From Bacteroidia bacterium (GTDB taxonomy: Bacteria; Bacteroidota; Bacteroidia; B-17B0; Aurantibacillaceae), in contig JAEUTO010000006.1 of the NCBI GenBank assembly GCA_016787785.1, positions 248,001 to 312,000 of the forward strand: DNA of 64,000 nt, read 5' to 3'. This document shows, in pieces, positions 1 to 64,000 of this stretch (within the stretch, counting starts at the first letter, position 1; each line of letters starts with the position of its first letter). Below the pieces are notes generated by a model. It was not told the origin of the DNA and did not search any database. It saw only the letters and a program-made list of their open reading frames with translations. The position numbers were made by a program, and so were the translations under genes.

Positions 1-832
1 TAATTCTTCCATTCTCAGCTGATCCTTTTACTTTGCTAAGATCAATTCCTTTTTCTTTCGCCAAAGCTTTTGCAAGAGGAGAAGCTTTTATTCTTCCACC
101 GGAAGTGGTTGTAGTATTAGAAGTTTCTTGTTTCTTAGTTGTAGTTTCTTGTTTAGCAACTGTTTCTTCTTTTTTAACCTCTGCTTTTGAAGGAGAAGAA
201 TTAATATTTGCTAAAACATCATTCATGTTCTCGTCGCCTTTACCAAGTATAGCTAAAACGCTATCAACAGGCACACTTTTACCTGCGTCAACACCAATAT
301 GCATTAGCACACCATCCTGGAAAGATTCAAATTCCATTGTGGCTTTATCTGTTTCAATATCTGCTAAAAGATCGCCGCTTTTTACTTTATCACCAACTTT
401 TTTATGCCATTTTGCAACAACACCATCAGTCATTGTATCACTTAACTTAGGCATGCGCACAACTTGTATCGTTGATGGAAGCGCTACTTCTGTCTTCTTT
501 GTTTCAGGTTTCGCGTCTTGTGTTTTTGTGTCTTGTTTCTTTTCTTCAACTTTTCCACCAGAACTTCCGTTCAATAATCCACTAATATCTTCACCTTCTT
601 TACCAAGAATTGCAATAACGCTATCAACCGGAACGGCCTGTTTTTCCTGTACACCAATGTGTAATAACACACCGTCCTGGAAAGATTCAAATTCCATTGT
701 TGCTTTATCAGTTTCGATATCGGCTAATAATTCGCCGCTTTTAACTTTATCGCCAACTTTTTTATGCCATTTAGCAATTACACCATCTGTCATGGTATCA
801 CTTAATTTGGGCATTCTTACAATTTCAGCCAT
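1..832 (-). CDS. pdhC: Pyruvate dehydrogenase E2, dihydrolipoamide acetyltransferase (3' part cut off)
   Basis: Core acyltransferase of the pyruvate dehydrogenase complex, moving acetyl groups from E1 to CoA on swinging lipoyl arms. The reading frame begins at the ATG ending at 832 (MAEIVRMPKLSDTM) and runs off the window, so only 277 residues are visible. Two lipoyl domains are seen (about 1-80 and 121-200) with lipoyl lysines in ETDKATMEFES at K43 and K163, exactly 120 residues apart and nearly identical. A Pro/Lys/Thr-rich linker and a peripheral-subunit-binding domain (RIKASPLAKALAKEKGIDL, about 245-277) follow. The catalytic domain lies beyond base 1. The gene lies 72 bp downstream of the E1-alpha gene on the same strand; E1-beta is not adjacent. 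The two copies of the lipoyl domain suggest recent duplication or gene conversion. Confidence 0.93.
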   Translation of the reverse strand, partial: MAEIVRMPKLSDTMTDGVIAKWHKKVGDKVKSGELLADIETDKATMEFESFQDGVLLHIGVQEKQAVPVDSVIAILGKEGEDISGLLNGSSGGKVEEKKQDTKTQDAKPETKKTEVALPSTIQVVRMPKLSDTMTDGVVAKWHKKVGDKVKSGDLLADIETDKATMEFESFQDGVLMHIGVDAGKSVPVDSVLAILGKGDENMNDVLANINSSPSKAEVKKEETVAKQETTTKKQETSNTTTTSGGRIKASPLAKALAKEKGIDLSKVKGSAENGRI

Positions 833-837
833 AATTG

Positions 838-885
838 GATTTAAGATTTAAGATTTATGATTTAAGATTTAAGATTTCTTAAATC
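838..885 (-). repeat. Heptad array (TTAAATC)5 in the pdhA-pdhC gap
   Basis: Five phased heptamers, read TTAAATC on the minus strand, with one unit ATAAATC, occupy 838-872. They end 5 nt before the pdhC start codon. A small palindrome (GATTT CTT AAATC) at 873-885 precedes them. A degenerate array of the same unit, number and orientation lies directly before an ABC permease start at 22497-22531. Confidence 0.8.
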
Positions 886-904
886 TGAATTCTAACATTT
901 AAAA

Positions 905-1918
905 TTACTCAATGATATAAGGATAATTCGGTTCAGAGTAAACATCTTTATAAAGCTCTTCCGGATCAGGATAGGGACTATCTTCTGCAAACTGAACTGA
1001 TTCATCAACCAACGCTTTTACTTTTGCTTCTATAGCTTCAATACCTGCATCGGTTATCCATTTATTTTTCTGTAAAGTATCCAATACTTTTAAGATCGGA
1101 TCTTGTTGTTGGTACTCTTTTACTTCCTCTTTTGTACGGTATGTTTGAGCATCGCTCATACTGTGACCTTTGTAGCGGTATGTTTTCATTTCTAAAAACG
1201 TTGGGCCATCGCCTCTGCGTGCACGTGCTACAGCTTCTTCCATAGCTTCGTGAACCGCTTCAACAGTTAACCCGTCAACCGGTTTACTTGGCATGTCGTA
1301 TGCTAAACCTAATTTCCAAAGATCGTGTACGTTACTGGTACGTTCAACCGAAGTTCCCATGGCATATTGATTATTCTCAACAATAAAAACTACAGGTAAT
1401 TTCCAGGTCATTGCCATGTTAAATGCTTCATGTAAAGCGCCCTGCCTAACAGCGCCGTCGCCCATAGAACAAACACACACATTATCAGTACCATTATATT
1501 TTTCTGCAAAAGCAATTCCTGCTCCTAATGGCACCTGGCCGCCAACAATACCGTGGCCTCCAACAAAACCATGTTCTTTACTAAAGATGTGCATACTGCC
1601 ACCTTTACCTTTGCTGCAACCGGTAATTTTTGCGTACATCTCAGCCATCACATATTTTGGATGCAAGCCCAAACCAATAGGGTGGGCATGATCGCGGTAT
1701 GCTGTAATGTGTTTATCTCCTTTTTTAGTTGCGCTTACTGTACCTGCAACTATGGCCTCCTGGCCAATGTAGAGGTGGCAAAAACCTTTTATCTTTTGCT
1801 GCACATAAACTTGTCCGGTTTTTTCTTCGAACTTGCGCATCAACAACATTGATTCGTACCAGGTTAAATAATGTTCTTTAGTGAACTTTAATTTTTTTTC
1901 AGTCAACGTTTTAGCCAT
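905..1918 (-). CDS. pdhA: Pyruvate dehydrogenase E1 component, alpha subunit
   Basis: Thiamine-diphosphate-dependent decarboxylase subunit that oxidatively decarboxylates pyruvate and hands the acetyl group to E2. The 337-residue product has the normal family length. The TPP/Mg motif begins at GDG (153-155) and ends at the NN pair (182-183); YRDHAHP and the phosphorylation-loop-like YRYKGHSMSD region typical of E1-alpha are present. I chose the ATG at 1918 (MAKTLTEKK) over an upstream in-frame ATG at 1969, because a perfect TAnnTTTG box lies between them at 1939-1946, so the longer start would lie upstream of the predicted transcript. pdhC follows on the same strand. Confidence 0.95.
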   Translation of the reverse strand: MAKTLTEKKLKFTKEHYLTWYESMLLMRKFEEKTGQVYVQQKIKGFCHLYIGQEAIVAGTVSATKKGDKHITAYRDHAHPIGLGLHPKYVMAEMYAKITGCSKGKGGSMHIFSKEHGFVGGHGIVGGQVPLGAGIAFAEKYNGTDNVCVCSMGDGAVRQGALHEAFNMAMTWKLPVVFIVENNQYAMGTSVERTSNVHDLWKLGLAYDMPSKPVDGLTVEAVHEAMEEAVARARRGDGPTFLEMKTYRYKGHSMSDAQTYRTKEEVKEYQQQDPILKVLDTLQKNKWITDAGIEAIEAKVKALVDESVQFAEDSPYPDPEELYKDVYSEPNYPYIIE

Positions 1919-1938
1919 ATGCCAGAATTTGTATGACA

Positions 1939-1946
1939 CAAAAATA
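1939..1946 (-). promoter_or_regulatory. Predicted -7 box of pdhA (TATTTTTG)
   Basis: Perfect match to the Bacteroidota -7 consensus TAnnTTTG, 20 nt before the pdhA start. No TTTG is seen at the normal -33 distance. The 16-mer GTGAATTTTAAGTGCT (1965-1980, minus strand) sits there instead. Confidence 0.6.
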
Positions 1947-2049
1947 GCAGAAAAATGCACAAAAAGCACTTAAAATTCACATTCTAAGAAATAGATTGGG
2001 CAAAGTTTTATTCTTTGCATATTTTTACAGGAATTGACAATAAAAATCA

Positions 2050-3078
2050 ATGATTTTAAGCTATAAAACCTTTGTTTTAGAATATAAACGCCCATTTGGA
2101 GTGTCCTCAAACACAAGAACTTCCACAACCTCGGTCTTTATTAAAATTGAACATCAGGGCAAAACCGGTTATGGCGAGGCGTGTTTACCGGTTTATTTAG
2201 GCGAAACGGTGGAAGGCACCATCGGCTTTTTTGAAAAGATAAAACCTTTTTTAGTCCATCATGCATCCTCATCTTTTGCCGAAATTATAAAAGCTATTGA
2301 TGAATTTTCATTAGAAAATAATGCAGCAAAAGCGGCAATTGATATTGCTTTAAACGATCTTGAAGGAAAAATTGAAAGAAAACCATTTTACGATCTTACA
2401 GGAATTGGTAAAAGTGATTCGCGTTTAACTTCTTATACAATTGGAATTGATGCTGAGGAAATGATCGGGCAAAAAATAAAAGAAGCCGCAGATTTTTCTA
2501 TTTTAAAGATAAAAGCGGGAACAAAAGATGATAAAGCATTAATAAATTTAATTAGAAAATATACCGATAAACCTTTATATGTTGATGTAAATCAGGGATG
2601 GAAAAATAAAGAAGAAGTTTTGGAAATGATACATTGGCTGCACGAAAAAAATGTGATACTGATAGAACAGCCAATGCCTGTTACAATGTTGGATGAAATG
2701 GCATGGGTAACTGCGCGCAGCCCAATACCTACAATTGCAGACGAAAGTGTAAAACGTTTGAAAGATTTGGGTGCTTTGAAGGGTTGTTTTACAGGAGTGA
2801 ATATAAAACTCATGAAAAGCACAGGGTTAACAGAAGCTTTAGAAATGGTGAAGTATGCTAAACAAAATAATTTACAGATTTTACTAGGCTGTATGGCCGA
2901 AAGTTCATGTGCAACATCTGCCATGGCGCAGCTAATGAAGTTTGCAGATTATGTAGATCTTGATGCGCCAAATTTATTAAAGAACGACCCGTTTAAAGGG
3001 GTGAACTATAAGAATGGAAAAGTGTATTTAAATGATCTGCCGGGAATAGGGGCAGAGCCAATTGACGCCCTTTTTTAA
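2050..3078 (+). CDS. Dipeptide epimerase (enolase superfamily, MLE subgroup)
   Basis: Likely L-Ala-D/L-Glu or related dipeptide epimerase used in murein peptide recycling. The 342-residue protein has the enolase N-terminal capping domain (about 1-120) and a TIM barrel. Visible catalytic residues are the KIK motif (K153, K155), metal ligands D179 (YVDVNQ), E206 (LIEQP) and D231 (ADES), and the second-half lysine K253 (VNIKLMK). These make both the acid/base lysine pair and the magnesium site intact. The substrate cannot be fixed from sequence; other MLE-subgroup activities are possible. The stop codon TAA lies inside the left arm of an inverted-repeat element. No clear TAnnTTTG box precedes it. 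Confidence 0.85.
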   Translation: MILSYKTFVLEYKRPFGVSSNTRTSTTSVFIKIEHQGKTGYGEACLPVYLGETVEGTIGFFEKIKPFLVHHASSSFAEIIKAIDEFSLENNAAKAAIDIALNDLEGKIERKPFYDLTGIGKSDSRLTSYTIGIDAEEMIGQKIKEAADFSILKIKAGTKDDKALINLIRKYTDKPLYVDVNQGWKNKEEVLEMIHWLHEKNVILIEQPMPVTMLDEMAWVTARSPIPTIADESVKRLKDLGALKGCFTGVNIKLMKSTGLTEALEMVKYAKQNNLQILLGCMAESSCATSAMAQLMKFADYVDLDAPNLLKNDPFKGVNYKNGKVYLNDLPGIGAEPIDALF

Positions 3079-3228
3079 ACACATAGGCACATAGAATTAA
3101 ATCACCCGCCTAAAACTATTAAGTCAAACATAGTTGTTTCGTCAAAGACGAAACAATTCTATGATTATCTTTTGTTGAATGCCCCTTAAAATTTTGAAAA
3201 TAAAAACCTATGTGTCTATGTGTTTAAA
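3074..3228. repeat. 155-bp inverted-repeat element between convergent genes
   Basis: Terminal inverted repeats of 21 bp, TTTAAACACATAGGCACATAG at 3074-3094 and its reverse complement at 3208-3228, match at 20 of 21 positions. A perfect 10-bp-stem hairpin (TTGTTTCGTC AAA GACGAAACAA, around 3133-3155) lies between them. The element has no reading frame of note. It fills almost exactly the space between the convergent epimerase and folC genes, and its left arm supplies the epimerase stop codon. Confidence 0.75.
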
Positions 3229-3231
3229 TTT

Positions 3232-4530
3232 TTATTGCTCACAAGCCAAAGCATCGCCAACAACAAAAGTACTTCCTCCAATTAAGATAAGATCATTTTT
3301 TTTGTATGCTTTTTTTGCGGCTTCAATAGCCGTTTTTACATCGGGAAAAGTGGTGCCTTTTAATTTTATTTTTTGTGCCCGTTCAAATAATTCTATTTCA
3401 TTTAATGCCCGTGGAATATTTGCTTTTGTAAAATAATAAGTAGCTTCTTTTGGCAATAGCTCTAAAATTTTTGTAACATCTTTATCATTCACTGTTCCAA
3501 AAACAAAATGTAAATGATTAAAATTCATGGTTTTTAAATTGGCAATTACATTTTTTATACCGTCTTCGTTATGCCCTGTATCGGCTATTATCAGAGGCTT
3601 TTCGCTTATGGTTTGCCAGCGCCCTTCCAGTCCGGTTGTTTTAATTACTTGTTTTAATCCGCGTTTAATATCTTCTGGCTCAATAATAAATCCGGCTTTT
3701 TCAATTACGTCAATTGTATTTAAAACACCCAGCACATTCTTTAATTGATAAATTCCTGTAAGATCAAGATCAAAATTTGTAGCAGTATTTGTTATTTTAT
3801 TTAAAATGGTTGCATTTAAAAATCCATTTTCAATCTTGTGGTCAATTACTTTATAATTCTTATCTGCAAATTGTATGGGCGATTTTAACTCTTTTGCAAC
3901 AGCATTAAATAATGGTCCGGTCTCGCTTTGGTATTGACTGATAACAACGGGAACCCGGGCCTTAATGATGCCTGCTTTTTCGGCTCCTATCTTTTCAAGA
4001 GTATCACCCAAAAAGTTCATATGATCAAAACTGATGTTTGTTATGAGTGATACTTTTGGTGTTATAATATTTGTAGAATCTAATCTTCCGCCCAAACCAA
4101 CTTCAATAACTGCAACATCCACTTCTTCTTTTGCAAAATAATCAAAGGCTAAGCCAACGGTCCATTCAAAAAAACTGGGTTCTATCTTTTCAAAATCTTC
4201 TTTATATTTTTCTACAAAATCAACAATGTAATTTTTTGGGATCATTTTCCCGTTAATTTTTATACGCTCTCTAAAATCAATTAAATGTGGCGATGTGTAT
4301 AATCCCGTCTTATAACCTGCCTGTTGCAGAACAGAAGCGATCATGTGACTGCTAGAGCCTTTACCATTGGTGCCTGCTACATGAACGAATTTTAATTTTT
4401 GATGCGGCTTACCAAGTAGTTCAATAATTTTATAAGTATTATCTAAATTGGCTTTGTAGGCAGCGGCGCCAACACGTTGAAACATGGGTAAACGCGCGAA
4501 TAAATAATCAAGCGTTTGCTGATAGGTCAT
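3232..4530 (-). CDS. folC: Folylpolyglutamate synthase / dihydrofolate synthase
   Basis: Cytoplasmic Mur-ligase-family enzyme that joins L-glutamate to dihydropteroate and extends folate polyglutamates with ATP. The 432-residue product shows the P-loop GTNGKGSS (53-60), the following Mur-type central motif VEVGLGGRLDSTN and the C-terminal glutamate-ligase domain with DTGHNEDG. Length is normal. The gene begins 3 nt after the tonB-like stop and is the last gene of an exbB-exbD-tonB-folC run, so it is probably cotranscribed with the energy-transduction genes, which is not a functional pairing I can explain. Confidence 0.93.
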   Translation of the reverse strand: MTYQQTLDYLFARLPMFQRVGAAAYKANLDNTYKIIELLGKPHQKLKFVHVAGTNGKGSSSHMIASVLQQAGYKTGLYTSPHLIDFRERIKINGKMIPKNYIVDFVEKYKEDFEKIEPSFFEWTVGLAFDYFAKEEVDVAVIEVGLGGRLDSTNIITPKVSLITNISFDHMNFLGDTLEKIGAEKAGIIKARVPVVISQYQSETGPLFNAVAKELKSPIQFADKNYKVIDHKIENGFLNATILNKITNTATNFDLDLTGIYQLKNVLGVLNTIDVIEKAGFIIEPEDIKRGLKQVIKTTGLEGRWQTISEKPLIIADTGHNEDGIKNVIANLKTMNFNHLHFVFGTVNDKDVTKILELLPKEATYYFTKANIPRALNEIELFERAQKIKLKGTTFPDVKTAIEAAKKAYKKNDLILIGGSTFVVGDALACEQ

Positions 4531-4533
4531 TTT

Positions 4534-5382
4534 TTAATTGAATGAAAAAATTATGGTGATCGTTCCGCGTTGTTCTTCGAACTTACCTTCAACATTAAAT
4601 TTAGTAGCCAATGCAGCTTGTTTTGCTTTTGCTTTTAATAAAGCGCTGCTTGTAGTTGTGCCACGCCCGTTTGGACTGGCTTCTATCACGTTACCTTCAC
4701 TATCTACTGTAATTTCTACAACAACTTTCCCTTCTTCTTTTGTATCGCTCGGTAATTTGGGAGGTTTAACAACAGCTCTTCCTTTAAGATCAATGCCATA
4801 TTTGCTTCCGGGACCATTACCCGGGCCTTCTCCGGGACCCTTTCCATCTCCATTACCGTTTCCATCTCCATTACCATGGCCGCCATTGCCATTCTTATTT
4901 GGATCACCATCAGGGTTGCCATTATCGCCCGGTGTGTCATTATTTCCATGACCACCGCCGTCTTTACCAGTATTCTTTTTAAATTTTTCAGCTAATTTTT
5001 CAGCCGCGGTTTTTTCTTTTACAACCACTTTTTCTTTTACGGGTGTAATAACCGTTGTGTTGTTTTTTATTTCAGGTTTAGTTTCATTTATCTGAACGTT
5101 CTCACCGTTTTCATCAGTTACAATATTTTCTTTTGGTGTTTCTTTTTCTACAACTACGTCAGTAACTTTTCCCATCGAACCATAATCAATATCGCCACTA
5201 CCAACATTCATCATACCTAAAGCAAACTCCTGGCCGCCGCCACCACCTGATTCGGGGAAGGGTGGATTAGGTGTAATAAGTTGAAATAGAATTAAGAATA
5301 AAAGCAATAGTGCAAAGATGGCGGAGGTGATTATCCCCGAAATTATCCTGTTCTTATTTTCTTCAGCTCTTGTTAGTTCCAT
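4534..5382 (-). CDS. TonB-like energy transducer
   Basis: Periplasm-spanning protein that carries proton-motive energy from ExbBD to outer-membrane receptors. The 282-residue product has a short cytoplasmic start, one membrane segment (about 14-37), a charged Pro/Lys/Glu stretch, a long Gly/Asn/Asp-rich low-complexity linker (about 143-195) and a C-terminal TonB-like domain with VVVEITVDSEGNV (about 222-282). The glycine-rich linker replaces the usual Pro-Lys linker, as in many Bacteroidota homologs. One base separates it from exbD upstream and 3 bases from folC downstream. Confidence 0.82.
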   Translation of the reverse strand: MELTRAEENKNRIISGIITSAIFALLLLFLILFQLITPNPPFPESGGGGGQEFALGMMNVGSGDIDYGSMGKVTDVVVEKETPKENIVTDENGENVQINETKPEIKNNTTVITPVKEKVVVKEKTAAEKLAEKFKKNTGKDGGGHGNNDTPGDNGNPDGDPNKNGNGGHGNGDGNGNGDGKGPGEGPGNGPGSKYGIDLKGRAVVKPPKLPSDTKEEGKVVVEITVDSEGNVIEASPNGRGTTTSSALLKAKAKQAALATKFNVEGKFEEQRGTITIIFSFN

Positions 5383-5383
5383 T

Positions 5384-5788
5384 TTATTTATTTGTTGCGG
5401 CAGTTGCCAACACCGTTTTGCATTTTAATTTATAGCAAATAGTCATGATATCAATTTCATCCTGAATAGAAAGTTCTTTATCCAGGTGCATAATAACTGT
5501 AGGTTCTATGCGTGTGCTGGATAGGTTAGAGATTTCCGATTCAAGGGTTGCAAAAGAAACCTCTTTACTATTTACAAAATATTTTTTGTCTTTTGTAATA
5601 GCTAAATGTATCGGTTTAACGTCGTTATCAACAGTTGTTTTTACATCAGATTTTGGTAAGGCCACTTTAATGGCATTAGGACTTACCATGGTAGATAAGA
5701 TCAAAAAGAAAAGCATTAAAAAGAACATGATATCACTTAACGAATCAGTACTTACTTCTGCCTCTCTATGTTTTTTGCGTAAAGCCAT
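5384..5788 (-). CDS. exbD: ExbD-type biopolymer transport protein
   Basis: Inner-membrane partner of ExbB in the TonB motor. The 134-residue protein has a basic N-terminus, one membrane helix (about 19-38) beginning with the conserved aspartate D19 of LSDIMFFLM (proton-pathway residue in the ExbD/TolR family), and a periplasmic domain ending with the DKE...D pattern typical of the family. It starts at ATG 5788 and sits between exbB and tonB. A 79-bp AT-rich gap with inverted AAAATTTAAAATG-type repeats separates it from exbB. Confidence 0.9.
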   Translation of the reverse strand: MALRKKHREAEVSTDSLSDIMFFLMLFFLILSTMVSPNAIKVALPKSDVKTTVDNDVKPIHLAITKDKKYFVNSKEVSFATLESEISNLSSTRIEPTVIMHLDKELSIQDEIDIMTICYKLKCKTVLATAATNK

Positions 5789-5867
5789 ATTATAGTTAAT
5801 TAATAATTTAAAATTTTTAATGAAAAAGATAATTTTAAATTTTTCATTTTAAATTTTGATTTAAGGT

Positions 5868-6608
5868 TTATTTAGTGGGTTCGTTGAGCATATCTAAAAA
5901 TTTGATCTGCGTATCTTCCATTCTGTGTGCTAATTTATCCACGCGTGCATTTAACCAGTAATAAAAAATAAATGCAACCACACCAACAACTAAACCACCT
6001 GCAGAAGAAACCATTTTTTGATATAAACCGTCTGAGATCTGAACAATCTCAACAGTTCCGCTTTGGCTTATCTTTCTAAAAATAGTAATAACACCAATAA
6101 TTGTACCTACGAATCCGAACATTGGAGCTATACGGCCAATGATACTCAGCACATTTAAATTCTTCTCTAATTTTGCTATTTCGTTAGAGCCGCTTTTGTT
6201 CATGGCTTCCCTTATTTCTTCAACCGGCTGACCAATGCGTGATACACCTTGCTCTATCATCGAACTCTCTGGAGTATTCATGTTTTTACACATGCTGCGG
6301 GCGTTTGTAATATTGCCGCTATGGATCATTTCCTTTAAACTTGTAATAAGATTTTCATTCTTCTTTGAAGCCTTACTGATCACTAATAAACGTTCTACTA
6401 CGATATAGATGCTTATTAACAACAATAAAGCAATTGGATACATGATAGGCCCACCTTTACCGATCATTTCTATTAAAGAGATCTTTGTTTCTGTTATTTC
6501 GGGTGTTGCAGCAGCAGCTGTTTGAATACCAGTTACAACATTTGAAGAGTCAGTTGTGGTTGCCAGGGTTGCAACAGAAGCGCCTGTTTGTAAAATGAAA
6601 TTTAACAT
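5868..6608 (-). CDS. exbB: ExbB/MotA/TolQ proton channel protein
   Basis: Proton channel of the TonB energy-transducing complex. The 246-residue protein has an N-terminal hydrophobic stretch, a membrane helix at about 50-73 (GGPIMYPIALLLLISIYIV), and the two conserved C-terminal helices (about 152-175 and 200-222), with the family signature APMFGFVGTIIGVI. It heads the exbB-exbD-tonB-folC run. A TAnnTTCG box (TAATTTCG, 6631-6638 on the minus strand) lies 22 nt before the start and is the likely promoter. Confidence 0.92.
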   Translation of the reverse strand: MLNFILQTGASVATLATTTDSSNVVTGIQTAAAATPEITETKISLIEMIGKGGPIMYPIALLLLISIYIVVERLLVISKASKKNENLITSLKEMIHSGNITNARSMCKNMNTPESSMIEQGVSRIGQPVEEIREAMNKSGSNEIAKLEKNLNVLSIIGRIAPMFGFVGTIIGVITIFRKISQSGTVEIVQISDGLYQKMVSSAGGLVVGVVAFIFYYWLNARVDKLAHRMEDTQIKFLDMLNEPTK

Positions 6609-6732
6609 TGCTAAAATAGTTTAGTTGATACGAAATTAAGTCTAATAGAAACAGGTAAATACGCTCAAATAAATGATTTTAAACAGTGTTATGTTTATTA
6701 TAACCCGAAACGCAAAAAAAGATACAAAAAGC

Positions 6733-7170
6733 TTAAAGTCTTTTGTTTAAAGTAAGTGTAACGTGTTTCTCTAATTCAGATCTTAGAGTATTTACCTGAG
6801 AGGGTTTGATACCAAAAAGGTTAATCTTTGACACTTCATCATCATTGTAAGAGATAAAAAGGCTACCTTTTTTAACTGTTCCCACTTTTTTAACATCCAC
6901 AAAAAACAACATTTTGTTGCTAAAAAGTGTGCGTTTTATCTCTAATTTATCATCAAAAAGCATTGCGTAAGGTGTTAAAAGTAGCCAAATTGTCTGAAAT
7001 GACAGGAAAACCGCAGGTATCAAAAGCACAAAACCCCACGGAATAAGATCTAAAATAAATGTATATGCTAAGTAATCCAAGATAGTGCTAATCCCTATTG
7101 AAAGGAGTAATATCAGGGGATTTCGGTCTATATTGATAAGAGCGATCTCGTCTTTTTCTTTGTTTCTCAC
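6733..7170 (-). CDS. Small membrane protein of unknown function (PH-like)
   Basis: 145 residues, starting at GTG. Two hydrophobic helices (about 18-38 and 41-65) are followed by a soluble beta-rich region (KLEIKRTLFSNKMLFFVDVK...) that resembles bacterial PH-like (bPH) membrane domains; this is a weak structural guess. No catalytic motif is visible. A TAnnTTCG box (TAACTTCG, 7175-7182 minus) ends only 4 nt before the GTG, so the mRNA may have no leader. It is divergent from the transglycosylase gene at 7337. Confidence 0.6.
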   Translation of the reverse strand: MRNKEKDEIALINIDRNPLILLLSIGISTILDYLAYTFILDLIPWGFVLLIPAVFLSFQTIWLLLTPYAMLFDDKLEIKRTLFSNKMLFFVDVKKVGTVKKGSLFISYNDDEVSKINLFGIKPSQVNTLRSELEKHVTLTLNKRL

Positions 7171-7336
7171 AGCGCGAAGTTAAAAATTAAAAAAGCTTTA
7201 ACATCTATTAATTTCAAATAATAATTAAACTTGTATATATTAGGATATTGCTTTTTTAAAATATTAATTTTAAATTGTAACGTTTTTTAGAATTTACCGT
7301 TTAATAATTATATATAAGCTTTTAATCACTACAAAC

Positions 7337-8824
7337 ATGGTTTCACTAAAAAAATATTGTGTTTTAGCATTCCTTTTAACGGGCGCTTTTGTAAAAGCAC
7401 AAACTTTTGGGGTAGACGATCCTATTGCAGCTATGTTGGATAGTTTGTCGTCTCAGAAGATGTTTGAGACAGCTTTTTCAAAGCCTGTTTTTCCTAAGAA
7501 TAATAAATACAAATTTGGCGTCGACAGTATTCCAAAATATGATGATTATACTTACCAGGCGCGTTTAGCAAAATTAGATGCTAATTCTCCTTTCGATCTT
7601 GTGTATAATGAGCATGTAAAGGGTTTTATTAATATGTATGCTTTCCGTAAACGCGAGAGTGTAAGCCGTATGATGGGTGTGGCGCAATTATATTACCCAA
7701 TGTTCGAAGAGGTTTTTGACCGATATAATATTCCTTTAGAATTAAAACATTTAGCTGTTATTGAAAGTGCGTTAATTCCTTATGCAAAATCAAGGGCCGG
7801 TGCAACAGGTTTGTGGCAGTTCATGTATCCTACCGGTAAGATGTACGGTTTAAATGTTACTTCTTACATCGATCAGCGTTGCGATCCATACAAAGCAACT
7901 GTTGCTGCTGCTGAATATTTAAAATCGCTATACGGCATGTTTAACGATTGGCAAATGGTGCTTGCTGCCTACAATGCTGGTCCGGGTACTATTAGTAAAG
8001 CCATTCGCAGAAGTGGTGGTAAAAAAACATATTGGGAAATTCGCCCTTACTTACCTACAGAAACACAAGGCTATGTACCTGCTTTTATTGCGGCTAATTA
8101 TGTTATGAGTTATGCAGCTGAACACAATATCTATCCTGCAGTACCGCGCAAAACCTACTTTGAAGTTGATACTGTTGTTGTAAAAGAACAAATGAACTTT
8201 GAACAGCTTTCGCAGGCATTAGATATTACAACAGAAGAGATATTATATTTTAATCCGCAGTATCGAAAAAATATTATTCCTTCAGGTGGCAATGCCATGT
8301 GTTTGCCCAAAAATAAAATCGGTATCTTCTTAAATAACGAACAGGATATTTATGCCGCTATTCACGCACAGCAAAAAGAGGGTTTAATAGTTGAATCGTT
8401 AGTAGAAGTAAAAAAAGTTCATACAGTTAGATCAGGTGAGAAATTAAGCACTATTGCAAGAAAGTATGGTGTAACTGTTTCTGATCTTAGAAATTGGAAC
8501 TACGTTGGTAAAAAAGGTGTAAAACCAGGAAAGAAAATAATTGTGTATGTAAGAGAACAGCCAAAACCTAAAGAGCTTGAAATTAAAGCTGACGCTAAGA
8601 ACGATCAGAACCTGGCTGCTAATAAAGACAAAGACGGTAAGCTGGTTGCTGAAAACAACACCTCTTCAAAAACTGAATTTATTTGGCATAAGGTAAAAAA
8701 AGGCGAATCATTATTCGGTATCGCTCAAAAACATGGTGTTGAGGTAGCTGATATTAAATCGTTAAACAATTTAAAATCGAATAATCTTACTTTTGGTCAA
8801 TTATTAAAAGTAAAAAGTAAATAA
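7337..8824 (+). CDS. mltD: Membrane-bound lytic murein transglycosylase with LysM repeats (MltD-like)
   Basis: Periplasmic enzyme that cleaves peptidoglycan glycan strands with anhydro-muramyl formation. The 495-residue product has a signal peptide (1-21, ending VKAQ), an SLT domain (about 110-260) with the catalytic glutamate E143 in AVIESALIPYA and the downstream GATGLWQFM and AAYNAGPG motifs. Two LysM domains near the C-terminus bind murein (HTVRSGEKLSTIA and HKVKKGESLFGIA). Length and order match MltD-type proteins. There is no lipobox. A strong terminator follows at 8851-8877. Confidence 0.92.
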   Translation: MVSLKKYCVLAFLLTGAFVKAQTFGVDDPIAAMLDSLSSQKMFETAFSKPVFPKNNKYKFGVDSIPKYDDYTYQARLAKLDANSPFDLVYNEHVKGFINMYAFRKRESVSRMMGVAQLYYPMFEEVFDRYNIPLELKHLAVIESALIPYAKSRAGATGLWQFMYPTGKMYGLNVTSYIDQRCDPYKATVAAAEYLKSLYGMFNDWQMVLAAYNAGPGTISKAIRRSGGKKTYWEIRPYLPTETQGYVPAFIAANYVMSYAAEHNIYPAVPRKTYFEVDTVVVKEQMNFEQLSQALDITTEEILYFNPQYRKNIIPSGGNAMCLPKNKIGIFLNNEQDIYAAIHAQQKEGLIVESLVEVKKVHTVRSGEKLSTIARKYGVTVSDLRNWNYVGKKGVKPGKKIIVYVREQPKPKELEIKADAKNDQNLAANKDKDGKLVAENNTSSKTEFIWHKVKKGESLFGIAQKHGVEVADIKSLNNLKSNNLTFGQLLKVKSK

Positions 8825-8850
8825 CACCTGCAAAAAATCCTATTGATCTA

Positions 8851-8877
8851 AAATGCCCGCAAAACGGGCATTTTTTT
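8851..8877 (+). terminator. Rho-independent terminator after mltD
   Basis: Stem AAATGCCCG / CGGGCATTT with a 5-nt loop followed by a run of T. Confidence 0.85.
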
Positions 8878-8985
8878 GTTTAATGAACTTTATTAATTGG
8901 GTAAAATCTTATTTCTTTTTGCGATAAATGCGAAAAAAAATATTTTATTTACATTTTATACTACAAGCCCTAAAAACCATTAAAA

Positions 8986-8993
8986 TACTTTTG
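8986..8993 (+). promoter_or_regulatory. Predicted -7 box of the TonB-dependent receptor gene (TACTTTTG)
   Basis: Perfect TAnnTTTG match, 23 nt upstream of the ATG at 9017. No good -33 TTTG is seen at the usual distance. Confidence 0.55.
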
Positions 8994-9016
8994 ATAAAAA
9001 TTAAAGACAAATAATC

Positions 9017-11485
9017 ATGAAAATTAAACTAGTTGTATTAAGTCTAATTTGTTTATCAAATGTATTTTTTGCGCAGTTAACCCAAATCGTAAAGGGTAAG
9101 GTGGTAGATAAAGTTACCGGCATTGGTTTACCAGGAGCAATTGTTCAGTTAAAATCTGAAGCACTTAATTTAGTTGTAACTGCAAACAACGATGGGTATT
9201 TTAAATTACCGGGCGTTCCTGTTGGACGCCAGTCTTTTTTATTTACTTACACAGGCTATAAATCTGTTCCGGTAAGTGATGTAATTATAACTTCCGGAAA
9301 AGAAATGATTTTAAATATAGAGTTGGAAGAAAGTACCGTTGAAATTGATGAAGTAGTAGTAAAAGCATCTAATGATACAGATGTGGTAAACACAATGCAG
9401 TCGGTTAACATGAAGTCTTTTAGCATTGAAGAAACAGAACGTTATGCCGGCTCGCGACAAGATCCTGCACGTATGGCCCAAAATTTTGCCGGTGTGCAAG
9501 GTACAAACGATTCAAGAAATGATATAGTGATCAGAGGAAATAGTCCTGCAGGTTTGTTATGGCGTTTAGAGGATATTGATATTCCTAATCCCAATCACTT
9601 TGCGGTGGCGGGTTCTGCAGGAGGACCAACAGCAATCATCAATAACAAATATCTTTCAAACAGTGAATTTTATACGGGAGCATTTCCGGCAAATTATGGT
9701 AATGCTTTAGGTGGCGTGTTCGATCTTAAAATGCGAAACGGAAATAACGAAAAGCACGAACGCACTTTTCAATTTGGTATTTTAGGAACAGAACTTTCAT
9801 TAGAAGGACCAATTAATAAATCAAAAGGAAGCAGTTATTTAATTAATTACAGGTACTCTACATTAAACATGTTGTCGTTCTTAAATATTAGATTAGGTAC
9901 AAGTGCTGTGCCCGAATACCAGGATGGGGCTTTTAGATTCAATTTTCCAACTAAAAAAGCAGGTGTGTTTTCTTTTAGTGGTATTGGCGGAGCAAGTACT
10001 ATTAAAATTGTTTTAAGCAAACTAACTACAAGGCCAAAAGAATTGTATGGCGATCAAACCCGCGATCAATACTTTACTTCAAAAATGGGTTTCACGACAA
10101 TAAATAACGTATACGCTTTAAATAGCAGAACGGTTATGAAGACCAGTCTTGCTCATGGCGCACAGGTATTAGACGTTGATCATTATTTAGTTTTAAGGGA
10201 TGATAATTTCAAACCAAACGATACTATTCCGCAAATTTTAGGGTATGATTTTTATGAAGGAAAAACAACATTGGCCTGGTACATTAAAAGCAAATTAAAT
10301 CCTAAAAATAGTGTGAAGGCAGGTTTTTTTGCTAACCGTATTGATGTTGATTTTTTTGATAAGGCAAAAATAAATTCTTTGTATGATACATTAGCTTTGC
10401 CAATAGAAAACAAAGCGTATAAAACAAGGATCAACTCTAAAGAAAGTTTTTATTTGATACAACCTTACGTTACATACGTTCATAAATTTAACGAGAAGCT
10501 GAGTGTAAATACAGGGATCTTTACCCAGTATCTTACTTTAAATAACAAATACACTATTGAGCCCCGCGCCAGTATACGTTACCAATTCAAACCCAATCAG
10601 GTGTTAAGTTTAGCTTATGGTTTACACAGTCAAATGCAATCAACCTACTTATATTTTGCAGTGCCGGATAGTATTGTTAACCCGGGAACAGATCCAAACA
10701 CTGGTGTTTTGGTTGCAAATACAAATAAAACCTTAACCAATAAAGATCTTGATTTTACTAAAAGTCAGCATTTGGTTTTTGGTTACGATTATTTTGCGAC
10801 AAAACATTTAAAATTTAAAACCGAATTGTATTACCAGTATTTATGGAATGTGCCTGTGTATGTTGTTCCTTCAAGTGTTTCTACACTTAACCGTGGTGCC
10901 ACGTTCAATCGTTTCTTTCCAATTTACACAATGGTTAACAGCGGAACCGGTTACAATTATGGATTAGAGTTTACGGTCGAAAAATTATTTCACAAACATT
11001 ACTTTTTTATGTTTAGTGGAAGTTTATATGATAGTAAATATACAGCCAGCAATGGTAAAACAGCAAACACCGATTTTAATGGAAATTATATGACCAATTT
11101 ATTGGCCGGTTATGAATTAAACGTTGGAAAGGATAAAAGAAATGCTTTAAGTTTTGGAGGTAAAATTACCTATGGCGGTGGCAAACGTTATTCGCCGGTA
11201 AACCTTGCTGCAAGTAATGCTGTAATGGATGTTGTTGCTCAGGATGATAAGGTGAACACCTTGCAATTTGCACCGTATAACCGTTTAGACCTAAAGATCG
11301 CCTACAAAATAAATGGCAGAAGAGTGGCTACAGAAATTGCTTTAGACCTTGTAAATGTTTTAGCAACCAAAAATATTCTGGCACTGAGTTATGCTCCGGA
11401 TCCTGCTGATATCAACGCCGATCCTTTGATCAAAAACTACCAATTAGGGTTTTTGCCTTTATTTTATGTAAAGTTTGATTTTTAG
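9017..11485 (+). CDS. TonB-dependent outer-membrane receptor
   Basis: Outer-membrane beta-barrel importer powered by TonB. The 822-residue protein has a signal peptide (1-19, ending FFAQ), a carboxypeptidase-regulatory-like domain (about 25-110, KGKVVDKVTGIGLPGAIVQL), a plug domain (about 125-245, with NDIVIRGNSPAGLLWRLEDI) and a barrel to the C-terminal aromatic residue (YVKFDF). It has no SusD-like partner next door, so it is not part of a typical polysaccharide-utilisation locus; the substrate is unknown. Related proteins in Bacteroidota are often annotated simply as carboxypeptidase-like-domain receptors. A hairpin follows the stop codon directly. Confidence 0.9.
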   Translation: MKIKLVVLSLICLSNVFFAQLTQIVKGKVVDKVTGIGLPGAIVQLKSEALNLVVTANNDGYFKLPGVPVGRQSFLFTYTGYKSVPVSDVIITSGKEMILNIELEESTVEIDEVVVKASNDTDVVNTMQSVNMKSFSIEETERYAGSRQDPARMAQNFAGVQGTNDSRNDIVIRGNSPAGLLWRLEDIDIPNPNHFAVAGSAGGPTAIINNKYLSNSEFYTGAFPANYGNALGGVFDLKMRNGNNEKHERTFQFGILGTELSLEGPINKSKGSSYLINYRYSTLNMLSFLNIRLGTSAVPEYQDGAFRFNFPTKKAGVFSFSGIGGASTIKIVLSKLTTRPKELYGDQTRDQYFTSKMGFTTINNVYALNSRTVMKTSLAHGAQVLDVDHYLVLRDDNFKPNDTIPQILGYDFYEGKTTLAWYIKSKLNPKNSVKAGFFANRIDVDFFDKAKINSLYDTLALPIENKAYKTRINSKESFYLIQPYVTYVHKFNEKLSVNTGIFTQYLTLNNKYTIEPRASIRYQFKPNQVLSLAYGLHSQMQSTYLYFAVPDSIVNPGTDPNTGVLVANTNKTLTNKDLDFTKSQHLVFGYDYFATKHLKFKTELYYQYLWNVPVYVVPSSVSTLNRGATFNRFFPIYTMVNSGTGYNYGLEFTVEKLFHKHYFFMFSGSLYDSKYTASNGKTANTDFNGNYMTNLLAGYELNVGKDKRNALSFGGKITYGGGKRYSPVNLAASNAVMDVVAQDDKVNTLQFAPYNRLDLKIAYKINGRRVATEIALDLVNVLATKNILALSYAPDPADINADPLIKNYQLGFLPLFYVKFDF

Positions 11486-11489
11486 ATTG

Positions 11490-11508
11490 CTCGCAGCAAC
11501 GCTGCGAG
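11490..11508 (+). terminator. Hairpin after the TonB-dependent receptor gene
   Basis: Perfect 8-bp GC-rich stem CTCGCAGC / GCTGCGAG with loop AAC, 4 bp after the stop codon. The T-run follows about 10 nt later (from 11519), so termination is plausible rather than certain. Confidence 0.55.
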
Positions 11509-11526
11509 GTTCGTGTAATTTTTTTT

Positions 11527-11624
11527 GCCACTGATTTCACAAATTGCACTAACCTTATTCTGATTATACTAATTAAGAAAAGAATGGTAAAAAATTAATT
11601 GGTGAAATTAGTGTAATTGGTGGC
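11527..11624. repeat. 98-bp element with imperfect inverted arms GCCAC...GTGGC
   Basis: Left arm GCCACTGATTTCACAAATTG begins at 11527 and right arm CAATT...GGTGGC ends at 11624. The right arm read in reverse complement begins GCCACCAATTACACTAATTT. About three quarters of 23-25 positions agree. There is no reading frame. The right arm overlaps the predicted -33 TTG (11617-11619) of the next gene. Confidence 0.5.
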
Positions 11625-11650
11625 TATTATCTTTCAAAATCGTAATTTTG
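11617..11650 (+). promoter_or_regulatory. Predicted promoter of the saccharopine dehydrogenase-like gene
   Basis: TTG (11617-11619), 23-nt spacer, then TAATTTTG (11643-11650), a perfect -7 match. The ATG is 7 nt after the -7 box, so the transcript would have only 2-3 leader bases. Confidence 0.6.
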
Positions 11651-11657
11651 TTCTTGT

Positions 11658-12989
11658 ATGGTTAAAATTTTAATAATAGGGGCAGGTCGCTCTACTGTTT
11701 CGCTAATAGATTATTTGTTAAGGAATTCTTCTGTTCACGATTGGAAAATTACTGTTGCTGATGTTGACATAAAACTGGCGCAGGAAAAAGTTGGTAACCA
11801 CCAAAATGGAAAAGCAATTAGTTTTGATATAAAGAATGAAGAAAAGCGCAGGTTGGTAATTTTAGAACATGATCTTGTTATATCCATGCTTCCTGCATTT
11901 ATGCATGGCGATGTGGCAAGGGATTGTGTAGAGTTTGGAAAGCATCTGGCAACGGCGAGTTACGTAAGCGCCGATATGAAAGCCCTGGATAATGAAGCGA
12001 AGAAAAAAAACATAATACTTTTAAACGAGTGCGGACTTGATCCGGGCATTGATCACGCTAGCGCCATGAAATTAATTGATGAAATTAAGAGCGAGGGTGG
12101 CGATATAATTTCGTTTAAATCCTATTGCGGCGGATTAGTTGCTCCGGAAAGTAACGATAACCCATGGGGCTATAAATTCAGTTGGAACCCACGTAATGTT
12201 ATTTTAGCAGGGCAGGGCACAGCGCAATATTTGCACGAAGGCACATTAAAATTTATTCCATACAACCGTTTGTTTACACAAACTGATGTTATTGAAATGG
12301 ACGGTTATGGAAAATTTGATGCCTATGCCAACCGTGATAGTATAAGCTACATTGAATCTTACGGACTTGAAAATATTAAGACCATGGTACGAGGAACGCT
12401 TCGCCAGCACGGTTACTGTAAAGCCTGGAATGTATTTGTGAAATTAGGTTTAACAGACGATTCTTCTAAAATTACCCACGCAAATAACTTAACGTATACT
12501 TCTTTGCTTAGTTCTTTTTTACCTTCAGGCAAAGGTAATTTAAAAGACAGGTTAAAAGAATTTATGGGTACAGCCTGGGATGCCGAGATAGAAAAACAAA
12601 TGGATTATTTGGAATTATTCTCTGATAAAAAGATCGAAGTTGCCGAAGGAACACCTGCACAATTATTACAGGCTCTATTGGAAGAGAAATGGAAATTAAA
12701 ACCAAATGATAAAGATATGATCGTTATGCAGCATCAATTTGAATATGCATTGCCGGGAAAAAATGTACAAAAATTAAATTCATCTTTAGTTGTAATTGGC
12801 GAAGACGAAAATCACACAGGAATGGCACTAACGGTTGGTTTACCATTAGCAATTACCGTTAAGAATTTTTTGACAAAGCAATTTAATTTAAGTGGCGTAC
12901 AGATACCAACAAAAAAAGAGATCTATCTGCCTTTATTAAAAGAACTCGAAGAAAATAAAATAGTCTTCACCGAAAAAACAAGCGCATAA
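11658..12989 (+). CDS. Saccharopine dehydrogenase-family oxidoreductase
   Basis: NAD(P)-dependent oxidoreductase of the saccharopine dehydrogenase / lysine-ketoglutarate reductase family. The 443-residue protein begins with the Rossmann motif ILIIGAGRSTVSLIDYL (4-20) and contains LNECGLDPGIDHASAMK (about 120-136), characteristic of the saccharopine dehydrogenase C-terminal catalytic domain. The best functional guess is the glutamate-forming saccharopine step of lysine metabolism, but related enzymes act on other amino-acid conjugates and there is no lysine gene next to it. It ends in a bidirectional terminator shared with the convergent gene. Confidence 0.82.
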   Translation: MVKILIIGAGRSTVSLIDYLLRNSSVHDWKITVADVDIKLAQEKVGNHQNGKAISFDIKNEEKRRLVILEHDLVISMLPAFMHGDVARDCVEFGKHLATASYVSADMKALDNEAKKKNIILLNECGLDPGIDHASAMKLIDEIKSEGGDIISFKSYCGGLVAPESNDNPWGYKFSWNPRNVILAGQGTAQYLHEGTLKFIPYNRLFTQTDVIEMDGYGKFDAYANRDSISYIESYGLENIKTMVRGTLRQHGYCKAWNVFVKLGLTDDSSKITHANNLTYTSLLSSFLPSGKGNLKDRLKEFMGTAWDAEIEKQMDYLELFSDKKIEVAEGTPAQLLQALLEEKWKLKPNDKDMIVMQHQFEYALPGKNVQKLNSSLVVIGEDENHTGMALTVGLPLAITVKNFLTKQFNLSGVQIPTKKEIYLPLLKELEENKIVFTEKTSA

Positions 12990-13022
12990 AAAAAGCCCTT
13001 CAGGTGTGAAGGGCTTTTTATT
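12988..13022. terminator. Bidirectional terminator
   Basis: Stem AAAAAGCCCTTC / GAAGGGCTTTTT with a 6-nt loop and A/T runs on both sides, placed between two convergent genes. Confidence 0.9.
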
Positions 13023-13038
13023 TTTAATAGTTGTATGA

Positions 13039-13740
13039 TTATTTTTCGCCTTGTGCAGCTTTCATTTTATCGGTCCACTCTTTATAGGTCATCATTTTGT
13101 AACCTTCCGTGCTTACGTTAAAGATAGCATCATCAATGGGTGTTGTAAGAACTTCAGTTGCAGTAATTAAGATCTTCATATCCAATCCTTGCTGGCTTTG
13201 GCTCATTTCAAATTCAAGCGGACAACCTTTAAGTTCGCCAATATCCATTGGCAATCCTCTGCCACCGGATTTTTTTGCTTTTGGCGTATAATTAATTTTA
13301 TCAGTTACCCAAACAGTCAGCTTATCTTCTTTTTTATCTTTATTAACGCTGGTTAAAATAACTTTTGTGCATTCGTAACCTGCAATCGTTTTTTTATCTT
13401 TTGTATATTCTATTTTTGGTTTTGGTTCGGCTTTTTCAGCTTTACTTGCAGCGTCTAATTCTTCTTTGGTTGCTGTAAAGCCCGATTTATTTCCCATTTG
13501 TTCTGAGATAGAAGTCAGTTTTTTTCCATCAAATGAACTAACAGACGTTATCATCATACTGCTTATCTCATCCCTGTATTTATCACCTTTTACATAATTT
13601 ATAATATCCTGTTCGCCAAAACCTGCATACTCAGGCGGTAAACCTTCAATTTTCATGCTCATTTTAACGGTGTAATTATCCTGGGCAATTGCACATGCTG
13701 TAATAAATAATAATGCAGCCGACGTGATTATTTTTTTCAT
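13039..13740 (-). CDS. Secreted DUF4412/GLPGLI-like protein
   Basis: Function unknown. From the ATG at 13740 (MKKIITSAALLFITACAIAQ) the product is 233 residues with a clear signal peptide cut after AIAQ. A longer in-frame start at 13788 is unlikely because the only good -7 box (TATATTTG, 13774-13781 minus) lies inside that extension. The body has the pattern KKTIAGYECTKVILTS followed by TVWVTDKI, which resembles DUF4412/GLPGLI periplasmic proteins of Bacteroidota. A Gly-rich GGRGLPMDIG stretch follows. It lies next to two lipoproteins with a similar GLKAHK...WYTK core, so the three may be distant relatives. Confidence 0.65.
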   Translation of the reverse strand: MKKIITSAALLFITACAIAQDNYTVKMSMKIEGLPPEYAGFGEQDIINYVKGDKYRDEISSMMITSVSSFDGKKLTSISEQMGNKSGFTATKEELDAASKAEKAEPKPKIEYTKDKKTIAGYECTKVILTSVNKDKKEDKLTVWVTDKINYTPKAKKSGGRGLPMDIGELKGCPLEFEMSQSQQGLDMKILITATEVLTTPIDDAIFNVSTEGYKMMTYKEWTDKMKAAQGEK

Positions 13741-13838
13741 CTTGTTAAGTTTTAATTTTGTCATTATTCTATCCAAATATAGTACCAAGTTAAAAATAAT
13801 TTGGTGTTAAATTTATGTAAAAGTATGAAAGGAAATTA

Positions 13839-14519
13839 TTATTGAAGGTTGGCAAAAAATTTGGCCATTTCTTCTTTTGAAACGATCTTCATTGATGCAG
13901 GTATCTCAAAGGTATTATCAGGCACTTCAACCTTACTTAATTTTTTAGCAATAAAATGCATCTCCAGGCCCATTTTTTTAACGCGGTAATCTAGCAACAC
14001 ACCTTTAACCTGTGCGTATGGGTTTAAAACGTTACAATCTTCCATTCCCAGATCCTTCGTATACCAGGCATCAAAAGTTACAGTAGGATTGTTCGCCATG
14101 GTTACTTTAAGTTTATGCGCTTTTAATCCTACTATCTTTTTGGTTTCCTTCGTCTCTTCTATCTTTAAAGCAAAATCAAGGTTATCGGTAATAATATCTT
14201 TCTCGTTCTCGATACAGGCTTGTTTAATATCCATGAACTTAACGGTTTGCGCAACTGTCTTTGCTTTTGTATCGCCAATAATAGCCGTGTTAAACATTCC
14301 CATTGTACTCATTTCAATGGCAAATTTTTCTTTTTTGTATTTTAATGTAGCCGAACTTGGCGCTAAACCATATAAGGGATGTTGCTCGTCAATTGCCTTT
14401 GTATCAAATTCAATAATACCTTCTTCGTTCCCGCCCGTTTTATCGGGTCCGCACGAAGCAAAAAATAAAACTGCTGCTAAAACAGTTAGGTACTTAGATA
14501 TAAATTTAAATGCGGTCAA
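13839..14519 (-). CDS. Lipoprotein of unknown function, copy 1 of a tandem pair
   Basis: 226 residues with a lipoprotein signal (ending FFASC, Cys about 23), so probably anchored in a membrane facing the periplasm. The mature part matches the next gene (14653-15327) along its whole length at roughly three quarters identity by eye, with shared blocks such as HPLYGLAP, KYKKEKFA, MGMFNT and DAWYTK. No catalytic motif is seen. The only non-ATG start that keeps the signal peptide is TTG at 14519. It aligns with the GTG of the paralog, but it also overlaps a TAATTTTG box (14517-14524), so start and promoter here are uncertain. Confidence 0.7.
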   Translation of the reverse strand: MTAFKFISKYLTVLAAVLFFASCGPDKTGGNEEGIIEFDTKAIDEQHPLYGLAPSSATLKYKKEKFAIEMSTMGMFNTAIIGDTKAKTVAQTVKFMDIKQACIENEKDIITDNLDFALKIEETKETKKIVGLKAHKLKVTMANNPTVTFDAWYTKDLGMEDCNVLNPYAQVKGVLLDYRVKKMGLEMHFIAKKLSKVEVPDNTFEIPASMKIVSKEEMAKFFANLQ

Positions 14520-14652
14520 AATTATAGTCGGCTAATGTATAAAATATAATTAAGATTAAAAATAAAAGCTTTTCTTTTCCGTAAGGTTTTGAACTAAAAA
14601 ACAGGAGGTTTTAGCAGTTAGCAATTTACAGGTAATTGTTGCCGGCATTAAT

Positions 14653-15327
14653 TTAATTGGAGAAAACCTTTGCCAATTCTTCCTTGCAAACCAATTTCAT
14701 AGAGGAAGGGATCTCAAAGGTGGTTTCAGAAACTTCTACCTGTTTGCGGGAGGTGGCCACAAAATGCATTTCCATACCCATTTTCTTTACCCTGTAATCT
14801 AGTAAAACCCCCTTAATTTGAGCGTAAGGGTTAAGACTGTTACAATCTTCCATACCCAATTCTTTGGTGTACCAGGCGTCAAAAGTAACGGTAGGATCGT
14901 TGGCCATGGTTACCTTTATTTTATGGGCTTTAAGGCCAATGATCTTTTTGGTTTCGTTGGTTTCTTCGATCTTTAAAACAAAATTAAGGTTATCGGCTAC
15001 TATATCTTTTTCATTCTCTACACATGCCTGCCTTATGTCGAGAAACTTAACGGTTTGGGTAACTGTCTTGGCCTTAATATCACCAATAATTGAAGTATTG
15101 AACATGCCCATAGAGCTCATTTCCAGGGCAAATTTCTCTTTTTTATATTTTAAAGTGGCAGAATTGGGTGCCAGGCCGTACAAAGGGTGTTTTTCGTCAA
15201 CCGCAGCGGCGGAAAACTCTATTATCCCTTCTTCGTCCGAGGCAGCTGTTTCGCTTTGTTTACAAGAGCTTACTATCACCGCAACGAGTAGTAAAAAAGA
15301 TCTAACTATAATTTTTTTTGTGAACAC
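14653..15327 (-). CDS. Lipoprotein of unknown function, copy 2 of a tandem pair
   Basis: 224 residues starting at GTG 15327, with a lipoprotein signal ending IVSSC (Cys about 22). The mature domain is the paralog of 13839-14519; signal peptides differ much more than mature domains. The conserved GLKAHKIKVTMAN and FDAWYTKELGMEDCN segments resemble the core of DUF4412-like proteins, which suggests a beta-rich periplasmic fold. The two genes are separated by 133 bp, which holds no third copy. Function is unknown. Confidence 0.7.
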   Translation of the reverse strand: MFTKKIIVRSFLLLVAVIVSSCKQSETAASDEEGIIEFSAAAVDEKHPLYGLAPNSATLKYKKEKFALEMSSMGMFNTSIIGDIKAKTVTQTVKFLDIRQACVENEKDIVADNLNFVLKIEETNETKKIIGLKAHKIKVTMANDPTVTFDAWYTKELGMEDCNSLNPYAQIKGVLLDYRVKKMGMEMHFVATSRKQVEVSETTFEIPSSMKLVCKEELAKVFSN

Positions 15328-15364
15328 TAATTATAATGACAATATATGAATTAAAATTTAATAA

Positions 15365-15399
15365 AAAAATAAAAGCCACCCTTTTGGAGGATAGCTTTT
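15365..15399 (-). terminator. Terminator of the 125-residue lipoprotein gene
   Basis: Imperfect stem AAAAGCCACCC / GGAGGATAGCTTTT, followed on the minus strand by TTTTATTTTTTT. Confidence 0.6.
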
Positions 15400-15424
15400 C
15401 AGGATAATTATAAAGGAATTTACT

Positions 15425-15802
15425 TTATTTTAAAGTAACAGTCTTTTCAGCTCCTTTACCTTCTTCAAGCTTAATTATACCTGTACCAACAAGGGTACGG
15501 GTGCTTGGCGATGGTAAAATTACAGTAGCCCTAATATCGTAAATAGCAGGTAATTTAAAGGTAAATTTAACCTGTCCACCCGCATCGGTCGTAGCGTTTG
15601 CTTTAAGATCGGCGGTAACCGTTCCCCCGCTTGATGTTTTAATAGTAGCATATAAAAGTACGTTTGCATTATTAACAGGCACGCCTAAAGAATCGACACA
15701 GTTTACAGTAGCCTTACAATCTGTGTTTTTAACACAAGATGTAGTAGTTAAAAGGAATGTCGAGATCAAAAATCCGGCAAGAATTATTGCAATTGGTTTC
15801 AT
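15425..15802 (-). CDS. Small lipoprotein with a carboxypeptidase-regulatory-like domain
   Basis: 125 residues: signal peptide with lipobox (STFLLTTTSC, Cys 23) and a single beta-sandwich domain with the pattern VDSLGVPVNNANVLLY ... TTDAGGQVKFTF ... YDIRATV typical of transthyretin-like/carboxypeptidase-regulatory folds. Probably a surface or periplasmic binding/structural lipoprotein; no enzyme motif. A TATATTTG box at 15830-15837 (minus) lies 27 nt before the start and is divergent from the cyclophilin gene at 15853. Confidence 0.65.
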   Translation of the reverse strand: MKPIAIILAGFLISTFLLTTTSCVKNTDCKATVNCVDSLGVPVNNANVLLYATIKTSSGGTVTADLKANATTDAGGQVKFTFKLPAIYDIRATVILPSPSTRTLVGTGIIKLEEGKGAEKTVTLK

Positions 15803-15852
15803 AGTAAAATTATATAGATATTAGCTTAACAAATATAAGCAAAGTATTTTAA

Positions 15853-16683
15853 ATGAGAAAGATAATTGGCCTAATTTTTACCTTAAATGTGGTTTTAATT
15901 ACTGTAAATGCTCAAACTCTGAGTAAAGAAACCGTATTAATAGAAACTAACTACGGTAAAATGAAAATTAAATTATTTGAAGAAACCCCGCTTCACAAAG
16001 CTAATTTTTTAAAGTTAGTAAACGAAAAGGTATTCGATTCCCTTTTATTTCATAGGGTAATTAATAGCTTTATGATACAAGGTGGCGATCTTTTAAGTAA
16101 AAGAGCTAAACCCGGAGATTCTCTTGGTCATGGCGATATGGGCTATTCTATCCCGGCTGAGTTCAATCCCAAGATAATTCACAAAAAAGGCAGGCTTGCT
16201 GCCGCGCGCGAAAGCGATGATATAAACCCAAAATTCGAATCAAGCGCCTCGCAATTTTATATTGTGCAAGGTAAAAAAAGAACTATGGAAGAGCTTACAA
16301 AATATGAGGAAAGGATAAATAAGACCCGTTATATTAACTGTGCCAGAGCCTTTATGAAGACAGATGAGGGTAAAAAACTAAAGCAAACCTACGACCGTTT
16401 GAAGTTGGAGAATAAAGCCGATAGTGCCGCCTTTGTTAATGTACAAATAGAGGCTTTTATAATGACAGAGAACATGAAAGCCCCGGCCTATAAATTTAAC
16501 AAAGAACAAGTAGATACTTATACTACCGTTGGAGGAACACCTCACCTGGATGGCACTTACACGGTTTTTGGCGAGGTAATTGAGGGTATGGATGTTATAG
16601 ATAAGATAGCCGCTGCTAAAACCGATAAGCGTGACAGGCCTCTGCAGGATATAAGAATGAAAATTACGCTCTTAAAAAAATAA
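15853..16683 (+). CDS. Secreted cyclophilin-type peptidyl-prolyl isomerase
   Basis: Catalyses proline cis-trans isomerisation during folding of exported proteins. The 276-residue product has a signal peptide (1-20, ending VNAQ) and a cyclophilin fold with ETNYGKMKIKLFEETPLHKANF and FHRVINSFMIQGGD (catalytic Arg in FHRV, Gln/Gly of QGGD). A long charged helical insertion of about 70 residues (about 140-210) interrupts the domain before GGTPHLDGTYTVFGEVIEGMDV, a form common in Bacteroidota. Periplasmic location is inferred from the signal peptide. Confidence 0.9.
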   Translation: MRKIIGLIFTLNVVLITVNAQTLSKETVLIETNYGKMKIKLFEETPLHKANFLKLVNEKVFDSLLFHRVINSFMIQGGDLLSKRAKPGDSLGHGDMGYSIPAEFNPKIIHKKGRLAAARESDDINPKFESSASQFYIVQGKKRTMEELTKYEERINKTRYINCARAFMKTDEGKKLKQTYDRLKLENKADSAAFVNVQIEAFIMTENMKAPAYKFNKEQVDTYTTVGGTPHLDGTYTVFGEVIEGMDVIDKIAAAKTDKRDRPLQDIRMKITLLKK

Positions 16684-16708
16684 ATTAGCAATATCGATTA
16701 AACCTTTT

Positions 16709-16716
16709 TACCTTCG
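16709..16716 (+). promoter_or_regulatory. Predicted -7 box TACCTTCG
   Basis: TAnnTTCG variant, 25 nt before the ATG of the 153-residue secreted protein. The same TTCG variant recurs upstream of exbB and at 7175, 41214 and 43787. Confidence 0.45.
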
Positions 16717-16741
16717 ATAAGTCAAAAACAAAAATATAAAT

Positions 16742-17203
16742 ATGAAAAAAATAATTTTATCGCTTGCTTTGGTTACAGGTTTAACTATGGTAGGTAACGC
16801 ACAGGATGCAACAACTGCAACGCCGGTTAAAAAACAAGAAAATAAAAAAGATCTAACCCCTGAAGAGCGCGCAAAAAAAGGTGCAAATTGGGCAGAGAAA
16901 AAACTTGGCCTTAATGCCGATCAAAAATCGCAATGGGAAGTTGCAGCTTTAAAACGCATTATGGTAAATCAACGCCATCGTGAAACATTAAAAGGTGCTA
17001 CAACTCCTGAACAAAGAAAAGAACTGCACAAACAAGTTAAAGAAAACATGGATGCTTTTGACGTTAGCGTAAATGCTTTTTTAACACCTGAACAAAAAAC
17101 AAAATACGAAGCAATTAAAAAACAAAAACAGGAAGCTCACCAGGCTAAAATTAAATCTGGTAAAGCAGCTGCCGATTCGGTAGATGATAATATTGAAGGA
17201 TAG
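16742..17203 (+). CDS. Small secreted helical protein (Spy/CpxP-like)
   Basis: 153 residues with a signal peptide (1-20, ending GNAQ). The rest is charged and almost entirely helical, with two LTxxQ-like motifs, LNADQKSQW and LTPEQKTKY. Those motifs and the size suggest a Spy/CpxP-like periplasmic chaperone or sensor fold; identity is not certain. It ends in a very strong terminator. Confidence 0.6.
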   Translation: MKKIILSLALVTGLTMVGNAQDATTATPVKKQENKKDLTPEERAKKGANWAEKKLGLNADQKSQWEVAALKRIMVNQRHRETLKGATTPEQRKELHKQVKENMDAFDVSVNAFLTPEQKTKYEAIKKQKQEAHQAKIKSGKAAADSVDDNIEG

Positions 17204-17217
17204 AATTTAACATAAAC

Positions 17218-17251
17218 AAAAAACCCCTTTCGTTAACGAAAGGGGTTTTTT
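17218..17251. terminator. Bidirectional terminator
   Basis: Perfect 13-bp inverted repeat AACCCCTTTCGTT / AACGAAAGGGGTT with flanking A and T runs, between convergent genes. Confidence 0.93.
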
Positions 17252-17252
17252 G

Positions 17253-17603
17253 TTATAAAGCTTTTTTTGCTTCTGCAATTGTGCTTTTTGAATTGCCAAC
17301 AAATAATTTGTCCTTTATCAAAATTACGGGTCGTTTTAAAAATGTATATTCTTCTAAAATATATTTTTTCATTTCAGCTTCAGTAAGCGTTCGTTCGTTT
17401 AGTTTTAATGCTCTGTATTTGAGCGCAATTTTACTAAATAAAGCCTCATAAGAACCTGCTCTTTTCTTTAAGTCTTCTAGTTGCGCAGTAGTTATTTTTT
17501 CGGTCTTAATATCCTGAAACTCGAACCCCTTTTCTTTAAGTCCAAGTTCGCCAATAATTCGTGCGCAGGTGCTGCAAGTAGCGAGATAAAATATTTTTTT
17601 CAT
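17253..17603 (-). CDS. ArsC/Spx-family thioredoxin-fold protein
   Basis: 116 residues, normal for the ArsC/Spx/YffB family. The N-terminal motif LATCSTCARII gives a CxxC pair (Cys 10 and 13), and FLKRPVILIKDKLFVGN near the end is the family RP-cis-Pro segment. Such proteins reduce arsenate or act as redox-linked regulators; without other arsenic genes next to it, arsenate reduction is not supported by context. It is divergent from the TPR-CHAT gene with only 23 bp between the starts. Confidence 0.8.
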   Translation of the reverse strand: MKKIFYLATCSTCARIIGELGLKEKGFEFQDIKTEKITTAQLEDLKKRAGSYEALFSKIALKYRALKLNERTLTEAEMKKYILEEYTFLKRPVILIKDKLFVGNSKSTIAEAKKAL

Positions 17604-17614
17604 AAAAGTTTGGT

Positions 17615-17622
17615 TAAATTTG
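17615..17622 (+). promoter_or_regulatory. Predicted -7 box of the TPR-CHAT gene (TAAATTTG)
   Basis: Perfect TAnnTTTG that ends 4 nt before the GTG start at 17627, so transcription would begin at or next to the start codon. It lies in the 23-bp gap between divergent starts. Confidence 0.55.
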
Positions 17623-17626
17623 ATAC

Positions 17627-20600
17627 GTGAAGTTACACTTAAAAATAATCATCTTCAGTTTCTTTTTTAATTTTTTGTGTGCACAAAATTATGAAAAAGA
17701 TTGGGCGGTTATAAATAAAAAACTTGAGGCAGGCACTTCCATTTCGGTAAATGAGGCCGAAGCTTTCGCTTCGAAATATAAAAATGTTCTGGCGCAATAT
17801 CCTGATAATTCAACTCAGTTATATAGTTTACTGGCAAATAATTACTACGACCTTTCGAAATTTGATAAGGCTGAAGAAAATTATTTAACCTCATACGAAT
17901 ACGCCAAAACGGCAAAAGACACTACCTTAAAACACATTGTTGAGTTAAGTCTGGCTATTTACAATTACAACTCAAATAATTTATTGGAGGCAGAGAAATA
18001 TTATGTAAAATGCATGGCGGGTATTGCTGCAATTTATGGCCCATCCAGCCGCGAGTATACAGGCATCTTTTATGATTATACACGTTTGCTGATCGACCTT
18101 GAAAAATACAGTCAGGCTAAACCATATATTGATGCTTTACTTTTTTATTACAAGACCATGGATGGCGAAAACAATAAACGCTATTACAGTTTATTGAATT
18201 GTAATGCCATCATTTTTCAAAATACCGGAGACTATAAACAGGCCATCGAGATCTATTCGGGAATTGTGAATGAAAATAAATTACTATCATTAGGCGATAC
18301 GCTTGGACATATCATTACTATCTCTAACCTTGGCGACGTATACAGAGAAGTTGGTGATTATGAACTGGGTATAAGCAACTTAAAAAAAGCGAAGGGTTTG
18401 CATTACAAATACAAGGTAAAGGATCGGGATATTTTAGCAACCATTGAAAATAACCTTGCGTTATGCTACAAAAACAGCTCTCAACCAAAATTAGCGGAAG
18501 AGTGTTACAATAACTCACTCGAAATACGGAAAGCAAACAAAGAGACAAATACCGAATCGTACTGCAGCACTTTAAGCAATAAGGCCGACCTTTTGCGGAT
18601 ATTAGGGCGGTATGGAGAAGCATCAGAATTATTATTGATAGCTCTTGATATTCGCAAAGAACGTTTTGGAACCAAAACCGAAAATTATGCCAATGCGGTT
18701 TCTAACATTGCAAACGTATATTTTGATGCGGGTTATTATAAAGAGGCTCTTGAAAGGAATTTACAAGCCAAAGAAATTTATCAGGAAGTTGTTGGTGAGG
18801 AACATCAAAGTTATGGTAACTGTTTAAATAGTTTATCATTATGTTATTTGCATTTTAAGAACTATGCAAAAGCAGAAGAGTGTAAATTAAAAGCCCTGCA
18901 AATAATTGAAGCAAGTGTTGGAAAAAATAATTTTCGTTATTCGTCTTATTTAATTTCTACCTATGGCTTGTATCGCAAAACAAATCAATTACAAAAGGCC
19001 GAAATAAATTTAAAAGAAGCACTGGTGTTAACCGAGCGTAATTTTGGCCGTAAACACGAACTCTTTGCCGAAGCGCAATTAGCGCTTGCTGAGGTGTATT
19101 CTCTACAACGCCGTTTTGACGAGGCCACGCCATTATATTTTGAATGTTTGGATTATTATTCAGGACAAATAAACGGCTATTTTAATTCAATGAGTGAAGG
19201 CGACCAGGCCGCTTATCTTTCTTTTATTACCCCTGTATTTGAAAGCTATAATATTTATTTAATAAACTATAAATTAAACAAGCCTACAAAAGATTTTACC
19301 GAACATTTAAAACGCGCCCTCAGATATCAATTACAATTAAAATCGTTGCTTGCCAACCGCTCAGCAAAATTAAAAAAAGAAGTAGAGGCCAGTAGCGATG
19401 CTGATCTTAAAAAAATATACCAGGATTGGTTATTAGTGAAGAACGAGTTGTTGAACAATTATAAATCTACCGAAGCAACATTTGATAATAACGATCTGTT
19501 TAAAAAATCTTCCGAATTGGAAACGCGGTTAAAAACAAAACTCAAGAACTTTGCAAGTGGCGGCGCCGTTACTTTTGATCAGTTAAAGCAAAATTTAAAT
19601 GATAATGAGGCTGCCATTGAGATCTTTAAAGTGAACGAAGCGGTGAACGATTCACAAGGAGTAGCAAAGTATGGAGCGCTTATCGTGAAAAATAAATCAG
19701 CCGCGCCAGAATTTGTTATCTATAAAAACGGTGATGAGCTGGAAGGAACAAAATTTAACCATTATATCAACGCTATTGACGATCAATTAAAAGACACTTT
19801 AAGTTACAGTGCTTTTATTAAACCCCTCGAAAATTCCTTAAAAGACGTTAATCGTATCTATATTAGTTCTGATGGTATCTTTCATAAATTAAGTTTTTTA
19901 AGCATATATAATCCTGCTACCAAAAAATATCTGGTGGATGATCGTGAGATCTACCAGATCTCTAATTTAGGTTCTATTACAAAAAATGCAAAAACCGATC
20001 TTAATCCAAATTTAACCGCAAATTTATTTGGATATCCTGATTACGACTATGATTTTAAGAAACTGAAAACAAAAGTAGCTCTTGAAGCAACACAAATGGT
20101 AGCGAAACGTTTTGGACTTACCAATCTGGCGAAATTACCCGGAACAAAAACAGAGGTAGAAGAGATCGCCAAAAGCCTTACTGCCAAAGACTGGAAGACC
20201 AATAGTTATATTGAACAATTTGCAAGCGAAGAGAATTTGAGAAAAGTAAATTCACCAAAAATTTTGCACATAGCAACACACGGTTTTTATTTGAAAAATA
20301 TAGAGAGTGATGATAAATTATTTTTGGGTTTTGATAATTCGGCTATAAAAGAAAATTCACTTTTACGTTCAGGTATAATTCTTGCCGGCGCAGGCCCATC
20401 AACCGCCGATTCTTTAAATAAAGATTCAGAGAATGATGGTATTGTAACAGCGTACGAAGCATCTTTATTAAATTTATCAAATACCGATCTGGTTGTTCTG
20501 TCTGCCTGTCAAACAGGTTTGGGAGATGACATGGGAAGCGAAGGCGTGGCAGGCTTGCAACGTTCGTTCACTATTGCAGGTGCTAAAAATATAATTATGA

Positions 20601-20776
20601 GTTTGTGGCCGGTAGATGATTATGCTACACAATTTTTAATGACAGAATTTTACAAAAATTATTCAGAGTCACAAAATTCTGAAACGGCCTTTAAATTGGC
20701 GCAGCTGGAAGTGAAGAAAAAATATCCGCAACCTTATTATTGGGCGGCATTTGTATTACTAAAGACCTTTAATTGA
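17627..20776 (+). CDS. Secreted TPR-CHAT caspase-like protease
   Basis: 1049 residues. A signal peptide (1-20, ending FLCAQ) is followed by about ten tetratricopeptide repeats (about 60-510), a coiled linker, and a C-terminal CHAT domain (about 650-1049). The caspase-type dyad is intact: His885 in HIATHGF and Cys961 in LSACQTG. CHAT proteases cleave protein targets recognised through their TPR part. The signal peptide places this one in the periplasm or outside, unlike the cytoplasmic CRISPR-associated TPR-CHAT proteins. The GTG at 17627 is the only start, since TGA lies two codons upstream. No obvious target gene is adjacent; the 3' end overlaps the convergent Wzz-like gene by 18 bp. Confidence 0.88.
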   Translation: MKLHLKIIIFSFFFNFLCAQNYEKDWAVINKKLEAGTSISVNEAEAFASKYKNVLAQYPDNSTQLYSLLANNYYDLSKFDKAEENYLTSYEYAKTAKDTTLKHIVELSLAIYNYNSNNLLEAEKYYVKCMAGIAAIYGPSSREYTGIFYDYTRLLIDLEKYSQAKPYIDALLFYYKTMDGENNKRYYSLLNCNAIIFQNTGDYKQAIEIYSGIVNENKLLSLGDTLGHIITISNLGDVYREVGDYELGISNLKKAKGLHYKYKVKDRDILATIENNLALCYKNSSQPKLAEECYNNSLEIRKANKETNTESYCSTLSNKADLLRILGRYGEASELLLIALDIRKERFGTKTENYANAVSNIANVYFDAGYYKEALERNLQAKEIYQEVVGEEHQSYGNCLNSLSLCYLHFKNYAKAEECKLKALQIIEASVGKNNFRYSSYLISTYGLYRKTNQLQKAEINLKEALVLTERNFGRKHELFAEAQLALAEVYSLQRRFDEATPLYFECLDYYSGQINGYFNSMSEGDQAAYLSFITPVFESYNIYLINYKLNKPTKDFTEHLKRALRYQLQLKSLLANRSAKLKKEVEASSDADLKKIYQDWLLVKNELLNNYKSTEATFDNNDLFKKSSELETRLKTKLKNFASGGAVTFDQLKQNLNDNEAAIEIFKVNEAVNDSQGVAKYGALIVKNKSAAPEFVIYKNGDELEGTKFNHYINAIDDQLKDTLSYSAFIKPLENSLKDVNRIYISSDGIFHKLSFLSIYNPATKKYLVDDREIYQISNLGSITKNAKTDLNPNLTANLFGYPDYDYDFKKLKTKVALEATQMVAKRFGLTNLAKLPGTKTEVEEIAKSLTAKDWKTNSYIEQFASEENLRKVNSPKILHIATHGFYLKNIESDDKLFLGFDNSAIKENSLLRSGIILAGAGPSTADSLNKDSENDGIVTAYEASLLNLSNTDLVVLSACQTGLGDDMGSEGVAGLQRSFTIAGAKNIIMSLWPVDDYATQFLMTEFYKNYSESQNSETAFKLAQLEVKKKYPQPYYWAAFVLLKTFN

Positions 20777-21688
20777 TCTTTTTTCTTTTAAAAGCAAGAA
20801 AACAGCAGTTAGTAATAAAGATGAAAACGTAATAACAAAAACTACCAAAGGTACGTTAGGCCAATTTTTTTTATCCGGTAAATTTGGATACGAAACAATG
20901 GTTGTGTAACTCAAATTTCCATTAAAATCGGTTAAATTCTTATCATAGCTTTGTTTTAGTAAACCATAATTATCCAACTCAAGCGCAAAACGATTTTGAA
21001 GTATCGCATATTCGCCACTGTGTTCTTTTAAATTACTTAGTAATGTTTTATCGGTCTCGTTAAGATCTTTTTTAGCGAGTTTTTTGCTTATAATCTTTGA
21101 TTGTGCTCCCGCATCTAGTAAACCATAATTTACACGCATAAATTTTATTTTACTTTCAAGCGAATCAATTTCTTTTTTCTTTGCGTTTAATCGCCTGGCA
21201 TAAAGATCTACGTATTCATTGTATTTTTCTTTTTTTCTAAGGCGAATAAGTTTATTTACTTCATCTATCATGCCTTCAGCAAATTGTTTGGCAAGATTAG
21301 GAGAGATGTCGATCACACTTACCTGGATAGATTGATATTGTGTATATGCGATCTTAAATTTTGAATTGTAAAGTTTGTTGAATTTCCATTGTGCTTTTTC
21401 GTCCGTAGCGTCAATTTTGTAATGTTTAAAAAGGTCGAAACGTTTTGTAAGTGCTAGTTTAATTTCTTCGCTGTTAAGGAACTGGTAAAGCTGTTCTGTG
21501 CCCGATTCTTTACTAAATGGCGTTAAATTTGTTGGATACACTACAAAAGTCGATTTGTAATCCGGTTCAATAATTAAAGATGAAGTAAGTAGAATGGAAC
21601 ATGCAATAGAAATAGCCCCAACAAACGCAAATTTTTTCCAATTCTTAATTAAAAATTCAATAGTATTAAAAGTATTAAAAGTTTCCAT
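20759..21688 (-). CDS. Wzz/chain-length-determinant-like membrane protein
   Basis: 309 residues with a membrane helix near each end (about 16-38 and 280-301) and a long, charged coiled-coil periplasmic region (about 130-240), the arrangement of Wzz/PCP co-polymerases that control polysaccharide chain length. The C-terminal tyrosine-kinase domain of Wzc-type proteins is missing. No glycan biosynthesis genes are adjacent, so a role in O-antigen or capsule length is a family-level inference. Its last 18 bp overlap the end of the convergent CHAT gene. Confidence 0.7.
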   Translation of the reverse strand: METFNTFNTIEFLIKNWKKFAFVGAISIACSILLTSSLIIEPDYKSTFVVYPTNLTPFSKESGTEQLYQFLNSEEIKLALTKRFDLFKHYKIDATDEKAQWKFNKLYNSKFKIAYTQYQSIQVSVIDISPNLAKQFAEGMIDEVNKLIRLRKKEKYNEYVDLYARRLNAKKKEIDSLESKIKFMRVNYGLLDAGAQSKIISKKLAKKDLNETDKTLLSNLKEHSGEYAILQNRFALELDNYGLLKQSYDKNLTDFNGNLSYTTIVSYPNLPDKKNWPNVPLVVFVITFSSLLLTAVFLLLKEKRSIKGL

Positions 21689-21807
21689 TGGGCTGGCATA
21701 TTTTATAATGCTTTTATAAAAGTATAAAAAAAACTTAAAATTCCTTAAAAACCACTTTTTGAGTATAAACGGTAACCATCGTAAGCCTATTATATCTACT
21801 TTTAGGT

Positions 21808-22467
21808 GTGATTAAGCTCGATCAACTTCGTAAATCTTATCGACTCGCTGATGCTTCTTTTGAAGTACTAAAAGGTATCGATCTGCACATAAAAGAGGGC
21901 GAATTTGTTTCCATTATGGGTTCTTCGGGTTCCGGTAAGTCAACCTTATTAAATATTCTGGGTATTTTAGATAATTACGATTCGGGCAATTATTACCTTA
22001 ATAATACACTCATTAAAGATCTTTCTCAAAAAAAGGCGGCTCAGTTGCGCAATCAGTTCCTGGGCTTCGTTTTTCAATCATTTAATTTATTGTCATTTAA
22101 AAATGCCATGGAGAATGTGGCCTTACCGCTATATTACCAAAAAGTTTCGCGCAAAGAGCGTAATAAAAAAGCTTTGGAATATTTAGATCGCGTGGGACTA
22201 CTCGATTGGGCCAATCATTTACCGAGCGAATTAAGTGGCGGGCAAAAACAACGTGTTGCAATTGCACGTGCATTAATAAGTAATCCCAAAGTTATTTTCG
22301 CAGATGAACCAACCGGAGCTTTAGATTCGCAAACATCTATAGAAGTAATGGATATATTCAAAGATATTCATAAACAAGGTAAAACAATTGTGTTGGTTAC
22401 ACACGAAAATGATATTGCTGCGTTAACAGATAGAACCATACGATTAAAGGACGGTTTAATAATTTAG
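21808..22467 (+). CDS. ABC transporter ATP-binding protein (MacB/LolD type)
   Basis: 219-residue ATPase that powers the two permeases encoded next to it. Walker A GSSGSGKST (38-46), signature LSGGQKQRVAIARAL and Walker B VIFADEPTGALDS are intact, and the sequence FVFQSFNLL is typical of the MacB/LolD/FtsE branch. Starts at GTG, with a near-consensus TACTTTTA box at 21797-21804 that ends 3 nt before it. First gene of a four-gene exporter operon. Confidence 0.93.
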   Translation: MIKLDQLRKSYRLADASFEVLKGIDLHIKEGEFVSIMGSSGSGKSTLLNILGILDNYDSGNYYLNNTLIKDLSQKKAAQLRNQFLGFVFQSFNLLSFKNAMENVALPLYYQKVSRKERNKKALEYLDRVGLLDWANHLPSELSGGQKQRVAIARALISNPKVIFADEPTGALDSQTSIEVMDIFKDIHKQGKTIVLVTHENDIAALTDRTIRLKDGLII

Positions 22468-22496
22468 AAATTAGATCTTAGAAGTAATGCGAATAA

Positions 22497-22531
22497 TAAA
22501 TCTTACATCATAAATCTTTTATCTTAAATAA
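22497..22531 (+). repeat. Degenerate heptad array before an ABC permease start
   Basis: Five phased heptamers (TAAATCT TACATCA TAAATCT TTTATCT TAAATAA) ending 2 nt before the ATG at 22534. They match the unit, number and strand orientation of the array before pdhC at 838-872. Confidence 0.6.
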
Positions 22532-22533
22532 CA

Positions 22534-23763
22534 ATGTTTGATTTAGATAAGTGGCAGGAAATATTAGGAACCATCAAGAAGAATAAACTTCGCACCATAC
22601 TCACAGCTTTTAGCGTGGCATGGGGAATTTTTATTCTTATTATTTTGTTAGCCGCCGGCCAGGGATTACGTAATGGCGCTCAGGAACAATTTGGCAACGA
22701 CGCTGCTAATAGTATTTGGGTTGATGGTGGCATGACCAGCATGGCTTATGAAGGTTATAAACCCGGAAGGACAATACAATTGCACAATGCCGATTTTTAT
22801 CATATTCAAAAGAATATTCCAGGTATTGATCATGCTACAGCAGTTAGTAATGGACAACAAACAAAGATACTTTCATTTAAAAATGAACACGCAGGTTTTA
22901 TGGTTCGTCCCGTTGCACCCGATCATTATCTTCTTGAAAAAGCAAAAATAATTTCGGGTCGTTTTATTAATGAAATTGATTTTAACGAATTTAGAAAAGT
23001 TTGTGTCATTGGTATTCCTGTTCGTGACGCATTATTTAAAAAGGAAGACCCTATCAATAAATTCATAGATGCTGCGGGAACAAAATATAAAGTAGTTGGT
23101 GTTTTTAATGATCCCGGTAAAGGTGATAACGACCGTATTTATGTTCCTTTATTAACAGAGCAGCGTATTAGTAATGGTAAAGACCACGTTGGTACCATAT
23201 GGGCAAGCACGGGCACTGTGAGCGTTGAAGGAAGCAAGTTGATCGCAGACGAAATAAGAAAAAATCTTGCAAAAAAATATCATTTTAATCCAATGGATAT
23301 AAATGCTTTGAACGTTTCAAACAATAATGTTGAATACGTTCGCATTATGTCGATGTTAGATGGCATTAAAATATTTATTTTAATTATTGGTATTTTTACA
23401 TTGATAGCCGGCGTAGTGGGCGTAAGTAATATCATGATGATAATTGTGAAAGAACGTACAAAAGAAATAGGGGTGAAAAAAGCACTTGGTGCTACTCCGT
23501 TCTCGATTGTATCGTTAATAATCCAGGAATCTGTTTTTATAACCTCAATTGCAGGTTATGTTGGATTGCTTGCAGGTATTGGCGTTGTGGAGGGGTTAAA
23601 AGCCGCAGGTTTAGAAGGAGATTTTTTTAAGAATCCAAATGTGAACATAAGTATCGCGCTATTATCAGTTGGATTGATAATTTTGGCCGGCGCTTTGGCA
23701 GGTTTTTTTCCCGCAATAAAAGCAGCAAGAGTTGAGCCTATAACAGCATTAAGAGAAGGTTAA
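22534..23763 (+). CDS. MacB-like ABC transporter permease 1
   Basis: 409 residues with the MacB/FtsX topology: one N-terminal helix (about 20-42), a large periplasmic domain (about 45-275), and three C-terminal helices (about 280-310, 335-355, 370-400). The motif VKERTKEIGVKKALGATPFSI is the conserved FtsX coupling segment. Probably forms a heterodimer with the adjacent permease 2, to which it is clearly paralogous (shared start pattern WQEI..TI.KNKLRT). MacB-type pumps move peptides, macrolides or lipids through the envelope rather than through the membrane itself. Confidence 0.92.
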   Translation: MFDLDKWQEILGTIKKNKLRTILTAFSVAWGIFILIILLAAGQGLRNGAQEQFGNDAANSIWVDGGMTSMAYEGYKPGRTIQLHNADFYHIQKNIPGIDHATAVSNGQQTKILSFKNEHAGFMVRPVAPDHYLLEKAKIISGRFINEIDFNEFRKVCVIGIPVRDALFKKEDPINKFIDAAGTKYKVVGVFNDPGKGDNDRIYVPLLTEQRISNGKDHVGTIWASTGTVSVEGSKLIADEIRKNLAKKYHFNPMDINALNVSNNNVEYVRIMSMLDGIKIFILIIGIFTLIAGVVGVSNIMMIIVKERTKEIGVKKALGATPFSIVSLIIQESVFITSIAGYVGLLAGIGVVEGLKAAGLEGDFFKNPNVNISIALLSVGLIILAGALAGFFPAIKAARVEPITALREG

Positions 23764-25017
23764 ATGATATTTGAACGCGATAACTGGCAAGAGATATTTG
23801 CAACCATTCGTAAAAATAAATTACGGACCTTTTTAACCATGCTCGGTGTTTTTTGGGGGATTTTTATGTTGGTGATCATGCTTGGCTCCGGTAACGGTTT
23901 GCGTAATGGCATTTTAAAAGAATTTGCAGGTACCGCAACAAATAGTTTTTTTATATGGACACAACAAACTACCAAAGCATACAAAGGCATGAAGCCTGGC
24001 AGGAATTTTAATTTTAATCTCGCAGATGTTGAAGCTATAAAACAAATGCCCGACCTGGATGTTGTTTCGCCATTAAATCAGTTGGGAGGATACGAAGGTG
24101 CAAATAATGTAGTTCGTGGATTAAAAACCGCTCCCTGTGAGATACAGGCCAGCTTTCCCAACTCTACAGAAATTGCACAGGTAAGAATAAGTAAAGGTCG
24201 TTTTATAAACGATCTGGATATTAAAGAAAAAAGAAAGATCTGTGTAATTGGTCCTAGAGTTGCACAAATGTTATTTAAGAAAGACGAAAATGTAATTGGT
24301 GAATACATACGTGTTAATGGTGTTTATTTTAAAGTGGTTGGATTAACCATTCCTGCTGCCGGAGGGGATGAAGGAAGGCAGCAATCACAACGGGTTAATA
24401 TACCGTTCAGCACCTTTCAAAATGCCTTTAATATGGGCGATGTGGTTGGTTGGTTCGCAATTAAGTCAAAAGATGATGTTCCTGCAGAAGTATCGGAAGA
24501 AAAAGTACTTTCTGTTTTAAGAGAGCGGCATAAAATTGCACCGGATGATCTAAAAGCCATAGGGCACTGGAATATGGCGGTTGAGTATAATAAGCTCAAT
24601 GGTCTTTTTATTGGCATAGAGATCTTGATCTGGATAGTGGGCATTGGTACTTTATTAGCAGGTGTTATTGGCATTAGCAATATTATGCTGATAGTTGTAA
24701 AAGAGCGTACTAAAGAAATTGGTGTAAAGCGCGCTTTAGGTGCAGTGCCCTCTCAAATTATTGGACAAATTTTAATAGAAGCAGTTTTTTTAACAGCAAT
24801 ATCAGGTTATTTTGGTTTGGTAACTGCCATTGGTTTATTAGAATTATTAAATTCTATGATAGGCGAGTCCGGCGAAATGTTCACTAATCCAACGGTTGAT
24901 CTTTCAGTAGCATTAAAAGCTCTAACAGTTTTAATTGTGAGTGGCGCAGTTGCTGGTTTAATTCCTGCACGCAAAGCAGTATCAATAAAACCAGTAGAGG
25001 CCCTGAGAGCAGAATAG
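23764..25017 (+). CDS. MacB-like ABC transporter permease 2
   Basis: 417 residues, starting on the base after the permease 1 stop codon. Same layout as its neighbour: N-terminal helix with NKLRTFLTMLGVFWGIFML, periplasmic domain, then three helices with VKERTKEIGVKRALGAVPSQI. Tandem duplication is evident, but the periplasmic domains have diverged, in line with an obligate heterodimer. The adaptor gene follows after 42 bp. Confidence 0.92.
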   Translation: MIFERDNWQEIFATIRKNKLRTFLTMLGVFWGIFMLVIMLGSGNGLRNGILKEFAGTATNSFFIWTQQTTKAYKGMKPGRNFNFNLADVEAIKQMPDLDVVSPLNQLGGYEGANNVVRGLKTAPCEIQASFPNSTEIAQVRISKGRFINDLDIKEKRKICVIGPRVAQMLFKKDENVIGEYIRVNGVYFKVVGLTIPAAGGDEGRQQSQRVNIPFSTFQNAFNMGDVVGWFAIKSKDDVPAEVSEEKVLSVLRERHKIAPDDLKAIGHWNMAVEYNKLNGLFIGIEILIWIVGIGTLLAGVIGISNIMLIVVKERTKEIGVKRALGAVPSQIIGQILIEAVFLTAISGYFGLVTAIGLLELLNSMIGESGEMFTNPTVDLSVALKALTVLIVSGAVAGLIPARKAVSIKPVEALRAE

Positions 25018-25059
25018 AAATTAATTTAAAACAAAGAACGAATAATTAATAAGAATTGT

Positions 25060-26160
25060 ATGATCAAAAAGATAAGAAATATCATTTTAATAGTTGGCTT
25101 TTTAAGCCTTATCATCTGGACGTTTTATTTTCTGTTCGAGAAGTCGCAAACACCACCCGAGGTTTTTAAAACGGTTATTCCATTTGATACAACTATTATT
25201 AAAAAAACAGTTGCTACGGGTTCGGTAACCCCGCGTAAAGAAGTGAACATGAAATCACAGGTAAGCGGTATTATTGAAAAGCTTTATATTGTTGCAGGAC
25301 AGCAGATAAAACAAGGTGATGTAATTGCTAAAATAAAGATCATTCCAAATATGCTTAACCTGGCCAATGCCGAGAACAGGATAAGTGCGGCGCAAATAAA
25401 TTATGATAATTCTAAAATTGAATATGATCGAAATAAAATATTGCTCGACCAAAATGTTATTTCAAAATCAGATTTTCAGAATTATGATCTGCGTTTAAAA
25501 TCCAATCAAACAGAACTGGAGGCAGCGCAAAATCAATTACAGATCATTAAAGAAGGCGTTTCAAAAACATCAGGATCAACTTCTAATACTTTTGTAAAAT
25601 CTACCATCACAGGCATGGTATTAGATGTTCCTGTAAAAGAAGGTGGACAGGTAATTGAAAGTAATACCTTTAATGAGGGCACAACTATTTGCTCTGTTGC
25701 CAATATGGGTGAAATGATCTTTGAAGGAAAGCTGGATGAAAGTGAAGTAGGGAAGGTGCAAACGAATATGGATATTGTGTTAACCATTGGTGCTATAGAT
25801 AAAGAAAGTTTTAATGCCAAGTTAGAGTACATTGCACCAAAAGGTGTAACAGAAAATGGTGCAATTCAATTTTTGATCCGCGCTTCTATAAATAAAGATA
25901 ACTCGGCATTTTTACGCGCCGGCTATAGCGCCAATGCAGATATTATTTTAGCTAAGAAGGAAAATGTATTAGCTATCCCTGAAAGTGTTTTGCAATTTGA
26001 AAAAGAAAAGACCTTTGTAGAAGTTGAAACGGGAAATCAAAAATTTGAAAAACGTTTTATAAAAACCGGCCTATCAGATGGCATAAATATTGAGGTGTTA
26101 GAAGGCGTAAAAAAAGGTGATAAGATAAAATTACCGCAATTGGCAACAATAAAGAACTAA
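25060..26160 (+). CDS. HlyD/MacA-like periplasmic adaptor
   Basis: 366-residue membrane-fusion protein that links the MacB-like permeases to an outer-membrane channel. It has an N-terminal anchor helix (about 6-27), a split lipoyl/barrel-sandwich region (SGIIEKLYIVAGQQIKQGDV about 69-88 and TSTITGMVLDVPVKEGGQVI-like second half), a helical hairpin (about 100-165) and a beta-barrel C-terminal part. No outer-membrane factor gene follows, so a TolC-like partner must be encoded elsewhere. The stop codon overlaps the convergent lon stop in the tetramer CTAA. Confidence 0.9.
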   Translation: MIKKIRNIILIVGFLSLIIWTFYFLFEKSQTPPEVFKTVIPFDTTIIKKTVATGSVTPRKEVNMKSQVSGIIEKLYIVAGQQIKQGDVIAKIKIIPNMLNLANAENRISAAQINYDNSKIEYDRNKILLDQNVISKSDFQNYDLRLKSNQTELEAAQNQLQIIKEGVSKTSGSTSNTFVKSTITGMVLDVPVKEGGQVIESNTFNEGTTICSVANMGEMIFEGKLDESEVGKVQTNMDIVLTIGAIDKESFNAKLEYIAPKGVTENGAIQFLIRASINKDNSAFLRAGYSANADIILAKKENVLAIPESVLQFEKEKTFVEVETGNQKFEKRFIKTGLSDGINIEVLEGVKKGDKIKLPQLATIKN

Positions 26161-28592
26161 ACACCGTCTTTTACCTTTTCCTTCAGCAGAGCCAGTTTTA
26201 ACACTTCTTCCATTTGTGTAACGTAATGAAAGGTTACTCCTTTTAAGTAATCTACCTTAATATCGTCTACATCTTTTTTATTGTCGACGCACAAAATAAT
26301 TTCTTTAATTCCGGCACGTTTGGCGGCTAATATTTTTTCTTTAATGCCGCCAACGGGTAGCACTTTACCACGTAAAGTAATTTCGCCGGTCATAGCCAAA
26401 GCCTTTTTAACTTTACGTTTGGTAAAGGCGCTTGCTAACGAAGTAAGCATAGCAATACCCGCGCTTGGTCCGTCTTTTGGCGTGCCGCCTTCCGGCACAT
26501 GAATGTGTATGTTGTGATTTTCAAAAGTATCAGCATCGGCATCTATTAAATGCGGATGCGCTTTTAAATATTCCAGGGCAAGCGTGGCGCTTTCCTTCAT
26601 CACATCGCCAAGGTTACCCGTTAAGGTTAATTTGCCGGCCTTACTCTTGCTTAAACTTGTTTCAATAAATAAAATATCGCCGCCAACCTGGGTCCATGCT
26701 AAACCGGTAACCACACCGGCAATATCGTTGCCCTGGTATTTATCTTTAATGTGCGACGGACCTAATATTTTAACAACAGATTCTTCGCTGATCTTTGGAA
26801 TATCTTCTTCGCGTGCAATATGCACTGCAGTATTACGGGCAATTTTCGAGATCTTTTTTTCTAAATTACGTACGCCACTTTCGGCAGTATAGGTATCAAT
26901 TAAAAATTCGAGTACTTTATCAGTTATTTTTAATTGTGATTTTTTTAAACCACTTTCTTCAACTTGTTTTGGTATTAAATGTCTTTTTGCGATCTCTAAT
27001 TTTTCTTCAACCGTATAACCGTTCACTTCAATGATCTCCATTCTGTCGCGTAACGCAGGTTGGATACTTGAAAGATTATTGCAGGTGGCAATGAACATTA
27101 CTTTACTAAGATCATAATCTAACTCTAAGAAGTTATCATAAAAATTAGAGTTTTGTTCGGGATCTAATACTTCCAATAAAGCAGATGATGGATCGCCATG
27201 ATAATCACTTCCTACTTTATCTATTTCATCTAAAATAAAAACAGGATTAGAAGATTGTACTTTTTTTAAATTTTGCAGGATTCTGCCGGGCATAGCGCCA
27301 ATATAGGTTTTACGGTGACCGCGAATTTCACTCTCGTCTTTTAAACCACCCAAACTCATTCTTACATATTTACGGTTCAAAGCTTTTGCGATACTTTTTC
27401 CTAAAGAGGTTTTACCAACTCCCGGAGGTCCGTATAAACAAATGATAGGCGATTTTAAATTTCCCTTTAATTTAAGCACCGCTAAATGTTCGATGATACG
27501 TTCTTTTACTTTTTCCAAACCAAAATGATCTTCATCTAAAATTGATTCAGCATGCTTAAGATCAAAGTTATCATGGGTTATTTCGTTCCATGGTAACTCC
27601 AGCAGTAGTTCAATATAATTTGTTTGAATGCCATACTCAGCTGCGTTAGGGTTCATGCGTTGCAGCTTGGCAATTTGTTTTTCAAACACTTCTTTTATTT
27701 CATCGCTCCATTTTTTTGTTTTGGCTTTTTCTAAATAGCCATTTATTTCCTGCTCAAAATTATTTCCACCTAATTCTTCTTGTATGGTTTTAATTTGTGC
27801 ATTTAAAAAATATTCGCGCTGTTGTTTGTCCAGGTCCATTTTGGTTTTGTTCTGGATCTGGTTACGTAATTCTAAAATTTGAAATTCTTTGTTTAAATTT
27901 TCAAGTACTAATAAACTACGATCTTTTAAATTTGCTACTTCCAACATTTTTTGTTTATCGGCTGTTGTAGCGTTCATGTTAGATGAAATAAAATTCACCA
28001 AAAACGTTGGGCTGTCGATATTATTTATCGCAAAACTGGCATCGCTAGGAATGTTTGGCGATATTTTTACGATCTGCACCGATGTTTCTTTTAAGTTTGA
28101 AATGATCGCAGCAAATTCTTTATCTGTTTTTGGCGGTTTAACTTCGTCAAAGGCAGACACCTTTGCTTTGTGATAAGGATCTGTTTGAATGAACTCATCG
28201 ATCTTAAATCTTCTTTTTCCCTGAATGATAATGGTAGTATTACCATCAGGCATGCGCAACATCTTTATTATTTGCGCCACAGTACCAACACTATAAAGAT
28301 CTAATTCGCTGGGCTCTTCTACCGTGTCGCTTTTTTGAGCAACAACACCAATGGTTTTATCGCCTTTATTGTAGTCTTTTATAAGGTGTATTGATTTATC
28401 ACGACCAACCGTAATAGGAATAACAACGCCAGGAAACAGAACAGTGTTACGAAGCGGTAATATTGGCAGAATGTCGGGAATTTTCTCATTCTGCATTGTA
28501 TCTTCATCTTCACTACTTAATAAGGGAATAAAATCCGAATCCTCATCAAGCCCTTGTTTAAAGGTTATCTCATCCATATCTCCAAAATTCAT
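26157..28592 (-). CDS. lon: ATP-dependent Lon protease
   Basis: Cytoplasmic AAA+ protease that degrades misfolded and regulatory proteins. The 811-residue protein has the N-terminal LON substrate-binding domain (about 38-235), helical region, AAA+ module with Walker A GPPGVGKT (388-395) and Walker B VFILDEIDK, and the peptidase domain with the Ser-Lys dyad: Ser710 in KDGPSAGIAM and Lys753 in GGIKEKIL. An acidic N-terminal extension of about 35 residues precedes the LON domain. No consensus -7 box was found in the 63-bp gap to the GT39 gene, so it may be read from the upstream run. Confidence 0.96.
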   Translation of the reverse strand: MNFGDMDEITFKQGLDEDSDFIPLLSSEDEDTMQNEKIPDILPILPLRNTVLFPGVVIPITVGRDKSIHLIKDYNKGDKTIGVVAQKSDTVEEPSELDLYSVGTVAQIIKMLRMPDGNTTIIIQGKRRFKIDEFIQTDPYHKAKVSAFDEVKPPKTDKEFAAIISNLKETSVQIVKISPNIPSDASFAINNIDSPTFLVNFISSNMNATTADKQKMLEVANLKDRSLLVLENLNKEFQILELRNQIQNKTKMDLDKQQREYFLNAQIKTIQEELGGNNFEQEINGYLEKAKTKKWSDEIKEVFEKQIAKLQRMNPNAAEYGIQTNYIELLLELPWNEITHDNFDLKHAESILDEDHFGLEKVKERIIEHLAVLKLKGNLKSPIICLYGPPGVGKTSLGKSIAKALNRKYVRMSLGGLKDESEIRGHRKTYIGAMPGRILQNLKKVQSSNPVFILDEIDKVGSDYHGDPSSALLEVLDPEQNSNFYDNFLELDYDLSKVMFIATCNNLSSIQPALRDRMEIIEVNGYTVEEKLEIAKRHLIPKQVEESGLKKSQLKITDKVLEFLIDTYTAESGVRNLEKKISKIARNTAVHIAREEDIPKISEESVVKILGPSHIKDKYQGNDIAGVVTGLAWTQVGGDILFIETSLSKSKAGKLTLTGNLGDVMKESATLALEYLKAHPHLIDADADTFENHNIHIHVPEGGTPKDGPSAGIAMLTSLASAFTKRKVKKALAMTGEITLRGKVLPVGGIKEKILAAKRAGIKEIILCVDNKKDVDDIKVDYLKGVTFHYVTQMEEVLKLALLKEKVKDGV

Positions 28593-28655
28593 AGCTTTTT
28601 TTTCTTTAATTAGTAATAAGAGTAAATCATATTTTGTGCCAGCAAAAAAACTAGA

Positions 28656-30383
28656 CTATTTGGCAGGCATTTTCACAAAAAAACAGAAACCATTTTTGCT
28701 ATAAAGTTCTTTTAGCTCGGGAATTTGACGTAATTCTTCCTCATACTCCATTTTCGATACAATATAGGTAGCTTTATCAACTTTATAATGTTCCATCCAA
28801 TACAAATTGGCCATTGGAAAGGTGGTTAAACGTGATGTGCCATTCTTTTCCCAAACATCCTGCATTTCGCTAGTGATCCTTATCTGGTCGGGATTACTAT
28901 AATCTTTTGGCGTTCTGTTTGAATAAAAAAGGTAAGCATAACTTTTAAAACCATGTGTTTCAATATAACAGTCATGCTTAGCACAAGCTTTATAAAATTC
29001 TATGGCCGCATGTTGGGAATATTGTTCCACTTTTGGCACAATAACGTTTATCGTTAAATAAATAAACAGTAAGTTAAAGAACATGCCATAGTATAACAAT
29101 TTAGCTTTATGTTTGTTTATGGCTATATAAACAAGAATTGCCGAAATTAGAAATGTAAGTCCTATCAACGACTCAAAACCGGTCCAGTTTACCTCTGCAT
29201 TTAAATTCTGGACCGCAAAATCATCTTTAATTAAACCACTATTAATAATTGCAGGTTTTAAAATATTTATCATGCTAACGGCTGTAAATGCTGTTGTAAG
29301 AGCCCCGGCAACTATCCAATAAAGTACCTTTAAAATGGTATTGAACTTTAGACGGTCAAAATTTTGTACAATACCAATAGCAGCAATAAAGGTTAATGGA
29401 AAGTAACAGAGCGATGAATAATGAACGATTTTTGTTTGTGCAAAAGAAAAAAGTAAAAGAACCACCCAGAATAAACAAACAAAAATTTTGCGGAGCTGCT
29501 TTTGATAAGGCGTAAGATCTTTATAATTAAGGTAGGAGGCAATAAAGATCAGTGAGGCAGGAAAACAACCAATGAGCAAAATAACAAAATGGTATATGAA
29601 GGGGCCGCTATGTCCGCTATCTTCGGTTGTAATTAAACGCACCTGATAATCTATAAATTCTTTTATTACATCCTGGTTGCCTTTAAGCCATTCAATTAAA
29701 AACCAGCTGCCCGAAACAAAAAGTGTAGTAACTGAAAAGATCAAAAATGGTTTTGTTAGAAATAATTTTAATTGGTTTGTCCATATAAAATAGGCCAATA
29801 ACGTTAAGCCAACAATTACAATGGCCGCAGGGCCTTTGGTTAAGACAGCGCCTCCTAAAAATAAACCGGCTAAAAGCGCGTTAATAATTTCTTGTTTGCC
29901 GTTAGGGTTATTAATAAATTGAATACAATTATATACAGCAATAAAAATAAATAAGTTAAACCAAGGATCTATTATACCTGATTTAAAATAAAGGTGCGGC
30001 AATAAACTGGCGCCATATAAAAAAGCCCAGAGGATACCAAATTTTTGAGAGTGGAATTTTTTGCCAATAAAGTAAATTGTTATTAGTGAAATTATACTAC
30101 AAATAGCGTTTGGCAAGCGCGCGGCAAATTCATTTACGCCAAAAATATTCATACTTGCGGCTTGCAGCCAGATAAAAACAGGAGGTTTTTCCCAAAAAGG
30201 CCTGTAGTTTAATTGTACGCGCGAATAATTTCCCGAAACTACCATTTCGCGTGCGCATTCGGCAAAATTAATCTCGTCCCAATCAAATAAAGGGCAGTTG
30301 CCAATGAATGGAATAAAAATTATCGCAGAAATTAATGCGATCAAAAAAATGATAAGCGTATTATTTTTAAGATAAAGGGTCAA
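28656..30383 (-). CDS. GT39/ArnT-like membrane glycosyltransferase
   Basis: 575 residues with about 11-12 membrane helices. The first periplasmic loop, FDWDEINFAECAREMV, carries the acidic DE motif of GT-C (ArnT/PMT) transferases, and a later loop has the family-like KPPVFIWLQA segment. Such enzymes transfer sugars from a polyprenyl-phosphate donor to lipid A or proteins. It starts at TTG and overlaps the PAP2 gene by 4 bp (30380-30383), and PAP2 enzymes can dephosphorylate lipid carriers or lipid A, so a shared role in envelope modification is a reasonable inference. Confidence 0.85.
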   Translation of the reverse strand: MTLYLKNNTLIIFLIALISAIIFIPFIGNCPLFDWDEINFAECAREMVVSGNYSRVQLNYRPFWEKPPVFIWLQAASMNIFGVNEFAARLPNAICSIISLITIYFIGKKFHSQKFGILWAFLYGASLLPHLYFKSGIIDPWFNLFIFIAVYNCIQFINNPNGKQEIINALLAGLFLGGAVLTKGPAAIVIVGLTLLAYFIWTNQLKLFLTKPFLIFSVTTLFVSGSWFLIEWLKGNQDVIKEFIDYQVRLITTEDSGHSGPFIYHFVILLIGCFPASLIFIASYLNYKDLTPYQKQLRKIFVCLFWVVLLLFSFAQTKIVHYSSLCYFPLTFIAAIGIVQNFDRLKFNTILKVLYWIVAGALTTAFTAVSMINILKPAIINSGLIKDDFAVQNLNAEVNWTGFESLIGLTFLISAILVYIAINKHKAKLLYYGMFFNLLFIYLTINVIVPKVEQYSQHAAIEFYKACAKHDCYIETHGFKSYAYLFYSNRTPKDYSNPDQIRITSEMQDVWEKNGTSRLTTFPMANLYWMEHYKVDKATYIVSKMEYEEELRQIPELKELYSKNGFCFFVKMPAK

Positions 30384-31039
30384 GATCGTTTAAAATTAAA
30401 AAGTGGTTTGTTTAATTTTTGCATTTTTTCGTTTTGCATAAAGATAAAATAGAATAAAGTTGCTGTAACGGTTCCGATCATACTTCCAAATGTAATATCC
30501 ACTAACCAGTGCTGCGATAAATAAGTACGGCTAAACGCCGAAACAAGCGCTAACATAAAAAAAACAAATTTCAAAAGCTGGTTATTGGTAAGTAAAGCCA
30601 TACATGTAAATACTGCAAAAGCCGATGTTGCGTGCCCGCTGGGAAAACTATTAAGGCCGGCCATTTCAACGCCTTCAACATATTTTACTTTAGCATCCTG
30701 AACAAAAAAATCAAAAACAAAATGCGGTCGATTTACATCGTAATAATAATTTTTTAACAGAGAGGTAAATAAACCAGATATAATATAAGCGCTTAAAACA
30801 AATATGCCTTTGCGAATATTTATGATCAAAATTATCAGGCCTAGAAAAACCGCAAATATTCCGTCGCCAACATGGGTAAAATACTTAAAAAAAGTATCAA
30901 TGATTGGGTTACCAACGTATGCATTTATTTTTAAATGAAGGGCTACTTTATCGATCTGAAATAAGTAATAAGCCGCCCAACAAAGAACAATAACGTAAAG
31001 AAAATAATAGAACCAGTTATTTTTTATGAAATGTTTCAA
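30380..31039 (-). CDS. PAP2-family membrane phosphatase
   Basis: 219 residues, about six membrane helices, with all three phosphatase motifs: KNYYYDVNRP (K96, R104), PSGH (133-136) and SRTYLSQHWLVD (R171, H177, D181). Likely acts on a lipid phosphate such as undecaprenyl diphosphate, lipid A or phosphatidate. Starts at TTG one base after the mazG stop and overlaps the GT39 gene by 4 bp; the three form one transcription unit. No upstream ATG is possible without losing the spacing. Confidence 0.87.
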   Translation of the reverse strand: MKHFIKNNWFYYFLYVIVLCWAAYYLFQIDKVALHLKINAYVGNPIIDTFFKYFTHVGDGIFAVFLGLIILIINIRKGIFVLSAYIISGLFTSLLKNYYYDVNRPHFVFDFFVQDAKVKYVEGVEMAGLNSFPSGHATSAFAVFTCMALLTNNQLLKFVFFMLALVSAFSRTYLSQHWLVDITFGSMIGTVTATLFYFIFMQNEKMQKLNKPLFNFKRS

Positions 31040-31040
31040 C

Positions 31041-31811
31041 CTATAATTTTTTTGCTTCGTTCCAATACGTATCTAACTCTTCGAGTTTACAATCAGATAT
31101 CTGCTTGCCTTTTTCTTTTACTTTGGCTTCCATATAGCCAAAACGTTTTATGAATTTTTTGTTTGTTTGCTCCAACGCATCTTCCGGATTGATGTTTAGG
31201 AAGCGTGCATAATTTATTAATGAGAACATAACATCTCCAAATTCTTTTTCGGCAGCCTTCGTATCTTTATTTTTTATTTCTGCTTCAAACTCGTTCAACT
31301 CTTCTTTTACCTTTTCAAATACCTGACTTGGATCATCCCAATCAAAACCTACGGCGCGGGCTTTTTCTTGTATGCGGTAAGCTTTTAATAGAGCAGGCAT
31401 GCTATTTGGTACACCAGAAAGTACAGACGTGTTGCCGCCTTTTTCTTTTTGTTTTAATTGTTCCCAGTTTTGTTTTACCTGTTCTTCTGTTTCGGCTTTT
31501 ACATCGCCATAAATATGAGGATGCCTAAAAATAAGTTTCTCACATAAACCATCTATTACATCTTTTATGTCAAAAGATTTTGTCTCACTTGCAATGCGTG
31601 CATAAAAAACAATGTGCAGTAGAATATCGCCTAACTCTTTTTTAATTTCGGGTAAACTTTCCTTCAAAATAGCATCGCTCAATTCGTAAGCCTCTTCAAT
31701 TGTTAAATGCCTGATGCTTTCAATGGTTTGTTTTTTATCCCAGGGGCATTGTTCCCTAAGTTCATCCATTATTTTTAAAAGCTTTAAAAAAGAGCTTGCG
31801 CGTTCGTCCAT
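31041..31811 (-). CDS. mazG: MazG nucleoside triphosphate pyrophosphohydrolase
   Basis: House-cleaning enzyme that hydrolyses (d)NTPs or aberrant nucleotides to monophosphates. From the ATG at 31811 the product is 256 residues with two MazG units: the first shows CPWDKKQTIESI and EEAYELSDAI with the ExxE metal motif, the second KEELNEFEAEI and EKEFGDVMFSLINYAR. The ATG at 31862 would lie upstream of a perfect TAAATTTG box (31818-31825), so the shorter start is preferred. First gene of mazG-PAP2-GT39. Confidence 0.92.
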   Translation of the reverse strand: MDERASSFLKLLKIMDELREQCPWDKKQTIESIRHLTIEEAYELSDAILKESLPEIKKELGDILLHIVFYARIASETKSFDIKDVIDGLCEKLIFRHPHIYGDVKAETEEQVKQNWEQLKQKEKGGNTSVLSGVPNSMPALLKAYRIQEKARAVGFDWDDPSQVFEKVKEELNEFEAEIKNKDTKAAEKEFGDVMFSLINYARFLNINPEDALEQTNKKFIKRFGYMEAKVKEKGKQISDCKLEELDTYWNEAKKL

Positions 31812-31817
31812 ATGAAG

Positions 31818-31825
31818 CAAATTTA
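31818..31825 (-). promoter_or_regulatory. Predicted -7 box of mazG (TAAATTTG)
   Basis: Perfect TAnnTTTG, 6 nt from the ATG, predicting a leader of about 2 nt. Upstream at 31847-31862 is GTGAATTTTAAGCGCT, 15 of 16 identical to a sequence in the same position before pdhA. Confidence 0.6.
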
Positions 31826-31862
31826 ACAATTTAAAAATTTTAAAGAAGCGCTTAAAATTCAC

Positions 31863-32207
31863 AACAGGTTTATTTAACGTAATTTTTAGCGTTTATTCCA
31901 TAAATAAGCACGTTTTTGTTCAATAAAGAGGCGCTGGTTAATACTTTTCTGGAAATTTCTTGATAATAATTAATTTAGTAAAAGCTTAAAATTGCTATTT
32001 AAAATATTTTAGATTTAGGTAAAAAATGGGTAATTTCGGTAGGCAAAATAAAGGGGAGAAAATTATTCGGTAATATGCAGCAAGTTCTAATGAAAAAAAA
32101 TCAAGTTAAAACTATGGCATTAACAAACTGTATTTATTTTGTAATTATAAACGAGAAAACAAAACAATATTTGTAAAAGAGATCATCATAAGTTAATAAA
32201 AAGTAAA
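31863..32207 (+). promoter_or_regulatory. 345-bp non-coding region before the 1018-residue T9SS gene
   Basis: No gene or RNA is recognised. Two TACCGAA motifs lie at 32035-32041 and 32066-32072 (minus-strand reading). A near-consensus AATATTTG box lies about 30 bp before the ATG. Confidence 0.5.
32031..32073 (-). promoter_or_regulatory. Possible LytTR-type operator (two TACCGAA motifs 31 bp apart)
   Basis: Minus strand reads TTACCGAATAA and CTACCGAAATT, 31 bp apart (about three helical turns). The core YTACCGAAWW matches the exact 21-bp-spaced repeat at 38163-38195, where the first letter also alternates C and T. Confidence 0.4.
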
Positions 32208-35200
32208 ATGAAACAAATAGCTAGAAAAACAACAATTGCTAAAACAGTATTACTACTGGCATTTATTATTTTCAATTCAGGAAATTATTTTTCGCAAAAC
32301 TTTGTGTGGGTTAAAACATTTGGCGGACCGACCTACGATGATTGGCGGGCTACTGCAATTGATGCCAGTGGTAACGTAATTGCAGTTGGTTCTTTTTCCG
32401 GAACCGTTGATTTTGATCCTGGAGTTGGGGTAACCAATCTAACTTCAATTGCTGGTGGTGATGATATTTTTGTAATGAAGTTAACTTCTGCAGGTGCGTT
32501 GGTTTGGGCAAGAAGAATTGGCACTACAACTGATGAAGGGGCTTATGATGTTATTTGTGATGGCTCCGGCAACGTTTATGTAACGGGCTCTTATCGTGGA
32601 ACGGTTGATTTTGATCCGGGTGCAGGTACAACCAACCTTGTTTCGGCAGGAAACCAGGATTGTTTTTTGTTAAAGCTAAATTCGCTTGGAAATTTTGTTT
32701 GGGCACGATCGATGGGTGGAACTTTAGATGATTACGGTTCTGCAATTGAGATTGATGCTGCGAGCGCCAATTTATATTTAACAGGAACATATAATGGAAC
32801 AGCGGATTTTAATCCTTCTGCTGCTGTAAATAATTTAGTTTCTTATGGGGCTCAAGATGCTTGGGTTGGTAAATATGATGTAAACGGAAATTATGCTTGG
32901 GCAGTTCATCTGGGAGGAACCTCTGGTGACTACGGTTATGATTTGAAAGTTGGTGCTTCGAACAACTACGTTTATTGCATAGGAAATTTTGCAGGAACTT
33001 CTGTAACCTTAACTCCCGGATGCAGCTGCCCAACTTATTCTTCGCAGGGCGGAACTAATAGCGATATTTATTGCGTAAAATTAACTTGTAGCGGCGGTGG
33101 ATATAACTCAGTTGGATTAATTGGTGGCCCTGGTTCAGAATTTGGAGTCGGCATTACATTAGATGCGGCTGAAAATATATATCTGTGTGGGCAATTTAGT
33201 ATGGCCTGTGATATGGATCCGGGTTTTGGCACGGTAAATTTAGCTTCTGCCGGTTCTGCTGATGGATTTGTGGTTAAATTAAGTAGCACCTTTGTTCACC
33301 AATGGTCAAATAAGTGGGGCAGTACCTCTAGTGATGCGTGTACAGAATTAGATATTGATCCTTTGGGTAACCTTTATATTACGGGAAACTATAATGGTAC
33401 GGTTGATTTTGACCCAGGAGCAGGCACTTATACTTTAGCAGCCAATGGAGCTAACTCAGATTGTTACGTTATGAAATTAGACAATGGTGGCAATTTTGTT
33501 TGGGCTAAAGATTGGGGAGCAACAGGTCTCGGAGATTACGCCTCAGACATTGATATAGATGCACAAGGAAATGTGTATTCTATTGGTACTTTTTGGAGCA
33601 CGGTTGATTTCGATCCGAGCGCCGCTGTAACTAACTCAACCTCTATAGGTCAAACAGATGGTTACATTCACAAATTGAGCTGCACCTTACCCGCAACTGT
33701 TGCTACAACGCTTTCTAATTATACGTTGTGCGCAAATACAACTACTACAACACCAATTGCATTAACCGCTAGCTTGGTTGAACCAGGCACTACTTATGGT
33801 TGGAGTGCGTTAGGGGCTACCGGCATAGGATTTACACCTACAACTGGAACTGCAACTACAATCAGTTATACATCTTCAACAACTTTCAGTATTATTGTTA
33901 CAGCAACTAATGCTTGTGGAACAACTACAACTTCGGTAAATAAAATTACTGTTAATAGTTTACCTACAATTTCAACGTCAGCCTCGCCGGCTTCAGTTTG
34001 CTCGGGTAGTCTTCTTACATTAACAGCTTCCGGCGCAAATACATATACATGGAGTAATAGCGTTACAAATGCCACACCATTTACTCCAACAGGACCTCAA
34101 ACATATACTGTGCTTGGTACAAACATTAATGGTTGTATAGGTACAAAAACTATAAATGTTGGTATAATAAATAATCCTACACTTAGTATTGTTGGTAATA
34201 ATTTAGTTTGTTTAAATAAATCGAATATTTTAACAGTAAGCGGTGCCACTACCTATTCTTGGTTACCCGGTTCGGTTACCGGTAATACAATTAATGCTCA
34301 ACCTGCGTCTAATACAGTTTATACAGTAAATGCAACGGCAGCAAATGGTTGTAATAATTCTGCAACGTTTACACTTAACCTTGTTTTTCCACAAACGCCA
34401 CAAATATGTATGGTAACTGTAGATTCGTTAGGTATAAATAACGAAATTTTTTGGGAGAAAACATTGTACAGCAATGTCGACAGCTTTATTGTTTATAGAG
34501 AAACTTCAACAAATATTTATAAAAGAATAGCAGCAATTAGCAAAAACGCTTACAGTGGATACACTGACACAGCAAGAAGCGTAGGGCCGGCAAACGGAGA
34601 CCCTAATTCCACATCTTACAAGTATAAGTTGCAGTTGCGCGATAGTTGTGGCAATTATAGCGCCTTGAGTAACTGGCATCAAACTATTTTTATACAGGAT
34701 CAGCAAAATGGTAATTTTAACTGGAACTCATACGCTATTGAAAGCAGTTCTACGCCTGTAAGTGTTTACGATCTTTTTAGGATAGATCTTGCAACCAATA
34801 ACTATTCTTTAGTTACTTCAACAACAGCAGGCTTAGCTACAGACCCTCAGTATAGCCTGTGGCAAAACACTGCTAAGTGGCGTGTGCAAGCTAATGGTTT
34901 TAATTGTAATCCCACAAATAGAACAAATGGCACATTGAATCAAAAAGTTAAAACAAAAAGTAATATTAAGAATGACAGGTTGGTTGGCATAAAAAATCAC
35001 GAGTTGCTAAATGCGGCTATAACTACTTATCCTTCTCCTGCAAAAGATGTTATTTTTATAGATAGCAGAGCTTTAGCGAATATTGATATGACCATCGAAT
35101 TGCAAAATGCATTAGGACAAATAGTGTACAGTAAAAAATATGCAGCAAGTTCAAACGAAAAATATCAGATAGAAACTACAGGTTTTGCAAACGGTATTTA

Positions 35201-35264
35201 CTTTGTAAATATTAAACAGGAAAATAATACTATTGCAGTTAAGAAAATTGTTGTAAGCAAATAA
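32208..35264 (+). CDS. T9SS cargo protein with SBBP beta-propeller repeats (1018 aa)
   Basis: Secreted, probably surface-attached protein. Signal peptide about 1-30 (ending YFSQ). Residues 31-490 hold at least seven SBBP-type repeats of about 55-65 residues with the recurring GTVDFDPGAGT and GNVYVTGSY motifs, predicted to form a propeller. Ig-like/PKD-like domains follow (about 490-730). Residues 733-1018 form a block shared without gaps with two downstream genes: an FN3-like module (733-935) and a T9SS type A sorting domain (TYPSPAKDVIFID to the C-terminal KKIVVSK). No enzyme motif is seen; ligand binding or adhesion is the most likely role. Confidence 0.85.
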   Translation: MKQIARKTTIAKTVLLLAFIIFNSGNYFSQNFVWVKTFGGPTYDDWRATAIDASGNVIAVGSFSGTVDFDPGVGVTNLTSIAGGDDIFVMKLTSAGALVWARRIGTTTDEGAYDVICDGSGNVYVTGSYRGTVDFDPGAGTTNLVSAGNQDCFLLKLNSLGNFVWARSMGGTLDDYGSAIEIDAASANLYLTGTYNGTADFNPSAAVNNLVSYGAQDAWVGKYDVNGNYAWAVHLGGTSGDYGYDLKVGASNNYVYCIGNFAGTSVTLTPGCSCPTYSSQGGTNSDIYCVKLTCSGGGYNSVGLIGGPGSEFGVGITLDAAENIYLCGQFSMACDMDPGFGTVNLASAGSADGFVVKLSSTFVHQWSNKWGSTSSDACTELDIDPLGNLYITGNYNGTVDFDPGAGTYTLAANGANSDCYVMKLDNGGNFVWAKDWGATGLGDYASDIDIDAQGNVYSIGTFWSTVDFDPSAAVTNSTSIGQTDGYIHKLSCTLPATVATTLSNYTLCANTTTTTPIALTASLVEPGTTYGWSALGATGIGFTPTTGTATTISYTSSTTFSIIVTATNACGTTTTSVNKITVNSLPTISTSASPASVCSGSLLTLTASGANTYTWSNSVTNATPFTPTGPQTYTVLGTNINGCIGTKTINVGIINNPTLSIVGNNLVCLNKSNILTVSGATTYSWLPGSVTGNTINAQPASNTVYTVNATAANGCNNSATFTLNLVFPQTPQICMVTVDSLGINNEIFWEKTLYSNVDSFIVYRETSTNIYKRIAAISKNAYSGYTDTARSVGPANGDPNSTSYKYKLQLRDSCGNYSALSNWHQTIFIQDQQNGNFNWNSYAIESSSTPVSVYDLFRIDLATNNYSLVTSTTAGLATDPQYSLWQNTAKWRVQANGFNCNPTNRTNGTLNQKVKTKSNIKNDRLVGIKNHELLNAAITTYPSPAKDVIFIDSRALANIDMTIELQNALGQIVYSKKYAASSNEKYQIETTGFANGIYFVNIKQENNTIAVKKIVVSK

Positions 35265-35275
35265 TGGAACAAAAA

Positions 35276-35320
35276 TCAAAAAAGTCCGACTGATAAATGT
35301 TAGTCGGACTTTTTTTTATA
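35276..35320. terminator. Bidirectional terminator
   Basis: Stem AAAGTCCGACT / AGTCGGACTTT with a 10-nt loop and A/T runs on both sides, between the convergent T9SS gene and LytTR regulator. Confidence 0.92.
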
Positions 35321-36083
35321 ATTTTTTTAAAATTTCGAGTACCTGTTCTTTTTTTCTTCGCGATATAGGGATCTCAGAACCATCTTTCATTAAAATAAAA
35401 CCACTATCTTTTTTAATATAGGATTTTACGTGTTTTAAATTAACAAGATGCGATTGATGAACACGCTCAAAGCCATATTCTTTCAGCAGATCCTCATATT
35501 CTTTTAGGGTTTTAGACACCATTAAAGGTTTATCTTTTACAAAATAAAATGTTGTGTAATTGTGTTCCGATTCGCAACGCAAAATATCACTCACTTCACA
35601 AACCCTCATTTCAGTTAACGTTGAAAGGCAGATCTTTTTTTCAGAATCGGGTGTAGAAACATTCTCCAAAAGAACACGGTATTGATTTGGATTACCAAGT
35701 GCATTCTTTAGTACTTCGGCTTTTTGAACCGCTTCTTTTAACTCGTCGGCAATAATTGGCTTTAAAAGATAATCAACGGCACTAAATCTAAAAGCCTGTA
35801 TTGCAAATTGGTTAAACGCGGTTGTAAAAATAATGCGAAGCTCATTAAATGCATTTTTTTCGAAGTCTATCTCAAGGCTTCGTAATAGATCAAAAGCATT
35901 TCCATCCGAAAGTTGAATGTCTAAAAAAACAATATCCGGTTTAAGATCAGCAATAAGTTGTTTAGCCTCTTTTACACTACCGCAGTCACCAAGAAGTTTA
36001 ACATGTGGGCATACCTTCTCTATAATTGCTTTAAAAGCAGAGAGAAATTTTTTTTCGTCTTCTATAATAACCGCGGTTAACAA
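35316..36083 (-). CDS. LytTR-family response regulator
   Basis: 255-residue DNA-binding response regulator. The receiver domain (1-125) has acidic pocket IIEDE (8-10), phosphoacceptor Asp55 in IVFLDIQLSDG, and the conserved KPI lysine; the LytTR domain occupies about 155-255 (HNYTTFYF, RVHQSHLVNLKHV, ISRRKK). LytTR proteins bind tandem 9-12 bp direct repeats on one face of DNA. It starts at TTG, 76 bp after the partner kinase gene, and ends in a terminator. The matching operator candidate lies at 38163-38195 upstream of the kinase gene. Confidence 0.93.
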   Translation of the reverse strand: MLTAVIIEDEKKFLSAFKAIIEKVCPHVKLLGDCGSVKEAKQLIADLKPDIVFLDIQLSDGNAFDLLRSLEIDFEKNAFNELRIIFTTAFNQFAIQAFRFSAVDYLLKPIIADELKEAVQKAEVLKNALGNPNQYRVLLENVSTPDSEKKICLSTLTEMRVCEVSDILRCESEHNYTTFYFVKDKPLMVSKTLKEYEDLLKEYGFERVHQSHLVNLKHVKSYIKKDSGFILMKDGSEIPISRRKKEQVLEILKKL

Positions 36084-36159
36084 TTTTTTAATTAGCTAGA
36101 TTTCGGGTTATTAAAAATAGTAAAAACCTGTCAATTTTGATATGCCTTAATAATAAGTT

Positions 36160-38115
36160 TTAAATATAATCTATCGGGAAGACCAATTTGACCAAAGTGC
36201 CAGATATCTGTCCGCTTGCGTCAATAACATCATTGGTTGATATTTGGATTTTTTCCTTATGCATCGAATTAATTATTTGCATCCTTTCTTCAGTAATGGT
36301 CATTGCCAAAGATTTGTGTGTATTATATACGCTTTTCCTGTTAAACGATTCTGTTTTTCCTATGCCATCGTCCTGCACTTCGCATACGAGCTGCATATCA
36401 TTTACTAAATAAAATTTTATTAAAATGTTACCGTTCTCCTCTTTTGGAATAACACCATGTAAGATGGCATTTTCAATAAATGGTTGAATGAACATGGGCG
36501 GTATCGCTATCGAATCATCCATGTGCTCATCAAGATCTATGCTAAAATTAAATTTATTATTGTAGCGTAATTGCTGTAAGAATAGATACGATTTAAGCAT
36601 TTGCGCTTCCTGCATCACCGAGACCAGTTGTTCGCGCGATTGTTCAAGATTATGGCGTATCAATCGTGAAAAGATGCCTAAATATTCTATCGCTTTTTCT
36701 TTGTCATTCTCGGAAATAAAGCCGCTGATAGATCCGAGTGAATTAAAAATAAAGTGCGGATTCATTTGTGCTGACAAAGCATTTCGTTCCAATTCAAAAT
36801 TTTTCTTTTCAAGTAAACTTTTCTTCTTTAATTGTTGGCGATTATACAAAAGAAAAATTGACAACGAAATTACGATTGCAAGGATAAATGATCCATAGAT
36901 CAATTGTTTTTGGCGTGCGTTCTCAGCGCTTTGTAACTGTTTTTCAGTTTTAAGTAGTTCAATTTCTTTTTCTTTATTTTGAGTTTCATATTTGGCTTCT
37001 AATTCTGCAATAGCTTTAAGACTTGTTTCGTTCTTAATGCTATCTTCAACGGTTTTGTATAATCTATAATAATCGTAAGCTTCTTTATAATTGTGTTTTA
37101 AGCGGTAATGGTTTGAGAAAAAAAGATAGGCTTTTCTTGTATTTAATTTGTTCCCAATTTCTTTCGACATAGTCAATTGTTTTTTATAACAATCTAAAGC
37201 ATTTTCAGGTTGTCGTAATGAGTCATAAATTACGCCCAGTTCACCATAAGTTTCGGCCACACTTTTTTTATCATTTAATTCGTTTAAAAGTGTAAGAGCG
37301 TTTCCGCTTATTTCCAACGCTTTTTTGTAATCTCCTAAAATATAATGAAGAGATCCAATATTGGCGTAGGCTAATGCTACGCCTTGTTTATCTCCAATTT
37401 CTGCATCAATTTTTAATGTAGCATTAAAATACGTGAATGCTTTCGGGTAGTTTTTTACTTGTTGGTATGCCAGTCCGATATTATTTAGGACTTCAGCGTA
37501 AAAGTAGCTATCGTTTTCTATACCTTTTACTTCAAGTATTTTTAAATAGAAGTCTAATGCTTCCGTATATTTTTCCTGAAGGTAATAGATATTTGCAATA
37601 GACATTAATGAGCCAGAGATCAGTCGACTTTCTTTTAACCCTTCTCTTATTTTTAACGCGGCCATATAATTTTCAAGTGCTTTTGCATACTGCCCTTTAT
37701 TTGAATGGATAATGCCCATATTGCTTATAATATCGGCCTCACCTTTTTTGTCATTTAATTTTTTAGTAACAACCAGCGCTTTGGAAAAAAACGCGTTGGC
37801 CTTTGAATAGTTATGCTCGTTTAAGTATGCAATACCTGTTCGGTTTAATGAAATATAGAGCCCGATCTTGTAATCAATTTTTTCGGATAAACTTTGCGAT
37901 TGTAATAGATACTCGCGTGCGCTTGTATAGTCTCTGTCACCTATAAGATAACCGCCAATATCATTTAATAATTTTACTTTGCTTGTATCTTGCTGAGTCT
38001 TTGCAAGCACCCGTTTAAGTGAATCAATGATCGCTTCATTTCTGCCAAAAGATCTTAATTGGCAAATAAACAACGTAAACAAAAAAAACCTAAACAGATA
38101 TCTATTAGAAAGCAT
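36160..38115 (-). CDS. TPR-containing LytS/YehU-type sensor histidine kinase
   Basis: 651 residues. A signal-anchor-like N-terminus, about seven tetratricopeptide repeats in the periplasm (about 60-355), a coiled segment, one membrane helix (about 406-424) and a His_kinase/HATPase module. The phosphoacceptor is His454 in AQMNPHFIFNSL, and the ATPase N box is IPPMFIQPFIENAILHG. This architecture is common in Bacteroidota, where it pairs with a LytTR regulator; the regulator gene follows directly. The periplasmic TPR domain probably senses an envelope or extracellular protein. Confidence 0.92.
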   Translation of the reverse strand: MLSNRYLFRFFLFTLFICQLRSFGRNEAIIDSLKRVLAKTQQDTSKVKLLNDIGGYLIGDRDYTSAREYLLQSQSLSEKIDYKIGLYISLNRTGIAYLNEHNYSKANAFFSKALVVTKKLNDKKGEADIISNMGIIHSNKGQYAKALENYMAALKIREGLKESRLISGSLMSIANIYYLQEKYTEALDFYLKILEVKGIENDSYFYAEVLNNIGLAYQQVKNYPKAFTYFNATLKIDAEIGDKQGVALAYANIGSLHYILGDYKKALEISGNALTLLNELNDKKSVAETYGELGVIYDSLRQPENALDCYKKQLTMSKEIGNKLNTRKAYLFFSNHYRLKHNYKEAYDYYRLYKTVEDSIKNETSLKAIAELEAKYETQNKEKEIELLKTEKQLQSAENARQKQLIYGSFILAIVISLSIFLLYNRQQLKKKSLLEKKNFELERNALSAQMNPHFIFNSLGSISGFISENDKEKAIEYLGIFSRLIRHNLEQSREQLVSVMQEAQMLKSYLFLQQLRYNNKFNFSIDLDEHMDDSIAIPPMFIQPFIENAILHGVIPKEENGNILIKFYLVNDMQLVCEVQDDGIGKTESFNRKSVYNTHKSLAMTITEERMQIINSMHKEKIQISTNDVIDASGQISGTLVKLVFPIDYI

Positions 38116-38162
38116 TTCTTAGTTATAAGTAAGCCTCTAAATATAATCAAAATAATAAAACT

Positions 38163-38195
38163 ACCGAATTGTAACTCATACTTACCGAATTGTAA
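38163..38195. promoter_or_regulatory. Predicted LytTR operator: 12-bp direct repeat, 21-bp period
   Basis: ACCGAATTGTAA occurs at 38163-38174 and again at 38184-38195, identical at all 12 positions and 21 bp apart start to start. Two repeats on the same helical face with about two-turn spacing is the known site geometry of LytTR regulators such as AgrA. It lies between the divergent kinase gene and the 925-residue T9SS gene, about 30 bp upstream of a near-consensus -7 box. Confidence 0.65.
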
Positions 38196-38224
38196 ATGAG
38201 GGTTAAAGACCCTCTCTTTTGTTC

Positions 38225-38232
38225 TAACTTTA
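38225..38232 (+). promoter_or_regulatory. Candidate -7 box TAACTTTA of the 925-aa T9SS gene
   Basis: Seven of eight matches to TAnnTTTG; no -33 TTTG at the correct spacing, which fits a promoter that needs an activator bound at the upstream direct repeat. Confidence 0.4.
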
Positions 38233-38278
38233 GAAGGAATTTTTACGTAATACTAAAAGAACAACTAAACTATATCAA

Positions 38279-41056
38279 ATGAAAAGAAAAATTACTACCA
38301 ACACTTTTAAGAGATCATTACTAATAATTGGATTTATTTTTGGAACTGCTTTTAGCAATGGCGGTTCATCATTTGCGCAGGCCTGGCAGTGGGCTTTTTC
38401 TGGCGCGGGCGCTGCTGCAGATTACTCGGGTAGTTCATGTGTGGACGCTTCAGGGAATCTTATAACAACCGGTACCTTTTACAGCAACCCGCTTCAAATG
38501 GGTACGGTAACTTTAAATAATTCGGGATCATCCGGTTCAGATGCTTATATAGCTAAGTTAAGTCCAAGCGGAACGGTGATCTGGGCAAATAAAATTGGAG
38601 GACCAAACAATGAATCAATTACAGGTGTTTCTACCGACGCAAGTGGAAATATTTATGTACTCGGATATTATAATAGTGCATTCTTAACGGTTGCACCTTT
38701 GAGCGTAAGCAATTTTACAAATAACTTAACCTACGATATTTTTGTGGCATGTTACAACTCGGCCGGACTTATTCAATGGTTTAAGTCTTACGGCGGGGCA
38801 AAAGATGAGCAAACAGGTGGGTGTGTTTATTCAAACTCACTTTCTTGTTTATACATTGCCGGTAGTTTTTATTCGACTTCATTTACAGCAGGAACAAATA
38901 CAGTAACAAATAGCGATGTTACCGGAAATAATCCTGATATTTTTTTAGCGAAGCTTACCAATACTGTTGTAAACTGGGCAAAAGCAACAGGCTCAAGTAC
39001 GAGTCAGGATCGTGCTTCAAAAATGGCAATTGATTCAAACTCTGATCCATATTTTATTGGAACCATTGCACCCAATTCAAACACAACTGTAATAGGCGTA
39101 ACCACTCTTACTACTTATGGTGGGCAGGATATTGTTTTTGCGAAATATAATTCGTCAGGTACACCCGTTTGGTCTAAGAATGTGGGAGGATCTATTAATT
39201 GTACCTGCGATTTCGCAGGAGGAATAGGCGTTGATGCGTCTAACAATGTGTTCCTGAGTGGAACGTACATCGGGGCATCTTTAGTTGCCGGTACATTTAC
39301 TTTAACCAACTCTGGCGGCTATGATTGTTTTGCAGCCAAAACAAACTCTCTGGGTGTTTTTCAATGGATCAATAAAGTAGGTGGCTTAGGTGATCAATAT
39401 AGTAATGATGTAACAAATGACGTAACTGGAAATGTATTTATTACGGGATCTTTTTCGGGTACCAACATAGTTGTTGGAACGACTACTTTAAACAATTCTA
39501 CTCCAGGTATAAATACCGAGATCTATGTTGTAAAATATAACAATGCAGGTACTCCGCAATGGGCTATATCAGCTGCCGGCGCGAATAATGATGAACAAGG
39601 TAACGATCTTTCATGCGATGCCGGTGGAAATGTTTATGTTACCGGAAATATTTATACATCGCCAACCGTGTTTGGTACGTCAACAATTACAAGCACAGGT
39701 GTTAACGATGTTTTTGCGGCAAGAATAAGTTGTTTAACCAATACCATTAGTGGTGTTAGCAGTGTTTGTCAGGGTTCTTCCACAACTCTAACAGCAACGG
39801 GTGCCACTACATACACATGGAGCACGGGTGCAACCGGTTCATCCATTGTTGTTACACCAACTGCTAATACAACTTATTCTTTAACTGGCTCAAGCGGTGC
39901 TTGCTCAAATACAAGTACACCTTTCTCGGTAACGTTTTTACCGGCTAGCATAAATACAGGATCAAATTTAAATTTATTATGTAGTGTGCCGCAACCAATA
40001 AGTGTTACCACAAATCCTTCAACACCAACTTTAGTTGTTTGGACGCCTACAACTGGTTTAAGTAGTAGCTCTGTTTTAACACCTACCGTTATTGCTCCTT
40101 CAGCTTCAACCCAATATACCGTAACAGCAAATTTAGCTAATGGTTGCGTGGCAAGTGGCACTTTACTGGTAACGCAATATGCTCAAAAACCGGACATTTG
40201 CTTAGCTACTGTAGATACTTTAGGTTTTAATAACGAGATCTTTTGGGATAAAACTTTGTACACTAGTGTAGATAGTTTTATTGTTTATCGCGAAGTAAGT
40301 ACAAATATTTATAAACGCATTGCAGCAATAAGTGTTAACGCTTATAGCGGGTTTACCGACACAGTAAGAAGTGTTGGTCCAGCAAATGGCGACCCAAATA
40401 CAACCTCATACAAATATAAATTACAGATCCGCGACCTTTGTGGTAATTATAGCGCAATGAGTTATTGGCATCAAACTATTTTTATACAAGATCAGCAAAA
40501 CGGAAATTTTAACTGGAACTCTTATGCTATTGAAAGTAGCGTAACCCCTGTAAGTGTTTACGATCTATTTAGGATCGATCTTGCAACCAATGGCTATACT
40601 TTGGTTACGTCAACTACCGGAGGCTTGGCAACCGATCCGCAATACAATGCGTTTCAAACTTCCGCCAAATGGCGTGTGCAGGCCAATGGTTTTAATTGTA
40701 ATCCAACCAATAGAACAAACAGTACATTAAATCAAAAAATTAAAACAAAAAGCAATATTAAGAACGATAGATTGGTAGGAATAAAAAATTATGAGTTAAT
40801 GAATTCGTTAATTAGCACATATCCTTCTCCCGCAAAAGATGTTGTTTTTATTGACAGCAGGGCTTTGGCTAATGTTGATATTGAAATTGAAATGCAAAAC
40901 ACGCTTGGACAAACAATATTCTCTAAAAAATATACTGCAAGTTCAACCGAAAAATATCAAATAGAAACTTCAGCTTTTGCAAATGGTGTTTATTTTATTA
41001 ACATCAAACAACAAAATAAAACTGTTGCTGTTAAGAAAATTGTTATAAGTAAATAA
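38279..41056 (+). CDS. T9SS cargo protein with SBBP-like repeats (925 aa)
   Basis: Secreted, probably surface-anchored protein. Signal peptide to about residue 34 (ending SSFAQ). Residues 35-490 carry repeated SBBP-like units of about 60-65 residues (AKLSPSGTVIWANKIGG, GNIYVLGYY, GNVFITGSFSG), predicted propeller; an Ig-like domain (about 490-560) and a second beta domain (about 560-635) follow. Residues 640-925 are the shared 286-residue C-terminal block with FN3-like module and sorting domain, about four fifths identical to that of the 1018-residue protein by eye. Divergent from the sensor kinase and preceded by the predicted LytTR site. Confidence 0.85.
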   Translation: MKRKITTNTFKRSLLIIGFIFGTAFSNGGSSFAQAWQWAFSGAGAAADYSGSSCVDASGNLITTGTFYSNPLQMGTVTLNNSGSSGSDAYIAKLSPSGTVIWANKIGGPNNESITGVSTDASGNIYVLGYYNSAFLTVAPLSVSNFTNNLTYDIFVACYNSAGLIQWFKSYGGAKDEQTGGCVYSNSLSCLYIAGSFYSTSFTAGTNTVTNSDVTGNNPDIFLAKLTNTVVNWAKATGSSTSQDRASKMAIDSNSDPYFIGTIAPNSNTTVIGVTTLTTYGGQDIVFAKYNSSGTPVWSKNVGGSINCTCDFAGGIGVDASNNVFLSGTYIGASLVAGTFTLTNSGGYDCFAAKTNSLGVFQWINKVGGLGDQYSNDVTNDVTGNVFITGSFSGTNIVVGTTTLNNSTPGINTEIYVVKYNNAGTPQWAISAAGANNDEQGNDLSCDAGGNVYVTGNIYTSPTVFGTSTITSTGVNDVFAARISCLTNTISGVSSVCQGSSTTLTATGATTYTWSTGATGSSIVVTPTANTTYSLTGSSGACSNTSTPFSVTFLPASINTGSNLNLLCSVPQPISVTTNPSTPTLVVWTPTTGLSSSSVLTPTVIAPSASTQYTVTANLANGCVASGTLLVTQYAQKPDICLATVDTLGFNNEIFWDKTLYTSVDSFIVYREVSTNIYKRIAAISVNAYSGFTDTVRSVGPANGDPNTTSYKYKLQIRDLCGNYSAMSYWHQTIFIQDQQNGNFNWNSYAIESSVTPVSVYDLFRIDLATNGYTLVTSTTGGLATDPQYNAFQTSAKWRVQANGFNCNPTNRTNSTLNQKIKTKSNIKNDRLVGIKNYELMNSLISTYPSPAKDVVFIDSRALANVDIEIEMQNTLGQTIFSKKYTASSTEKYQIETSAFANGVYFINIKQQNKTVAVKKIVISK

Positions 41057-41070
41057 CTTTAAATTGAGGT

Positions 41071-41107
41071 AAAAGCCTGGTTAGTTTTAGTAATTAACCG
41101 GGCTTTT
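41071..41107 (+). terminator. Terminator after the 925-aa T9SS gene
   Basis: Stem AAAAGCCTGGTTA / TTAACCGGGCTTTT with a loop of about 10 nt, one wobble/mismatch. Confidence 0.8.
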
Positions 41108-41186
41108 GCTATTATAGTGTTAATTATTTAAGGAATAACTCAATTTTAACTTTTACCAATATCATTGGGGATAACTCAGAGCTATT

Positions 41187-41221
41187 TTTGAATTTTTGAA
41201 GGAGATTTTTCACTAAATTCG
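41187..41221 (+). promoter_or_regulatory. Predicted promoter of the 817-aa T9SS gene
   Basis: TTTG (41187-41190), 23-nt spacer, TAAATTCG (41214-41221), 31 nt before the ATG. Upstream, the 7-mer TAACTCA occurs twice (41136 and 41172) and once at 38172 next to the LytTR repeat. Confidence 0.5.
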
Positions 41222-41252
41222 ATACTGATTTCAATAAACTAATACTATCATC

Positions 41253-43706
41253 ATGAAAAAAAATTTACTAAGTTTTATTTTTTTGCTTTTTGCAGGTATT
41301 ACCTTTGCTCAAACCGTTCCAAATGGTGGTTTTGAGAGTTGGGTAGTTAACGCATATGAAAACCCACAAGGGTTTCAGACGTCTAATTACAAATTAGATA
41401 ATGGCGTACAAAGTCCGGTTAATGCAACCAAAGTAACGGATGCCTACCAGGGTTCTTTTGCTTTAAAGTTAACTACATCGGCGGTACCAAGCGGCACTGC
41501 TTTTGCTTTTTTTGCAAATGGTAATCCGGGTTCAAATCCAACAGGCGGAATTCCCTATTCACAAAAGCCAACTGGTATAAAATTCTTTTACAAGAGCAAT
41601 ATTATGCCTACTGATACGGCGATATTTTTAACGATCTTCAAAAAAGCAGGCGCAGTTGTTGGAAGTTATTTTTACAAGATCGCAACCACACACACAACCT
41701 ATACTTTATTTAATCAAACGCTTAATCCGGCTTTACCGGTTTTTCCTGATACAGTTATTATTGCTTCAGCGTCAAGTAATGCATTTAGTGGTAATGCAAT
41801 TCCGGGTAACAGTCTTCAGTTGGATAGTATTTCTTTTACAGGTGTAGCTTTTCAACCGGCAAATTTAAATGGCAACTTCGAACAATGGCAAACCGAAACA
41901 GATTATAAATTAAATGGATGGAATTTAAATGGCGGTTTTCAGCGTACCAGTGATAAATATTCGGGAAATTATGCACTTGAACTACAAACGGTTCCTCCTT
42001 CATTTGGTGATAACCAGGTACGAGTTGGAAGGGCAGGTACAGGTATACCTACACCAAGTACTACACTTGGTGGCACACCTTATTCCGGGCAGATAGACAC
42101 AATGTTTTTGTACTATAAATATTTACCATCTAATCCACTTGATAGCGCGAGGGTTTTTATTAATTTTAAAAAGAATTTTGTTTACATTGGAGGTGGAGGC
42201 TTGACGCTTTTACCACAAGCGCCAGTTTACACATTGAAAAAGATCCCGTGGAATCTTGCTATTGCACCTGATACAATGGTAATTTCAATGGAGTCGTCAA
42301 AGTTTCCGGTTCAAAATTCTTTTGTAGGCGCCGATTTTAAGATCGACAATATGTATCTAAAATCGCAAATGTACACTGTATCAAATTTTACAATGCCAAC
42401 AACAGGTTGCGTAGGGCAGGTTATTAATTTAACTGACAACTCAACAAATATGCCCAGTAACTGGAACTGGATCATGCCAGGAGGTTCGCCATCGAGTTCA
42501 ATTTTACAAAGCCCTAGTGTTACTTTTAATACACCAGGCACAAAAACCATTACTATGAACGCAGGTAATCAATTTGGAAGCGGCGCATCTATTTCAAAAA
42601 CCATTACTATTTATTCAGTACCGGGTATTGCCGCAACATCTATTCTTACCTGTGGTGGTGGTAGTGTAACGCTCAATGCAAGTGGCGCAACTACTTATAC
42701 CTGGAGTACAGGACAAACCAGTCAAAATATTACTGTAAGCGCTTCAAACTCTATCACTACAAATTATACGGTAATGGGTACAACCGGTGGATGTACCAAT
42801 TCAGCAGTTGGCAGTGTTATTATACCATTTGTGGAAGTGCCAAGTATCTGTTTGGTGACAGTAGATTCACTTGGAGACAACAATGTTATTTATTGGGAAA
42901 AAACCTTATATGATAACGTAGATAGTTTTATTGTTTATCGCGAGATATATAATAACGTTTATAAGCGTATTGCTGCCGTTAGTAAAAATGCGTTTAGCGG
43001 CTATACAGATACTGCAAGAAGCATTGGCCCTGCTAACGGCGATCCTAATACTACAGCATACAGATATAAGCTGCAAATTCGCGACACCTGTGGACATTAT
43101 GGCGTGTTAAGCAAATGGCATCAAACCCTTTTTATACAAGATCAGCAGAATGGAAATTTTAACTGGAATTCATATGCTATTGAGAATAGTACTTCACCGG
43201 TTACTGTTTATGATCTTTATAGAATAAGTTTAAGTAACAATACATACACGTTAGTTGCATCAACTACTGCATTTCTTGCAACAGATCCTCAATATGGTTT
43301 ATGGCAAACCACTGCCAAATGGCGTATTGAGGCAAATGGTTTTAATTGCAATCCAACAAACCGAACCAATGGCATCTTAAGCCAAAAGGTTAAAACAAAA
43401 AGTAATATTAAGAATGATAGGTTAGTAGGAATAAAAAATTATGAATTAATGAATGCTTCTGTCACCACTTACCCTTCTCCTGCAAAAGATGTTGTTTTTA
43501 TTGACGGTAGAACTTTAGCCAATATTGATTTCAATGTTGAATTGCAAAATACATTAGGACAAGTTATCTATAGCAAAAATTATTCTGCCAGTTCAAACGA
43601 AAAATATCAAATAGATATGAATGCCTTTACTAACGGCGTTTATTTTGTAAATCTTAAACGCAATAATCAAACCTTTGCAGTTAAAAAGATAGTAGTTAAT
43701 AAATAA
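41253..43706 (+). CDS. T9SS cargo protein with two PCMD-like domains and PKD (817 aa)
   Basis: Secreted protein with signal peptide (1-20, ending TFAQ). Two tandem jelly-roll-like domains (about 21-205 and 206-372), each starting with NGGFESW / NGNFEQWQ and containing a TGIKFFYKS / IDTMFLYYKY strand, resemble Bacteroidota putative carbohydrate-binding (PCMD-like) domains. A PKD domain (about 378-455, NWIMPGGSPSSS) and an Ig-like domain (about 455-528) follow. Residues 532-817 are the shared 286-residue C-terminal block. So the head differs from those of the 1018- and 925-residue proteins while the tail is the same. Confidence 0.83.
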   Translation: MKKNLLSFIFLLFAGITFAQTVPNGGFESWVVNAYENPQGFQTSNYKLDNGVQSPVNATKVTDAYQGSFALKLTTSAVPSGTAFAFFANGNPGSNPTGGIPYSQKPTGIKFFYKSNIMPTDTAIFLTIFKKAGAVVGSYFYKIATTHTTYTLFNQTLNPALPVFPDTVIIASASSNAFSGNAIPGNSLQLDSISFTGVAFQPANLNGNFEQWQTETDYKLNGWNLNGGFQRTSDKYSGNYALELQTVPPSFGDNQVRVGRAGTGIPTPSTTLGGTPYSGQIDTMFLYYKYLPSNPLDSARVFINFKKNFVYIGGGGLTLLPQAPVYTLKKIPWNLAIAPDTMVISMESSKFPVQNSFVGADFKIDNMYLKSQMYTVSNFTMPTTGCVGQVINLTDNSTNMPSNWNWIMPGGSPSSSILQSPSVTFNTPGTKTITMNAGNQFGSGASISKTITIYSVPGIAATSILTCGGGSVTLNASGATTYTWSTGQTSQNITVSASNSITTNYTVMGTTGGCTNSAVGSVIIPFVEVPSICLVTVDSLGDNNVIYWEKTLYDNVDSFIVYREIYNNVYKRIAAVSKNAFSGYTDTARSIGPANGDPNTTAYRYKLQIRDTCGHYGVLSKWHQTLFIQDQQNGNFNWNSYAIENSTSPVTVYDLYRISLSNNTYTLVASTTAFLATDPQYGLWQTTAKWRIEANGFNCNPTNRTNGILSQKVKTKSNIKNDRLVGIKNYELMNASVTTYPSPAKDVVFIDGRTLANIDFNVELQNTLGQVIYSKNYSASSNEKYQIDMNAFTNGVYFVNLKRNNQTFAVKKIVVNK

Positions 43707-43726
43707 CCCTAATTAGAGTTTAATTT

Positions 43727-43762
43727 AAAAGCGGTTGTTCTTGGGAACAGCCGCTTTTTTTT
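43727..43762 (+). terminator. Terminator after the 817-aa T9SS gene
   Basis: Stem AAAAGCGGTTGTTC / GAACAGCCGCTTTT with loop TTGG and a T run. Confidence 0.88.
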
Positions 43763-43786
43763 ATGTTTTTTTAATGTTATTTTAAG

Positions 43787-43794
43787 TATTTTCG
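43787..43794 (+). promoter_or_regulatory. Predicted -7 box TATTTTCG
   Basis: TAnnTTCG variant ending 4 nt before the GTG start at 43799; the transcript would start at the start codon. Confidence 0.45.
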
Positions 43795-43798
43795 TAAG

Positions 43799-44914
43799 GT
43801 GTTTTTCAGGTGTATAATTGGGTTATGTTTTGTTCTTTTCAGCTGTTTTGTAACAGCTCAAAATGGTATTACCGGTAATCCGGATTGGCAGATAAAACCC
43901 GCTGTTAACGAGGGTTTTGTTCTTATTCACCGCACAAGTATTGGACACCTTGTAAAAGGTTATCCATCAATATACGAGGTTAACGTTTCAAAACCCACGT
44001 TGGGTAACAAATTATGGCATCTCGAAAATAACAAACCCGATATTGGTCTTTCCTTTCAGTGCCTTGATTTTAAAAATCCAAAGCAATTAGGTTATGCATT
44101 GATCTTTGCGCCTTATGTAGAATTACCATTAAATGTAAAAGAAAAAAGGTCACGCGTAATAATGCGTTTGTGTTGGGGTGCTACTTACATTACAAAGAGT
44201 TTTGATGTTGTTACTAATCGTAAGAACATTGCAATTGGTAGCCACCTAAACGCTTTTGTGCAATTTAAATGGTTCTGGCATTTTCAACTAACCAAAAATT
44301 TACGTTTTGAACCAGGATTTGCTTTTACGCACGCCAGTAATGGAAAATCGAGGAATCCTAACTTAGGTTTAAATGTAGTGAGTTTAAATGCAGGATTTAA
44401 TTTTTTGATCCCGTCAAAGAAAACAAAAACAGAGATCTCAAAAATTGATTCATCAACAAGAGTAAGATCAAAAAATGAGTTATTTGCTTTTGCCGCTATT
44501 GGTTTTAACCAACATGAGATAGCTACTCCTGAATTAAAGACCTTTGTTGTTTCGGCCGCATATCAGCGAAACGTGCGTAACACGCATAAATTTAGTGCAG
44601 GTTTAGATCTTTTTTATGATGAGAATTTTATTCATGATTATGAAGTTGATTTCCAAAAAAAGCCGGTAGGAATTGATCAATATAGGATGAGCGCGAGGCT
44701 TGGCTATTCCTATAACATTGGCCGAATTAGTTTACCAATAGAAATGGGATATTACGTTTTTCAAAAAAATAAGCCAAATGGTATTATAGTAAGCAGGATA
44801 GGAGTAAGGTACTATAGCAAGTGTGGACTTGTTGGCCATTTTGGTTTACGCACCCATTTTGCAGTTGCTTATTGTTTTGAATACGGATTGGGTTATAGAT
44901 TTTTTATAAAATAG
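43799..44914 (+). CDS. Outer-membrane acyloxyacyl hydrolase / PagL-like protein
   Basis: 371 residues starting at GTG, signal peptide 1-21 (ending FVTAQ). Most of the protein is alternating beta-strand with aromatic girdles, as in outer-membrane barrels, and it ends GLGYRFFIK. The segment FEPGFAFTHASNGKSRNPNLGLN has the H-A-S-N-G pattern of PagL (lipid A 3-O-deacylase), whose catalytic His and Ser are the H and S of that motif, so lipid A deacylation is the best guess. The 140-residue periplasm-facing C-terminal half is larger than in classical PagL. The GIN-domain lipoprotein follows in the same frame directly after the TAG. Confidence 0.72.
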   Translation: MFFRCIIGLCFVLFSCFVTAQNGITGNPDWQIKPAVNEGFVLIHRTSIGHLVKGYPSIYEVNVSKPTLGNKLWHLENNKPDIGLSFQCLDFKNPKQLGYALIFAPYVELPLNVKEKRSRVIMRLCWGATYITKSFDVVTNRKNIAIGSHLNAFVQFKWFWHFQLTKNLRFEPGFAFTHASNGKSRNPNLGLNVVSLNAGFNFLIPSKKTKTEISKIDSSTRVRSKNELFAFAAIGFNQHEIATPELKTFVVSAAYQRNVRNTHKFSAGLDLFYDENFIHDYEVDFQKKPVGIDQYRMSARLGYSYNIGRISLPIEMGYYVFQKNKPNGIIVSRIGVRYYSKCGLVGHFGLRTHFAVAYCFEYGLGYRFFIK

Positions 44915-45658
44915 CTGATCAAAAAAAGTATAACATATTTAATTTTAATTTTCTTTCTTACAACCTGTAAAAAAGAAAACGCTTTGGATTGTTTTAAATC
45001 TAATGGTCCGGAAGTTGTCGAAGCCAGAACAACTGCAGCGTTTAATATTATTAAATTGTACAATACAATTGATCTTAATATTACTAATGGCAACGAGTTT
45101 AAAGTAGAAGTAGTGGCCGGCAAACACGTAATTAAAAATATTAAAACCACTGTTGCAGATGGTGTTTTAACTATTGACAATGACAACCGTTGTAATTTTG
45201 TGCGTGGTTATAAAAGAAAGGTAACAATAAATATATCTATGCCTTATCTTGTGCGGGTTGAAAATAGGGGAGTTGGCACCGTAAGATTTAACGAGAATTA
45301 TACGCAAGATACGATCCATGTGATGGCCGAGAATTCAGGCGATATTCATCTTAATGGTACTTTTAACCAAATTAAAACCAGCTCACACGGCAATGGCGAT
45401 ATGTATTTGAACGGCACCTGCAACCATTTGTTTGTTTATACATATGGAACAAATGTTTTATATGCCGAAAACCTTACTGTTAATAATTATATATTTGTTG
45501 AAACGATAAGTATTGGTGATTGTTTTATAAAAGCGCCCAACGCAGGCGTATTAGAATGCAATATCTGGCGTGATGGCAATGTTTATTATAAAGGAAATCC
45601 TTCCACAATAAACAGATTTAAAGGCGATGGAAAAGGGAGTTTAATTAAGCAGGATTAA
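44915..45658 (+). CDS. GIN-domain (DUF2807) lipoprotein with non-standard start
   Basis: Head domain of DUF2807 (GIN) proteins: a right-handed beta-helix with FNIIKLYNTIDLNITNG, VENRGVGTVRF and HGNGDMYLNG turns, probably an envelope-bound adhesin-like or auto-transport-like domain. The first standard start is TTG at 44984, which would remove the signal peptide. Reading the same frame back to 44915 gives LIKKSITYLILIFFLTTC, a complete lipoprotein signal with Cys 18. The frame opens right after the TAG of the preceding gene, with CTG as first codon, so initiation at CTG (or ATC/ATA) coupled to termination is the likely arrangement. The stop overlaps the next gene by 4 bp. Confidence 0.72.
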   Translation: MIKKSITYLILIFFLTTCKKENALDCFKSNGPEVVEARTTAAFNIIKLYNTIDLNITNGNEFKVEVVAGKHVIKNIKTTVADGVLTIDNDNRCNFVRGYKRKVTINISMPYLVRVENRGVGTVRFNENYTQDTIHVMAENSGDIHLNGTFNQIKTSSHGNGDMYLNGTCNHLFVYTYGTNVLYAENLTVNNYIFVETISIGDCFIKAPNAGVLECNIWRDGNVYYKGNPSTINRFKGDGKGSLIKQD

Positions 45659-46248
45659 TTCTCAATGAACCTATCCTTTATTTGCTGTTCTGTGTTGATG
45701 ATGTGAACAATAAATTTTATCTGATTCAATAAAAATAATTGTTGATTGCGATGCGAGATCAATTGGTATTTTTCGGTATTGGTCAATTGCAATGAAGAAG
45801 CAATATTAAATACAGATAAATTGGCAACAGTTTCATAATCCACAAACTTACCCTGTACAGATCCGAAATAATTAACTACAGCATCCTGTAAATTATTTAA
45901 GATTATTTTTTGATTAATAGGCACGTGCTCAATAAGACCTGCGCCATATAATTTTGGTGTAAGTACTTCTGAAAACTCAAGTAAGTGAAAAAGGTTAGTA
46001 CCTTCTATTAAAATTTCAAGGTCGCCATTCGAAAAAGTTTTTAGAATGCGTTTGATTTTAGCTTCGCTGCCATAATCTTTTACTTTACCTTTTTCAAGAT
46101 AAGGGATACCGAAAGAAGCATCATTTGCAAGACACTCTTTAACGAGCTGCTTATAACGATCTTCGTATATATGTAATTTGGACGTTTCGCCGGGCAATAG
46201 CACCATGTTTAATGGAAACATTGGTATTGTTATTTGTCGAGTTGTCAT
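45655..46248 (-). CDS. Stand-alone LON substrate-binding-domain protein
   Basis: 197 residues corresponding to the N-terminal (PUA-like) domain of Lon only: IPMFPLNMVLLPGETSKLHIYEDRYKQL at the start is the signature, and IKRILKTFSNGDLEILIEGTNLF follows. No ATPase or peptidase domain. Such proteins are widespread and of unclear role, possibly peptide or protein binding. Convergent with the GIN-domain gene, the two stop codons sharing TTAA. Confidence 0.88.
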   Translation of the reverse strand: MTTRQITIPMFPLNMVLLPGETSKLHIYEDRYKQLVKECLANDASFGIPYLEKGKVKDYGSEAKIKRILKTFSNGDLEILIEGTNLFHLLEFSEVLTPKLYGAGLIEHVPINQKIILNNLQDAVVNYFGSVQGKFVDYETVANLSVFNIASSLQLTNTEKYQLISHRNQQLFLLNQIKFIVHIINTEQQIKDRFIEN

Positions 46249-46404
46249 ATATTATAAGGTTGTATACAAAAACTGTGCTAAGAATGAGTACAGCCTTTAT
46301 GGTTACTTATATATACGTTCAACATGATAGACAAAGTTGGGTATGTTAACAATAATTCAGAGCTGAACCCTTTTTAACCAAAAATAAGCAGTTAAAAAAG
46401 GGCA

Positions 46405-46470
46405 AAAAAAAGACCCATTTAATCGATTTTTGCTCGTTTTTGAGCTAAAAAACCACTAAATGGGTCGAAA
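46405..46470 (-). terminator. Terminator of the C1 peptidase gene
   Basis: 10-bp stem GACCCATTTA / TAAATGGGTC (46412-46421 and 46457-46466) around a 35-nt loop that contains its own hairpin (GCTC/GAGC), followed on the minus strand by a run of eight T. Confidence 0.75.
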
Positions 46471-46477
46471 ATTGTAA

Positions 46478-47668
46478 TTATTGAGTAATTCCTAATTTTT
46501 TAGCAATAGCTGGGGGAATGGCTTTTTTGTGAAGCATAATGCAGGTGGTTTTGTAAAGAACATAACTCTCACTGGCATAAAAATAGCCGTCGCATTGGTT
46601 ATTATCTTTACCCCAACTGTTTTTTACATAATAATAAGGTGTGTTATTTTGATCTTTTACCATCCCAACAATGTGCATGCCATGATCATCTTGGGTTTCG
46701 TAATTATCAAATGCTTTTTGACGCATTTCTTGCGTAATGTCTAATTGTTTAACAGGTTTAGTAGTTACGTTTTGTTTTTCTTCGTTCGTCATTAATGCAA
46801 ACGATTTTTCGGGTACAATTGCTAAACCATCTTTAAATAAAAAACCTTTTTCACTTACATCGGCAGCCCATGCAAACGAATAACCGCTGTTAATAGCACT
46901 GCTCATTACTTCCTGTAGTTCGTTCAACGGTAAATTGTACATCGCTTCCCAATTCCAGTTGTCGGGTACCTCTAAAACAAATTTGCTATAAAAAGGGTGG
47001 TGTGTAAATGAAGTTAAGTAAACATAGTCTCCCGCTACTAAACCTGTCGCTTCAGCGTAAGTTTTTGGTGTATAGCTTTTGCCTTTGTAATCAAATTTTT
47101 CCGGCACTTTGCCTAAGAACTCATCGCAAACGGCGTTAACAGAGTTATGAATAAAACTAAAATCTATTTCCTGTGTTTCTGGAAGCGCCGCAGGGCGTAA
47201 AATATTTATTAAAGTAGTTTCTAATAATTTATGATTGTGCTGATCGTTTACATTTTTTTTACCAGTGTAAACTTCTTCGGGCACCATACCATAATTTTTT
47301 AATACATGTATCGCATCCGGAAATCCACCACCTTCGCCCAGATTTGTTTTGCCGTGCATGCGCACAAAATTATCAGCCTTTAAAGAATAAGCTTTTCTTG
47401 CCACGAACATTTCGCTTAAATTAAATTCTTTGCCTTTGCCTAAACGAATTATTTCACTCTCTAAAAAAGATAATGAAGAAAACGACCAGCAAGTGCCTGT
47501 CATGTTTTGATTTTGAACATCACTGGTCTCTAATTTTTTAATAATGGTAAAATTGTACTCACTGCCTTTTTTATTTGTTGAGTTTAATAAGGAAATTGTA
47601 CTTAAGTCACTTTGTGCGGAAATTAAAAAGGAAGTAAATAAAAAAGCAAAAAATAAACTGGTTCTCAT
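46478..47668 (-). CDS. Secreted C1-family cysteine peptidase (bleomycin hydrolase / aminopeptidase C type)
   Basis: 396 residues with signal peptide 1-19 (ending ISAQ), so exported rather than cytoplasmic like classical PepC. Catalytic residues are visible: Gln54 (oxyanion), Cys60 in MTGTCWSFSS, His329 in DDHGMHIVG and Asn350 in YVKNSWG. EMFVARKAY and GEGGGFPDAIHVL are family segments. Likely trims peptides in the periplasm. The start overlaps the stop of the 122-residue membrane gene (ATGA), so it is read with the bactofilin-AtpZ run at the place where the ATP synthase operon is found in many Bacteroidota. Confidence 0.9.
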   Translation of the reverse strand: MRTSLFFAFLFTSFLISAQSDLSTISLLNSTNKKGSEYNFTIIKKLETSDVQNQNMTGTCWSFSSLSFLESEIIRLGKGKEFNLSEMFVARKAYSLKADNFVRMHGKTNLGEGGGFPDAIHVLKNYGMVPEEVYTGKKNVNDQHNHKLLETTLINILRPAALPETQEIDFSFIHNSVNAVCDEFLGKVPEKFDYKGKSYTPKTYAEATGLVAGDYVYLTSFTHHPFYSKFVLEVPDNWNWEAMYNLPLNELQEVMSSAINSGYSFAWAADVSEKGFLFKDGLAIVPEKSFALMTNEEKQNVTTKPVKQLDITQEMRQKAFDNYETQDDHGMHIVGMVKDQNNTPYYYVKNSWGKDNNQCDGYFYASESYVLYKTTCIMLHKKAIPPAIAKKLGITQ

Positions 47669-48033
47669 TTTTGTTTGGTTTTAATTAGTTGTAACAAATA
47701 TCTGATTTCAAAAACAGTAAACAAAACATAATGTCCTATAAAATGGATGAAGAAGGTTAAAAATCCCCCTTTTAGGGTGAAAGAAAGGATGAAAAACAGA
47801 ACGCAGGAAAGCAGGAACTTTGCCACACCAGTGCTTAACATGATGCCGGCGAAGGTTTTTGTATCGGTGCGGATAGAATAAAGCAGCGTAAAAATAACGG
47901 ACAAGACCACAAAAAAAATGAGACTTAACCACCAAAGCGTTAATTCGTAATTAAAAAAATAATTTAAAAAGAATGAATAAAGGCAAGAAAGGCCGGCAGA
48001 AATTAAGATAGCAGAAATACTTTTTAATATCAT
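47665..48033 (-). CDS. Four-helix membrane protein (AtpI-like position)
   Basis: 122 residues with four membrane helices and little else (about 4-24, 32-54, 62-83, 88-112). It sits between AtpZ and the peptidase gene with ATGA overlaps on both sides, in the place where Bacteroidota have a small hypothetical or AtpI-like protein ahead of atpB. Sequence alone does not show an AtpI motif; assignment to ATP synthase assembly is by position only. Confidence 0.6.
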   Translation of the reverse strand: MILKSISAILISAGLSCLYSFFLNYFFNYELTLWWLSLIFFVVLSVIFTLLYSIRTDTKTFAGIMLSTGVAKFLLSCVLFFILSFTLKGGFLTFFIHFIGHYVLFTVFEIRYLLQLIKTKQK

Positions 48034-48242
48034 TTACCGGGTTTGATTAAGCCTTTTAAAACAATATACAGGGCTGCGGCAATTCCAAGTAGTGAAAGAA
48101 TTATGGTAAACACCGGTGGTTCATTCTTATAATGAGCATCGAGTTTATTTCCACCCCAGGCAGATAAACCAATTATAACAGCCATCTGGATGCCCAGATT
48201 ACTGTATTTAATAAACTGGTTAGGCTGTTTTTGAGGAGGCAT
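48030..48242 (-). CDS. AtpZ/AtpI-family protein
   Basis: Small membrane protein with two helices separated by GNKLDAHYKNEPP, the conserved AtpZ/AtpI turn; AtpZ/AtpI assist assembly or ion handling of the F1Fo ATP synthase. From the ATG at 48242 (MPPQKQPNQF) it is 70 residues; an upstream start at 48254 would add MKLI. Both starts lie inside the end of the bactofilin gene, so translation is probably coupled. No other atp gene follows. Confidence 0.8.
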   Translation of the reverse strand: MPPQKQPNQFIKYSNLGIQMAVIIGLSAWGGNKLDAHYKNEPPVFTIILSLLGIAAALYIVLKGLIKPGK

Positions 48243-48633
48243 TATTAGTTTCAAGGCTTTGGTGCATGTTTTTTACTTTAGCCCCCATATTACAAGTGCC
48301 GGTGAAAATTGCGCCAGGTTCAATTGCTAATTTTCCGGTAATAATATCGCCGCTTACTTTTGCGCTTGCTTTTAAAGAAAGCATTTCAGAAATGTTTACT
48401 TTGCCTTTAATTTCGCCGCTGATATCGGCATTGCCACTGGTAACGTTGCCGTCAACCACACCATTTGGCCCTAATACAAATTTTCCAGTAGTAACTATAT
48501 TTCCTGTTAAAAGTCCATCAATTCTAACATCACCGGCAGATTGAATATCGCCAACAATTTTAGTACCATTACCAATTAAATTTACTGAACTAGCGTCTAA
48601 GTTTTGATTTTTATTTGAACCTATTCCTAACAT
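48220..48633 (-). CDS. Bactofilin (polymer-forming cytoskeletal protein)
   Basis: 137 residues from the ATG at 48633; an upstream TTG at 48642 is less likely. Central beta-helix (about 15-115) with short repeated strands of the form GDIQSAGDVRIDGLLTGNI, KFVLGPNGVVDGNV and AIEPGAIFTG, characteristic of bactofilins, flanked by short unstructured tails. Bactofilins polymerise without nucleotide and organise cell-wall or motility machines. It lies between porW and AtpZ, an order seen in other Bacteroidota. Confidence 0.9.
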   Translation of the reverse strand: MLGIGSNKNQNLDASSVNLIGNGTKIVGDIQSAGDVRIDGLLTGNIVTTGKFVLGPNGVVDGNVTSGNADISGEIKGKVNISEMLSLKASAKVSGDIITGKLAIEPGAIFTGTCNMGAKVKNMHQSLETNNASSKTA

Positions 48634-48658
48634 AACATTCAATTTTAAGTTAATAGTT

Positions 48659-51310
48659 TTATTTTATTTTATTTTCAGTTAAGTTCTTGTAATTATCAAA
48701 AAAGAAAATTTTGTACGCATCTACATTTTTCTTTTTATATAAGAACGGCAAATTGTTTCCTAAGATAGGGTAAATTTCTATCATTTCCTTCTTCACCTCT
48801 TCTTTAAAAATATCCGGATCTTTGATCAAATTTTCATAATAACTCATTACCTCTTTAGCGCTTACAAATGTTTTTAAAACCACTAATTGTTTGTTTGTGC
48901 CAAACAAATTGCTGGTTAAATTAAATGTTTTTGAGCTGTAATAGGTGTTGTTAAATGTGTTTAAACGGATCTTGAAACTATCGGCAATTTTTGGATCGTC
49001 GGGTACAATGGCAATTATAAAATGCTCTGCATCCAGGTTCACACTGAACGTATCTAACTGATTTAAACCCGGCTCAGCAGTCTTATATAGGTCTGGATTT
49101 TTTTGTTTTTTAATTGAAAGTAAAATATCGTTTGCAAGTGGTGTAACTTCCGCGTTAGGATGTTTTGCAACCAATAATTTTAAATAAAATTCTAACGAGT
49201 CAATACCCTTTAATTTTCCAACGCACAACGATCTAATAAATTCAAATTTAGAGACAAAAACATTTTTACCAAATTTTGAAAGCCCTTCATTTGCCTGACT
49301 TAGTGCTTGCGAATAATTATTATCAAGATAGGATTGATATACCTGGGTATAAAAACCTTCTACTTCACTTTTTTGGCTGTTTACTTCAGATGCATAACTT
49401 GGGTTTTTAATGATCAATGCAAATTCGCTGTCCGGAAATTCGCTTAAGATCTTTTCTTTATAATAATCTGCTCTTGGTTGATTTTTTTCGGCAAGATGTG
49501 TACGGTACATAATATAATACGTATTCAACGCATATTTGTTCTGTGGAAAGCGGGAGTTTAATTCTTCAAATGTTGCAACAGCTTTTTTTGTGTTATTTAA
49601 TTCTTCTTTATAAATAGAGCCCATCATGTAATAAGCATACACAATTTTTTTATTACTCTTTTTTACCAGTGAATCGTTAATAGGTAAATTGGTTCTGTAA
49701 AAATCACGCGTTTTATTCGAACTTTTAGCAACACCTTTTGTTTTAGCAGTATCTTTATTCTCAGTTGGCTCATCGATTGTAAGCGCTTTATTAGACCTAC
49801 GCCAGTTATCTTCTAATTTTCTGTTACCCCATTTTTTTGTAAAATCGGCAACACCAAATGCGATTGTATTTTGGTTATAAAAATAAAATGAGGCGGCTAC
49901 GCCTGGGCTTCCAATATCCTGGTTTTGACCTACGCTTCCTAATGTGTTATTGGGTAACTGATTGCTATTATTCGCAATTTCTTTTTCTTTTTCTTTTCTT
50001 GCTTCTTCTTTTTCAAGATCGGCAATGATCTTATCTATTATTCTATTTTGCTCGCTCTCGCTAAGTTTAACAAAGCGCTGTAAACTATCTTCCCTGCTAA
50101 CAGTTCGGATATGTCCAACTAAAGTTTCTAGTGTTTTTTTACGTGCTACTATAGATGCGTAATCCGGGTGGTCTTTTGAAATAGTTACCACCGCACTATC
50201 GTAATAAGCTTCTGCCGGTTGATAATTTGTAAGGTCGAAATTGATCTCGCCTAATTTTAAATAAGATTGTCCTTTCTGATTTGGATTATTTAAACTGGTT
50301 TGAACAGACTTTTTATAATAGTAAAGCGCTTGTGTTGCATTACGTTCTTTTTCTTCTATCTCACCTAAAGTATAATATATAACATCGTAATACTCGTTAT
50401 TTTTAAACTCTTTGGCCATTTTTAAAAGGTCCTTTTTTGTTTTTTCTGAGTTGTTACGTTTAACATCTAGCAACTTGGCCATTTTTATTTTACTGTAAAA
50501 GACCAATTCGTAATTTGGTTTTAAGCGAATGGTTTTTTTGTAATATTCAAGAGCGCGTTTATTATTTTTTTGCTGTTCAAATAATTGCGCAACAATAAAA
50601 CTATATCTCGCTCTTTTTTTACGCGAGATGCCGGTGAGTGGGTTGCTGTTCCTTGAAGCTTCCATTAATTTTGTCGCCGCTTCGGTATTTAATCCCCGAC
50701 GCATAAAATAATCGGCCTCAAGAACGGGTAGTTCTTTTTTTACTTTACGTGGAAGATCTTTTTCGTTCTTTAGTAAACTGATGATCTGTTCTGAACTGCT
50801 AACGGCGCCAATTTCATTATTGGTCTTTACCATCCAGGCCATGGCTGTGTATTTATCTTTTGATTTAGTATAAGTTCTTGCTACATACTCAAAAGCTTCT
50901 AAACCACTAAATAACTCGCGTTTGTATAAATGTGAGATGCCAATATTTATCCAGTTATTATCAATCCATTTTCCGGATGTGGGGATCTCGTTACCTTTTT
51001 TGTCTTTGATTGCATGACGTTGAATGCAAGTAGATGATTTTTTAATAGCCTTATCAAATTCAGGAAAAGTTGCTTTCGCTTTTTCGCCGGTTGGGTAAAT
51101 ATAAACAGGAAGGATCTTTTCAAAATTATCTTTATTGCTCTTATCGATCTTGTATTCACCCTCTTCGATATTTAAGCAGGAATAATAATAACCGTTAAAG
51201 CGCGCAGTTAGGTTGTGATAACCTCTGCTAACTACCGTATTCTTTTTTGTGCTGCAGGCAGCAAAAAGTAAGGTAAATGTTATTGGATATATTAAGCGCT
51301 TAATTAACAC
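48659..51310 (-). CDS. porW: TPR lipoprotein PorW/SprE, type IX secretion component
   Basis: 883 residues starting at GTG, lipoprotein signal ending LLFAACS (Cys 19) and the N-terminal motif RGYHNLTARFNGYYY, which is typical of PorW/SprE. Tetratricopeptide repeats cover about 110-410 and 570-720 with charged linker between. PorW/SprE is an outer-membrane-associated lipoprotein needed for T9SS function and gliding in Flavobacterium. Its presence shows that the organism can export the four sorting-domain proteins encoded in this window. Gene order with bactofilin and AtpZ supports the identification. Confidence 0.88.
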   Translation of the reverse strand: MLIKRLIYPITFTLLFAACSTKKNTVVSRGYHNLTARFNGYYYSCLNIEEGEYKIDKSNKDNFEKILPVYIYPTGEKAKATFPEFDKAIKKSSTCIQRHAIKDKKGNEIPTSGKWIDNNWINIGISHLYKRELFSGLEAFEYVARTYTKSKDKYTAMAWMVKTNNEIGAVSSSEQIISLLKNEKDLPRKVKKELPVLEADYFMRRGLNTEAATKLMEASRNSNPLTGISRKKRARYSFIVAQLFEQQKNNKRALEYYKKTIRLKPNYELVFYSKIKMAKLLDVKRNNSEKTKKDLLKMAKEFKNNEYYDVIYYTLGEIEEKERNATQALYYYKKSVQTSLNNPNQKGQSYLKLGEINFDLTNYQPAEAYYDSAVVTISKDHPDYASIVARKKTLETLVGHIRTVSREDSLQRFVKLSESEQNRIIDKIIADLEKEEARKEKEKEIANNSNQLPNNTLGSVGQNQDIGSPGVAASFYFYNQNTIAFGVADFTKKWGNRKLEDNWRRSNKALTIDEPTENKDTAKTKGVAKSSNKTRDFYRTNLPINDSLVKKSNKKIVYAYYMMGSIYKEELNNTKKAVATFEELNSRFPQNKYALNTYYIMYRTHLAEKNQPRADYYKEKILSEFPDSEFALIIKNPSYASEVNSQKSEVEGFYTQVYQSYLDNNYSQALSQANEGLSKFGKNVFVSKFEFIRSLCVGKLKGIDSLEFYLKLLVAKHPNAEVTPLANDILLSIKKQKNPDLYKTAEPGLNQLDTFSVNLDAEHFIIAIVPDDPKIADSFKIRLNTFNNTYYSSKTFNLTSNLFGTNKQLVVLKTFVSAKEVMSYYENLIKDPDIFKEEVKKEMIEIYPILGNNLPFLYKKKNVDAYKIFFFDNYKNLTENKIK

Positions 51311-51365
51311 CGTTTATTGTAACGTTATATAATTGAATTTAGTATGCGTTTTTTACTTAAAAAAG

Positions 51366-52289
51366 TTAAACTAAAGCAATGTCAAACTGCACCAGATCAA
51401 TGAATTCCTGAACCCTTTCGTCTACATCCTTTTGCGACAGGCCTATCAAGCGTTCTGTACCAAATTTTTCAACCGTAAAGCTGGCCATGGCACTACCAAA
51501 AATAATAGCACGTTTCATATTCTCGAAGCTAATGTCTTTAGTTTTAGCTAAATAGCCAATAAAACCACCAGCAAAACTGTCGCCCGCACCGGTAGGATCG
51601 TAAACATTCTCTAAAGGTAATGCAGGGGCAAAAAACACCTCTTCTTCGTTAAATAAAAGGGCTCCGTGCTCGCCTTTCTTAATTACCAGCACTTTTGGGC
51701 CCATTGCTAATATCTTTTGAGCAGCTTTTACAAGTGAGTATTCGCCTGATAACTGACGAGCCTCTGAGTCGTTTATGGTTAAAACGTCAATCATTGCTAT
51801 GGTTTTCTTTAGTTCATCCATGGCAATATCCATCCAAAAATTCATAGTATCTAAAACAATTAATTTAGGACGTTTTTTTAGCTGGTCAATAACGCTGCGT
51901 TGCACCGCTGGAACCAAATTCCCCAACATTAGAAAATCACACTCTTTAGCAGATTCCGGTACAATAGGGTTAAAATTTTCAAGCACATTAAGCTGTGTTT
52001 CAAGGGTATCGCGACTGTTAAGGTCGTTGTGATACTTGCCACTCCAGAAAAATGATTTTTCACCTTTTTTGATCTGAAGGCCTTCTAAATTGACACCTTC
52101 TTTTTTTAATATATTTAAAAAATCCTGCGGAAAATCGTCGCCAACAACCGATACCAAAGAAATATCCCTTTGAAAATAAGATGCAGCTAATGCAATGTAT
52201 GATGCGGCTCCGCCAACAATTTTATCGGTTTTCCCGAACGGTGTTTCAATAGCATCAAAGGCTACTGTACCAACAACTAATAAACTCAT
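51366..52289 (-). CDS. PfkB-family carbohydrate/nucleoside kinase
   Basis: 307-residue ribokinase-fold enzyme that phosphorylates a sugar or nucleoside. It shows the PfkB N-terminal region (VGTVAFDAIETPFG, VGGAASYIALA) and the ATP/anion-hole signature DPTGAGDSFAGGF with catalytic Asp. The substrate is not evident; the family includes ribokinase, adenosine kinase and fructokinase. It is monocistronic and separated from PorW by 55 bp. Confidence 0.87.
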   Translation of the reverse strand: MSLLVVGTVAFDAIETPFGKTDKIVGGAASYIALAASYFQRDISLVSVVGDDFPQDFLNILKKEGVNLEGLQIKKGEKSFFWSGKYHNDLNSRDTLETQLNVLENFNPIVPESAKECDFLMLGNLVPAVQRSVIDQLKKRPKLIVLDTMNFWMDIAMDELKKTIAMIDVLTINDSEARQLSGEYSLVKAAQKILAMGPKVLVIKKGEHGALLFNEEEVFFAPALPLENVYDPTGAGDSFAGGFIGYLAKTKDISFENMKRAIIFGSAMASFTVEKFGTERLIGLSQKDVDERVQEFIDLVQFDIALV

Positions 52290-52320
52290 TTATTTAATTT
52301 TAATTTTTTTTGTAAAGATA

Positions 52321-52351
52321 TTGTTTATTTCATAAATCTAGTGTAAATTTG
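52321..52351 (+). promoter_or_regulatory. Promoter of tRNA-Asn (TTG-N20-TAAATTTG)
   Basis: TTG 52321-52323, 20-nt spacer, perfect -7 box TAAATTTG at 52344-52351, about 70 bp before the tRNA 5' end. The initiator tRNA promoter has the same spacing. Confidence 0.75.
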
Positions 52352-52420
52352 CCACCCTAATCAGAAAAATTCCCTAGTAAATACGGGTAACTTGACTGAT
52401 TCGGATTAACCAGAATAAAT

Positions 52421-52494
52421 TCCTTCTTAGCTCAGCTGGTTAGAGCACATGACTGTTAATCATGGGGTCCCTGGTTCGAGCCCAGGAGAGGGAG
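52421..52494 (+). tRNA. tRNA-Asn (anticodon GTT)
   Basis: Complete cloverleaf of 74 nt: acceptor TCCTTCT / AGAGGGA with one T-G pair and G73, D stem GCTC/GAGC, anticodon stem CATGA/TCATG with loop CTGTTAA (GTT at 52455-52457), 5-nt variable loop, T stem CCTGG/CCAGG with loop TTCGAGC. The genomic sequence after G73 is CAA, so only part of CCA is encoded. Confidence 0.96.
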
Positions 52495-52496
52495 CA

Positions 52497-52527
52497 AAAG
52501 GGAAAACGAAAGTTTTCCCTTTTTTTA
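52497..52527 (+). terminator. Terminator of tRNA-Asn
   Basis: Stem AAAGGGAAAAC / GTTTTCCCTTT, loop GAAA, T run. Confidence 0.9.
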
Positions 52528-52572
52528 TTTACGGCTGGGCGAGAAGTTAATCCTGAGCGAAGTCGGAGGAAG

Positions 52573-52588
52573 CCAGGAGAGGAAGCAA
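52573..52588 (+). repeat. Partial copy of the tRNA-Asn 3' end
   Basis: CCAGGAGAGGAAGCAA matches the tRNA 3' end (52482-52497) at 15 of 16 positions, 91 bp downstream in the same orientation. No other part of a tRNA is present. Confidence 0.55.
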
Positions 52589-52589
52589 G

Positions 52590-52624
52590 CAAAAAACCAC
52601 ACAGAAATGTTGTGTTTTTTTTTG
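52590..52624 (+). terminator. Second hairpin with T run downstream of tRNA-Asn
   Basis: AAAAAACCACAC / GTTGTGTTTTTT imperfect stem followed by T-rich sequence, upstream of the 124-residue gene. Confidence 0.5.
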
Positions 52625-52640
52625 TTATTTAGAAGTTTCA

Positions 52641-53015
52641 ATGGGAGCAGAAAAACCACCTTTAAATAAACCCCAAGATTTTTTGAAAGGAAAGTCAGAA
52701 TATACGCTGGCTTTATACGATCATTTTATTTCTGAATTTAAGAAAGTTGGTAAGATCGAAATTGAACCTACCAAAACAATGATCGGTATCTCAAACTCAA
52801 ATAAACGAATTGCTTGGGTTACACAGTTAGGCAAGAACTTTATTCATGTTGTTTTTCCTTTCAAAAAAGAACATAAAGATAATTTATGTTTTCAAAAGAT
52901 CGGTCAGGTACCGGGTCAAAACCAGTTAAACCATCATTTACGACTGCTTTACAAAGAAGATATAAATAAAGAAGTACTTAAATTCATGAAACTTGCTTTC
53001 GATGAAAGAGGCTAA
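52641..53015 (+). CDS. DUF5655-type protein
   Basis: 124 residues, cytoplasmic (no signal or membrane helix). The pattern YTLALYDHFISEFKKVG ... IEPTKTMIGI ... KNFIHVVFPF fits DUF5655, a small alpha/beta domain of unknown role often found alone or fused to DUF4287. The stop codon shares CTAA with the convergent cupin-like gene. Function unknown. Confidence 0.65.
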   Translation: MGAEKPPLNKPQDFLKGKSEYTLALYDHFISEFKKVGKIEIEPTKTMIGISNSNKRIAWVTQLGKNFIHVVFPFKKEHKDNLCFQKIGQVPGQNQLNHHLRLLYKEDINKEVLKFMKLAFDERG

Positions 53016-53368
53016 TTATCTGGCGTAAAAAAATCATTGGCGTCAGTATCGGGAACAATATAAATTCTTTCCCATCTGTCACCATCAAGAATTCTCCAAC
53101 TATGTCCTTTTCCTTGCAGATCTTTTGCTACAAGTATTATTCCGGGTTCAATAATAAATGATGAACCGTTTGTAACAGTAAACTCTAATTTACCTTTTAA
53201 TGTTACCACAAACTGATAGCGAGGAGCAGGGTGTGCAGTTAATTGATATGGATCAAATGTTGTTTTTATGATAAAATAATTCCCATCAATATTTACCGAT
53301 TCTGCAATAGAACCTTCCTCAAAAGAACAATCAGTTCCATTAATATTTATCAGTTTAAACGCTTTCAT
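53012..53368 (-). CDS. Small cupin-like protein
   Basis: 118 residues from the ATG at 53368 (MKAFKLINING). An in-frame ATG at 53497 adds 43 residues of low-complexity sequence and is unlikely. The protein is all-beta with a pattern RYQFVVTLKGKLEFTVTNGSSFIIEPGIILVAKDLQGKGHSWRI split over two cupin motifs: a G-x5-E-like segment and a P-G turn followed by a final H. The first motif lacks the usual HxH metal pair, so metal binding is doubtful. Likely a sensor or small-molecule-binding domain. Confidence 0.65.
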   Translation of the reverse strand: MKAFKLININGTDCSFEEGSIAESVNIDGNYFIIKTTFDPYQLTAHPAPRYQFVVTLKGKLEFTVTNGSSFIIEPGIILVAKDLQGKGHSWRILDGDRWERIYIVPDTDANDFFTPDN

Positions 53369-53573
53369 GTTTGGTGCTTTAATGCTGTAATAATACAAAT
53401 TATATCCTTTTATATTGTTTGGGGTATATATGATCTTCGTCAAAAGATGTTGAATTATTTCAACAGTTTGGGGAAGAGAATAAAACGTAAGAACCAAATT
53501 AATACTTTCCTAACAGTATATGCACAATTTGTAATGTGGCAACATTATTGCGGCAATGTGTATATCCCAAATT

Positions 53574-54452
53574 ATGAAACAGCTTTGTTTTATTCTTGCC
53601 TTCTCCTTTATCACGCAACAAACAAGATCTCAAAATCTTGAACCAAAAATAATTGCATACAATACTTTAGTAGGAGGAATAAGCGGTGGTATTGGCGCTA
53701 TAATAAACAAAAAGAAAGATCAAAAATGGCACAAAGCGTTTGCTAAAGGTTTTGTGGTTGGTATTGGGGGCGGTGCGTTGGTGTACTCAGGAAAAAAAAT
53801 AAATTATCTTATTGGTGAAAAACAAAATCTCTCATACGGTTGGGTTTCGCGCGCGGTTTTTAGCGCAGGAAACTCAATAATAGAGAATGCTGCAGCCAAT
53901 CGCGATTTTTGGAGTCAATGGCATTATGATGTTGCCTTTGTACGATTGGAATTTCATACCAGTGATCTTTCATTTTCACCGCGCTTTATGCCTTCAACTT
54001 TTGGAGGCTTACTTTTTATGGCCATACATAGTACCTCTTTTGATCATCGGGCAACACTACGCTCTGGTACATTTACTTTTTATACAGATAAGATCCGTTA
54101 TGAACCAAGATTAGTTGGCTCCACAGCGTCTAACGGTTTCCTGTTTACCGATACGCTGCAGTCAGGCAAAATATTTTATGATGTGTATGCGCATGAAATG
54201 GTACACACTTTTCAGTTTCAGGAATTTTCCGGTATCAATCATTTTTTCGACCCCCTTTCTGGCAAGTTGCAGGAAAAGCATCCATTCTTTAAAAAGATCA
54301 ACAAATGGGTATACATTGATGCGAGTTATGAAGCCATGTTGGCAAATTATTTTATAATTAATCAGGGCCCAAAAGGTAAATTGTATTGCCGTAATTATTT
54401 GGAGAATGAAGCCGAGTTCCTTTCTGTGCGCCGTTGCGCCTGCATTCCTTAA
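53574..54452 (+). CDS. Secreted protein with HExxH zinc-peptidase-like motif, unknown family
   Basis: 292 residues from the ATG at 53574 (MKQLCFILAFSFITQQTRSQ signal peptide); an in-frame ATG at 53556 adds only MCISQI. A glycine-zipper hydrophobic region (about 30-65) follows, then a central domain rich in Phe, and the motif AHEMVHTFQ at 207-211 (HExxH). Acidic residues near the C-terminus (ENEAEF, 277-282) could be the third zinc ligand. I do not recognise the family. A secreted zincin is suggested, but the motif alone is not proof. Confidence 0.6.
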   Translation: MKQLCFILAFSFITQQTRSQNLEPKIIAYNTLVGGISGGIGAIINKKKDQKWHKAFAKGFVVGIGGGALVYSGKKINYLIGEKQNLSYGWVSRAVFSAGNSIIENAAANRDFWSQWHYDVAFVRLEFHTSDLSFSPRFMPSTFGGLLFMAIHSTSFDHRATLRSGTFTFYTDKIRYEPRLVGSTASNGFLFTDTLQSGKIFYDVYAHEMVHTFQFQEFSGINHFFDPLSGKLQEKHPFFKKINKWVYIDASYEAMLANYFIINQGPKGKLYCRNYLENEAEFLSVRRCACIP

Positions 54453-54573
54453 ATCACGATTTTTTTTTCTTTCTAAATAGTTTAGGAGAATATATCTACA
54501 AAAGCTCATTTCCTACCAAAAAATTAGGATTTAAATATTGCTTTTTATAACTTCAAGCAACTAAAATTCCAAC

Positions 54574-57500
54574 ATGAAAAAAATTATATTTTTACTGATC
54601 GCTGTTTTTTACTTAAGTAACATTTTTGCGCAAGAATGGGCACAAAAAATGCAAGACCCAAACGGTAATTTTTACCAGATTCAAGCAGATTTTAATAATT
54701 ATTGGGCGTTGCGTGATAATACTGAGAAAGGCAAAGGCTATAAGGCTTTTAAGCGTTGGGAAAATTTTGTTGAGCGTAGAGTTTATCCTACCGGTGATCT
54801 TTCTTTGCTGTCTTTAACAGCAAAAAATTACCAGGAGTTTTTAGACACTTATCAAGCACCAAATACGGCAAATAAATTTAGCAGTGCAACTATGCTTGCT
54901 TCTACTACATGGACACCGGTTGGCCCAATGGGTCCGCTTAGTGGCAGTGCAGGGGGGCAGTTATTAAAATCAGGAAGGATGTGTTTTATTACCGTTGATC
55001 CTACTAATTCAAATAATTTATGGGTTGGTGCTCCCGCAGGAGGTTTATGGAAATCTACCAATGGTGGTACGTCATGGACAACCAATACGGATAATTTAGC
55101 AGTAATAGGTTGTTCTGATCTTGCTATCGACCCAACAAATACTAGCATTATGTACCTGGCCACTGGAGATGGTGATGCAGGTGATACAAGAAGTATTGGT
55201 GTATTAAAATCTACTAACGGCGGTGCTACTTGGTCAGCTACTGGATTAACAAACGCAGTAACTAACAATTTTACTATACGCAGATTAATTATAAATCCTT
55301 CAAACCCGCTAATAGTGATAGCTGCTACATCAGGCGGAATTTATAGAACAATTAATGGAGGCACTAACTGGACGCAGGTTGCCACAGGGAGTACTTTTGA
55401 TCTTGAATTTAAGCCAGGAGCTCCAACAACAGTTTATGCCGGCGGAACAACATTTAGAGTATCAAACGATGGAGGAGCTACTTTTGTCACGGTAAACACA
55501 GGCATTCCAACCACAGGTATAAATAGAATGGCTATTGCGGTAACACCGGCAGATGCAAATTATGTTTATGTATTAGCATCAAATAGTTCAGGGAATGGGT
55601 TTCAAGGATTTTATCGTTCGATTAATAGTGCAGGTGCTTTTACACAAATGGCAACTACCCCAAATTTATTAGGATGGGCTACTGCCGGTAATGATACTGG
55701 TGGGCAAGGTTGGTACGACCTTTGCGTTGCTGCTTCGCCATTAAACGCAAATGAAGTGGTAACGGGTGGCGTAAATGTTTGGAGAACTACAAATGGTGGA
55801 ACTAACTGGACAATTTATGGTCACTGGACAGGAAGTGGAGCTCCGTTCACGCATGCCGATCAGCATGATCTTGAATATGATGCAGCAGGAACTCTTTTTA
55901 ATACAAACGACGGAACTGTTTACAGAAGAACTGCAACAGCATGGCAGGAAATTTCGGGCACAATTAATATTTCGCAGATCTATAAAATTGGTTTATCATC
56001 ATTAACTGCAAACAAATGGATCACCGGCCACCAAGATAACGGAACAAGTATTTGGAATGGTACAACCTACAACGCAGCTTTAGGTGGTGATGGGATGGAT
56101 TGTTTTATTGATCGTACAAACGATAATAATATGTTTGGCGAATATTATAATGGTGCACTGCGCAAATCAACCAATGGCGGCACATCATGGTCAACCTGCA
56201 CAACAGGTATGACGGGAACAGCGCCATGGGTTACCGCATGGAAACAGGATCCGCAGATTGCTACAACATTGTATTGTGGTTATACTAATTTATTTAAATC
56301 AACTAACTCTGCCGGAAACTGGACACAATTAACAGCACTTCCAATAACTGGTTCGGTAAAAGAGTTTGCAATTGCGCCATCTAATAACCAGGTTATTTAT
56401 GTTTTAAAAGGTTCAGGTATTTGCAAAACAACAGATGGGGGAACAACATGGACTAATGTAACAGGAACAGTGCCAGTAGGTTCTGCCTCACCGGAGTTTA
56501 TTACTATTGATCCAACTGATCCGAATAATGCATGGGTTGTATTAAGTGGCTACTCAGCAGGAAATAAAGTTTTTATGACGACCAACGGTGGTACAACATG
56601 GACTAACTTTACATCTAATTTACCTAACATTCCTGCAAACTGCAGTGTTTATCAACCCGGAACCAGCGATAGGATCTATGTTGGAATGGATGTTGGGGTT
56701 TATTACAGGGATAATGTTTCGGCAACATGGACCTTATATAATGCAGGATTACCAAACATGCCTTTATCAGATATGGAAATTTCTCCGGCTAATCCAACAA
56801 AATTAGTTGCAGCATCATATGGAAGAGGTGTATGGATAGTTGATGTAGTAGGAGCGGCACCGCCACCAGTTCCGGTAACAGGATTTAGTGTTACAGCTTT
56901 ACCAAAATGTGCAGGTTCTTTAGTTCCATTTACAGATCAATCTACAAATTCGCCTAACGCCTGGAGCTGGAGCGTATTGCCTAGTGCAGGCGTTACTATA
57001 GCTTCTGCAACTTCACAAAACCCCAACATTACATTTAATACAGCTGGTAATTATACAGTTACATTAATTGCTTCAAATGGTAGTGGTCCGGGTTCAACAT
57101 TTAATCAGGTTGTAGCAATTACTGCGACACCAAATATTGCAATTACAAATTCCGTTCAGTCAATTTGTTCTGGTACAACAGTAACTTTTGTTGGCTCTGG
57201 CGCAACAACTTATGTGTGGAGTAATGGCGGAGGATCTGCTGCATCAGCTTCATTTGCTCCAACAGGCACAACGGTTTACACACTTACAGGTACAACAGGT
57301 GGCTGTTCTAGCTCAAAAACAGCAACAGCAAACGTAACAACAACACCAACAATTACTGTGGCAAATGCAGTGCAATCAATTTGCACAGGATCAACTGTAG
57401 CATTTACAGTTACGGGTGCAACATCTTACAACTGGAGTAATGGTGGTGGCAGCGCTTCAACAGCAACTTACGCACCAACAGGTACAACTGTTTATACAGT

Positions 57501-58059
57501 TACTGGTACAACAGGAAGTTGTTCGAATGTAAAAACAGCAACCGTAAACTTGTTGCCGTTACCAACTATAAATGCTACACCAAACAACAGTGTCATTTGC
57601 CAAGGACAGTCGGTAATATTAAACGCAACCGGTGCAACAACTTATTCATGGATGCCGGGAAATTTAAATGGCACCTCGGTAACATATACACCTGCAGCTA
57701 CTGCAGTTTATACTGTTACAGGAAGTGATGCCAATGGTTGCAAAAATACCGCTAACGTAACGGTTAACGTTTCTATCTGCACTGGCATCAATGCATTAAG
57801 TAAAAATGCTGGTTTTTCATTATATCCAAACCCAACAAGCGGTATTTTAATTTTGAAAATGAATAACGCTCAAACAAGCAATGTTAGTATTGAGGTTATG
57901 GATGCAGCAGGAAAAGTTGTTCTGAACAGTGAGTTTATTTTTTCTGATAAAGCAAATTCAACGGAAATTAATTTAGAGAAATTTGCCAATGGAATTTATT
58001 TTATAAAATTAGCTACTGAAAATAAAACAACGCAAACAATTAGAGTTGTAAAAGAGTAG
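54574..58059 (+). CDS. T9SS cargo protein with VPS10/BNR-type propeller (1161 aa)
   Basis: Signal peptide 1-19 (ending NIFAQ). Residues about 100-760 contain repeated KSTNGGTSWT / ITVDPTNSNNLW units typical of the two-propeller sortilin/GH74/Ycf48-like fold, giving a large surface binding or glycan-interacting head. A PKD domain (about 770-850, NAWSWSVLPSAG) and three Ig-like repeats (about 859-1070) follow, then a type A sorting domain (FSLYPNPTSGILILKM ... KTTQTIRVVKE). It lacks the 286-residue tail block of the three genes at 32-44 kb. No catalytic residues are identifiable, so GH74-like activity is not claimed. Confidence 0.83.
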   Translation: MKKIIFLLIAVFYLSNIFAQEWAQKMQDPNGNFYQIQADFNNYWALRDNTEKGKGYKAFKRWENFVERRVYPTGDLSLLSLTAKNYQEFLDTYQAPNTANKFSSATMLASTTWTPVGPMGPLSGSAGGQLLKSGRMCFITVDPTNSNNLWVGAPAGGLWKSTNGGTSWTTNTDNLAVIGCSDLAIDPTNTSIMYLATGDGDAGDTRSIGVLKSTNGGATWSATGLTNAVTNNFTIRRLIINPSNPLIVIAATSGGIYRTINGGTNWTQVATGSTFDLEFKPGAPTTVYAGGTTFRVSNDGGATFVTVNTGIPTTGINRMAIAVTPADANYVYVLASNSSGNGFQGFYRSINSAGAFTQMATTPNLLGWATAGNDTGGQGWYDLCVAASPLNANEVVTGGVNVWRTTNGGTNWTIYGHWTGSGAPFTHADQHDLEYDAAGTLFNTNDGTVYRRTATAWQEISGTINISQIYKIGLSSLTANKWITGHQDNGTSIWNGTTYNAALGGDGMDCFIDRTNDNNMFGEYYNGALRKSTNGGTSWSTCTTGMTGTAPWVTAWKQDPQIATTLYCGYTNLFKSTNSAGNWTQLTALPITGSVKEFAIAPSNNQVIYVLKGSGICKTTDGGTTWTNVTGTVPVGSASPEFITIDPTDPNNAWVVLSGYSAGNKVFMTTNGGTTWTNFTSNLPNIPANCSVYQPGTSDRIYVGMDVGVYYRDNVSATWTLYNAGLPNMPLSDMEISPANPTKLVAASYGRGVWIVDVVGAAPPPVPVTGFSVTALPKCAGSLVPFTDQSTNSPNAWSWSVLPSAGVTIASATSQNPNITFNTAGNYTVTLIASNGSGPGSTFNQVVAITATPNIAITNSVQSICSGTTVTFVGSGATTYVWSNGGGSAASASFAPTGTTVYTLTGTTGGCSSSKTATANVTTTPTITVANAVQSICTGSTVAFTVTGATSYNWSNGGGSASTATYAPTGTTVYTVTGTTGSCSNVKTATVNLLPLPTINATPNNSVICQGQSVILNATGATTYSWMPGNLNGTSVTYTPAATAVYTVTGSDANGCKNTANVTVNVSICTGINALSKNAGFSLYPNPTSGILILKMNNAQTSNVSIEVMDAAGKVVLNSEFIFSDKANSTEINLEKFANGIYFIKLATENKTTQTIRVVKE
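57148..57579 (+). repeat. Tandem 216-bp repeat inside the 1161-aa T9SS gene
   Basis: Two direct copies (57148-57363 and 57364-57579) of a 72-residue Ig-like unit (SICSG..V.F.G.GAT.Y.WSNGGGSA), similar at DNA level. A more diverged third unit follows. Confidence 0.75.
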
Positions 58060-58080
58060 TAGTTCAAATCAAATTCAACA

Positions 58081-58112
58081 AAAAACCCGCTTTAAAATAA
58101 AGCGGGTTTTTT
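58081..58112. terminator. Bidirectional terminator
   Basis: Stem AAAACCCGCTTTA / TAAAGCGGGTTTT, loop AAA, between convergent genes. Confidence 0.93.
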
Positions 58113-58126
58113 TGTTTTATAATACT

Positions 58127-59479
58127 TTATATCGTTCTGTTTACATCCCAATTCTCTAAGTAATCAGCAACTCTTCTTAAAAAAGTTCCGCCTAAAGAAC
58201 CGTCTACAACCCTGTGGTCATAGCTTAACGATAAGAACATGAATTGACGGATACCGATCATATCACCTTGCGGTGTTTCAATTACTGCTGGTTTCTTTTT
58301 AATAGAACCAACGGCTAAAATTGCAACTTGTGGTTGTAAGATAATAGGTGTACCCATCACGTTACCAAATCCACCAACGTTGGTTAATGTAAATGTTCCG
58401 CCTTGAATTTCATCCGGTTGTAATTTATTAGCACGTGCGCGGTTGGCAAGATCGTTAACCGCTTTGGTAATACCAATTAAGTTACGCTCATCTGCATTTT
58501 TAATTACAGGTACAATTAAGTTGCCTGTTGGTAAAGCGGCAGCCATACCAACATTAATGTTTTTACGTTTAATAATTTTCGTTCCCGTTTGATCTACCGA
58601 AACGTTGATCATTGGAAAATCTTTAATAGCGCGGGTTACAGCTTCAATAAACAAAGGTGTAAAAGTTAATTTCTCTCCTTCGCGTTTCTCAAACTCTTTT
58701 TTCACTTTGTCTCTCCATTGAACCAAATTAGTTACATCTGCTTCAACATACGAAGTAACGTGCGGTGCAACATGTTTACTCATTACCATATTGTCGGCAA
58801 TGATCTTACGCATGCGATCCATTTCAATGATCTCATCGCCGGCACCAACTGAAACAGCGGGGCGGTGAACGATCACAGCATTATCTCCAACACTAACCGG
58901 AGCTGATTTAGTAGGGGTTGTTGTTGTAGTAGTCGTTTCAGTTTTAGTTTCTGAAGATTGTTTGTTACGGTTAGGTAAATAAGCTAAGATATCGGCTTTG
59001 GTAACGCGGCCATCCTGACCAGTACCTTTAATGCCATCTAATTCAGAAAGAGAAATACCTTCTTCTTTGGCAATGCTTTTTACCAGCGGCGAATAGAATT
59101 TTGTTGAATCGCCATAATTATTGTTTGTAGCAGTTTTTGGAGCACTAACGGTTGATGATGAATTAGTTTCTTCTTTTTTAGTTTCCTGCTTAATGTCAGG
59201 CGCCGCAGTTTTTGGAGTTTCTGATACCGAGGCATTTGCTTCGCTGCTAATAACACCAATTACAGCGCCAACTTGTACCACATCACCTTCATTAAATAGG
59301 CGCTTTACAAGAGTTCCTTCAAACGGCGAAGGGATCTCGCTATCCACTTTATCGGTGGCGATCTCTAAAACTGTTTCATCAATTTTAATTTTATCACCTT
59401 CGTTCTTGGTCCACTTTATAATTGTAGCTTCTGCCACACTTTCGCCCATTTTAGGCATTATTAAATCAAAACTTGCCAT
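58127..59479 (-). CDS. Dihydrolipoamide acyltransferase (2-oxoacid dehydrogenase E2)
   Basis: 450 residues: one lipoyl domain with lipoylated Lys44 (ATDKVDSEIPS), a Ser/Thr/Lys-rich linker, an E1/E3-binding domain (about 128-165, SPLVKSIAKEEGISLSELDG) and the catalytic domain with active-site motif DHRVVDG (His422, Asp426). This is a second E2 in the window besides pdhC. With one lipoyl domain and the IMPKMGESVAEATI start it is of the branched-chain or 2-oxoglutarate type; the exact substrate is not decided by sequence. A promoter with TTTG-N20-TATTTTTG precedes it. Confidence 0.9.
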   Translation of the reverse strand: MASFDLIMPKMGESVAEATIIKWTKNEGDKIKIDETVLEIATDKVDSEIPSPFEGTLVKRLFNEGDVVQVGAVIGVISSEANASVSETPKTAAPDIKQETKKEETNSSSTVSAPKTATNNNYGDSTKFYSPLVKSIAKEEGISLSELDGIKGTGQDGRVTKADILAYLPNRNKQSSETKTETTTTTTTPTKSAPVSVGDNAVIVHRPAVSVGAGDEIIEMDRMRKIIADNMVMSKHVAPHVTSYVEADVTNLVQWRDKVKKEFEKREGEKLTFTPLFIEAVTRAIKDFPMINVSVDQTGTKIIKRKNINVGMAAALPTGNLIVPVIKNADERNLIGITKAVNDLANRARANKLQPDEIQGGTFTLTNVGGFGNVMGTPIILQPQVAILAVGSIKKKPAVIETPQGDMIGIRQFMFLSLSYDHRVVDGSLGGTFLRRVADYLENWDVNRTI

Positions 59480-59499
59480 TAGTATTTTTTATAGTGTTA

Positions 59500-59531
59500 C
59501 AAAAATAGGTTTCTAAACAAGAAAAGCCAAA
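59500..59531 (-). promoter_or_regulatory. Promoter of the E2 gene (TTTG-N20-TATTTTTG)
   Basis: Minus strand: TTTG at 59528-59531, 20-nt spacer, TATTTTTG at 59500-59507, 20 nt before the start. The same -7 box at the same distance occurs before pdhA. Confidence 0.7.
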
Positions 59532-59545
59532 AATATTACGCACAA

Positions 59546-60775
59546 CTAGTTAAATTCTGGGTATAATAGGTATTTAACCCGTATTTTTTTGAAGTTTTCA
59601 ATGTCTTTTTGCCACGATTTTCTTATTTCTTCTTCAGAAAGACCATTCTTTAGTTGTTCCTGTAGCTCGGTATTGCCCGAGTGATAATTAAAATTCTTAT
59701 CAAAAAAGTCTGGCTTATTGAGATCTGTATATAACTTTTTTATCCAGCCTAAATTAATTTTTAATGGGTGGTTCTTTAAATAGGGATCTTTTTTTAAATT
59801 AATACCATAGCATCGTTCATTAAGGTATTTTGGTTCTTTTGATAACGCTGTTGCTCTCGGAATAAAATAAAAAGTGGTATCACTGTATTTTGGGTGACCA
59901 ATAACCTGAAAAGGTACATCTGTTCCACGCCCCAGGCTTATAATAGTCCCTTCAAATAAACCTAAACTTGGATATAACAGAACTGATTCTAAATTTGGAA
60001 TATTTGGTGAAGGCTTTACCGGCAAGGAATAAGTGGCCTTACGGTCGTAATTTTTTAATGGAATAACTGTGAGTTTGCATTTTACTTTATTTTTTAACCA
60101 TCCCTCGGCATTGGCCATCTTGGCGTACTCTCCGCTTGTCATACCATACACTAAAGGTACATTATGCAAGCCTAAAAAAGTTTTAAATTCATCTTTCATG
60201 GTAGGACCATCAATATAAAATCCATTAGGGTTGGGTCTGTCAAGCACAATACATTCTTTTTTATTTTCGGCACAGGCTTCCATTACATAACACATGGTTG
60301 AAATGTAAGTGTAAAAGCGTACACCAACATCCTGTATGTCGTATATTAAAACATCAATATCTTTTAACTGTTCTTTGGTAGGTTTTTTATTGCTGCCGTA
60401 CAAAGAAATTATTGGCAAGCCGGTTTTTGCATCTGTATTACTGGTTACTTTTTCACCAGCTTCTGTGTTTCCTCTAAAGCCATGCTCAGGACCAAATATC
60501 TTTTTAATATTTACTTTTAATTTGAGCAAGGTATCTACAATACTGGTAGAATTTATTACGCCAGTTATGTTGGTTACAATGCCAACGCGTTTCTTTTTTA
60601 GGAGGGGCAGGTAGACGTCAAACTGCTGCGCACCAAGGGTTACGGTTGAATAATCTTTTACAGCAAGATATTTTTGTTCGATACCAACAAAATTTTGTGA
60701 GAATAAAGATGGAGTTAATAAAAGTAAAGAGCTGATAAAGCAAATCAATTTGTTATTTTTGTAAAAGGAGTACAT
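59546..60775 (-). CDS. namZ: Secreted DUF1343 protein, exo-beta-N-acetylmuramidase (NamZ-like)
   Basis: 409 residues with signal peptide (1-26, ending PSLFSQ). The domain carries the DUF1343 signature IFGPEHGFRGNTEAGEKV, later DVLIYDIQDVGVRFYTYI and RPNPNGFYIDGP. NamZ of Bacillus subtilis (DUF1343, GH171) removes terminal N-acetylmuramic acid from murein fragments; by family this protein should do the same in the periplasm. Length fits the family. The start is 8 bp from the divergent LolC-like start. Confidence 0.88.
   Translation of the reverse strand: MYSFYKNNKLICFISSLLLLTPSLFSQNFVGIEQKYLAVKDYSTVTLGAQQFDVYLPLLKKKRVGIVTNITGVINSTSIVDTLLKLKVNIKKIFGPEHGFRGNTEAGEKVTSNTDAKTGLPIISLYGSNKKPTKEQLKDIDVLIYDIQDVGVRFYTYISTMCYVMEACAENKKECIVLDRPNPNGFYIDGPTMKDEFKTFLGLHNVPLVYGMTSGEYAKMANAEGWLKNKVKCKLTVIPLKNYDRKATYSLPVKPSPNIPNLESVLLYPSLGLFEGTIISLGRGTDVPFQVIGHPKYSDTTFYFIPRATALSKEPKYLNERCYGINLKKDPYLKNHPLKINLGWIKKLYTDLNKPDFFDKNFNYHSGNTELQEQLKNGLSEEEIRKSWQKDIENFKKIRVKYLLYPEFN
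60755..60762 (+). promoter_or_regulatory. Predicted -7 box of the LolC-like gene, inside namZ
   Basis: TATTTTTG, a perfect match, lies within the first codons of the divergent namZ gene and 21 nt before the TTG start at 60784. Confidence 0.5.
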
Positions 60776-60783
60776 TCTTTTTT

Positions 60784-62052
60784 TTGAGTATAGAAAAATT
60801 CATAGCTAACCGGATCTCGGATCCTAAACTAGACAAAGGTAACATCTCTAAGCCTATTGTAAAAATAGGCATTATTGGCATTGCTTTGGGCGTTTCTGTG
60901 ATGTTTTTAACGGTAAGTATTGTGCTCGGCTTTAAAAAAGAGATAGTTAACCGTATAACAGGTTTAACCACGGACCTTGTTGTAAGTAATATTAACGTAA
61001 ATGCGAGTAACGAGCCCGAACCAATTTATTTAAATAAGGATTCGTTGGAGGCGCTGCGTAAATTACCTTTTGTTAGTTACCTGCAAGGAACTGCGTTTAA
61101 AAATGGTATTTTAAAAACCGAAACGGAGAACGAAGGTATTATTTTAAAAGGCGTTACTGCTGATTACAACTTCGAATTCATTAAAAAATATTTGTTGGAA
61201 GGGCGCTTACCTTTATTTGTAAAAGAAGAAGCAAGTAAAGATGTTTTAATAAGTTCAAGCCTGGCCGATAGATTAAATTTAAAAGTGAACGAAAAAATGC
61301 TGGTGTATTTTATTTCGCAGCATGAAGTTTATGACAGTACAGTAAAAGATAACATTATCAAGTATGAACAGCGCTCTCGCAATTTTACCATTTGTGGTAT
61401 CTTTAAAACCAGTTTTTCTGATTTTGATAACAGCCTCTCGTTTGTTGATCTGCGACAGGTGCAGCGTTTAAATTATTGGAACGAGAACCAGGTTGGTAAT
61501 TATGAGATACGTATAAAAGATTTTAAAAAGCTGGATGAGGATCTTGAAGTGGCGCAGGAATTATTAGGGTATAATTTTAATGTGAATAGTGTAAAAGAAA
61601 TTTATTCGAACATTTTTATTTGGTTAGAGAAACTGGATATTAACGGAATAATTATTGTTGTATTAATGATAGTCGTTGCCACCATTAATATGATAACTGC
61701 TTTATTGATATTGATCCTGGAAAGAACGAACATGGTAGGCCTTGTAAAAGCTTTAGGTATGAGCAATGCCAATGTGCGTAAGATCTTTTTAATGATCAGT
61801 TTAAGGTTGATAGGCAAAGGTTTGTTGTGGGGCAATGTGTTTGGAATTGCGGCTTGTTTGCTGCAATATTATTTTAAGATCGTAAAATTAGACAGCAGTA
61901 TTTATTATGTAGAGTATGTTGCTGTTGATATTAACTGGCTATACTTTTTAGGATTAAATATTGGCACCTTTGTAGTTTGTTTTGCGATGTTGTTATTGCC
62001 AACATTAATAATTACAAAACTAACACCAATTAAAACGTTGAAGTTTGATTAA
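60784..62052 (+). CDS. LolC/LolE-like FtsX-family permease
   Basis: 422 residues with one N-terminal helix (about 27-50), a periplasmic MacB-PCD-like domain (about 55-265) and three C-terminal helices (about 278-305, 325-350, 375-405). The N-terminus IEKFIANRISD is the form seen in LolC/E. It should form a lipoprotein-release complex, but no LolD-like ATPase gene lies beside it; the ATPase may be encoded elsewhere. Starts at TTG, as no ATG or GTG precedes the N-terminal helix. The stop codon shares TTAA with era. Confidence 0.87.
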   Translation: MSIEKFIANRISDPKLDKGNISKPIVKIGIIGIALGVSVMFLTVSIVLGFKKEIVNRITGLTTDLVVSNINVNASNEPEPIYLNKDSLEALRKLPFVSYLQGTAFKNGILKTETENEGIILKGVTADYNFEFIKKYLLEGRLPLFVKEEASKDVLISSSLADRLNLKVNEKMLVYFISQHEVYDSTVKDNIIKYEQRSRNFTICGIFKTSFSDFDNSLSFVDLRQVQRLNYWNENQVGNYEIRIKDFKKLDEDLEVAQELLGYNFNVNSVKEIYSNIFIWLEKLDINGIIIVVLMIVVATINMITALLILILERTNMVGLVKALGMSNANVRKIFLMISLRLIGKGLLWGNVFGIAACLLQYYFKIVKLDSSIYYVEYVAVDINWLYFLGLNIGTFVVCFAMLLLPTLIITKLTPIKTLKFD

Positions 62053-62930
62053 TACCCAAACTTATTCAATCGGGTATCGTTACTGCGCCAGTCTTTATCT
62101 ACTTTAACAAATAGTTCTAAGAATATTTGTTTTTTAAAGAAGGTCTCAAGGTCTTTACGGGCTTGAACACCAACACGCTTTAAAGCAGCGCCCTTGTCAC
62201 CAATAATAATACCTTTCTGACTATCACGCTCCACTAAAATATCTACCTGTGTTTTAATGATCTTTTCTTCTTCTTTAAATGTGTTCACTACAACTTCTAC
62301 GCTGTAAGGAATTTCTTTTTTATAATTCAATAAGATCTTTTCGCGGATAATTTCACTTACAAAAAAACGTTCCGACTTATCAGTAAATTCTTCTTTACTG
62401 TAATAAGCGTTACCATCGGGAAGTTTTTCGATAATGCGCGCCATGATCTTATCGATATTGAATTTTTCGAGCGCAGAGATCGCAATGATCTCGGCTTGTG
62501 GTAATTTTTCTCTCCATGCAACCAGCTTTTCTTCCAGTTGTTGTTGCGTAGCAATATCAATTTTGTTTATTAATAGTAGAATAGGGGTATCTGTTTTTTG
62601 AAGTTTGGCCAGGTAAGATTCTTCCAATTGTATATCTTCAAAAACATCGGTTATTAAAAGAAAAACGTCAGCATCTGTAAAAGCAGTAATTACAAATTGC
62701 ATCATTTTTTCCTGTAAACGGTAAAGCGGTTTAATAATGCCGGGTGTATCGCTAAAAACGATTTGGTAATCGTCGCCACTCACAATACCCATTATCCGGT
62801 GGCGTGTAGTTTGGGCTTTAGAGGTAATAATACTCAAACGCTCTCCTACCAAGGCATTCATGAGTGTTGATTTGCCAACATTTGGACAGCCAATAATATT
62901 TACGAAACCTGATTTATGTGCTTTTGTCAT
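62049..62930 (-). CDS. era: Ribosome-assembly GTPase Era
   Basis: 293 residues of normal length: GTPase domain with G1 GCPNVGKS (14-21), G3 DTPGI and G4 NKID, and a C-terminal KH domain (about 215-293, including GIIIGDKGAALKRVG). Era binds the 3' end of 16S rRNA during 30S maturation. A perfect TAATTTTG box (62937-62944) lies 6 nt before the ATG, so a near-leaderless mRNA is predicted. Confidence 0.96.
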   Translation of the reverse strand: MTKAHKSGFVNIIGCPNVGKSTLMNALVGERLSIITSKAQTTRHRIMGIVSGDDYQIVFSDTPGIIKPLYRLQEKMMQFVITAFTDADVFLLITDVFEDIQLEESYLAKLQKTDTPILLLINKIDIATQQQLEEKLVAWREKLPQAEIIAISALEKFNIDKIMARIIEKLPDGNAYYSKEEFTDKSERFFVSEIIREKILLNYKKEIPYSVEVVVNTFKEEEKIIKTQVDILVERDSQKGIIIGDKGAALKRVGVQARKDLETFFKKQIFLELFVKVDKDWRSNDTRLNKFGY

Positions 62931-62936
62931 TTAAAG

Positions 62937-62944
62937 CAAAATTA
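62937..62944 (-). promoter_or_regulatory. Predicted -7 box of era (TAATTTTG)
   Basis: Perfect TAnnTTTG, ending 6 nt before the start codon; no -33 TTTG at 19-23 nt. Confidence 0.5.
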
Positions 62945-62986
62945 ATCATTTAAACACCGTATTCTCGTAACAATGTTCATAAATAA

Positions 62987-63018
62987 TTTGCTTAACAACC
63001 AAACTAGTCGTATATTTG
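62987..63018 (+). promoter_or_regulatory. Promoter of the initiator tRNA (TTTG-N20-TATATTTG)
   Basis: TTTG 62987-62990, 20-nt spacer, TATATTTG 63011-63018, about 44 bp before the tRNA. Confidence 0.78.
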
Positions 63019-63061
63019 CACCCGAATTTACAGCACATTTACTCCAATTAATAAGATATAG

Positions 63062-63136
<75 letters not shown>

Positions 63137-63140
63137 AAGG

Positions 63141-63170
63141 AAACCCTTCAGCAAAGCTGAAGGGTTTTTT
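63141..63170 (+). terminator. Terminator of the initiator tRNA
   Basis: Stem AAACCCTTCAGC / GCTGAAGGGTTT, loop AAA, followed by T run. Confidence 0.93.
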
Positions 63171-63257
63171 ATTTTACATCAAGCCACGAGCTTGCTTGCA
63201 AGGCTCAGCGAGCATTAGCGAGTTAATCCAAGCAAATGTTTTAATTAGCAAAAAAAA

Positions 63258-63818
63258 TCAATTCAACCAGATCCGGCCGAAAGTTTCGTATTTCTGTTTT
63301 GATCCCAGTTCTTTTCTTAAAATGGTAATACTATCACAAACAAAACAACCGTTGACGTAATAACTCCTAAGGTCTTTAATTCTTCTAAAATCTCTATTGG
63401 GGACCGAACGGGCTATAGTAAGATGAGGTTTGAAAGGATTTGGCTTAAACAAAAATTCGTTCAGTATCCTGTTATTGATCTCCTGCAACAAATCAGGATT
63501 CTTAAAATCAAGTACTATCGATTTTTTCTCGCCATGATCAAATACAACCAGGTCTTTTATTTCCACCATAAAACTTTTTACATTGCTCAATGCCTTCTTC
63601 ATTAATGGAAGGATCGTATCTTCTGAATTATAATTCTGAAGCTTAAATAACGAAATATGTGGCACAGAATAAAGATTCTCTTTGTTCAAGCCAATCTCAT
63701 TATGAAGTTTCAGTTTTTCGTTCTTTACTTTGGCACGTATATTAACGTCCGGAGACGCGAGAAAGAAATATTCATAAACTTTTTTTTCTTCCGTTGCGAA
63801 TAAATTAAGTTGATCCAT
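63258..63818 (-). CDS. 2'-5' RNA ligase-family (2H phosphoesterase) protein
   Basis: 186 residues, soluble. Both 2H motifs are present: HISLFKL and HLTIARS, the HxS/HxT pairs that form the active site. The family includes tRNA 2'-5' ligases and cyclic phosphodiesterases; function here is not fixed. A perfect TAAATTTG box at 63842-63849 (minus) lies 23 nt before the start. It follows the initiator tRNA locus on the opposite strand. Confidence 0.85.
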   Translation of the reverse strand: MDQLNLFATEEKKVYEYFFLASPDVNIRAKVKNEKLKLHNEIGLNKENLYSVPHISLFKLQNYNSEDTILPLMKKALSNVKSFMVEIKDLVVFDHGEKKSIVLDFKNPDLLQEINNRILNEFLFKPNPFKPHLTIARSVPNRDFRRIKDLRSYYVNGCFVCDSITILRKELGSKQKYETFGRIWLN

Positions 63819-63841
63819 GATTTCTTGTTTTAGGTATAGAT

Positions 63842-63849
63842 CAAATTTA
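63842..63849 (-). promoter_or_regulatory. Predicted -7 box TAAATTTG of the 2H-phosphoesterase gene
   Basis: Perfect -7 match, 23 nt before the ATG at 63818. No -33 TTTG at the right spacing. The remainder up to the window end (63850-64000) holds nothing I recognise. Confidence 0.5.
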
Positions 63850-64000
63850 CTACAAATTAAAGTGTTATATTGCTACGATTTGTAGTATTTTTTATACGCT
63901 AAGTAGAACTGAAATACGAACATGTAAAAGGAATTTAATTTCTCAATTAATCGTTATTTTTTAACGCTCATTTCAGTACATGAAAGCTCAATTGCTTCAA

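Follow-up and report, generated by a model that had tools for sequence, protein, structure and literature searches.

The window, that is, the whole 64,000-nucleotide stretch of DNA analyzed here, contains a two-component gene pair that lies among genes for T9SS cargo proteins. The histidine kinase gene (36160..38115, minus strand), whose product combines TPR repeats with a LytS-type His_kinase domain (PF06580), is divergent from a plus-strand gene (38279..41056) for a 925-aa T9SS cargo protein, the predicted target of the site described below, with a Por_Secre_tail sorting domain (PF18962, E 2.3e-13) at residues 848-923. As the sequence-only reading had it, a LytTR response regulator is encoded beside the kinase: the product of 35316..36083 (minus strand), the predicted binder of the site, consists of receiver (PF00072, E 5.3e-14) and LytTR (PF04397, E 1.4e-18) domains, all these assignments coming from Pfam. 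A search of solved structures with this regulator gave 35 matches, most of them covering the receiver domain, and no LytTR-DNA complex for contact mapping was among the three alignments listed. Three T9SS cargo ORFs (32208-35264, 38279-41056, and 41253-43706) surround the kinase-regulator pair and have very similar C-terminal regions, those at 32208 and 41253 also carrying Por_Secre_tail (Pfam), so that the arrangement looks as it might after local duplication. The genome as a whole encodes at least 150 T9SS sorting tails (150 of the 249 candidates were scored, and 150 of 150 matched).

The 163-bp gap between the divergent kinase and cargo genes (38116-38278), where an operator had been placed and where the ORFs are as described, contains the 13-bp word TACCGAATTGTAA twice on the plus strand. 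The upstream (38162..38174) and downstream (38183..38195) half-sites are identical at all 13 positions, and their starts are 21 bp apart. The original claim was of an exact 12-bp direct repeat with a 21-bp period; the period is, indeed, exactly 21 bp, whereas the word is 13 bp long. The gap thus holds two direct repeats with a period in the 21-22 bp range that characterizes LytTR operators. Admittedly, the gap is AT-rich and single words are common, which would suit a chance repeat or a functionless relic, but the base composition of the gap predicts 3e-5 13-base identities at period 21 (2e-3 when all periods between 10 and 99 are allowed), and the pair has been conserved while the background diverged (see below); a chance repeat is rejected on these two grounds, and the probability of this explanation, relic included, is negligible. 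The exact TACCGAATTGTAA pair occurs once in the whole 4.6-Mb genome. The single word was also considered as a signal and rejected: with up to two mismatches, it occurs 12 times in the window vs 10.3 expected, and with up to one mismatch, 17 times in the whole genome vs 12 for the reversed control. Given that single words occur at ordinary frequency, the signal is the pair, not the word.

Among 60 genomes searched, kinase orthologues were identified in two, denoted G034 and G021 (75% and 59% identity, respectively), the next matches being at most 35% identical over the full length; a third orthologue, 48% identical, is encoded in JAUXTT010000008.1 (locus L095, genome G420). In each of these three orthologous loci, the upstream half-site is kept, a pair with period 21 adjoins the kinase gene, and this pair is directed at a Por_Secre_tail gene. 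Agreement with the window word extends over 25 (G034), 22 (G021, counted in register; a gapped alignment gives 24), and 20 (L095) of the 26 positions, whereas in the remainder of the window gap 79 of 137 aligned bases are alike in G034 and 72 of 137 in G021 (the first 190-200 bp of their gaps were used for the alignment). Conservation in orthologous loci had been set beforehand as a check on the predicted operator, and the retention of the pair and of its 21-bp period in 3 of 3 loci, against the diverged rest of the gap, supports that interpretation. The distance from the site to the cargo start is 339 bp in G034 and 66 to 84 bp in the other orthologous loci.

The pair could, alternatively, mainly control the divergent kinase and regulator genes, through autoregulation or repression, with the cargo gene being incidental. 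The site begins 47 bp from the kinase start, a related pair in Lacinutrix algicola (L099) faces the kinase gene and is accompanied by a -7-like box, and several period-21 pairs in the named loci discussed below precede regulator genes. However, the pair faces the cargo gene in 4 of 4 orthologous loci, whereas its distance from the kinase start varies between 37 bp (G034) and 170 bp (L095), and further copies precede cargo genes located away from the kinase. Accordingly, we consider predominant control of the kinase side unlikely, although the cargo and kinase genes may both be controlled.

The geometry of the predicted cargo promoter provides another line of evidence. A -7-like box, TAACTTTA (38225..38232, plus strand), which fits TAnnTTTG at 5 of 6 positions, starts 29 nt past the site. 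When boxes are defined by TA plus at least 5 of the 6 positions of TAnnTTTG, one starts at exactly this offset in 6 of 13 sites (pattern matches and orthologous-locus sites, weaker ones included), with further boxes at 31 (one site) and 28 (one site); in 5000 dinucleotide-preserving shuffles, the largest count at any offset was 4, and 0 of 5000 reached 6. For the more distant regulators of L099 and L051, a hand count puts this box at about 30. The recurrence of this fixed distance bears out the claim that the site sits about 30 bp upstream of a near-consensus -7 box and is in line with the suggestion that the promoter is built for activation. With the 29-nt offset, the site falls directly ahead of the -35/-33 region of the predicted promoter, as in LytTR operators, and would fit the position expected for an activator that acts immediately upstream of a weak -33 element. 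Between the pair and the -7 box, an inverted repeat, GAGGGT-TAAAG-ACCCTC (38198-38214), was spotted by eye, and a different palindrome, CCTTAACATTAAGG, is found at about the matching place in G034 (L174, 10582-10595); these palindromes possibly reflect chance or the binding of a second factor.

In a search of seven genomes at E <= 1e-60, orthologues of the regulator were found in G034 (88% identity), G021 (77%), and G420 (56%), and were absent from G020, G033, and G303; among the matches listed for the 395 genomes of the class, a regulator with more than 50% identity is encoded, besides the genome of this window (G000), by G034 alone. The pattern CCGAATTGTAA-N10-CCGAATTGTAA, with up to three mismatches, has 17 matches in 60 genomes (two in G000, four in G034, five in G021, and one in each of six others), so that 11 of the 17 fall in G000, G034, and G021, the genomes with a regulator orthologue; the reversed control yields two matches in the 60 genomes and none in these three. 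With at most one mismatch, the refined pattern RCCRAAWTGTA-N10-RCCRAAWTGTA has 16 matches in 10 of the 395 genomes of the class (two in G000, four in G034, a tandem run of three in G303, and seven singles), compared with five for its reversed control, none of these in G000 or G034. Ten of the 16 matches come from eight genomes other than G000 and G034, and in G303, the one of the eight that was searched for the regulator (E <= 1e-60), it is absent. Weak matches to the refined pattern are meaningless because, at up to three mismatches in five genomes, they are fewer (19) than those of the reversed control (31).

Pattern scans of this genome recovered two pairs only and, hence, no larger regulon. 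The second pair (C13:89743-89776, corresponding to L183 5244-5277) is located between the genes for a small CARDB/T9SS protein and comM, is directed at comM, with the T9SS gene on the opposite side, and has no -7-like box near offset 29. The 34-bp orthologue of this site in G020 is identical, spacer included, even though G020 has no regulator orthologue, and from these sequence comparisons, it is a clear exception to the co-occurrence of site and regulator. The T9SS gene next to the G020 site is broken over several frames, so that this site may be a relic. Such observations bear on the possibility that the pair is the operator of a different regulator, either another LytTR paralogue or an AraC-type protein. 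A spacing of about 21 bp between direct sites is also compatible with binding by AraC-type proteins, the 29 LytTR domains encoded in this genome offer other candidate binders, and the site is retained in G020 in the manner just described. Nevertheless, the concentration of matches in genomes that have the regulator orthologue, together with the location of the site next to the locus of this regulator in 4 of 4 orthologous loci, makes a different binder improbable.

In five genomes, 11 sites deviate from the refined pattern at no more than one position, and 7 of them are directed at Por_Secre_tail genes (one in the window, four in G034, and one each in G021 and G420). Two sites in G021 face ORFs without a Pfam match, whose N-termini resemble signal peptides by eye, and two more, the C13 site and its G020 orthologue, face comM, with the T9SS gene on the other side. 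In G034, pairs precede relatives of the cargo ORFs 32208 and 41253, whereas here just the middle ORF has a pair, none being present in the stretches scanned upstream of the T9SS paralogues at 32208 (31701-32260) and 41253 (41051-41270).

The LytTR regulator encoded at 35316-36083 very probably uses the pair as its operator, through which it would switch on the T9SS cargo gene at 38279. The pair is conserved, co-occurs with the regulator, and lies at a fixed distance from the -7 box, all of which supports the prediction of a LytTR operator that controls a T9SS surface protein. Under the proposed scenario, the TPR kinase would detect a signal and then phosphorylate the LytTR regulator, which would dock as a dimer onto both repeats along the same side of the DNA, between about 63 and 30 nt ahead of the -7 box; from there, it would draw RNA polymerase to a promoter that lacks a good -33 element, and expression of the cargo gene would ensue. 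We infer that the regulator activates rather than represses, and any influence on the kinase gene is likewise to be understood as putative.

The site belongs to an already known kind of operator. The premise that LytTR regulators bind direct repeats about 21 bp apart is in accord with published operators, which share this period and are located just before the promoter, binding having been demonstrated by EMSA in the case of Streptococcus mutans HdrR (PMC6193735). In the S. mutans LRS systems (HdrR, BrsR), 9-bp direct repeats mostly have 12 bp between them, for a period of 21, and are positioned 4-11 bp upstream of the -35 element, with positive control proposed, all of which resembles the arrangement in the window. 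The differences are that the S. mutans half-sites are words such as ACCACTTAT, compared with ACCGAATTG here, that the regulator partners with a membrane protein, whereas here it is the response regulator of a kinase, and that the targets are bacteriocin genes along with the regulator's own operon (PMC6193735). By eye, the TACCGAATTGTAA half-site has ACC in common with the published ACCACTTAT-like words, and most of the rest differs.

The LRS-like operons of Bacteroides thetaiotaomicron and B. ovatus come from the same phylum as the host here, and in B. thetaiotaomicron, repeats TCCGGTATTCA/ACCGGAAATCA lie 11 bp before a TGTA-19-TATCTTTG promoter, a geometry close to the present one; unlike the site in the window, however, these operons have 11 bp between 11-bp repeats, that is, a period of 22, and a regulator with transmembrane segments that is presumed to act on its own operon, and T9SS is not mentioned in the available portion of the paper (PMC6193735). 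Staphylococcus aureus AgrA, at P2/P3, is similarly a LytTR response regulator that binds as a dimer to two direct repeats, at sites that immediately precede promoters whose core is suboptimal, although the host, the promoter type, and the targets are all different (PMC4227749). The PorXY-SigP system of Porphyromonas gingivalis is comparable in that a two-component pair controls type IX secretion genes, but PorX, which has a PglZ domain, binds SigP rather than DNA, the targets named are T9SS component genes, and the text does not use the term LytTR (PMC7712824). A literature search limited mainly to non-subscription papers returned no paper that describes a LytTR operator in front of a T9SS cargo gene and, because of that scope, gives weak support to the novelty of the link between LytTR and T9SS cargo. 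The literature searched contains little on LytTR targets in Bacteroidota, for which the locus analyzed here offers a concrete, conserved candidate target of a LytTR pair as well as a route to the targets of other such pairs, by way of period-21 direct repeats beside regulator genes. The connection with T9SS cargo, furthermore, points to a possible mechanism for the selective deployment of surface proteins.

A scan of intergenic DNA looked for direct repeats of 12 bases, 11 or more of them identical, at periods 13-39. At the other 28 LytTR domains of the genome (27 loci), five repeats have period 21 and two fall at the other 26 periods together, compared with none at period 21 and nine at other periods in 400 kb of control regions from the same genome. 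Seventy-nine loci from titled records, all of which encode kinase relatives, contain 19 repeats at period 21 and 35 elsewhere, with at most 4 per other period. These 19 hits include one tandem in L144 that is counted twice, the related L096 and L097, five homologous loci (L149 at 3895, L159, L165, L169, and L170), and three hits far from the regulator (L116, L160, and L149 at 7313), and about ten are both independent and close to the regulator. Under a looser rule (10 of 12), period 21 is still the highest, if less sharply so, with 14 repeats at the LytTR loci of this genome (next, 6) and 45 in the 79 loci (next, 19), the own-genome control having 4 at period 21 and 6 at the highest period.

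Six loci of this genome, the window included, have a period-21 repeat, and in four of the six (the window, L241, L242, and L244), its neighbor is a Por_Secre_tail gene; the neighbors in L253 and L260 encode, respectively, a beta-propeller protein without the tail and an outer-membrane efflux protein. Among seven genes beside pairs in the 79 loci, the tail is encoded by four (L154, L162, L166, and L099, where the gene comes after that of the regulator and is preceded by a second pair, which was found by its word) and by none in L097, L118, and L116. Other LytTR regulators, in this genome and in its relatives, appear to be associated with other words at the same 21-bp period. Conceivably, Bacteroidota genomes contain parallel modules in which a sensor kinase and a LytTR regulator are matched with an operator word of their own, with the 21-bp period, and in many cases with a single T9SS surface protein, a generalization that we put forward tentatively and regard as somewhat doubtful. 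If it is true, each gene of the surface coat would be selected individually via an operator of its own, orphan LytTR regulators could be assigned to targets by sequence alone, via the adjoining repeats, and, given enough loci, a recognition code could be read. The wider pattern, with period-21 pairs, differing words, and a frequent T9SS neighbor, is the more interesting outcome. In the flavobacterial loci L149, L159, L165, L169, and L170, a common, TGTATAATTGGT-like period-21 pair is located upstream of the regulator gene, which suggests autoregulation.

The half-site words are alike where the regulators are close relatives, and there is no clear trend without close relatives. Along a series of regulators whose LytTR domains are 92% (G034), 82% (G021), 61% (L095), 51% (L099), and 51% (L051) identical to that of the window regulator, the word shifts from ACCGAATTGTAA via RCCRAAWTGTA to ATCRAATTCTAA. 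CACTTA-like words are found in L241, L242, L243, L189, and L206; the regulators of L241, L242, and L243, all from this genome, are 61-71% alike and are adjoined by CACTTAT-like words, whereas the L240 gap has no CACTTAT-like pair, though its regulator is 59-63% like those of L241 and L242. For 25 of 28 hand-picked sites (the script assigned no regulator to the other three), a list biased by the hand-picking and by the inclusion of L174, L177, L095, L051, and L243, which were found via their words, LytTR-domain identity correlates with half-site similarity at r 0.62 (0 of 20000 permutations). Of the 27 sites from the blind period-21 scans, 24 are usable (the rule applied by the script assigns no regulator to L260, L154, and L156) and give r 0.39 (0 of 20000); the value declines to 0.23 (243 of 20000) for pairs with less than 65% identity and to 0.18 (1505 of 20000) in a set of 19 sites in which two homologous groups are each represented by a single member. 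Because r falls to 0.18 in this reduced set, the likeness of words among close regulators is inseparable from shared descent, and the comparison yields no recognition code beyond it. Pairs of TCACTTAW with up to one mismatch number eight, vs one in the control; two of these are beside the L241 and L242 regulators, one is about 8 kb beyond L241, and two, overlapping, are beside L254. In L254 (5150-5201), the LytTR regulator gene is directly followed by three consecutive TCACTTAT-type half-sites, and a TCACTTAT-type pair precedes a 202-aa lipoprotein-like ORF of this genome (L289, 1501-1529).
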